Origin: Candidatus Cryptobacteroides onthequi
GTDB lineage: Bacteria > Bacteroidota > Bacteroidia > Bacteroidales > UBA932
Reading direction: 5' to 3'
Assembly (NCBI GenBank): GCA_018066125.1
Contig: JAGHSA010000044.1
Span: 1 to 32,398, forward strand
DNA length: 32,398 bases
This document shows, in pieces, positions 1-32,398 of this stretch. A model generated the notes under the pieces. That model did not search any database. It was not told where the DNA came from and saw only the letters and a program-made list of their open reading frames with translations. The translations under genes and the position numbers were made by a program. How positions within the stretch are numbered: position 1 is the first letter of the stretch; each line of letters opens with the position of its first letter.

Positions 1-11
1 CTCGCGGTTTA

Positions 12-31
12 CAAGGTACAGATTTACCTTG
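12..31 (+). other. Perfect inverted repeat upstream of tRNA-Ile
   Basis: CAAGGTA (12-18) and TACCTTG (25-31) can form a 7-bp stem with a 6-nt loop, ending 22 nt before the tRNA-Ile gene. The position suits a processing stem in a 16S-tRNA spacer or tRNA precursor, but whether a 16S gene lies just outside the window cannot be seen. Confidence 0.4.
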
Positions 32-53
32 CACTTATCTTTCATTATTATAC

Positions 54-127
54 AGGGGCGTAGCTCAGTTGGTTAGAGCGCCACACTGATAATGTGGAGG
101 TCCGCGGTTCAACTCCGCGCGTCCCTA
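54..127 (+). tRNA. tRNA-Ile (anticodon GAT)
   Basis: A full cloverleaf can be drawn. The 7-bp acceptor stem starts with A1-U72 and has one G-U pair. The D arm holds the GTAGCTCAG core, the anticodon loop is CTGATAA, and the T stem CGCGG/CCGCG closes the loop TTCAACT. The discriminator base is A127, and CCA is not encoded, so it must be added after transcription. The tRNA-Ala gene begins 6 nt later. The Ile(GAT)-Ala(TGC) order is the pair normally found between 16S and 23S genes. Confidence 0.97.
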
Positions 128-132
128 CTCCT

Positions 133-205
133 GGGGGTATAGCTCAGTTGGTAGAGCACCTGCTTTGCAAGCAGGGGGTCAAGAGTTCGAATCTCTTTAT
201 CTCCA
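133..205 (+). tRNA. tRNA-Ala (anticodon TGC)
   Basis: A full cloverleaf is visible. The acceptor stem GGGGGTA/TATCTCC contains the G3-U70 wobble that is the identity element for alanyl-tRNA synthetase. The anticodon loop is TTTGCAA and the T loop TTCGAAT. The discriminator is A205, and CCA is not encoded. It is co-transcribed with tRNA-Ile, and a terminator follows within about 10 nt. Confidence 0.97.
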
Positions 206-210
206 CTCAT

Positions 211-245
211 AAAGTCGATCACTTATGTGACCGACTTTTTTTGTT
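211..245 (+). terminator. Rho-independent terminator after tRNA-Ile/tRNA-Ala
   Basis: AAGTCG pairs with CGACTT. After one A/C mismatch the stem continues as TCAC/GTGA, closing a TTAT loop. A run of seven T follows directly. The T run lies only on the plus-strand side, so it ends the tRNA transcript and is not an obvious terminator for comM, which arrives from the other side. Confidence 0.85.
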
Positions 246-277
246 TGATGTACGTCTTCACTCTTTGCTGACCCCTG

Positions 278-1840
278 TCACATCGGATATTCTCTGTCGA
301 GAATCCTGTAGGATGCTGCTTCGAGTATGTCTCCGACTTCGATATCTTTCCTTCCGTCAAGGTCTGCGATGGTTCTTGAGACCTTGATTATGCGATAGAA
401 TGCGCGCATTGAGAGCTGCATTCTTTCTATGATGTTCTGCAGGGTCTCCCGGCACTCATCTGAGAGCTGGCAGAATCCGGCAATCTGGCGGTTGTTCATC
501 TCGGCGTTGGTACTGATTCCTTCTCCTTCGAAACGTTTCTGCTGGATATCCCTGGCTTTACGCACCCGCTCGGCCACGACTGCACTCGACTCTGCCTCGT
601 GCCGGCTCAGCATCCTGCCTGTATCGACTCTCCTCATTACCAGCTGTATGTCGATTCTGTCCAGGATGGGGCCTGACAGATGGGACAGGTACGCCGTTCT
701 CTGCCCGACCGAACAGTTGCATCTGTCTCCTTCACCGAAATAGCCGCATGGACACGGGTTGGACGCCGCCACGAGCATGAATGACGCAGGGTATTCCACC
801 TTGGCCCGCAGCCTTGAGATCACAACCTTCCTGTCCTCCAAAGGCCCTCTCAGAGCTTCGATTGCTGTCCTTGACATCTGGCCGAATTCGTCGAGAAAGA
901 GCAGGCCCGATTGCGCAAGTGAGACTTCACCCGGGAGGATGTTGTCCCCGTTGCCCCCGCCGATGAGCGCAGCGACAGAGGCACTGTAGTGCGGCGAGCG
1001 TACCGGCCTCTGTCTTATGAGTCCATATCTCAGCTTGCCTCTCCCTGCGACAGAATAGATCTTGCTCGTGACGAGTGACTCTTCCCGGCTCATCGGCGGG
1101 AGTATGCCGGCCATGGCCTTCGCAAGCGAGCTCTTTCCTGACCCGGGACTGCCGATCAGCGCGACGTTGTGCCCTCCGGCGGCAGCTATCTCCACTCCTC
1201 TCTTGGCGGACTCCTGCCCTATGATCTCCGAGAAGTCGATGGCGTCTGCCAGACAGTCTTGCATGAGCGCCATCTCCTCCTGCAGTTCGTGGTACTCCCT
1301 CGTGTTCCATATCAGGAGGTCCGATACGTTCCCTTCTCCTGAAAGGATGCGTATCGCATCGTCGATGGTCTTGATGCCGTACACTTCCATCTCCCTGAGC
1401 TCCACCGCTTCCAGTGCGGACTGTATAGGCAGGATACAGCCCCTGTATCCATGCATGCCTGCCATCTGGGCGACAGGGAGAGCGCCGCTGACGTCTCTGA
1501 CCGACCCGTCGAGCCCGAGCTCGCCCATGATGACGAACTCTCCAAGCACCGGCATCGTTTTCTGCTCTGATGCAGCGATGATGCCGAGCGCTATGGGCAG
1601 GTCATAGCAGCTGCCGCTCTTATGCATGTCCGCCGGTGCCAGATTGATTACGATTTTCTTTCCAGGGATATGATAATCAAGAGCCTGGAGGGCGTTGACT
1701 GTCCTCAGAAGACTTTCTTTGACGGCCGTGTCGGCCAGACCCACCAGATGTATGCCGATGCCGCTCCTTATATCCACCTCCACCGTGACGGTCATGGCAT
1801 CGATTCCGACGCACTTTGCGCCATAGACATTTACCAGCAT
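278..1840 (-). CDS. comM: ComM/YifB family Mg-chelatase-like AAA+ ATPase
   Basis: ComM is a hexameric AAA+ helicase that promotes branch migration during natural transformation; many non-competent bacteria also carry it. The ATG at 1838-1840 is preferred over the upstream in-frame ATG at 1888, because it gives the family-typical N terminus MLVNVYGAKCVGIDA and a usual length (520 aa). The N-terminal S5-fold region is followed by Walker A GSPGSGKS (about residues 230-237), a Walker B-like LLFLDEF, and the cysteine-rich NPCPCGYFGEGDRCNC segment typical of the family. A C-terminal Mg-chelatase-type lid domain ends the protein. The gene is complete and divergent from the sirtuin gene. No other competence gene is in the window. 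Confidence 0.95.
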   Translation of the reverse strand: MLVNVYGAKCVGIDAMTVTVEVDIRSGIGIHLVGLADTAVKESLLRTVNALQALDYHIPGKKIVINLAPADMHKSGSCYDLPIALGIIAASEQKTMPVLGEFVIMGELGLDGSVRDVSGALPVAQMAGMHGYRGCILPIQSALEAVELREMEVYGIKTIDDAIRILSGEGNVSDLLIWNTREYHELQEEMALMQDCLADAIDFSEIIGQESAKRGVEIAAAGGHNVALIGSPGSGKSSLAKAMAGILPPMSREESLVTSKIYSVAGRGKLRYGLIRQRPVRSPHYSASVAALIGGGNGDNILPGEVSLAQSGLLFLDEFGQMSRTAIEALRGPLEDRKVVISRLRAKVEYPASFMLVAASNPCPCGYFGEGDRCNCSVGQRTAYLSHLSGPILDRIDIQLVMRRVDTGRMLSRHEAESSAVVAERVRKARDIQQKRFEGEGISTNAEMNNRQIAGFCQLSDECRETLQNIIERMQLSMRAFYRIIKVSRTIADLDGRKDIEVGDILEAASYRILDREYPM

Positions 1841-1870
1841 ATGCTTTTTTTGTGCGAAGGTGGACTGAAA

Positions 1871-1901
1871 AAACATAAATAACCGCAAGAAACATAAATA
1901 A
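1871..1901. repeat. Tandem 12-bp direct repeat in the comM/sirtuin intergenic region
   Basis: AAACATAAATAA occurs at 1871-1882 and exactly again at 1890-1901, a 19-bp offset. Read on the minus strand each copy contains TATTTATG, one mismatch from the TAnnTTTG -7 element. The repeat could therefore be two stacked comM promoters or a binding site shared by the divergent genes. Confidence 0.5.
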
Positions 1902-1911
1902 GGGACGAGCG

Positions 1912-1942
1912 TTTCTCTTTTGGGGTAAAATGCCTACATTTG
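1912..1942 (+). promoter_or_regulatory. Bacteroidota-type promoter for the sirtuin operon
   Basis: The -7 element TACATTTG lies at 1935-1942. TTTC at 1912-1915 matches the -33 TTTG at three of four bases with a 19-nt spacer. The start codon at 1968 is 25 nt downstream, which fits a short leader. Confidence 0.6.
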
Positions 1943-1967
1943 AGATGAAACAACATCAGCTGTACAG

Positions 1968-2684
1968 ATGAAAAAAAAGATTGCAGTGCTCACGGGAGCG
2001 GGAGTCAGCGCGGAAAGCGGACTCGGTACCTATAGGGACAATGGCGGTCTGTGGGATTCATACGACCCTATGGAGGTCGCGTCCATAGAGGGATGGTACC
2101 GCAACCGCAGCCTTGTCCTGGATTTCTACAACGATCAGCGCCGCAAACTGTCCCAGTGCCGCCCCAATGACGCCCACCGCGCCATCGCCGCTCTCGAGGA
2201 TACTTATGATGTGACTGTCATCACCCAGAATGTGGACAATCTCCACGAACGTGCCGGCAGCACCCGCATCATCCATCTGCACGGGGAGGTCACCAAGGTG
2301 CGCCCCGAGAACTGCTTCAACGACGGTGACGGATTCTCTGAAGCCACGGTCTTCGATGTGGGCTATGACGAAGTGCATGTGGGTGACAAGGCCCCGAACG
2401 GGCACCAGCTCAGGCCGCATATCGTATTCTTCGGAGAGGCGGTGCCGAAGATGTCCAGAGCCATCGATGTTGTCGGTGATGCGGACATCATCCTGATAGT
2501 CGGCACATCGCTGTCTGTATATCCGGCTGCAGGCCTGTACCGCTATGCCGGATATGACGTTCCCATTTATATCATCGATCCTGCCGATGTCCCGCTTCGG
2601 GACAAGCGTATCACTCACATCATGGAAACTGCCACCGCAGGCATGAAGACCTTCCTTCAGATGATATCCAAAGACACACAATAA
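1968..2684 (+). CDS. SIR2-family NAD-dependent protein deacylase (sirtuin)
   Basis: This is a CobB-like sirtuin that removes acyl groups from protein lysines using NAD+. Seen in sequence: the NAD-binding GAGVSAESG (residues 10-18), TYRDNGGLW (21-29), QNVDNLHERAG, the catalytic histidine motif HLHGE, LRPHIVFFGE, and a GTSLSVYPAAG segment. The four zinc-binding cysteines of classical sirtuins are missing, which I recall as common in Bacteroidota homologues. In the motif that defines SIRT5/CobB-type desuccinylases (Y-x-x-R), Tyr54 is present but the aligned Arg position holds Gln57. Acyl preference is thus open. The length (238 aa) is normal. It is first in a run with the SGNH and GH110 genes, and its stop overlaps the next start by one base (TAATG). 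Confidence 0.93.
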   Translation: MKKKIAVLTGAGVSAESGLGTYRDNGGLWDSYDPMEVASIEGWYRNRSLVLDFYNDQRRKLSQCRPNDAHRAIAALEDTYDVTVITQNVDNLHERAGSTRIIHLHGEVTKVRPENCFNDGDGFSEATVFDVGYDEVHVGDKAPNGHQLRPHIVFFGEAVPKMSRAIDVVGDADIILIVGTSLSVYPAAGLYRYAGYDVPIYIIDPADVPLRDKRITHIMETATAGMKTFLQMISKDTQ

Positions 2685-3484
2685 TGAAACGTATCATTCT
2701 CATCGCGGCGCTTGTCGCCGGCACCTTCTTCATGGGAAACGCCCAGGAGATCAAGTCTCAGTGGAACGGTAAGAGAGTCGCCATCCTTGGTGACTCCATC
2801 AGCGATCCTGCCCTGGCTGAAAATGCGGGCTGGAAATGCTGGTGGGCGTACCTCGAGGACATGATGGGCATCAAGGCCATGAGCTATGCCCGCAACGGAT
2901 GGCAGATGGACGGTATGGTGAAGCAGGCCCAGAGCCTGTACGACCAGCGTGCCATGGATGTGGATGCCATAATCATCTTCTGCGGCACCAATGATTTCAA
3001 TGCCTCGGTTCCTCTCGGCGAATGGTACAGCGAGGAGATGGTGCAGACTGTCAAGGACGGCGCTGAAACCACTCTGAAACACCGTACCCTGGTGATGTCG
3101 GGAGATACCTTCTGCGGCCGTGTCAATATCCTCATGAACTGGCTCAGGACAAATTATCCTGAAAAGCAGGTCATCCTGCTGACTCCTCTCCACAGGGGCT
3201 ATGCGACATTCGGGAAGACAAATGTCCAGCCGGATGAACTCTATGCCAACTGCAATGGGGATTATATAGGTGACTTTGCGGCAAAGATACGCGAGGCGGG
3301 CAGCGTGTGGTCCGTGCCTGTGATCGATCTCAATGCCATCAGCGGTATCATTCCGAATAATCCTGAGCATACACGCTATATCAACAAGACTGATACCGAC
3401 AGGCTTCATACCAGCAGTGCGGGCCACAAGAGGATGGCTGCCGCCATAGCGTATCAGCTTCTGGCATATCCGGCTTCATTCTAG
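2684..3484 (+). CDS. Secreted SGNH/GDSL-family hydrolase
   Basis: A 266-aa enzyme with an N-terminal signal peptide, likely cleaved after the GNA around residue 20, so it is periplasmic or exported. SGNH block I is GDSIS with nucleophile Ser38. Block III is GTND (101-104). Block V is DRLH (Asp239, His242), completing the catalytic triad. The family covers carbohydrate esterases, lipases and thioesterases, and the substrate cannot be assigned from motifs. It is translationally coupled to the sirtuin and sits 33 nt before a GH110 alpha-galactosidase gene. This favours, but does not prove, a role in deacylating a glycan or glycoconjugate. Confidence 0.88.
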   Translation: MKRIILIAALVAGTFFMGNAQEIKSQWNGKRVAILGDSISDPALAENAGWKCWWAYLEDMMGIKAMSYARNGWQMDGMVKQAQSLYDQRAMDVDAIIIFCGTNDFNASVPLGEWYSEEMVQTVKDGAETTLKHRTLVMSGDTFCGRVNILMNWLRTNYPEKQVILLTPLHRGYATFGKTNVQPDELYANCNGDYIGDFAAKIREAGSVWSVPVIDLNAISGIIPNNPEHTRYINKTDTDRLHTSSAGHKRMAAAIAYQLLAYPASF

Positions 3485-3517
3485 ACAGGAACAGCTTTTC
3501 ATGATACAGACTGCGCG

Positions 3518-5248
3518 ATGAAGATACGGAAGCATATCACTGGGGCTGCTGCGTTGCTGGCCGCGGCTGCGGTCATGTCATGCAGCGCCGGTTCACCACG
3601 CGAAGTGCGTCTGGACGACTACCTGGAAGGGGCGCATACTGCCTGTGATACTGCCATGGCGATACGCCGCGCCGTCGAATACGCAGTATCATCCAAAGGT
3701 TCCACTCTTGTGCTGCCCGGCGGCACACTTGAGATAAGTGATGAATATGTGAAGGAGAAGTTCCTTTACATAAGCAATAACTACCCTTCATCAGACTGTG
3801 CCAAGAGGATAGCCTTTGACCTTTCCGGCGCAGACGGCCTGACCGTGGAAGGCAATGGTACTCTGCTTCTGTTCAGCGGTTATGTCTTACCCTTTCATGT
3901 CGAGGGGGCGAGGAATGTGACGGTCAGGAATCTCAAGGTGGATTTCAAAAGATCCTCCATCTCGGAAGGCGTGATTGCCGATGCGGGGGAGGGCTACTCT
4001 GACCTCTCATTCCCTCACGACTACAGAATCGTCTTCGAGAGCGGCGCTCTGGTGTTCATGGATGCCCGCGGGAACCGTTACCCTTACTGGTCTCTTCTTG
4101 AGTATGATCCCGTGAGGGAGGAGATTGCTCATTACGTCAGGGAACGCGCGGTCGGCTACAACGGCATCAGAGGGGAGAAACTTGATAACGGGCTTGTCCG
4201 CATATATCATCCCGGTTTTTCCGCAGCCAAGGGCAATGTCCTGGTGTTCGGGCCTCTCGAAAGGCGTGCTCCCGGATTCTTCCTGGAGTCCTCCAGCGGC
4301 ATCACCCTTGAAGATGTCACCATGTGGCAGTGTCCCGGCATGGGTGTGATTGCGCAGCGCTCGGAGAATATCCTGCTGGACAGGATGGTCGTGGAGCCTG
4401 CTCCGGGAAGCGGCAGGCTGACCAGTGTCGGCGCCGATGCCACGCATTTCATCAACTGCAGGGGACTGATCCATCTTCGCGGCTGCTCGTTCAGCTGCCA
4501 GTGGGATGACTGCACCAACATCCATGGCTGGTATTCGGTATGCCGTGAGAGGCTTTCTTCCAATTCCTTACTGTTGTGGTCCAATTACAGGACAGACTTC
4601 GCCGTGCCGGGCATGACCATGGAACTGGTCGATCACAACAATATGATGCCGTATGGCAAAGCTGTGGTGAGAGGTGTCGAGAAACTGAACTCGGATCTCT
4701 CCATCGTGACCTTTGCGGAGGATCTTCCGGAAAGCCTGAAGACAGGAGACGTGCTTGCTGACGCCGATGCCGATCCGGATGTCATCATAGAGGGGTGCAC
4801 CTTTGTCAAGAACCGTGCGCGTGGCATACTGATAGGCTCTGCCGGTAAAGTCGTGGTCAGAGACAGCTATTTCCACAGTGCGGGGTCTGCCATTCTCTTC
4901 GAGGGGGATGGGAACTTCTGGTTCGAAAGAGCCGGAGTCAGGGATGTGACCATCACGGGGAACAGTTTCGTGAATTGTCTCCATGGAAGCCGGGAATGGG
5001 GGAAGGCATGCATCGAAGTCCACAGCGGCATCCCGGACAGGGAGTCAAGTCTCTACCACAGCAATATTACAGTCACCGATAACCTTTTTGACGGTTTCGA
5101 CCCCCGCATCCTTGACATGTACTGCGTGGACGGACTTGTCTTTGAAGGCAATACCATACGTGTGAACAGCGATTATACGTCAGACGTTCCTGCTGATGCC
5201 GGGCATTTCGTCACGGAACATTGCAGGAACGTCAGGATATCGCAGTGA
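3518..5248 (+). CDS. GH110-type exo-alpha-galactosidase, lipoprotein
   Basis: A 576-aa lipoprotein (signal peptide with VMSC, Cys22) predicted to fold as a right-handed parallel beta-helix. GH110-like segments are visible: FLYISNNYP (82-90), a TVEGNGTLLLFSGYVLPF stretch, SVGADATHF (303-311), QWDDCTNIHGW (328-338), and RARGILIGSAGK followed by GSAILFEGD. As I recall, characterised GH110 enzymes use three aspartates spaced like Asp307, Asp330 and Asp331 here. GH110 enzymes remove terminal alpha-1,3-linked galactose, for example from blood-group B or linear alpha-Gal caps on host glycans, or from some algal galactans. It lies at the end of the sirtuin-SGNH run and converges with ettA, with 18 nt between. 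The family call is fairly firm; the linkage specificity is inferred. Confidence 0.85.
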   Translation: MKIRKHITGAAALLAAAAVMSCSAGSPREVRLDDYLEGAHTACDTAMAIRRAVEYAVSSKGSTLVLPGGTLEISDEYVKEKFLYISNNYPSSDCAKRIAFDLSGADGLTVEGNGTLLLFSGYVLPFHVEGARNVTVRNLKVDFKRSSISEGVIADAGEGYSDLSFPHDYRIVFESGALVFMDARGNRYPYWSLLEYDPVREEIAHYVRERAVGYNGIRGEKLDNGLVRIYHPGFSAAKGNVLVFGPLERRAPGFFLESSSGITLEDVTMWQCPGMGVIAQRSENILLDRMVVEPAPGSGRLTSVGADATHFINCRGLIHLRGCSFSCQWDDCTNIHGWYSVCRERLSSNSLLLWSNYRTDFAVPGMTMELVDHNNMMPYGKAVVRGVEKLNSDLSIVTFAEDLPESLKTGDVLADADADPDVIIEGCTFVKNRARGILIGSAGKVVVRDSYFHSAGSAILFEGDGNFWFERAGVRDVTITGNSFVNCLHGSREWGKACIEVHSGIPDRESSLYHSNITVTDNLFDGFDPRILDMYCVDGLVFEGNTIRVNSDYTSDVPADAGHFVTEHCRNVRISQ

Positions 5249-5266
5249 TGTGTGCCCTCTGAGGGT

Positions 5267-6952
<1,686 letters not shown>

Positions 6953-6978
6953 ATTGCTGTGTAAATGAGCGTCTGATG

Positions 6979-7005
6979 CAAAGATACGAAAAATCCGGGT
7001 GCAAA
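6979..7005 (-). promoter_or_regulatory. Promoter for ettA
   Basis: On the minus strand TATCTTTG (plus 6979-6986) is a perfect -7 element, 26 nt before the ettA ATG. A TTTG (plus 7002-7005) lies upstream, but with a 15-nt spacer that is shorter than the usual 17-23. Confidence 0.6.
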
Positions 7006-7022
7006 AGCTGATCGTGATTTCC

Positions 7023-7030
7023 TATATTTG
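7023..7030 (+). promoter_or_regulatory. -7 element directly in front of the ABC exporter start
   Basis: TATATTTG matches TAnnTTTG exactly and ends 4 nt before the ATG at 7035. Transcription would begin at or next to the start codon, giving a leaderless or nearly leaderless mRNA. No TTTG is found at the normal -33 distance, so the site may be weak. Confidence 0.45.
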
Positions 7031-7034
7031 CCAT

Positions 7035-8849
7035 ATGAATCTGATACGTCTATTCAAGAACATCTCGCCTTTTGTCAAGCCGTACAGGTGGCTTGTCGCC
7101 GCGACACTCATTCTCACTCTCATAGGCTCTCTGACAGCCCAGGTCAACGCGGTCGTGCTCGACAGGACAGTCGATGCAGTCAATGCGCTCATTGGAGAAG
7201 AGAACTTTGCATGGGCCAGAGCTGCAAGGATACTCACCATCATCAGCATCGTGCTCCTCGGCAAGGAAGTGCTCAGCGCGCTGATAACCTTCGCTCAGAA
7301 CTACTACGGCGAGCGCATGCGCATCTTCGTGTCGAAAGACATGTCCCAGGCCATCATCGACAAGATCCTGACATTCAGGATGGCGTTTTTCTCCGCAAAT
7401 GAGAACGAGACAGGAAAGCTTACCACCCGCATCGACCAGGGTGTCAGCAGCCTGTCCAGGACTGTTCAGAACTTCTTCATCGATCTCCTTCCGCTCTTTA
7501 CGAGCGCCATTCTGGCTCTGGTTCTCATGTTTGCGGCAAACGTCTATGTGGGACTCACGGCCCTGTTCATCGTTCCGGTCTATTTCTGGATTACCTATCG
7601 CCAGGCCAAGAGACTGAAGGGATGGCGCCGCAATATGCGCGACACCCGCGAGAAGAAGAGCCATGGCATCATGAGCATACTCGAGTCCATCAATGTCATC
7701 AAGTCGTTCAACCGCGAGAAGATTGAGAGCGACAAGCAGTGGGAGATGCAGAACGTGTACAGTGAGAACCAGATGAATGTGCGTCGTACAAGCTTCTACT
7801 ACAACGGCGTCAAAAGTTTCGTGAGGCAGGTGGGCACGGTCCTCATAATCATCCTTACCGCATATCTGGTGCTTATCGACTATCCCGGGATGACCATAGG
7901 AAAGATAATGTATCATGTCATGCTTTTCAGCAATGTCACGGCGCCGATCACACAGCTTCAGCGCATCTTTGACGACATGAATGACGCGCTGATCTACGCC
8001 GAGGGCTTTTTTGACATCCTCAATTCGGACATAGACCGCGAGCAGAGCGGCAGCTACAGGCCGGAAAGGGTCGAAGGCAATTTCGAGGTGAAGGGGGTGG
8101 ACTTTACATATCCGAACGGCACCAAGGCGCTCCATGACATCAACATGACCATCGAAAGCGGAAAGATCACGGCTTTCGTCGGACTTTCCGGTGCGGGCAA
8201 GAGCACCATCATCAATCTTCTTGACAAATTCTATGAACCGGACTGCGGTACCATCACCCTCGACGGCGTGGACCTCCGCGAATATGACACCCATGTCCTT
8301 CGCGACAATATCGGTCTGGTCCTTCAGAAGAACCATATCTTTGACGGCACCATCGCTGAAAACATCAGATACGGCAAGCCGGATGCGACCGATGAAGAGG
8401 TGGTGGAGGCTGCGAAGAAGGCTTACCTCTACGAGCAGGTGATGGGACTGCCGAAGCAGTTCGACACCATGGCTCAGGCGCTCTCCGGCGGACAGCAGCA
8501 GAGGGTCGCCATCGCCAGGATGTTTCTCAAGAATCCTCCGATCATATTCCTCGATGAACCGACGGCGAGTCTTGACGCCGTGGCCACTGAGCAGATAAAA
8601 GCGAGCATCGATGCCATCAAGAAGGACCGCACCGTGATCATCATCTCTCACAGCATCTCCCAGATAATCGACAGCGATACCATATACGCACTGCGCAACG
8701 GACGCGTGGAGCAGGGAGGAGACCCTGATGAGGTTTACCGTCAGGGCGGCATCTACAAGGATATTGTGGATGCATCTGCCCGCAGCCTCAATATCGAAAA
8801 ACTTGCCCATACCCTCGATGCCGATGGCGACGGCGTCATGTTCAGCTGA
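7035..8849 (+). CDS. ABC-type exporter, fused permease and ATPase (half-transporter)
   Basis: A 604-aa half-transporter with a six-helix exporter-type membrane domain in roughly the first 310 residues and a C-terminal nucleotide-binding domain. Seen: Walker A GLSGAGKST (about 383-391), signature ALSGGQQQR (about 482-490), Walker B IIFLDEPTAS and the switch histidine in IIISHS. Such proteins work as dimers and move lipids, peptides or drugs outward; the cargo cannot be read from sequence. The ATG at 7035 is chosen because the upstream in-frame start lies within the ettA promoter region and adds nothing family-like. A GH3 gene starts 33 nt downstream. Confidence 0.93.
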   Translation: MNLIRLFKNISPFVKPYRWLVAATLILTLIGSLTAQVNAVVLDRTVDAVNALIGEENFAWARAARILTIISIVLLGKEVLSALITFAQNYYGERMRIFVSKDMSQAIIDKILTFRMAFFSANENETGKLTTRIDQGVSSLSRTVQNFFIDLLPLFTSAILALVLMFAANVYVGLTALFIVPVYFWITYRQAKRLKGWRRNMRDTREKKSHGIMSILESINVIKSFNREKIESDKQWEMQNVYSENQMNVRRTSFYYNGVKSFVRQVGTVLIIILTAYLVLIDYPGMTIGKIMYHVMLFSNVTAPITQLQRIFDDMNDALIYAEGFFDILNSDIDREQSGSYRPERVEGNFEVKGVDFTYPNGTKALHDINMTIESGKITAFVGLSGAGKSTIINLLDKFYEPDCGTITLDGVDLREYDTHVLRDNIGLVLQKNHIFDGTIAENIRYGKPDATDEEVVEAAKKAYLYEQVMGLPKQFDTMAQALSGGQQQRVAIARMFLKNPPIIFLDEPTASLDAVATEQIKASIDAIKKDRTVIIISHSISQIIDSDTIYALRNGRVEQGGDPDEVYRQGGIYKDIVDASARSLNIEKLAHTLDADGDGVMFS

Positions 8850-8856
8850 GAATGAT

Positions 8857-8864
8857 TATATTTA
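8857..8864 (+). promoter_or_regulatory. Possible -7 element before the GH3 gene
   Basis: TATATTTA matches TAnnTTTG at all fixed positions but the last, and lies 18 nt before the GH3 start. No clear -33 partner is present because upstream is the end of the exporter gene. It may supply internal transcription within the run. Confidence 0.3.
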
Positions 8865-8882
8865 CGGAGTAAAATAGTTGTT

Positions 8883-11072
8883 ATGAAAAGATATCTTGAA
8901 ACATTATTCTGTGCGGCTGTACTCTGCCTGCCGTGCCTTGCAGCGCCGGAGCAGGAAGAACTGCCGGCATTTCTGGACAGATCCAAGCCGGCTGAGGAAA
9001 GAGCCGCCGATATCGTCAGACGCCTGACAGTTGACGAAAAAGTCATGCTGATGATGTTTGAGTCTCCGGAGGTGGAGCGTCTCGGCATCCCTGCATACAA
9101 CTGGTGGAATGAAGCACTTCACGGAGTGGCCAGGAACGGCAATGCCACCGTCTATCCCATGCCGATAGGTATGGCAGCCTCTTTTGATGACCAGCTCCTC
9201 AGGGAGGTCTTCTCTTCAGTCAGTGATGAAGCTGTCATAAAGTACCGTATCGCCCGTCAGGAAGGCAGGGGCGCCGGATGGTACGAGGGTCTTTCATTCT
9301 GGACGCCGAATATCAACATCTTCCGTGACCCGAGATGGGGACGCGGTATGGAAACCTATGGCGAGGACCCTTATCTGACCTCAGTGATGGGCGGAGCCGT
9401 AGTCGATGGCCTCCAGGGCGCTGTGACGGACAGCACCATCAAGACTCTGGCATGCGCCAAGCACTTCGCTGTCCATTCTGGCCCGGAGAGCAGCCGCCAC
9501 AGCTTTGATGCGGTTGTTTCGGACAGGGATCTGTTCGAGACATATCTCCCGGCATTCAAACATCTCGTGACAGAGAACAAGGTAGAGCAGGTGATGTTTG
9601 CATACAACCGGTTCCAGGGTGTGCCTTGCGGCGCCAGTGAAAGGCTTCTCCGCGAGATACTGGTCGACAGCTGGGGATACAAGGGCATCATCCTGAGTGA
9701 CTGCTGGGCAGTAGACGATTTCTTCGAGGAGGGATGTCACGGATATTCCGAAGACGCGGCATCAGCGGCATCAGCGTCTGTCAAGGCGGGTGCGGATCTT
9801 GAGTGCGGAACCGCTTTCCGCCATCTCACAGAGGCTTTGGAAAGAGGACTCGTGACAGAGGATGTACTGGACAAGAGCCTGATAAAGCTCTTTTCTGCCC
9901 GTATCCGCATGGGCGACCTCGATGAGGGTATCAGGCAGCAGGATATTCCTGACAGCCTGCTGTGCGGCAGGGAACATGCTGCTCAGGCGCTCAGGATGGC
10001 ACGCGAGACCATGACACTTCTGATGAACAAGAATGGAGTCCTTCCTCTTGCAAAAGATGCAAAAGTGGCCTTGGTCGGCCCTAATGCCGATGCATGTGAG
10101 ATGCTCTGGGGCAATTACAACGGCTTTCCTGTCGATACGGTTACCTTTCTTGATGCGATGAGGGAGTCCTGCCCGGCTCTGGTATATCATCAGGGATGCG
10201 GTCTGGTGATGGATCTGAATGCCGATCCTGAGTCAGGGCAGGATGATTTATACCGTGTTTCTTCCAAGGCTGTCGATGATGTACTCGAGGCAGTAAGAGA
10301 CTGTGATGTAGTGGTATTTGCCGGCGGCATCTCTCCATCCCTGGAAGGCGAGGAAATGAATGTCGAGATCCCCGGATTCGCAGGAGGAGACAGGACGTCG
10401 ATAGAACTTCCGCAGGTACAGAGAGAGCTCATCAAGGCCATTCACGATGCCGGCAAGAAAGTCGTGCTTGTCAACTTCTCTGGAAGTGCCATCGGACTTG
10501 TCCCTGAGACTGAGAACTGCGATGCCATCCTCCAGGCGTGGTATCCGGGACAGGAGGGCGGCAAGGCAGTCACAGATGTCCTTTATGGCCGCTACAACCC
10601 TTCAGGAAAGCTCCCTCTGACATTCTACAAGTCAGTTGACCAGCTTCCTGACTTTGAGAATTACGATATGGCCGGACATACATACCGCTATTTCAGGGGA
10701 GAGCCTCTGTTCCGTTTCGGCTATGGACAGAGTTACACCACATTCCGTTTCGGCAAGCTGAGATTGCGCCGCCACAAGGCCGTGATCAAGATCAGGAATA
10801 CCGGCACCGTGGACGGTGAAGAAGTGGTTCAGCTCTATGTGAGAAATCCATTGGATACAGACGGTCCGTCGCTCACCCTCAGAGGATTCAAGCGTGTAAG
10901 CGTCCCTGCCGGGAAGACTGTAAAAGTGGAGTTCCCGCTCTCATGGCGGACATTCGAGTGGTGGAGCAGGGAAAACAACAGGATGGAATCAGTCTCAGGA
11001 AAGTATGAGATCCTGGTCGGCAACAGCTCAGACCTCAGAGATCTCAAGGTCCGCAGATACCGTTTCATATAA
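8883..11072 (+). CDS. GH3 glycoside hydrolase, probable beta-xylosidase or beta-glucosidase
   Basis: A 729-aa exported enzyme with an N-terminal signal peptide (cleavage near residue 21) that removes beta-linked sugars from non-reducing ends. The order is the GH3 TIM barrel, then the alpha/beta sandwich, then a C-terminal fibronectin III-like domain from about residue 640. The NWWNEALHGVAR motif, TPNINIFRDPRWGRG, and the KHF around 193-195 are visible. The nucleophile is Asp273 in the SDCWA motif. The NEALHG and SDCWA types are those of the xylosidase-like branch, so xylosides are the best guess. No PA14 insertion is seen. It follows the exporter gene and precedes tsaE by 12 nt. Confidence 0.92.
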   Translation: MKRYLETLFCAAVLCLPCLAAPEQEELPAFLDRSKPAEERAADIVRRLTVDEKVMLMMFESPEVERLGIPAYNWWNEALHGVARNGNATVYPMPIGMAASFDDQLLREVFSSVSDEAVIKYRIARQEGRGAGWYEGLSFWTPNINIFRDPRWGRGMETYGEDPYLTSVMGGAVVDGLQGAVTDSTIKTLACAKHFAVHSGPESSRHSFDAVVSDRDLFETYLPAFKHLVTENKVEQVMFAYNRFQGVPCGASERLLREILVDSWGYKGIILSDCWAVDDFFEEGCHGYSEDAASAASASVKAGADLECGTAFRHLTEALERGLVTEDVLDKSLIKLFSARIRMGDLDEGIRQQDIPDSLLCGREHAAQALRMARETMTLLMNKNGVLPLAKDAKVALVGPNADACEMLWGNYNGFPVDTVTFLDAMRESCPALVYHQGCGLVMDLNADPESGQDDLYRVSSKAVDDVLEAVRDCDVVVFAGGISPSLEGEEMNVEIPGFAGGDRTSIELPQVQRELIKAIHDAGKKVVLVNFSGSAIGLVPETENCDAILQAWYPGQEGGKAVTDVLYGRYNPSGKLPLTFYKSVDQLPDFENYDMAGHTYRYFRGEPLFRFGYGQSYTTFRFGKLRLRRHKAVIKIRNTGTVDGEEVVQLYVRNPLDTDGPSLTLRGFKRVSVPAGKTVKVEFPLSWRTFEWWSRENNRMESVSGKYEILVGNSSDLRDLKVRRYRFI

Positions 11073-11084
11073 CCGCGTCCAGTC

Positions 11085-11510
11085 ATGAAACATCAGATCA
11101 CCATCAAGGATCTCTCCGAGATCGATGCTGCTGCAAAGCAGTTCCTCGATCAGATACAGGGCCGCAGCCTGGTCGCCTTCTATGCGCCCATGGGGGCGGG
11201 AAAGACGACATTCACCACAGCGCTCTGCCGCCAGCTGGGAGTCGGCGAGGATGCTGTCAGCTCCCCGACATTCGCGATTGTCAACGAGTACAGGACATCC
11301 TCGGGAGAGCCGGTCTTCCACTTTGACTTCTATCGCATAGACAGGATTGCAGAAGCTCTGGACATAGGTTTCTACGACTACATCGACAGTGGATGCCTCT
11401 GCATCATGGAGTGGCCGGAAAACATTGAAGAGATCATCCCCGAAGAGACTCTCAGGGTGCATATCACCGTCAATCCGGACAACTCCCGTTCTGTCACCTG
11501 GGAGGATTAG
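11085..11510 (+). CDS. tsaE: TsaE, ATPase for tRNA t6A37 biosynthesis
   Basis: TsaE drives the TsaBDE complex that puts threonylcarbamoyl on A37 of ANN-decoding tRNAs, in the cytosol. The 141-aa protein has Walker A APMGAGKTT (34-42), the family SSPTFAIVNEY stretch, HFDFYRI and a C-terminal EWPENI, all typical. It lies 12 nt after GH3, so it is probably carried on that transcript. Its stop overlaps the stop of the convergent lipoprotein gene by 4 nt. Confidence 0.95.
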   Translation: MKHQITIKDLSEIDAAAKQFLDQIQGRSLVAFYAPMGAGKTTFTTALCRQLGVGEDAVSSPTFAIVNEYRTSSGEPVFHFDFYRIDRIAEALDIGFYDYIDSGCLCIMEWPENIEEIIPEETLRVHITVNPDNSRSVTWED

Positions 11511-12733
11511 TTCCCTGTGGTGACAGCCGTGAGAAAACCATTCAGATCGAGTTCATCACAAGCCCCGTCTTTCCAAATGGCGGGGCTTTTCTTTCCCCCT
11601 GTATCCGAGAGTGCCAGTACCGGCCCGTCGCCTGTCCAGCAGAGGCATTGCGGCGTCATGATGCACCAGTCTCCCTGAATCGGGCTGGTCCTTCCGCCGA
11701 ACGTGGTGCTCAGGACCTTTCCGGAACTGGTCTTGAGGTAGTCGAGTTTGCCCTCCATGTATCTGAATGACCTGCAGTCATTGGAGATGCGCGTGATAAG
11801 TCCGTCTTCATCCCAGAATCCGGTCATGCCGGAGGTGTAGCCGAATGATCTGTATTCACCCACGATGAATATCCTGTCCTCCCAGGCACTCAGCCGGTAG
11901 TCATTGGACGCTGCAGCCACAAGGCTTCCGCTGAGGTCCGACGGACCGCCGCTGCTTATCACGACCGGCGCCCTGCCGTCAGACATCTTTGCGACGGCGT
12001 AGTGGTCTCTCCACATGGTTCTCATGTCATAGACAGCTGCGACTCCATCGCTGTTCAGGACAATGTCTTCATCACCGTCCACGAAATGCCATGTCCTTTT
12101 CCCATCCTTCTCTGTAAAATACGAGAAGCATGGTGTGCCGTTGTCGTCATACAGGGCGCCGGATCTGGCATAAGCCTTGTCAGACCAGCTTCCCAGAAGC
12201 TCGCCGTCCCCGCTAGAGAAGATGATCTTTCCATTGCTCCGCAATGCAAAGCCGCGGCTGTATCTGTTCTGTCCAAGGGTCAGGATCTTTCCGTCTCTGA
12301 CAAGCATCCCTCGTATTGTCTCGTCTCCCTTGTAACGGAGTATCTCCTTCCCGTCTCTCTGGATGACCGTCTGCAGCCCGTCCGAATGCTCGGTGTACAG
12401 GTGGCCGCCGATGATATGGTGCCTGTCGGGAGCGGTTTCCGCATGCCCTTCCTCCCCGGCGGCCACGCGGCATATGATTTCACCGTCCCGCATGAGGAAG
12501 ATGTTGCAGGGGACTTTTCCGTAGGCGGTGTCCCTTCTCCAGTCATACCCTTCGGGGAATGACACGCCTGATACATACAGATGCTTTCCGGCGGGGGCAG
12601 CGCCGAGGTCTTCTTCGATTGTCGTCATTTCTGTGTCTGACCGGCTGGGACCGTTTTCGAGTGGGTCGCATCCGTGGATGGCGATCATGATGGCGGGCAG
12701 TGCCAGGAGCAGGGTTCTGTTGGAAGTCTTCAT
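11507..12733 (-). CDS. Lipoprotein of unknown function, beta-propeller-like repeats
   Basis: I do not recognise a named family. The ATG at 12731-12733 is preferred to the one at 12799, because it places a standard lipoprotein signal at the N terminus (IHGC, Cys22) and lies 12 nt from a good promoter element. The 408-aa protein contains repeated short motifs of the type RDGE, RDGKEI, RDGKIL and SNGKII, separated by about 35-50 residues. This is the pattern of blades in beta-propeller or WG-type repeat proteins. No catalytic motif is visible. A binding or sensing role at the outer membrane is possible but unproven. It is a single gene, divergent from the cytochrome operon. Confidence 0.75.
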   Translation of the reverse strand: MKTSNRTLLLALPAIMIAIHGCDPLENGPSRSDTEMTTIEEDLGAAPAGKHLYVSGVSFPEGYDWRRDTAYGKVPCNIFLMRDGEIICRVAAGEEGHAETAPDRHHIIGGHLYTEHSDGLQTVIQRDGKEILRYKGDETIRGMLVRDGKILTLGQNRYSRGFALRSNGKIIFSSGDGELLGSWSDKAYARSGALYDDNGTPCFSYFTEKDGKRTWHFVDGDEDIVLNSDGVAAVYDMRTMWRDHYAVAKMSDGRAPVVISSGGPSDLSGSLVAAASNDYRLSAWEDRIFIVGEYRSFGYTSGMTGFWDEDGLITRISNDCRSFRYMEGKLDYLKTSSGKVLSTTFGGRTSPIQGDWCIMTPQCLCWTGDGPVLALSDTGGKKSPAIWKDGACDELDLNGFLTAVTTGN

Positions 12734-12745
12734 GTTTTTTTCTGC

Positions 12746-12753
12746 CAAAGATA
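12746..12753 (-). promoter_or_regulatory. -7 element for the lipoprotein gene
   Basis: The minus strand reads TATCTTTG, a perfect -7 element, 12 nt before the chosen ATG. No TTTG is seen at the right distance. It supports the start at 12733 over the upstream ATG, which would lie outside the transcript. Confidence 0.6.
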
Positions 12754-12853
12754 CTCTTCCGCAACTCTTCAGGGCATAAGAAACATCATGGGACGTCACA
12801 AATTGAAGATTGTTATCAAAGTTTATGATTCTTATGGTCTTGGGCGGTTAATG

Positions 12854-12885
12854 TTTGTTTCTCCGATGAAAATTCCGTAGATTTG
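12854..12885 (+). promoter_or_regulatory. Promoter of the cytochrome-FGE operon
   Basis: TTTG (12854-12857), a 20-nt spacer and TAGATTTG (12878-12885) form one of the best full Bacteroidota promoters in the window, 26 nt before the start codon. The remaining divergent spacer (about 12760-12850) is AT-richer than its surroundings and could hold an operator, but no clear inverted repeat was found. Confidence 0.75.
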
Positions 12886-12911
12886 TTTGATTAGCAAAAT
12901 TTCGCGATCAG

Positions 12912-14426
12912 ATGTCTCGTAACAGTAAATTTTTCCTCATAGCCCTCGGCGGTTTCATCGCAGGTCTGGCGATTGCCATCCTTCTTGGACAGGCGGTGCA
13001 CAAGACCTCCACAAACGAGTATTGCATGTCATGCCATCATCACCCTCATGCGGAGACGTCTTGGAAGCAGTCCGTGCATTACAACAATGAGAGCGGTGTC
13101 ATGACGGATTGTGCCGCATGCCATCTTCCTCCAGAGGGGACCATGGACTACTATCTGGCGAAAGCCAAGACGGGCATGAAGGATGTGTGGGTTTCACTCA
13201 CAAAGGATCCGGAGGAAATCGACTGGGACTCCAAGGGCAATCTCGAGCACGCAGTCAAGATAGTCTACAACGAGTCCTGCAAGGCATGTCATGTGAACCT
13301 CTTCCCAAGCGGCATCAGCGATGAGGGCATCATCGCCCACATGTATTACGAGGACAATGAAGAGAAGCTGGATCTCCAGTGCATCAGCTGCCACCTTGAC
13401 GCAGGCCATTTCGATCCTGACTACAGGCATTCGCAGATGCAGGGAGTTCCGGTGACATCCGACGCCGAGCTTTATACCTCTCTGGCGGAAGTCAATGAAT
13501 TCAAGAGTTTCGACGAGACGATACCGGGTACAGCCGCATCCATCAGGATGATTGCCATCCCGGGAGGCACATTCACCATGGGAAGCCCTGAGAAAGAGCC
13601 GTTCCATCAGGATGAGGAGCTCCAGAAGAAAGTGACGGTGTCACGTTTCTTCATGGCGGAGACCGAAATCACATGGGATCAGTACTGGGCATTCTATGGC
13701 GAGACCCAGTCGGAGGGTCATACCCCTCCTGAGAAGGTCTATGCCAACAACGAGCGCGAGGATGTGGACGCCGTCAGCGGACCGACTGCGCCGTTCGGTT
13801 CTCCTGACCAGGGATGGGGCATGGGATCCCGTCCAGCCATCACCATGACCTGGTATGCCGCAAAGACATTCTGCCAGTGGCTCTCTCTCAAGACTGGCAG
13901 GACCTATCGTCTGCCTACAGAGGCTGAGTGGGAGTACGCAGCCCGCGGAGGTACCGAGACCCCTTACTTCTTCGAGGGAAATCCGAAGAAGTTCTCCGGA
14001 GAAGGCTTCCTCAGAAGCATTTTCAAGGCAGATACCACAGGTATCGCCAGCTATGCCGTCTATTCTGCAAACAGCAACAACCGCACTCAGGAGCCGTCTA
14101 TGGTTTCCGCAAATCCGTTCGGCCTGAAGAACATGGTCGGCAACGTCATGGAATACTGCTCTGACTGGTATTCCGAGAAAGCATATTCTTCTCTCAAGGA
14201 TGGTGCAGTTGACCCTAAGGGACCGGAAAGCGGTGAGGAGCATGTCGTCAGGGGCGGCTCATACATGGATGACGCGTCCAGACTCAGAAGTGCTGCCAGA
14301 GGATGTACCCATCATGACGCATGGCTCAAGACCGACCCTCAGAATCCGAAGAGCATCTGGTGGTATTCCGACATGAAGGGTATCGGCTTCAGAGTGGTAT
14401 GCGAAGTCCCAGAGGGAATACAATAG
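12912..14426 (+). CDS. Tetraheme NapC/NrfH-type cytochrome c fused to an FGE/SUMF1-fold domain
   Basis: A 504-aa fusion. Residues 7-26 form one membrane anchor, after which everything should be periplasmic. Four heme-binding CxxCH motifs follow at Cys38-His42, Cys67-His71, Cys123-His127 and Cys157-His161, the count and layout of NrfH/NapC quinol dehydrogenases that pass electrons between menaquinol and a periplasmic partner. From about residue 212 to 500 lies an FGE-sulfatase (SUMF1) fold: IPGGTFTMGS (216-225), RLPTEAEWEYAARGG (333-347), NVMEYCSDWY (411-420), VVRGGSY (445-451) and IGFRVV (491-496). The copper-binding catalytic cysteines of true FGE are absent: the segment after RGGSY reads MDDASRLR. 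The domain is thus probably structural or substrate-binding. It is first gene of the operon, 40 nt before the Gfo/Idh gene. Confidence 0.9.
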   Translation: MSRNSKFFLIALGGFIAGLAIAILLGQAVHKTSTNEYCMSCHHHPHAETSWKQSVHYNNESGVMTDCAACHLPPEGTMDYYLAKAKTGMKDVWVSLTKDPEEIDWDSKGNLEHAVKIVYNESCKACHVNLFPSGISDEGIIAHMYYEDNEEKLDLQCISCHLDAGHFDPDYRHSQMQGVPVTSDAELYTSLAEVNEFKSFDETIPGTAASIRMIAIPGGTFTMGSPEKEPFHQDEELQKKVTVSRFFMAETEITWDQYWAFYGETQSEGHTPPEKVYANNEREDVDAVSGPTAPFGSPDQGWGMGSRPAITMTWYAAKTFCQWLSLKTGRTYRLPTEAEWEYAARGGTETPYFFEGNPKKFSGEGFLRSIFKADTTGIASYAVYSANSNNRTQEPSMVSANPFGLKNMVGNVMEYCSDWYSEKAYSSLKDGAVDPKGPESGEEHVVRGGSYMDDASRLRSAARGCTHHDAWLKTDPQNPKSIWWYSDMKGIGFRVVCEVPEGIQ

Positions 14427-14466
14427 ACACAGACAATAAACGAAATAACCTTAAAAATCAAAAGAA

Positions 14467-15807
14467 ATGAGTGACAGCAAAATCGGAAGAAGAGAATTTC
14501 TCTCTCGTTCAGCACTTATCGGTGCGGCTGGTATCGTAGGCATATCTGCATGCAGCAACAAAGAAAAACTTGTTCCTCTCCGTCAGCCGGGTGAGTATTA
14601 TGTTCCGGAACTTCCGGACAAGGCTATCGACGGCCGCGAACTCAAGGTCGGTGTCGTAGGCTGCGGCGGACGTGGTTCAGGTGCCATCATCAACCTTCTC
14701 GATGCTGCTGACGGTATCGTTGTGACAGCACTCGGCGACACATTCGCAGACAGGATCGACAACCTCCGCAAGCGTCTCAAGGAGAACAAGAACATCGAGG
14801 TTCCGGATGAGAACTGCTTCGTGGGATTCGATGCATACAAGAAGGTCATCGACATGGTTGACATCGTCATCCTCACAACTCCTCCTGTATTCCGTCCTGA
14901 CCAGTTCAAATATGCTGTAGAAAAGGGCGTTCACTCATTCCTCGAGAAGCCTATCGCTGTGGATCCAAAGGGCTACCGCACATGTATCGCCGCTGCAAAG
15001 CAGGCTCAGTCGAAGGGTCTTGTGGTGGTTACCGGTGTTCAGCGTCACCATCAGAGACCATACGTACAGGCAAACCAGAAGATCCAGGAAGGTCTCATCG
15101 GTACCATCGTGGGCGGAAGTTCATATTGGAACCAGAGCCAGCTCTGGTATCGCGAGCGTCAGAAGGAGTGGAGCGACATGGAGTGGATGATCCGCGACTG
15201 GGTCAACTGGACATGGCTCTCAGGCGACCATATTGTAGAACAGCATGTGCACAATATCGACATCTTCCTCTGGATGTCAGGTCTCACCCCTAAGGCTGCA
15301 AAGGCAACAGGTGCACGTCACCGCCGCGTGACAGGTGACCAGTACGATGAGTTCAGCGTCGACTTCGAGTTCGAGAACGGTGTTCATCTCCAGTCTATGT
15401 GCCGCCAGATCGATGGCTGCTCTGGTTCTGTACACGAGGAGATCAGAGGAACCAAGGGCTGGTGGACCAGTGAGGACCACAAGATCCGCGACTATCAGGG
15501 CAATATCCTCTGGGAGTATGACGAGGAGGCTGAGAAGGCTAAGTTCGAGCAGCACAATCCATACGTCCTTGAGCATGTTGATCTCGTGAACCTCATCCGC
15601 AAGGGTATCGCTCATGAGGAGGCTACCTACACCGCAGAGTCAACTCTCGCAGGTGTGCTCGGACGCGAGGCAGCATATACAGGACAGACAATCACATGGG
15701 AGGATATCAAGGCATCTTCACTTGACCTCATGCCGGAGAAGCTTGAGATCGGTCCTATGGATATGTCAAAGTACACTGTAAAGGTTCCAGGATCAGACAA
15801 GAAGTAA
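14467..15807 (+). CDS. Tat-exported Gfo/Idh/MocA-family oxidoreductase, putative lipoprotein
   Basis: A 446-aa NAD(P)-type sugar or cyclitol oxidoreductase. The N terminus carries a twin-arginine signal (GRREFL, Arg8-Arg9) and a hydrophobic stretch ending in a lipobox-like ISAC (Cys29). It should be exported folded, with its nucleotide bound, and perhaps lipid-anchored. The Rossmann motif VGVVGCGGRGSG lies around residues 61-72. The Gfo/Idh signature Glu160-Lys161-Pro162 is present, with an EQHVH segment (258-262) where the family has its catalytic histidine region. Zymomonas glucose-fructose oxidoreductase is a known periplasmic relative with non-dissociating NADP. It sits between a cytochrome and cytochrome-maturation genes, which suggests electron exchange with heme rather than free NAD(P)H; this is inference. 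The TIM-barrel gene starts 2 nt later. Confidence 0.9.
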   Translation: MSDSKIGRREFLSRSALIGAAGIVGISACSNKEKLVPLRQPGEYYVPELPDKAIDGRELKVGVVGCGGRGSGAIINLLDAADGIVVTALGDTFADRIDNLRKRLKENKNIEVPDENCFVGFDAYKKVIDMVDIVILTTPPVFRPDQFKYAVEKGVHSFLEKPIAVDPKGYRTCIAAAKQAQSKGLVVVTGVQRHHQRPYVQANQKIQEGLIGTIVGGSSYWNQSQLWYRERQKEWSDMEWMIRDWVNWTWLSGDHIVEQHVHNIDIFLWMSGLTPKAAKATGARHRRVTGDQYDEFSVDFEFENGVHLQSMCRQIDGCSGSVHEEIRGTKGWWTSEDHKIRDYQGNILWEYDEEAEKAKFEQHNPYVLEHVDLVNLIRKGIAHEEATYTAESTLAGVLGREAAYTGQTITWEDIKASSLDLMPEKLEIGPMDMSKYTVKVPGSDKK

Positions 15808-15809
15808 TT

Positions 15810-16718
15810 ATGGACAGAAGGTCATTCTTCAAGACTTCAATGATGGGAGCCGGTGCTCTTGCAATGGCATCCGGCCCCCTTGGACTTGTGACAGGATGTG
15901 CCGCTCCGGCACCTGCCAAGTCGCAGACCCCTCTCCATCTTTCTTTCCAGGTCGGCACCGCACTGGGCGAGACCCTCAAGGAGAAGATGGACTATATGGA
16001 ATCCCTTGGAATCGAAGGTTTTGAACCGGGAGGCCAGTACCTTCTCGAGCATTTCGACGAGATTGCCAACGAACTCAAGAACAGAGACATCAAGCTTTCT
16101 GCCATCTGCGCAGGTTTCGGTGGATTCATTCTCGCAGAGGACGAGCAGAAGCAGGTCTTCGATACCAGCATGCGTGAAATCATCGAGGCAGCCGGAAAGC
16201 TCGGCTCTACAGGTGTGATCATGGTCCCTGCATTCAACCGTCAGGAGCCATGCAAGCCTCATACACAGGCTACACGCGACTATCTCTGCGAGCAGCTCCA
16301 TGAGCTTGGTGAGTTTGCGCTCAAGTGCGGCACCACTGTCATCCTTGAGCCTCTCAACCGTCGTGAGGCGTTCTATCTCCGCCTTGTATCTGATGCGGCA
16401 GCCATCTGCCGTGATTCCCAGAGCAAGGGTGTGAAGTGCATGGGTGATTTCTGGCACATGCAGGAGGAGTCATCCGACTATGCTGCATTCATGTCGGCAG
16501 GAACTGAATACCTCCAGCATGTCCACATCGCCAGCCGCGGCAACCGCAAGATGCCGGGTGAGGACGGTGCTCTCGACAACTATGTTGACGGAATGCGTGC
16601 CCTCAAGGAGATGGGTTACGACAAATATATCAGTTTCGAGTGCGGCTCTGTGGGTGACCGTGCAGTCACCACTCCTGCAGCGGTAGAGCTTCTCCGTGCT
16701 CAGTGGGAGCAGGCATGA
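15810..16718 (+). CDS. Tat-exported TIM-barrel protein, sugar phosphate isomerase/epimerase family
   Basis: A 302-aa xylose-isomerase-like TIM barrel. The N terminus has a Tat motif (DRRSFFK, Arg3-Arg4) and a lipobox VTGC (Cys30), so it should share the compartment of the Gfo/Idh protein. Putative divalent-metal ligands are Glu180 (VILEPLN), Asp213 (MGDFWHM), His239 (HVHIAS) and Glu277 (ISFECG), all conserved in type. The family includes epimerases, dehydratases and, in Bacteroides, enzymes acting on 3-keto-glycosides. A phosphate substrate is unlikely outside the cytosol. It is tightly coupled to the genes on either side: 2 nt after the Gfo/Idh stop, and a 4-nt ATGA overlap with the ResB-like gene. 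The reaction is unknown. Confidence 0.9.
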   Translation: MDRRSFFKTSMMGAGALAMASGPLGLVTGCAAPAPAKSQTPLHLSFQVGTALGETLKEKMDYMESLGIEGFEPGGQYLLEHFDEIANELKNRDIKLSAICAGFGGFILAEDEQKQVFDTSMREIIEAAGKLGSTGVIMVPAFNRQEPCKPHTQATRDYLCEQLHELGEFALKCGTTVILEPLNRREAFYLRLVSDAAAICRDSQSKGVKCMGDFWHMQEESSDYAAFMSAGTEYLQHVHIASRGNRKMPGEDGALDNYVDGMRALKEMGYDKYISFECGSVGDRAVTTPAAVELLRAQWEQA

Positions 16719-17740
16719 TAAGCTACCCGTGGAGTGCATTATGCCTCTTGGCGTACCTGTACGCCATAGTGGCAGTCTACGTGATGTCACTTTCACGCAG
16801 TTCACTCAAGACCTTGTATTCAGGCAAGACATGTTCCATCACTGTCGCGGCAGCGACGGTGATGGTTCTTGTTTTCGGATTTACAGGTATTTTCCGCGGG
16901 GTCATCTACTATGCCGTCATGCTGGCCCTTATGGGTTCGATGGGGCTTGCCCTGGCTGCGGATATCCATCACATACGCAGCCGCAGGCTGGCGCCGGTCA
17001 TGGCTCATCTGGGTGTGTTTGTCGTGATGGCCGCCGGCGTATTCGGCTACGCGGACAAACAGTCAGCCAAGGTGACTGCCTATCTGGGACACCCGGAGTC
17101 TGTCGGCATGGATGCTGAAGGCAGAAGAGTGGACCTGCCATTCATGATCACCCTCAATTCATTCGATATCGAGAGATATCCTGTCCGATACAGCATTACA
17201 GCACCTGACGGTACTGTGACTGCTGCAGAGACTTCCAGAGACTGGAAGGTGACTGAACTTGAAAAGATAGACATGGCTGTCATGAAGCCGGGTTCTGACA
17301 GCTGGGAGGAGCTCAGGCACGTGGGAGCCGAGCCGGCATCGCTTGTCAAGGTGGAAGGAACAGACGGCCGGTCCATCACCGGATGGGTGGCTTGCGGCAG
17401 TTTCATGTTCGCCCCGTCTTTCCTTGAACTTCCTGACGGAAGCGTGCTTTCGATGAATACCCCTGCGCCGCAGAGCTATGACAGCAAGGTCAGTGTGACT
17501 GACGTCAAGGGCAGGAAGAAGTCATTTGAACTGTCCGTCAATCATCCCGCAAGACTGGGTGCATGGCGGATATATCAGGCCGGCTATGATATCAAGAAGG
17601 GCAGATGGAGTGAGTACAGCGTGCTTCAGTGTGTACGTGACCCATGGTACCCTGCCATTGCGGCGGGACTCTGGATCATACTGGCATCTGCGGTGGTGAT
17701 GATGTTCACGGCCGGTCGAGGCCGCAAAAATGAGAAGTGA
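16715..17740 (+). CDS. ResB-like cytochrome c biogenesis protein
   Basis: The ATG at 16715 overlaps the upstream stop (ATGA) and gives 341 aa; an in-frame ATG 12 nt earlier is less likely. Four or five membrane helices are visible: three or four in the first 115 residues and one near the C terminus. Between them lies a periplasmic domain of about 200 residues. The stretch NHPARLGAWRIYQAGYD is typical of ResB/Ccs1. These proteins work with CcsA in the system II machinery that moves heme outward and ligates it to CxxCH motifs. The immediate client is most likely the tetraheme cytochrome encoded first in this operon, the only CxxCH protein in the window. Confidence 0.85.
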   Translation: MISYPWSALCLLAYLYAIVAVYVMSLSRSSLKTLYSGKTCSITVAAATVMVLVFGFTGIFRGVIYYAVMLALMGSMGLALAADIHHIRSRRLAPVMAHLGVFVVMAAGVFGYADKQSAKVTAYLGHPESVGMDAEGRRVDLPFMITLNSFDIERYPVRYSITAPDGTVTAAETSRDWKVTELEKIDMAVMKPGSDSWEELRHVGAEPASLVKVEGTDGRSITGWVACGSFMFAPSFLELPDGSVLSMNTPAPQSYDSKVSVTDVKGRKKSFELSVNHPARLGAWRIYQAGYDIKKGRWSEYSVLQCVRDPWYPAIAAGLWIILASAVVMMFTAGRGRKNEK

Positions 17741-17741
17741 T

Positions 17742-18509
17742 ATGAGTTGGGATCTATTCATCTACTTCGCGGTAGCGGCTGCGCTGCTCTGGGTGGCAGG
17801 CGCAGTGACCGCCTATTTCCGCAAGGACACCGCCCCTGCCTTTTTCCTGTCTCTCGCCGGCACTTCGGTGCTGCTCGTGTTCATCGTGCTGATGTGGGTG
17901 TCCATGAAGCGTCCCCCACTCCGCACCATGGGCGAGACCAGGCTGTGGTACTCATTTTTCCTGTCGGTTGCAGGTGCTGTCATCTACCGCAAATGGGGCT
18001 TCGACTGGATACTTTCCTACGGCACCATGATGGCGGTGATGTTCCTCTGCATCAACATCTTCAAGCCGGAGATACATACGGCCGAGCTCATGCCGGCGCT
18101 CCGGAGCGTGTGGTTTGTGCCTCATGTTACTGTGTATATGTTCTCATATGCCCTTCTTGGCGCCGCAATGATTCTATCTTTCGTATTTGCGGCAAGGCCG
18201 CATCATGACGCCGACCTGACCCGCTGCGACATCCTTGTCCGCATAGGATGGGCGTTCCTATCCATGGGCATGGCCATGGGCGCCTTGTGGGCCAAGGACG
18301 CCTGGGGTGACTGGTGGACATGGGATCCGAAAGAGACATGGGCGCTTGCCACATGGCTGGGATACCTTTTCTACCTCCATGCGCGCCCGCTTATCAGGGA
18401 CAGGCGTGTGGCCTTCGGCGTGCTTTTCTTCTGTTTCCTGCTTCTGTGCATGACCTGGTTCGGAGTCAATTACCTCCCGTCTGCCCAGATGAGCATCCAC
18501 ACCTATTGA
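17742..18509 (+). CDS. ccsA: CcsA-type cytochrome c heme lyase/exporter
   Basis: A 255-aa multi-spanning membrane protein with the tryptophan-rich heme-handling WWD motif WGDWWTWDPKETWAL, the hallmark of the CcsA/CcmC/CcmF family. Histidines near membrane edges (VPHVT, YLHARP) fit the heme-ligand pattern. The ATG at 17742, one base after the ResB-like stop, is preferred to the ATG at 17730 that would overlap it. Together with the ResB-like protein it forms a complete system II pair. In Bacteroides, as I recall, this pair follows nrfHA; here it follows the cytochrome-FGE, Gfo/Idh and TIM-barrel genes. Confidence 0.92.
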   Translation: MSWDLFIYFAVAAALLWVAGAVTAYFRKDTAPAFFLSLAGTSVLLVFIVLMWVSMKRPPLRTMGETRLWYSFFLSVAGAVIYRKWGFDWILSYGTMMAVMFLCINIFKPEIHTAELMPALRSVWFVPHVTVYMFSYALLGAAMILSFVFAARPHHDADLTRCDILVRIGWAFLSMGMAMGALWAKDAWGDWWTWDPKETWALATWLGYLFYLHARPLIRDRRVAFGVLFFCFLLLCMTWFGVNYLPSAQMSIHTY

Positions 18510-18519
18510 CCTGATTTCC

Positions 18520-19494
18520 ATGAAAGCTGCATGTGTCTCTCTCGCCCTGGCGATATCAGTGATGTCCGTGTCCTGCTCCGTGAATGCTGCCGCTCCGGAG
18601 GATGACGGCATGACATCTCCCACCTTCACCATCCATCTCTACCCTCAGGGGCAGGATGTGGACATGGGGATAGTCGAGGATGGCGTAACGGTCACTCTCG
18701 GCCCTGGAGACTCCAATCAGATAGACACCACGGAGTTCTTCTGGGATGCCGACGGCAGTCTCAACAACGTCTCGGACAGTGCCAGAGTGGAGATATATCT
18801 CCCGGAGCGGCGCAACGGCCAGATGATTGTCGTATGCCCGGGCGGCGGCTATGCCGAACTGACCTACCGCGGCGAAGGTCTCTATGCCGCAAGGGAACTC
18901 ACCAGGCGCGGGTATTCTGTCGCGGTGCTCTGCTACAGGATGCCTGCCGGTCACCATATCATCCCGCTGACCGACGTGCAGAATGCATTCAGATACTGCC
19001 GCCGCCATGCGGCAGAATGGGGGATTCACAAGATCGGAGTCCTGGGAGGCTCTGCCGGAGGGCACCTGGCCGCCTCTGCATCCACTCTGTATGTGGATGA
19101 CATTACACGTCCGGACTATACCGTCCTTTTCTATCCTGCAATCAGCTCCACTGACGGCATGAGTACGTCAACCGCCCGCAGACTGACTGCCGGAGACCCG
19201 GAGCTCTTGGAACATTATTCTCTCGAGAAGAGAGTCACATCCGACACTCCTCCCGCAATCCTTTTCCACAGCCTCAATGACAAGACGACGGACCCTGAGC
19301 ACAGCATGCGCTATTGCAGGGCACTGAGGGCTGCCGGAGTCCATGCGGAACTCTATTGCTTCCCTGTGGGCGGCCACGGCTGGGCCTTCACCACGATGGA
19401 AACTGCCGGGAAAGACAAACTCGGAGAATACCGTGCCGTATCCTCCGAGCTGCTGTATCGTTTCCTCGAGTCCCAGAAAGACTGGGAAGACTGA
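18520..19494 (+). CDS. Secreted alpha/beta-hydrolase, probable carbohydrate esterase
   Basis: A 324-aa probable lipoprotein (SVSC, Cys19). The alpha/beta-hydrolase core has the oxyanion segment CPGGGYAEL (106-114), nucleophile Ser178 in GGSAGGH, an acid candidate Asp254 or Asp258 in NDKTTDPEH, and His286 in GGHGWAF. The motif set resembles the esterase/lipase group that includes Bacteroidota acetyl-xylan and feruloyl esterases. It starts 10 nt after ccsA without a visible promoter, so it is probably the last gene of the cytochrome operon. That would put a deacylating enzyme beside the sugar redox enzymes. It converges with the NlpC/P60 gene, with 1 nt between stops. Confidence 0.85.
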   Translation: MKAACVSLALAISVMSVSCSVNAAAPEDDGMTSPTFTIHLYPQGQDVDMGIVEDGVTVTLGPGDSNQIDTTEFFWDADGSLNNVSDSARVEIYLPERRNGQMIVVCPGGGYAELTYRGEGLYAARELTRRGYSVAVLCYRMPAGHHIIPLTDVQNAFRYCRRHAAEWGIHKIGVLGGSAGGHLAASASTLYVDDITRPDYTVLFYPAISSTDGMSTSTARRLTAGDPELLEHYSLEKRVTSDTPPAILFHSLNDKTTDPEHSMRYCRALRAAGVHAELYCFPVGGHGWAFTTMETAGKDKLGEYRAVSSELLYRFLESQKDWED

Positions 19495-19495
19495 G

Positions 19496-20470
19496 CTATT
19501 TTCCCTGTGTGAAGAATGCCGGGCTGGCTTTCACAGATATGGCTCCGGTGCCGTCATCGACATGTCCGAGAATCCTGCGCGCATGGAGTATCTCGCGCTC
19601 ATAGTAGTTTTCCTTGGACGGGTCGATGGAGTTTATGCGTACCATGCCAGATGCGTGCATCATCATGGTGTCACCGAGATAGATGGCCACGTGGGTGATC
19701 TTTTCAGGATTGTCTCCGTCAGCCTTCTTTCCGAAGAAGAGAAGATCGCCCGGCTCGAGACAGAAAAGAGGCACTTCCGCTCCGCACTTGACCTGCTGAG
19801 AGCAGTTGCGTGGAAGGATGATGCCGTTCATGAAGTAGACACTCCACGAAAGGCCGCTGCAATCGACACCCTTGATGCTGTTTCCTCCCCAGAAATAAGG
19901 TACTCCGAGGAACTTGTCTGCAGTCTTGAGGATGCTCTTGCCGTTGATGTCTGTCCTGGCCGCCCATGTGCTGAAATCCGCGAATTCGAGAGCTTTGACG
20001 TATCCTGTCCTTCCGGATGGGGTCTGGACCTTGTAGAAGCCGACATCTCCGAGAATCTTCTTCCCTGACTCTGGCATCTTGCACACGAGGTCGCCCATCA
20101 CGAGGTCGCAGACATGCCCTGCAAAACTTGATGGACGGTCATAGAGATAGGTGTATTCGGCTGTGCAGATGTATTTCGGCGATTCGATATAAGCCTTCAG
20201 TTCATCTTCACTCATCTGGTAGATGCCCATCTGGTGCGCCCATGCAGTGTATTCCGGTGCGCTGGCCTTGATCTGGAGCCAGTAGCTTTCATCTCCCGTG
20301 ATCTCCACCACGGATCCCATGAGGGCCTGAGTTTCCAGCGGGGCATCGAAATCCGCCTCGCGTCTCATATAGTTTGCAGAGAAGTCGACGACTCCCCATT
20401 TCTGCTGTGCAGATGCGCTGAATGCCATGAAAGCCATGGCGGCTGCAAGTATGTATTTTTTCATTTTCAT
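19496..20470 (-). CDS. Secreted NlpC/P60 (C40) cell-wall peptidase with SH3-like region
   Basis: A 324-aa exported protein (signal peptide ending SASAQ near residue 22). The start at 20470 (MKMKKY) is chosen over 20557, since a good promoter lies 12 nt upstream of it; 20464 is also possible. Residues about 25-165 resemble bacterial SH3 domains. The C-terminal NlpC/P60 domain has Cys204 (GVDCSG), His260 (ITHVAIY) and a third polar residue His272 (MMHASG). Such enzymes, like YkfC, cut gamma-D-Glu to diamino-acid bonds in muropeptides and act in peptidoglycan turnover or recycling. Confidence 0.9.
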   Translation of the reverse strand: MKMKKYILAAAMAFMAFSASAQQKWGVVDFSANYMRREADFDAPLETQALMGSVVEITGDESYWLQIKASAPEYTAWAHQMGIYQMSEDELKAYIESPKYICTAEYTYLYDRPSSFAGHVCDLVMGDLVCKMPESGKKILGDVGFYKVQTPSGRTGYVKALEFADFSTWAARTDINGKSILKTADKFLGVPYFWGGNSIKGVDCSGLSWSVYFMNGIILPRNCSQQVKCGAEVPLFCLEPGDLLFFGKKADGDNPEKITHVAIYLGDTMMMHASGMVRINSIDPSKENYYEREILHARRILGHVDDGTGAISVKASPAFFTQGK

Positions 20471-20482
20471 ATCGGTTTTCGG

Positions 20483-20490
20483 CAAAGATA
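20483..20490 (-). promoter_or_regulatory. -7 element for the NlpC/P60 gene
   Basis: The minus strand reads TATCTTTG, 12 nt before the chosen start at 20470. It shares a 49-nt spacer with the divergent radical SAM gene, whose possible -7 element TTCCTTTG is at 20505-20512. Polymerase binding at the two sites would overlap. Confidence 0.6.
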
Positions 20491-20519
20491 TAAGAAATAA
20501 TTCATTCCTTTGCATCAAT

Positions 20520-21470
20520 ATGGCTCTGATGAACTTTCCCGAAGGGAAAAGATACAATACTTTCGTAGGCTACTACCGCCAGAAATACGGGGAGCGGCTC
20601 CAGAAACTGGTACTGGACGCCGGATTCACCTGTCCCAACAGGGACGGTACCGTCGGCGTGGGAGGATGCACATACTGTGACAACGCGGCATTCCATCCCG
20701 GATACAGCACCCCTGGCAAGAGCCTTGCCGTCCAGATAGATGAGGGCATAGGCTTCCACAAAGTGCGCTATCGCAATACGGGACACTATCTGGCTTACTT
20801 CCAGTCATACTCAAATACGTACGCGCCTCTTGCGAGGCTCAGGCAGCTGTACGAGGAAGCTCTTGCCCACCCGGACATTGCCGGCATCGTCATAGGTACC
20901 CGCCCTGACTGCGTGGATGAGGAGAAACTTGACTATATCGCTTCGCTGAGAAGCCGCTGCAAGGTGGTGACCGTCGAGTATGGCATAGAGTCCTGCTTTG
21001 ATGAGACCCTCAGGCATATCAACAGGGGGCATGACTTTGCCTGTGCCGCCAGGGCGGTGGAGATGACCGCCGGGCGCGGCATAGATGTGGGTGCGCATTT
21101 CATACTCGGCCTTCCCGGGGAAACCCGGCAGATGCTGATCGATCAGTGTGACCTGATAAACTCGCTTCCGCTGACTTCCGTGAAATTCCACCAGCTTCAG
21201 TTCGTCCGGGGCACGATTATGGAAAGAGAGTACGAGCAGCATCCCGAGTCGTTTCTCACACTCTCGCTGGATGAGTATCTGGACATGATCGTGGATATCC
21301 TCGAACGCCTGCGTCCTGACCTTTACATCGAGCGTGTGGCCGGCGAGGTGCCTCCGCGTTTTGTCAAGGAGACCCGCTGGGGGCTCATACGCAACTTTCA
21401 GATACTCCATCTGCTCGACGAGAGGCTCGAGGCGAGGGACAGCTGGCAGGGCAAGGCATATTCCAAATAA
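20520..21470 (+). CDS. Radical SAM protein, YhcC/TIGR01212-like
   Basis: A 316-aa cytosolic radical SAM protein. The iron-sulfur cluster cysteines are Cys38, Cys50 and Cys53, with an 11-residue gap after the first, the arrangement of the Elp3/YhcC-like branch rather than CxxxCxxC. The opening DAGFTCPNRDG and GGCTYCDN stretches, the later VTVEYGIES, and AHFILGLPGE match the family. The ATG at 20520 is used because the upstream in-frame codons lie inside the divergent promoter region; the ATG at 20529 is an alternative. The precise function is not settled; an RNA-related role is often suggested. Confidence 0.85.
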   Translation: MALMNFPEGKRYNTFVGYYRQKYGERLQKLVLDAGFTCPNRDGTVGVGGCTYCDNAAFHPGYSTPGKSLAVQIDEGIGFHKVRYRNTGHYLAYFQSYSNTYAPLARLRQLYEEALAHPDIAGIVIGTRPDCVDEEKLDYIASLRSRCKVVTVEYGIESCFDETLRHINRGHDFACAARAVEMTAGRGIDVGAHFILGLPGETRQMLIDQCDLINSLPLTSVKFHQLQFVRGTIMEREYEQHPESFLTLSLDEYLDMIVDILERLRPDLYIERVAGEVPPRFVKETRWGLIRNFQILHLLDERLEARDSWQGKAYSK

Positions 21471-21475
21471 ATATG

Positions 21476-21483
21476 TATCTTTG
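21476..21483 (+). promoter_or_regulatory. -7 element for the PPIase/SurA/OstA operon
   Basis: TATCTTTG is a perfect -7 element, 22 nt before the ATG at 21506. No TTTG stands at the -33 position. It follows the radical SAM stop by only a few bases, so the operon probably has its own promoter. Confidence 0.6.
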
Positions 21484-21505
21484 CAATTTGTAGTATTGTC
21501 TGCAT

Positions 21506-22366
21506 ATGAGACTGTTCAGAAACATAATCATAGTGGTGGCGACCGTCATGGCCGTCTCCTCCTGCGATTTTATCTACAGCCTCATCCATGATGACGAAGT
21601 CGTGGCGAAGCTCGGCAGGCAGATGCTCTACAGATCGGAGCTTGATGCCTATGTTCCAAAGGGTGTCTCGCCTGAGGACAGCACTGCGATAGCCCGTCAG
21701 TATATCAGCCTCTGGGCTAAGGAGCTTCTTTTCCTTGATGTGGCACAGACCCGTCTTTCCAAGCAGGAGGCGGATGTGTCCGGTGAACTTGAGGACTACA
21801 GGCGTTCCCTCTTGAAATACAGGTACGAGCAGAGAGTTGTCAGTGAGCGTCTGGATACAGTGGTGACAGATGATGAACTTGCTTCGTACTATGAGTCGCA
21901 CGCGGATATGTTCAGGCTGGAAGTCCCGATAGTCAAGGCCCGTTTCCTTGACATCATGCCGGACTCGCCGAATTTCCAGACCCTTCGCAAGAAGCTGGCG
22001 TCTTCCGCCCCAGAAGACCTGGCCGTCGTCGACAGCCTGTCGTTCATCTCTGCGATCAGGTATGAGGACAAGTCAGGCGAATGGGTGAGCATGACAGATT
22101 ATTCCCGCAATTTCGGGACGGACTACGGCTCGGTGCTCGCCAAGCTCCGTCCGGACGGATACATCGAAATACCGGATGAGAACAGTGACCTCAAGATAGG
22201 TTACGTATGTTCCATCCTCAGGGCAGGAAAGACAGCGCCTCTGGAGTACTGCCAGAAGCGCGTCAGAGATATCATCATCAGCAATCGCAAGCATGAGCTT
22301 CTGAATACTTTGGAACAGGAATTGCTTGACGAGGCCCTGGCGAATGAAGAATTGATAATATATTGA
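21506..22366 (+). CDS. SurA/PpiC-like periplasmic chaperone lipoprotein
   Basis: A 286-aa lipoprotein (VSSC, Cys20). The first part resembles the helical chaperone module of SurA/PpiD proteins, with the pattern VVAKLGRQMLYRSEL and a later DDELASYYESH. The parvulin core motif is not recognisable, so it is probably a chaperone without isomerase activity. Position helps: it directly precedes a SurA-like protein, and the next ATG lies 2 nt after its stop. The set points to folding of outer-membrane proteins or delivery of envelope components. Confidence 0.7.
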   Translation: MRLFRNIIIVVATVMAVSSCDFIYSLIHDDEVVAKLGRQMLYRSELDAYVPKGVSPEDSTAIARQYISLWAKELLFLDVAQTRLSKQEADVSGELEDYRRSLLKYRYEQRVVSERLDTVVTDDELASYYESHADMFRLEVPIVKARFLDIMPDSPNFQTLRKKLASSAPEDLAVVDSLSFISAIRYEDKSGEWVSMTDYSRNFGTDYGSVLAKLRPDGYIEIPDENSDLKIGYVCSILRAGKTAPLEYCQKRVRDIIISNRKHELLNTLEQELLDEALANEELIIY

Positions 22367-22368
22367 TT

Positions 22369-23748
22369 ATGAAATACAGTGTAAGAGCAATTGCATTGGC
22401 AGTGTTCGTCTTCATCTCGATGACGGCCTCTGCACAGAAGTACAAGGGAGTCATTGACAAGACAGTGGCTGTTGTCGGCAATGAGATGATCAGCATCTCA
22501 TCGCTTGAGGAGGAGGTCCAGATGGCACGCAGCCAGGGACAGTCTTCCGACGCGACCGCGAGGTGTGAGATTCTTGAGGATCTTCTTGTGAGCAAGCTCT
22601 TCCTCATGCAGGCCCGTCTCGACTCGCTGACCGTCAACCAGGACATGGTGGAGGGTCAGCTCACACAGAGACTGGATCAGGTGCGTACCGCACTTGGCGG
22701 TGACCAGGAAGTCGAGGAGTACTTCCGCAAGCCTATGTACAAGCTCCGTCAGGAGTGGCGCAAGCAGATGGAAGATATGAGCCTCACCCAGCAGGAACAG
22801 CAGGATATCGCTTCAAAGGTGCCAGAGATGACTCCATACGATGTGAAGCAGTATCTCGATTCTGTCAATGTCGATGACCTTCCTGTCATCCCTGTGAAAT
22901 ACCAGCTCAGCCAGGTATGCCTCTATCCGGACCGTGAGGCTGCGAAGATTGCAGTCAAGGAGAAACTTATCTCTCTCCGTGAGAGAATCCTCAATGGAGA
23001 GAAGTTCTCCACACTTGCACGCATCTACTCGGAAGATCCGGGCAGCGCCCGCAAAGGCGGCGAGCTCGGTATGGCATCCAAGTCCATCTTCTGGCCGGCT
23101 TTCTCTGATGCTGCGATGTCGCTCAAGCCGGGTACCATCTCGCAGATAGTCGAGACTCCTGACGGATTCCATATCATCGAGGTCCTCGAGAAGAAGGGTG
23201 ACATGTTCAATGCCAGACACATTCTCATCAAGCCTCAATACACCATCGAGGATCAGGAGAAGGCATTCGCGCGTCTTGACAGTATCCGCACGGAGATCAA
23301 CAATCAGGCTCTCACCTTTGACCTTGCAGCCCGTTTCTATTCAGAGGACCCTGCGACCAAGACCAATGGAGGCCAGATGGCTGACCCGAACACAGGATCG
23401 GCTTATTTCGAGATCTACCAGCTCAAGCCTCAGGACTATGCTGCTGTCCAGAATCTCAAGGAAGGCGAGATATCAGAGCCTGTGGCTTCTCTCGACAACG
23501 AGGGACGCAGCGGAAATCTCATGTACAAGATCATCAGAGTCGACAAGATCCTCCCTGCCCACGTGGCTACATTTGAGAATGACTTCACCCAGCTTGCAGA
23601 GCAGGTGAGGGGAGGACAGCAGGTGCAGGCTGTCGACAGTTTCATTGCAGGAAAGATCAGCGCATCTAAGATTTATATCGATCCTATGTTCAAGGACTGC
23701 GAGTTCAGACACGATGGTCTGAACGATAAGGTCAGGAAGGCAGAGTGA
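22369..23748 (+). CDS. surA: SurA-like peptidyl-prolyl cis-trans isomerase with two parvulin domains
   Basis: A 459-aa periplasmic chaperone with a signal peptide (cleavage near SASAQ, residue 23). The ATG at 22369 is chosen; a TTG two codons upstream overlaps the previous stop and would not change the protein much. An N-terminal SurA-type helical region (about 30-165) is followed by two PPIC domains, about 177-275 and 281-391. Each has the pattern FSxxARxYSEDPxxxxxGGxxG or a close variant. The domain order matches SurA, which escorts beta-barrel proteins to the BAM complex. Its stop overlaps the GTG start of the OstA-like gene by 4 nt. Confidence 0.92.
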   Translation: MKYSVRAIALAVFVFISMTASAQKYKGVIDKTVAVVGNEMISISSLEEEVQMARSQGQSSDATARCEILEDLLVSKLFLMQARLDSLTVNQDMVEGQLTQRLDQVRTALGGDQEVEEYFRKPMYKLRQEWRKQMEDMSLTQQEQQDIASKVPEMTPYDVKQYLDSVNVDDLPVIPVKYQLSQVCLYPDREAAKIAVKEKLISLRERILNGEKFSTLARIYSEDPGSARKGGELGMASKSIFWPAFSDAAMSLKPGTISQIVETPDGFHIIEVLEKKGDMFNARHILIKPQYTIEDQEKAFARLDSIRTEINNQALTFDLAARFYSEDPATKTNGGQMADPNTGSAYFEIYQLKPQDYAAVQNLKEGEISEPVASLDNEGRSGNLMYKIIRVDKILPAHVATFENDFTQLAEQVRGGQQVQAVDSFIAGKISASKIYIDPMFKDCEFRHDGLNDKVRKAE

Positions 23749-26426
23749 GAAGGCTCGTAACAGTAATTCTTTCCCTTCTGGGAACGTTGACCTGTCTGTC
23801 GGCTCAGGATAAATCTGAACCGGCAGACAGTCTTGTCAGGCTCATGAGCGCCCAGTCGGCGCAGATGATCAAGACTGACAACGGACAGGATGTGAGAAAG
23901 GTCATAGGACCGGCGAGATTCCTCCACAACAACACCTACCTTATCTGCGATACCGCCCTGTGGAATGTCGAGTCCCGTGTCATCAACGCCTTCGGTCATG
24001 TCAAGATCCTGCAGGATGAGACCGTCCTGACAAGTGATAAGCTTGACTACTATATCGATGACGATCTCGCCCAGTTCAGGGGCTCTGTCGTGCAGCTTCA
24101 GGACAAGGACAGGAATACGCTTCGCACGCGCTATCTGGACTACAATACCAAGGACAGCGTCGCCATATTCTTCCGCGGTGCCGCCATGCAGGACAGGGAC
24201 GGCCAGGTCATAGAGAGCGAACAGGGTTCATACGACTCGAAGACCAAGCTTTTCACGTTTGAGCGCAGGGTCAACATGTATGCCGACTCTGTCTTCATCA
24301 ACACTTCCAGCCTCCTCTTTCATGGCGATACGCAGATTGCTGTTTTCGACAAGGGTGTGGATGCCTGGAAAGACAAGGACATGCTCTCTGCAGAGGAAGG
24401 ATACTACGACAGGGCGGAAGAGATATTCCGTTTCTATGGCAAGGTCCATGGCATGACCGAAGTCCAGGAGGGATGGGCGGACACATTGTTTTTCCACAAG
24501 CTTTCAAAGGATCTCGAGCTCTACGGCAATGTGCAGCTGCGGGATACCACGCGTGGCGTGTCGGCGATGGCGGAGACGGTCTTCTATGTGGACAGCACAT
24601 CCACTCTGACCATGCAGACCAATGCCACCCTTGTTGCCGAGGTGGAGGATTCGACCGCGGCCGAGGGCCCGGCAAGAGATACCATCTATGTCGGTGCGGA
24701 CAGGCTTGTCTACTGGACCTCCCGGAAATGTGACATAGATGCCGGGGAATTCTCGGCGTCGGAAAAGAGACTCGCAGACATAGCTCTCGATCCTGTGGCG
24801 GAGTATCGCAAGCGTGCGGCTGAAGAAGCCGCTGCCGCTGCCGCCGAGGCTCAGCGCAAGCGTGACGAAGAAAGGGGTAAGAAGCCGTCTGCCGGTGCTC
24901 AATCCTCAGAAGAGGAACTGCCCGGGACAGAAGAGACAGGGGCTGCCGCTCAGGAACCGGAAACCGCTGAGACATCAGAGCCTGAGGTGACGGAGGCCGG
25001 TGCAGAGCCTGAGGTTGAGGCGGAAACAGAGGTTGAGGCGGAAACGGCAGAGCCTGAGGCCCCGGATCCTGAAAATCCTGATGCAGAAAATACAGAAGCA
25101 TCTGATGATGGAAATGAAGCTCCGGTGGAAGAGGAAACTGTCCCTGGGGATACTACAAAGGTCGGTTTCATAAGGGTGACCGGCAATGTCAGGGTGTTCA
25201 AGTCTGACATGCAGGCGCGCTGCGACTCTCTCGAGTACACGGAGCTGGATTCTCTGGCGCGTCTTTATCTGGATCCTATAGTCTGGAATGAGGCCAACAG
25301 ACAATACAGTGCAGACAGCATAGCCGTTCTTTCGGAGAACAGCCATATGCGTAAGGCGGATCTGATGTCGAATGCCTTCATCACCATCCAGGAGGATACT
25401 GTATGCTTTGACCAGATCAGAGGAACCGAGATGCTTGCGTTCTTCGACTCGACCACTGTGTTGGAGCGTTTCGATGCTCTTGGAGGTGCCACCGCAGTCT
25501 TCTTCCTCGAGGAGAACGAGTCGCTTGCCACAGTCAACAAGGTCGAATCGAAGATGCTGACAGCAAACTTTGTCAACGGCGAGATCGATAAGATATATTA
25601 CTATGACAGCCCTCACAACGATGCATATCCGACTGTGCAGCTGCCATCCGACGACCGTCGTATGAAGGGTTTCCGCTGGAATCCTGAACTCCGTCCTGCA
25701 GGCAGAGAGGATGTCACTCCATATCAGGTTAGACCTCTGGAGAGATCGTCGTATTCTGACAGGCAGAGACCTGTGTTCCATGAAACCGACTTCTACTTCC
25801 CTGGATACATGGGCAAGGTCTATGCTGCAATAGCTCAGAGAGACTCTGCGCGTATTGCCGAAAGGGAACGTCGCGAAGCCGACCGCGAGCTGGAAGAGCA
25901 GCTGGCCGCTCTCGATCAGGAAAATGGTTTTGAGACCGAGATTTCCGAGCCGGAGGTATCCGAGCCTCAGGCTGAGCAATCCGAGTCGGCAGAGGTATCC
26001 GAGCCGGCAGAGGTTTCCGAGCCGCAGTCGGAGAATCCAGACGAGATAGAGATCGATCTGAAAGACCTTTCTGCACTTGCCAAGGCCAGGAAGGAAGCCG
26101 AGAAGAAGGCCGCTGCAGAAGAGAAGCAGGCCAAGAAGGATGCCCGCTGGGCCGAACTTGATGCCCGTGATGCCGCGAAAGACGCCAAGAAGGCAGAGAA
26201 ACTCAATCAGAAGCGCGAAAAGCAGGCGGCCAGGATAGCAAAGCTCGAAGCAAAGGAAACGGCCAGAGAGCAGAAGCTCTTTGACCGTTACGAGAAGCAA
26301 TATAAGAAGCAGAAGCGCGCCCAGGTGTTCAAGGCCATCAGAAAGTCCGAGAAAGCTGCAGCAAAGGCTTCTGCCAAGGCCTCAGACAAGACTGAGGCCG
26401 CTATTTCTGAGCAAACAGAGAAATGA
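23745..26426 (+). CDS. OstA-like (LptA-fold) envelope protein with acidic and Lys/Ala-rich tails
   Basis: An 893-aa exported protein starting at GTG 23745 (GTGA overlap with surA). After a signal peptide, residues about 30-340 show repeating beta-strand units (SDKLDYYIDDD, YGNVQLRD and similar) typical of OstA/LptA jelly-roll domains that bind or conduct lipopolysaccharide. Residues about 354-470 are a low-complexity insert, rich in Ala, Glu and Pro. The OstA-like pattern resumes at IRVTGNVRVFKSDMQARCDSLEY (471-499, read in part). The tail from about 700 has SEPxxVSEP repeats and then a long Lys/Ala/Glu helix, probably a coiled coil. The gene is far longer than LptA. Its 3' end overlaps convergent pepT by 26 nt. 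Confidence 0.85.
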   Translation: MRRLVTVILSLLGTLTCLSAQDKSEPADSLVRLMSAQSAQMIKTDNGQDVRKVIGPARFLHNNTYLICDTALWNVESRVINAFGHVKILQDETVLTSDKLDYYIDDDLAQFRGSVVQLQDKDRNTLRTRYLDYNTKDSVAIFFRGAAMQDRDGQVIESEQGSYDSKTKLFTFERRVNMYADSVFINTSSLLFHGDTQIAVFDKGVDAWKDKDMLSAEEGYYDRAEEIFRFYGKVHGMTEVQEGWADTLFFHKLSKDLELYGNVQLRDTTRGVSAMAETVFYVDSTSTLTMQTNATLVAEVEDSTAAEGPARDTIYVGADRLVYWTSRKCDIDAGEFSASEKRLADIALDPVAEYRKRAAEEAAAAAAEAQRKRDEERGKKPSAGAQSSEEELPGTEETGAAAQEPETAETSEPEVTEAGAEPEVEAETEVEAETAEPEAPDPENPDAENTEASDDGNEAPVEEETVPGDTTKVGFIRVTGNVRVFKSDMQARCDSLEYTELDSLARLYLDPIVWNEANRQYSADSIAVLSENSHMRKADLMSNAFITIQEDTVCFDQIRGTEMLAFFDSTTVLERFDALGGATAVFFLEENESLATVNKVESKMLTANFVNGEIDKIYYYDSPHNDAYPTVQLPSDDRRMKGFRWNPELRPAGREDVTPYQVRPLERSSYSDRQRPVFHETDFYFPGYMGKVYAAIAQRDSARIAERERREADRELEEQLAALDQENGFETEISEPEVSEPQAEQSESAEVSEPAEVSEPQSENPDEIEIDLKDLSALAKARKEAEKKAAAEEKQAKKDARWAELDARDAAKDAKKAEKLNQKREKQAARIAKLEAKETAREQKLFDRYEKQYKKQKRAQVFKAIRKSEKAAAKASAKASDKTEAAISEQTEK

Positions 26427-27624
26427 TGTTGAGGATCACCTTTGATCCTGCCATCATGTTCTCCAGAGGGATGAATTCCATTTTACCGTGAAAGTTGAGG
26501 CCACCGGCGAAGATGTTCGGGCAAGGGAGCCCCATGAATGAGAGGTTGGCACCATCAGTTCCGCCTCTGATAGGCTGGATCTTCGGGGTGATGCCCTCCA
26601 TTTCCATGGCCTTGACTGCCTTTTCAATGATATGGTAGTGAGGTTCCACCTGTTTCCTCATATTGTAGTACTGATGGCGTATCTCGACTGATGCGGTGCC
26701 CTCGCCATACTTCGTGTTGATGAAGTCGACGCAGTCCTGCATCACTTTCTTCTTGTTCTCATAGAGATTCATGTCATGGTCACGGATGATGTATGAGAAG
26801 CTTGCCTCCTCTACGGTGCCGTTGAAGCCTATGATGTGGAAGAATCCCTCATAGCCGTCGGTGTATTCCGGCTTCTGGTCCACTGGGAGGAGGTCGTTGA
26901 ATTCCATGCCTATGCGGATGGCATTCTTCATCTTGCCCTTGGCATATCCCGGGTGCACGTTGCGTCCCTGGATGTGTACAGTGGCAGCCGCAGCATTGAA
27001 GTTCTCGAACTCAAGTTCTCCCAGGTCTCCTCCGTCCATGGTGTAGGCGTAATCGGCGTCAAACTTCTTCACGTCGAATTTTGCCACGCCGCGTCCGATT
27101 TCCTCGTCAGGAGTGAATCCGATACGGATATCGCCGTGCTTGAAGTCGGGATGCTCGACAATGTACTGTACTGCGTCCATGATCTCGGCTACGCCGGCCT
27201 TGTCGTCCGCGCCGAGAAGTGTGGTGCCGTCAGTGGTGATGAGGGTCTTGCCTTTGTGGAGAAGGAGCTCCGGGAACTCTGACGGCTTGAGGAAGAGTCC
27301 TTCCACGCCCTTGAGTGCGATGTCACTGCCGTCATAGTTTTCTATGATCTGAGGCTTGATGTCTGCGCCTGAAGCATCAGGCGCTGTATCCACGTGCGCG
27401 ATGAATCCTATCTTCGGCATTTCACCTTCAGTGTTGGCTGGGATTCTTCCCATCACGTAGCCGAACCCGTCGAGTTCAGCTTCGACTCCCATTGCGTTCA
27501 GTTCGTCGCGCAGCATACCCAGGAGATTGAGCTGCCTGGCTGTGCTTGGCTGGCTTTCTGACTCTTCGCAGGACTGTGTGTCTACCGACACGTACCTGAG
27601 AAATCTGTCAAGTATCTTTTCCAT
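26401..27624 (-). CDS. pepT: Peptidase T (tripeptide aminopeptidase)
   Basis: A 407-aa cytosolic dizinc M20 peptidase that removes the N-terminal residue from tripeptides. Zinc and catalytic residues are visible: His77 and Asp79 (HVDTAPD), Asp140 (LGADDKAG), Glu174/Glu175 (TPDEEIGRG), Asp197 (TMDGGD), and a late histidine in NFHGKMEF. Length and N terminus (MEKILDRFLRYVSVDTQS) are normal. It lies 17 nt after ybaK on the same strand, at the end of the OPT transporter run. Its last codons overlap the OstA-like gene on the other strand. Confidence 0.96.
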   Translation of the reverse strand: MEKILDRFLRYVSVDTQSCEESESQPSTARQLNLLGMLRDELNAMGVEAELDGFGYVMGRIPANTEGEMPKIGFIAHVDTAPDASGADIKPQIIENYDGSDIALKGVEGLFLKPSEFPELLLHKGKTLITTDGTTLLGADDKAGVAEIMDAVQYIVEHPDFKHGDIRIGFTPDEEIGRGVAKFDVKKFDADYAYTMDGGDLGELEFENFNAAAATVHIQGRNVHPGYAKGKMKNAIRIGMEFNDLLPVDQKPEYTDGYEGFFHIIGFNGTVEEASFSYIIRDHDMNLYENKKKVMQDCVDFINTKYGEGTASVEIRHQYYNMRKQVEPHYHIIEKAVKAMEMEGITPKIQPIRGGTDGANLSFMGLPCPNIFAGGLNFHGKMEFIPLENMMAGSKVILNIISLFAQK

Positions 27625-27641
27625 TTGATGTAGTTGTTGTT

Positions 27642-28130
27642 TTATTCTTCTTTTCTGATCAGGTCAGCACATTCCGCCCTGACATAGCCCAGGAGGTCTG
27701 CCGGGGCTATTTTCAGCTGAAGCCCCCTCACCCCTGCGCTCACATATATATAGTCATAATCCATGACTGTACTGTGGAACCATGTCGGGAAGGGCTTCTT
27801 CATGCCTATCGGGCAGCAGCCGCCACGTATGTAGCCGGTCTTGGGCAGCAGCTCCTTCATGGGTATGAGGTCGCATTTCTTGTTCCCGGAGACCTTGGCG
27901 GCAGCCTTGAGGTCTACCTCCTTGTCCCCGGGGATGACGCAGACAAAATTCCCGGTGCGGTCGCCTTCCAGTACCAGAGTCTTGAATACCCTCGCAATGT
28001 CTTCGCCGAGCTGGTCGGCGATGTGTGTGGCGGCGAGATCGTTCTCATCCACCACGTAAGGTACAAGTCCGTAACTTATCTTCGCCTTGTCCAACAGGCG
28101 GGCGACATTGGTCTTTTCTATCTTTGCCAT
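27642..28130 (-). CDS. ybaK: YbaK/ProX-type aminoacyl-tRNA deacylase
   Basis: A 162-aa cytosolic editing enzyme. YbaK hydrolyses Cys-tRNA(Pro) made in error by prolyl-tRNA synthetase. Family features seen are the VFKTLVLEGD segment, the catalytic-lysine region DLKAAAKVSGNKK, the GYIRGGCCPIGMKK loop and the terminal VSAGVRGLQLKIAP. Length is standard. It lies 30 nt after the GH16 fusion gene and 17 nt before pepT, with no terminator on either side. A shared transcript is likely. Confidence 0.93.
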   Translation of the reverse strand: MAKIEKTNVARLLDKAKISYGLVPYVVDENDLAATHIADQLGEDIARVFKTLVLEGDRTGNFVCVIPGDKEVDLKAAAKVSGNKKCDLIPMKELLPKTGYIRGGCCPIGMKKPFPTWFHSTVMDYDYIYVSAGVRGLQLKIAPADLLGYVRAECADLIRKEE

Positions 28131-28160
28131 TGCTTCTGGGTGCGTGACCTTATCTGGCGT

Positions 28161-30077
28161 TTACTTCTTCTTGTAGAATCTCACGTAGTCGATGTCCATC
28201 TCGACAGGGAGCTCTGCAGGATCCACTTCGCCGACCCAGTTTCCACCGAGCTGTGCAGAGAGGATCATGTAGAATGGGTGGTCTGCAAATGGGAACTGTC
28301 CTTCCACTGCAGGAGTCTCTCTCTTGTAGCAGAGCCACTCTTCGCCATTGATGTAGAACTTCACTGCGTCCTGCTCTATGACGGCTGCATATACATTGTA
28401 CTCGTCAGGGTTGATTCCAGGGATATCCTGTGACTTGACTCTCTCGGCCCTGCCGCTGTCGTGGATGTACTTGGTGTGGATGGTCTGATAGAACTTCTTA
28501 TCATGGTTGAGATGCTCCATGATGTCGATTTCACCGCCTTCCGGCCATCTCATGTCTGCGTCAGGCATGAGCCAGATGGCAGGCCAGAATCCCTGGCCGC
28601 AGCTGTACTTCGCTCTTACCTCGAACATGCCGAGCTGCATCGACTGTTTGCCCTTGCTGAGCACGCCTCCGGTGATGAATGGCCTCTGGTCATCCACGCC
28701 TTCAGGTGTGACTATGCCCTTGAGTACGAGATTGCCGTTCTCGACACTTACGAGACCGTCTGCGAGTGACATGTGCCTGCACCAGTCTGGTGTGCCTTCC
28801 TCCACTCTTGACCATGCTGAGGTGTCGAGTGTGTTTCCTTCGAACTCATCGCTCCATTCGAGCTTCCAGTCCTTGTAGTCGATCTTAGGTGTGACGCTTG
28901 CGGTTCCCATGACCTCGCGTACTGCCTCGAGGTAGCCGAATCCTGTCACCTCGTCAGGAAGGAGGTACGAACCCTCCACCCACTCGTTCCATGCGTTGAT
29001 GGTGATGAGCTTAGGCTGGTCAGGATGTGCATCTGCATAGTCCTTTGCCTTCTGGAGATACTCCTTGAATACCTCAGGGGAATGGTTGAATCTTGTGACA
29101 TGCTCTGCGCCTTTCTTAGGGAAGCGCGGTGTGTCGTCCCATCCGATAGAGACGCAAGGGAAGTTTGGAATTCCGAAGGTTCCATCCCACTGCTCACGTA
29201 TCTTGACGGAATTCTCGCACTGTTGGCGGTAGTCGCAGTCGAAGCCGCCCATGTTGTAGAATGCCACAGCGTCGATGCCTATGCTCTTGATCTTGGCAGC
29301 CTCATGCTCCTTGAATTCGTCAGTGACCCAAGGACCGCCGCCGAAGTTCTCCATGAGGTAGAGGTCAGGGTATCCCGCCTTCTTGACTTCCTCTCTGAAG
29401 TAGTTGATGGCCTCTCCTGCCTGACCGAGTCCGCCGAATCCTCTTGCCAGATTGTCCATGCTGAAGATGCTCATGACAGGGCGTCCGTCGAATTTCACAT
29501 AGTTCGGCTGGCAGAAGTACTGCTTGATGATGCGGTCGACAATCTTCTTGAACTGATCCCATGTGAGGTCAGGGTCGAAGAGGATGTCCTCATTGTCGCC
29601 ATAGAGATGGTAGTTCCAGTAGTTCCACTTCACATCGTGGTTTGCCCACATGATGTAGAAGTTCATGTCCCGGCAGCTGTTTGCCTTGAGGAAACCGTCA
29701 TTGAGCGCTCCCTCGAGGTACTGATAGTCCTTGAACCAGTACCAGTCATATACGAAGGTATTGATACCGTACTCCCTGGCGGTCTTGATCCATCTGTCGA
29801 CTACTACAGGGTCGTCGTCCATCTCGTAGCCCCAGAGAGGGCGCTTCGGCTGGTAGTGGCCCTCGAAGCGTGGGTCTCCCTGCTTGATGACCTCCCACTC
29901 GCCGATACCTTCAGGCCACAGATATGCATGGCCGAGTGAATCGTCATGGCAGGATGGCCAGATGTAGGCGGCCACCAGATAATCGTCAGACCTTTTCTCC
30001 TGAGGTCCCTTTGCGCTGGTGCATGCGACAGCCATGGCCATGGCTGCGAGGCATGCTGTGATGATCAGTCTTTTCAT
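28161..30077 (-). CDS. Two-domain glycosidase lipoprotein: WbsX/GH99-like plus GH16
   Basis: A 638-aa lipoprotein (AVAC, Cys19). Residues about 33-390 match the GH99-like/WbsX family: AAYIWPSCHDD, the GINTFVYDWYWF segment (104-115), FDGRPVMSIF, and INAWNEWVEGSYLLPD (360-375) followed by GYLEAV. Residues about 402-638 are a GH16 beta-jelly-roll with the retaining catalytic motif GEIDIMEH: nucleophile Glu516, Asp518 and acid/base Glu521. GH16 enzymes cut beta-1,3 or beta-1,4 glucans and galactans; the substrate is not fixed by the motif. The two halves suggest an endo-acting enzyme paired with a second endo or glycan-modifying activity. It overlaps the upstream OPT gene by one base (TAATG). Confidence 0.88.
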   Translation of the reverse strand: MKRLIITACLAAMAMAVACTSAKGPQEKRSDDYLVAAYIWPSCHDDSLGHAYLWPEGIGEWEVIKQGDPRFEGHYQPKRPLWGYEMDDDPVVVDRWIKTAREYGINTFVYDWYWFKDYQYLEGALNDGFLKANSCRDMNFYIMWANHDVKWNYWNYHLYGDNEDILFDPDLTWDQFKKIVDRIIKQYFCQPNYVKFDGRPVMSIFSMDNLARGFGGLGQAGEAINYFREEVKKAGYPDLYLMENFGGGPWVTDEFKEHEAAKIKSIGIDAVAFYNMGGFDCDYRQQCENSVKIREQWDGTFGIPNFPCVSIGWDDTPRFPKKGAEHVTRFNHSPEVFKEYLQKAKDYADAHPDQPKLITINAWNEWVEGSYLLPDEVTGFGYLEAVREVMGTASVTPKIDYKDWKLEWSDEFEGNTLDTSAWSRVEEGTPDWCRHMSLADGLVSVENGNLVLKGIVTPEGVDDQRPFITGGVLSKGKQSMQLGMFEVRAKYSCGQGFWPAIWLMPDADMRWPEGGEIDIMEHLNHDKKFYQTIHTKYIHDSGRAERVKSQDIPGINPDEYNVYAAVIEQDAVKFYINGEEWLCYKRETPAVEGQFPFADHPFYMILSAQLGGNWVGEVDPAELPVEMDIDYVRFYKKK

Positions 30078-32053
30078 TATTTCTTTGTGGTTTTACTTGC
30101 GATGATCATGTATGCCAGGATGGCGATGAACGGGATGATGGCCACGGCCTCACCGTACTGAGCGTTCCATGCGCCCATCCAGAGATCGACATTTGCAAAT
30201 TTGAGGATGGCGCTGACTACGCCCATGAGGGCTCCGCCCGCAATGAATCCGCTCGCGATGAGTGTGCCTTTCTCGAGGCGTGCGTTATTGACCTCGGCAT
30301 CCTTGCTGCGTGTGCTGACGAACCATGCGACCGCTCCTCCGACGAGAAGAGGGAGGTTGAGGTCGAGAGGGATGAACATTCCCAGGCAGAATGCCAGAGC
30401 CGGCACGCCGCAGAAATTGAGGATCAGGGCAATCACCGCTCCGATGCCGTAAAGGAGCCACGGCGCGTTTCCGCCGTTCATCATCGGCTGTATCACGGCT
30501 GCCATGGCATTGGCCTGAGGCGCCACGAGTGCGTTCTCTCCTACAAATCCGTATGTCTTGTTGAGGATCATCATCACTCCGCCGACGGTGGCAGCTGCCA
30601 CGAGAGTGCCGAGGAACTTCCATCCTTCCTGCTTTGCAGGGGTCGTTCCGATCCAGTAACCGATCTTGAGGTCGGTGATGAAGGCTCCGGCGACAGAGAG
30701 GGCTGTGCACACGACACCGCCGATCACCATTGCGGCTACCATGCCGGCATTTCCCTTAAGCCCGACTGCCACGAGCACGAGAGCTGTGATGATGAGGGTC
30801 ATGATGGTCATGCCGCTGACTGGGTTCGATCCCACAATGGCTATGGCATTGGCAGCCACGGTGGTGAAGAGGAAGGCGATGACCGCCACGATGGCCACGC
30901 CCACGAGAGCCTGCCATACATTATTTACCACTCCGCCGAATGCGAAGAAGGCAAATACGGCGAGAAGGGCCACCACAATGCCGGTCACGACGGTCTTCAT
31001 AGGGAGGTCCATGTCTGTGCGTGCCACTGACTCGGCTTCGCTTTCGCCCGGCTTCTTCTTGAATTCGCTGGTCGCGAGGCCCACTGCGGACTTGATCACT
31101 CCGGCAGATTTGATGATGCCGATGATGCCCGCGGTCGCGATGCCTCCGATGCCGATATGACGTGCATACTCCTTGAATATCTGCTCCGGAGCCATCTGGC
31201 CGATGGTCTGGGTGATGCCCGTTCCCATGAGGTCGATGACCTGTCCTCCCCAGATGAGGTTGATCAGAGGGATGATGACGAGCCATACCAGGAATGAGCC
31301 GCAGCATATGATGAATGAGTACTTGAGTCCGATGATGTATCCGAGGCCGAGCACTGCTGCGCCTGTATTGAGCTTCAGGACGACCTTGGCCTTGTCTGCC
31401 ACTGTCTGGCCCCAATGCATCACTGTCGTGCTGAGAGTCTCGCTCCATGCACCGAATGTGGCCACGATGAAGTCGTAGAGTCCGCCGACGATACCGGCTG
31501 AGAGCAGGGTCTTGGCGTTGTTGCCGCCGCCCTCGCCGCTGACGAGCACCTGGGTGGTCGCAGTCGCCTCAGGGAACGGATACTTGCCGTGCATCTCCTT
31601 CACGAAGTATTTCCTGAATGGGATGAGGAAGAGGATGCCGAGCACGCCTCCGAGCAGTGAGGAGAAGAACATCTGCCAGAAATTCACATCCAGACCTAAT
31701 ATATAGATGGCCGGGAGGGTGAAGATGGCTCCGGCGACAATCGCTCCCGAGCATGCGCCTATGGACTGGATGATCACGTTCTGACCGAGACCGCCCTTCT
31801 TGCCGAGGGCTCCTGTCATTCCCACCGCAATGATGGCGATAGGGATGGCTGCCTCGAATACCTGTCCGACCTTGAGACCGAGATAGGCTGCAGCCGCCGA
31901 GAAGATGACGACCATAAGCAGTCCCATGGATACAGAATAAGGTGTGACTTCGGGATGATTCTGCTCCGGCTTCAGCAGCGGAGTGTAATTTTCGCCCGGT
32001 TTCAGCTCACGATGCGCGTTTTCCGGGAGGGAAATGTTCTTCCTTTCTTCCAT
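30077..32053 (-). CDS. OPT-family oligopeptide transporter
   Basis: A 658-aa inner-membrane protein with roughly 15 hydrophobic helices and a soluble N-terminal stretch of about 35 residues. Recognisable OPT segments include AAYLGLKVGQVFEAAIP, KYPFPEATATTQVL and the C-terminal IPLDLNLPLLVGGAVAW. OPT proteins of this type import short peptides or peptide-like metal chelates with protons. Pairing with pepT on the same run favours peptides. It is first of the minus-strand run (OPT, GH99-like/GH16, ybaK, pepT) and has its own promoter. Confidence 0.94.
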   Translation of the reverse strand: MEERKNISLPENAHRELKPGENYTPLLKPEQNHPEVTPYSVSMGLLMVVIFSAAAAYLGLKVGQVFEAAIPIAIIAVGMTGALGKKGGLGQNVIIQSIGACSGAIVAGAIFTLPAIYILGLDVNFWQMFFSSLLGGVLGILFLIPFRKYFVKEMHGKYPFPEATATTQVLVSGEGGGNNAKTLLSAGIVGGLYDFIVATFGAWSETLSTTVMHWGQTVADKAKVVLKLNTGAAVLGLGYIIGLKYSFIICCGSFLVWLVIIPLINLIWGGQVIDLMGTGITQTIGQMAPEQIFKEYARHIGIGGIATAGIIGIIKSAGVIKSAVGLATSEFKKKPGESEAESVARTDMDLPMKTVVTGIVVALLAVFAFFAFGGVVNNVWQALVGVAIVAVIAFLFTTVAANAIAIVGSNPVSGMTIMTLIITALVLVAVGLKGNAGMVAAMVIGGVVCTALSVAGAFITDLKIGYWIGTTPAKQEGWKFLGTLVAAATVGGVMMILNKTYGFVGENALVAPQANAMAAVIQPMMNGGNAPWLLYGIGAVIALILNFCGVPALAFCLGMFIPLDLNLPLLVGGAVAWFVSTRSKDAEVNNARLEKGTLIASGFIAGGALMGVVSAILKFANVDLWMGAWNAQYGEAVAIIPFIAILAYMIIASKTTKK

Positions 32054-32098
32054 TGTTTGACGTGTGTATGATAAAAAACCGCATTTTACGGCAATATG

Positions 32099-32130
32099 TA
32101 AAGATAGTAATAAGTGGTTTCGCAGGCAAA
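32099..32130 (-). promoter_or_regulatory. Promoter of the OPT-led operon
   Basis: On the minus strand TTTG (plus 32127-32130), a 20-nt spacer and TATCTTTA (plus 32099-32106, last base differs from consensus) form a promoter, giving a leader of roughly 40 nt before the OPT ATG at 32053. Confidence 0.6.
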
Positions 32131-32170
32131 AAAATGTTGTTGCGGAGGCAGGAAAGAGGGAAAAACGCGG

Positions 32171-32215
32171 TTTTTTTACACTTTTTTCAAAAAAATGTCA
32201 AAAAAATGCGAAAAA
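32171..32215 (+). promoter_or_regulatory. Phased A/T tracts (UP-element-like) upstream of the stable-RNA promoter
   Basis: Runs of T7 (32171-32177), T6 (32182-32187), A7 (32189-32195), A7 (32200-32206) and A5 (32211-32215) are spaced mostly near one helical turn. CAAAAAAATG is repeated exactly at 32188-32197 and 32199-32208. Such tracts bend DNA and are typical of strong stable-RNA promoters. Confidence 0.65.
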
Positions 32216-32217
32216 GA

Positions 32218-32248
32218 TTTGCAGGATAAAAAATAGTGCGTATCTTTG
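32218..32248 (+). promoter_or_regulatory. Strong promoter of a stable-RNA (probably rRNA) transcript
   Basis: TTTG (32218-32221), a 19-nt spacer and TATCTTTG (32241-32248) are a perfect Bacteroidota promoter. A-tracts stand upstream and no open reading frame follows in the last 150 nt. Together these point to an rRNA operon beginning just past the window edge. Confidence 0.8.
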
Positions 32249-32253
32249 CAGCC

Positions 32254-32398
32254 CGTTTCGGAAGAAACGCAAAGTTCATTGAAAATATTGAGAGAGATAA
32301 CGAGGTAAAGAAGTAAGAAATTAGATTAGTCTATTTAGAACAAATGAGTTTTTTCGTTTGAAATAAAGGGACTGCAATTTCATAGGCAAACGAGTATC
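32254..32398 (+). ncRNA. Leader of a probable rRNA operon (partial)
   Basis: A 6-bp hairpin CGTTTC/GAAACG with a GGAA tetraloop (32254-32269) sits a few bases after the expected start. GTTCATTGAAA (32274-32284) resembles the boxA-like element GTTCTTTGA found in Bacteroidota rRNA leaders and spacers. Further on, TCGTTTG (32354-32360) can pair either with CAAATGA (32341-32347, one G-U pair) or with CAAACGA (32387-32393). The mature RNA itself lies outside the window, so identity as a 16S leader is inferred. Confidence 0.6.

Follow-up and report, generated by a model that had tools for sequence, protein, structure and literature searches.

In Bacteroidales, a gene for a tetraheme cytochrome fused to an FGE-sulfatase-like domain (cytFGE) and a gene for a Gfo/Idh/MocA oxidoreductase (Gfo) form the core of a module in which a TIM-barrel protein and the cytochrome c maturation proteins ResB and CcsA are optional. 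What is new here is a genome-wide link of cytFGE to PF06439 3-keto-glycoside hydrolases, and on these sequence comparisons the link of the module to 3-keto-sugar metabolism is well supported. We give about even odds to the reading that an exported, NAD-bound glycoside dehydrogenase discharges its electrons to menaquinone through cytFGE, the two together forming the core of a periplasmic 3-keto-glycoside redox module. In a full-text literature search we found no description of the cytochrome–FGE fusion and nothing on the cytochrome–Gfo pair.

The cytFGE locus and its neighbours

In the window (the whole stretch of 32,398 nucleotides that was analysed), five genes lie in a row on the plus strand, where an earlier note on this DNA had placed them: cytFGE (12912–14426; 504 residues), a putative exported Gfo (14467–15807; 446 residues), a putative exported TIM-barrel epimerase/isomerase-like protein (15810–16718; 302 residues), a ResB-like cytochrome c maturation protein (16715–17740; PF05140, 5.9e-14, over a short stretch at residues 254–298 only) and a CcsA-like heme lyase (17730–18509; 259 residues; PF01578, 4.8e-29). 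For the ResB gene, the ATG at 16715, which overlaps the stop codon of the TIM-barrel gene, is a likelier start than the GTG at 16703. The row is preceded on the same strand by a match to TTTG-N20-TAnnTTTG, which we take to be the Bacteroidetes promoter consensus, at 12854–12885 (12854 being its first base), 26 bases 5' of the cytFGE ATG. This pattern occurred twice in the window, against 0.10 expected, and lay within 250 nt upstream of cytFGE at 19 of 78 of the named loci defined below, against 0.5% in mononucleotide shuffles; a scan of sigma-70 promoters gave matches at chance level. A further gene, absent from the earlier account of the locus, begins 10 bases 3' of ccsA (18520–19494, plus strand) and by its profile matches encodes a BD-FAE/acetylxylan-esterase-like hydrolase. 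It is possibly co-transcribed with the module in this window; tblastn at 1e-8 found no match to it in the 80 named loci, so it is not conserved beside the module.

Linkage was counted by tblastn; simple open-reading-frame calling missed cytFGE at some loci. Gfo lies directly downstream of cytFGE at all 80 named loci, with gaps of 24–226 bases; these loci come from the best 80 out of 264 relatives and are therefore biased to near relatives. It lies within 350 bases downstream at 37 of 40 wider loci, which comprise 39 of the 58 non-window cytFGE places of our order sample (19 left out) and one locus, G493, from a phylum sample outside the order. Two more wider loci, L163 and L164, have a Gfo of the same clade 3.0 and 4.1 kb off, behind other Gfo genes, and one, L176, has none beside cytFGE. 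Among 30 short loci (L132–L161), which overlap the genomes of the wider loci, Gfo is downstream on the same strand in 26; L135 and L145 have none within 1.5 kb, and L137 and L139 have only one, on the opposite strand. A set of 20 family loci was chosen largely for Gfo missing nearby. Three cytFGE sequences occur at two loci each, so that the 140 loci represent 137 distinct ones. The earlier note had named unlinked genes in related genomes as grounds against its proposal, and genus g20 is such a case: the 12 cytFGE loci fetched from it are all without Gfo, in 6 cases over 3.7 kb or more of downstream sequence, and these genomes encode Gfo on other contigs.

The note had also named co-occurrence of the cytochrome gene with all four of its neighbours across genomes as support. 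Co-occurrence with Gfo and TIM-barrel genes in the family and adjacency to Gfo bore this out, whereas TIM-barrel linkage fell from 75/80 named loci to 12/40 wider loci and resB/ccsA linkage failed in all 40 wider loci. We therefore reject the nrf-like layout, which the note had taken as the essence of the locus, as the definition of the module: resB and ccsA accompany cytFGE at 48 of the 80 named loci and none of the 40 wider ones, and near cytFGE they are absent at 23 of the 80 where the contig runs on for 1.7 kb or more, although divergent copies may be missed in these counts, which were made by tblastn with the window proteins.

The likeness in gene order is nonetheless real. The same genome carries a genuine nrfH-nrfA-resB-ccsA row on a separate contig (G000:C54), and the same order is given for BT1414–1418 of B. 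theta in passages of PMC10434189. In both systems a NapC/NrfH-type tetraheme cytochrome comes first and a periplasmic partner next, with a resB–ccsA pair at the end that the cytFGE module has in some lineages only; the window ResB and CcsA are 33% and 51% identical to those of the genome's nrf row. By contrast, no nrfA adjoins the cytochrome gene in the window, as had been noted, and the partner is a Gfo/Idh protein. The cytFGE module and nrfA also show no co-occurrence in the family sample: as a control, nrfA was present in 5 of 31 Gfo-positive and 19 of 118 other genomes.

Properties of the encoded proteins

The cytFGE protein combines an N-terminal hydrophobic helix, a NapC/NrfH-like tetraheme domain (residues 5–170; 12924–13421, plus strand; PF03264, Cytochrom_NNT, 2.3e-28) and an FGE-sulfatase-like domain (residues 213–468; 13548–14315, plus strand; PF03781, 7.9e-44). 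Its predicted structure is of low confidence (pLDDT 58.6), with a helix modelled at residues 3–31. The four CxxCH motifs, at residues 38, 67, 123 and 157, are kept in all 128 distinct homologues, which together with the helix and the domain match places cytFGE in the NapC/NrfH family. In the sequence alignment K84 and D91 are at least 97% conserved, and K84, G88 and D91 align with NrfH structure 2j7a at positions that we take to be the quinol site. The protein is not NrfH proper: it scores 58.6 bits against a cut-off of 134.2 for TIGR03153, no nrfA is linked, and its first heme motif is CxxCHxH in 128/128 homologues, whereas the NrfH of the same genome and 2j7a have CxxCHxM, the methionine being presumably the ligand of heme 1. 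The FGE-like domain is strongly conserved across the 128 homologues, and among solved chains it matches formylglycine-generating enzymes best; the matches also include PvdO, which has an FGE fold and bears the name dihydropyoverdine dehydrogenase. We reject it as a formylglycine generator: the conserved positions between R447 and R463 include no cysteine, and the catalytic cysteine pair of these enzymes lies after an RGGS motif. No cofactor motif was identified in this domain, which probably serves as a platform for docking or for sugar binding.

Gfo has the Rossmann and C-terminal domains of its family, with the lysine of the EKP motif and the catalytic histidine, and its model (pLDDT 86.4) is a plain Gfo/Idh fold in which we saw no flavin or further cofactor domain. 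Grouped by identity, the window-type clade has 113 rows (112 distinct; support 0.91), none of which shares less than 43% identity with the Gfo of the window, and includes 108 of the 109 Gfo proteins directly downstream of cytFGE, the window's among them; L163_6, directly downstream in L163, falls outside it. Twenty other Gfo proteins, one of them beside PF06439 in the same genome, are only 17–24% identical to the clade. D91, K161 and H262, at the NAD site and catalytic positions, are invariant (113/113 each), as are R8, R or K at position 9, and Cys29, in line with the Tat-like, lipobox-like N terminus that the earlier note had read; the genome encodes TatC. A lipobox as a unique mark of the clade was rejected, at least 2 of the 20 others carrying one. 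In fold searches, oxidoreductive glycosidases and DgpA match Gfo about as well as any, and the rows are so close to tied that the nearest substrate class is not distinguishable. With an export signal here and PF06439 in the genome, as for a periplasmic glycoside 3-dehydrogenase, the genomic and structural context suggests that Gfo may oxidise glycosides at C3.

The TIM-barrel protein (PF01261, AP_endonuc_2, 3.1e-29) matches 3kws (6.4e-105) and, as its nearest named relative, 6wn6, '3-keto-D-glucoside 4-epimerase' (6.6e-25). E180, D213, H239 and E277, presumably the metal site, align with 6wn6 and show at least 97% conservation over 86 rows, consistent with a YcjR-type 3-keto-glucoside epimerase. 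R3 and F6 are likewise at least 97% conserved and a cysteine lies within residues 16–45 in 69/86 rows, which agrees with the Tat-like start previously assigned to this protein.

Association with PF06439 hydrolases

In an order sample of 393 Bacteroidales genomes (21 families), PF06439 was encoded by all 51 cytFGE-positive genomes and by 77 of 342 negative ones. Among PF06439-positive genomes the mean copy number was 7.3 with cytFGE and 2.9 without, both lower bounds (8 candidates were scored per genome); cytFGE was absent from 77 of these 128 genomes, some with 8–9 copies. In a family sample (n = 149), cytFGE (E below 1e-60; G036, a genome with a contig-end fragment of the gene, counted negative) was present in 28 genomes, all with Gfo and all with PF06439. 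Gfo was present in 31, of which 30 had the TIM-barrel gene, and PF06439 in 31/31 of these against 37/118 others. These counts are uncorrected for kinship of the genomes, and the co-occurrence may partly reflect a saccharolytic lifestyle. ThuA, GH43 and PF06439 genes are among the cytFGE contexts; PF06439 is a neighbour at 16 of 140 loci, which include a syntenic group and so are not independent, and at L188 and L181 cytFGE lies in runs with Gfo, TIM-barrel and PF06439 genes.

Several known systems resemble the module in part. YcjS/YcjR of E. coli pair a Gfo dehydrogenase with a TIM-barrel 3-keto-glucoside epimerase; they are cytosolic and use free NAD, whereas the Gfo and TIM-barrel proteins here carry export signals. 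Glucose-fructose oxidoreductase of Zymomonas differs in that it works redox-neutrally, has no cytochrome and is not a lipoprotein. Caulobacter LacABC is an FAD enzyme with a cytochrome subunit, in place of which the module has Gfo/Idh and a NapC/NrfH-type cytochrome. For this lactose 3-dehydrogenase, passages of PMC9007349 link periplasmic glycoside C3 oxidation to PF06439, a combination that the module would share. B. theta has a 3-keto-glycoside pathway, BT2156–BT2160, with BT2157 as 3-ketotrehalose hydrolase; BT2158 is described in PMC11300592 as a periplasmic glycoside 3-dehydrogenase. Like that pathway, the module has an exported Gfo/Idh, a TIM-barrel isomerase and PF06439 hydrolases in the genome; unlike it, the window has no adjoining PF06439 gene and adds a tetraheme cytochrome, and its Gfo clade has 17–24% identity to the 20 other Gfo proteins. 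According to PMC11501099, deletion of BT2157 or BT2158 caused no growth defect on the raffinose family, which makes the B. theta pathway dispensable for some substrates.

A candidate electron route and its alternatives

Our tentative reading, a possibility short of even odds in its full form, is a respiratory glycoside 3-dehydrogenase: Gfo, anchored by lipid and carrying bound NAD, would pass electrons directly, without a flavin, to the tetraheme cytochrome and on to menaquinone. Exported together with its NAD, Gfo would oxidise a glycoside or sugar, with C3 as the probable site; the keto product would be epimerised by the TIM barrel, and PF06439 enzymes encoded elsewhere in the genome would cleave 3-keto-glycosides. 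Electrons on the bound NADH would reach menaquinone through the four hemes, so that glycan oxidation outside the cytoplasm would feed anaerobic respiration (for example, fumarate reduction). ResB and CcsA would mature the cytochrome in some lineages, and the fused FGE-like domain may be a docking or relay element. We infer this transfer and its direction. Its weak step is from hydride to heme, because no flavin domain was seen in Gfo; we know of no precedent for heme reduction by NADH without flavin.

That same absence fits a reading that we regard as rather unlikely, in which the 3-keto-sugar link is real but cytFGE and Gfo exchange no electrons. Gfo would work redox-neutrally on bound NAD, in the manner of oxidoreductive glycosidases; its fold matches to these enzymes and to DgpA, and the separation of cytFGE from Gfo in genus g20, fit this reading. 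The FGE-like domain would then provide catalysis or substrate binding in a quinone-linked enzyme whose own substrate is a product such as a 3-keto sugar; the strong conservation of the domain and the match to PvdO favour this, but no cofactor motif was identified there, and the tight pairing of cytFGE with Gfo, in a gene set across 21 families, suggests direct partnership.

As a rule, NapC/NrfH proteins oxidise quinol, and this speaks for electron flow opposite to that of the respiratory dehydrogenase. In this improbable case cytFGE would oxidise menaquinol, and Gfo would reduce a periplasmic keto-sugar as an electron sink or for 3-keto salvage. The reversibility of Gfo/Idh enzymes is compatible with it, and so is the nrf-like arrangement, resB and ccsA included, that some of the lineage shows. 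However, the midpoint potential of NAD is lower than that of menaquinone, so menaquinol would be a poor donor unless binding shifts the NAD potential, and PF06439 hydrolases act on oxidised glycosides.

Periplasmic oxidation and epimerisation are also known from DprE1 of mycobacteria, and it is conceivable, with a low probability, that the module acts in this way on surface glycans or lipid-linked sugars of the cell itself and does not degrade food glycosides. At 5/40 wider loci a GT2 protein is encoded near cytFGE together with a large TPR-bearing protein cluster, and a scan of 84 of the 126 downstream genes showed dTDP-sugar and sugar-nucleotide epimerase genes behind the module at some rumen-type loci, but few loci have the glycosyltransferase pair and the PF06439, ThuA and GH43 contexts speak against this. 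Chance or hitch-hiking neighbours without joint function, which the variation of the TIM-barrel, resB, ccsA and esterase genes between lineages might suggest, we reject as very improbable given the adjacency (80/80, 37/40) and the co-occurrence (28/28, 51/51) across families.

Exported Gfo/Idh glycoside dehydrogenases are already known in gut bacteria, and to our knowledge it is not settled how such enzymes, working outside the cytoplasm, re-oxidise their bound NAD. Found in the two genome samples only where PF06439 is also encoded, cytFGE is a concrete, testable candidate for this step. That Bacteroidales pair this membrane tetraheme cytochrome with a sugar-dehydrogenase-like protein bearing export signals hints at a respiratory outlet for extracytoplasmic sugar oxidation; if true, it would assign a role to the cytochrome–FGE fusion and join periplasmic glycan degradation to anaerobic respiration.

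A five-gene row and its nrf counterpart

Gene calls and domain matches confirmed the five-gene row reported by the earlier note. Between 12912 and 18509 on the + strand, five tightly packed genes lie behind one promoter-like site and encode, in order, a NapC/NrfH-type cytochrome fused to an FGE-sulfatase domain (cytFGE), a Gfo/Idh oxidoreductase (Gfo), an AP_endonuc_2 TIM barrel (TIM), a ResB-like protein and CcsA. The promoter-like match, TTTG-N20-TAnnTTTG, has its first base at 12854, which the earlier note gave as the start. This pattern, a Bacteroidetes-type promoter consensus, gave two matches in a scan of the window versus 0.10 expected. It also occurs upstream of cytFGE in 19 of the 78 named loci (the best 80 of 264 cytFGE relatives in named genomes) that have 250 upstream bases, compared with 0.5% in shuffles. 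An acetylxylan-esterase-like gene starts 10 bases past ccsA, and tblastn found no relative of it in the 80 named loci.

Other genes in the window include, upstream of the module, a GLAA-B/beta-helix protein (3518-5248), presumably GH110-like, and a GH3 enzyme (8883-11072). A 430-amino-acid ORF with a lipoprotein-like start is encoded at 11507-12799 (-); searches of its 11507-12730 part against Pfam and NCBIfam gave nothing at 0.001. A single protein at 28161-30077 (-) carries a WbsX and a GH16 domain.

The earlier note had read the row as an nrf-like operon in which exported sugar enzymes replace nrfA. We found that the organism's own genome encodes NrfH, NrfA, ResB and CcsA in one row (G000:C54:3811-8056), and according to PMC10434189, BT1414-1418 of B. 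theta comprise nrfAH together with ccsA and ccsB. The nrf operon invoked by the earlier note is therefore real, and the operon in the window is a second one. Within this genome, the two CcsA proteins are 51% identical and the two ResB proteins 33%. We rejected the identification of cytFGE as NrfH. It reaches 58.6 bits on TIGR03153, below the cut-off of 134.2. The second residue past the first CxxCH is His in 128/128 distinct homologues, whereas it is Met in the NrfH of the same genome and in 2j7a. Conservation among homologues is at least 97% at K84, G88 and D91 of cytFGE, which correspond in the alignment to K, G and D of 2j7a; in NrfH these positions form the quinol site.

Gene neighbourhoods of the cytochrome

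Gfo lies downstream of cytFGE in all 80 named loci (gap 24-226 bases, median 50). TIM is downstream in 75, the other five being truncated by a contig end within 1.7 kb, and resB and ccsA occur together in 48, with resB lacking ccsA in three more. The 140 loci, representing 137 distinct cytFGE sequences, also include 40 wider loci (39 from an order-wide sample and one from outside the order) and 20 family regions picked so as to include odd cases. Gfo is at most 350 bases from cytFGE in 37 of the 40 wider loci. In L163 and L164 it is 3.0 and 4.1 kb away, with other Gfo genes between, and the fetched wider region of L176, where cytFGE is a second copy, showed no linked Gfo. Of these 40 loci, 12 have a linked TIM. 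Neither resB nor ccsA was found beside cytFGE in any of them, leaving the nrf-like frame as only a local feature. Gfo is present in 8 of the 20 family regions; the 12 without it all come from one genus, g20, whose genomes carry Gfo on other contigs, and 6 of these 12 have at least 3.7 kb of downstream sequence.

These counts identify cytFGE plus Gfo as the durable unit, with exceptions, and TIM, resB and ccsA as variable. The linkage across genomes proposed in the earlier note held for cytFGE and Gfo apart from these exceptions, most of them in g20; for TIM, resB and ccsA it held in most named loci but not across the wider ones.

Several loci carry further genes. In five g20 loci (L112, L114, L117, L120 and L123), the cytFGE copy follows a putative short-chain-dehydrogenase-like gene (c35) and, in four of them, also a small, putatively GtrA-like gene (c63); Gfo and TIM are on other contigs. 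Several named loci have a DUF6016 gene (c5) between Gfo and TIM (for example, L037:11063-11554) and a GH43 gene (c7) after ccsA (for example, L037:14536-15516). A GT2 glycosyltransferase and a large TPR-repeat protein are encoded near the cytFGE-Gfo genes in L175, L179, L184, L193 and L201.

Association with 3-keto-glycoside hydrolases

In a family sample of 149 genomes, all 28 genomes with cytFGE also had Gfo, and 30 of the 31 with Gfo had TIM; no TIM was detected in Gfo-negative genomes at the cut-offs used. PF06439, the 3-keto-disaccharide hydrolase family, was present in 31/31 Gfo-positive versus 37/118 Gfo-negative genomes, and the NrfA control (cytochrome-bearing genomes) gave 5/31 versus 19/118. 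In an order sample of 393 genomes, cytFGE occurred in 51, from 21 families, and PF06439 in 51/51 cytFGE-positive versus 77/342 cytFGE-negative genomes. Fisher values for both samples ignore kinship. PF06439-positive genomes averaged 7.3 copies with cytFGE and 2.9 without, both lower bounds. However, 77 of the 128 PF06439-positive genomes in the order sample lack cytFGE, a few of them with 8-9 copies, which counts against an obligatory link. The functional link of the module is stronger than the earlier note knew.

Physical links were also observed. In L188, cytFGE and Gfo are followed on the same strand by two more Gfo genes that flank ThuA, a TIM barrel and a PF06439 gene, in that order. The row in L181, a locus that lies outside the order, runs from a transporter and a Gfo through a TIM-PF06439 fusion and then a TIM barrel to cytFGE, a Gfo of the same clade as the window's and a second Gfo; the fusion (L181:6583-8064), two genes upstream of cytFGE, joins an AP_endonuc_2 barrel and a PF06439 domain in one protein. 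A PF06439 relative lies inside the fetched flanks of 16 of the 140 loci, some of them syntenic with each other, and none lies beside the module in the window. On another contig of the same genome (L212:7895-10778, G000:C27), the gene for a 477-amino-acid Tat-type Gfo/Idh protein lies immediately upstream of one for a two-domain PF06439 protein; the two make a classic 3-keto-glycoside pair with no linkage to the cytochrome. PMC9007349 identifies BT2157 as a 3-ketotrehalose hydrolase and reports LacABC close to PF06439 in Caulobacter, among others.

Proposed mechanism

TIM residues 38-302 match 3kws (6.4e-105), a Parabacteroides distasonis protein, and TIM also matches 6wn6, named 3-keto-D-glucoside 4-epimerase (6.6e-25). 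Across 86 aligned rows (84 distinct), E180, D213, H239 and E277 of TIM show at least 97% conservation, and they align with 6wn6; these positions are the metal residues of such epimerases. The lipobox is not unique to this Gfo clade, since at least 2 of 20 other Gfo proteins carry one.

From the observed parts, signals, cytFGE-Gfo pairing and co-occurrence, we propose that Gfo with bound NAD would oxidise a glycoside or a sugar, with C3 as the probable site, that TIM may epimerise, that PF06439 enzymes would cleave 3-keto-glycosides and that cytFGE would carry electrons off to menaquinone. This mechanism has a chemistry gap, the passage of an NADH hydride to one-electron hemes without a flavin. 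If such transfer is impossible, it is likelier that cytFGE uses its own FGE-like domain to act on a product, or that it only resets the Gfo cofactor. Our literature searches found no paper that ties a sugar-oxidising enzyme of this type to a cytochrome of the NapC/NrfH kind. The components of the module all come from known families, and their combination makes a novel variant.
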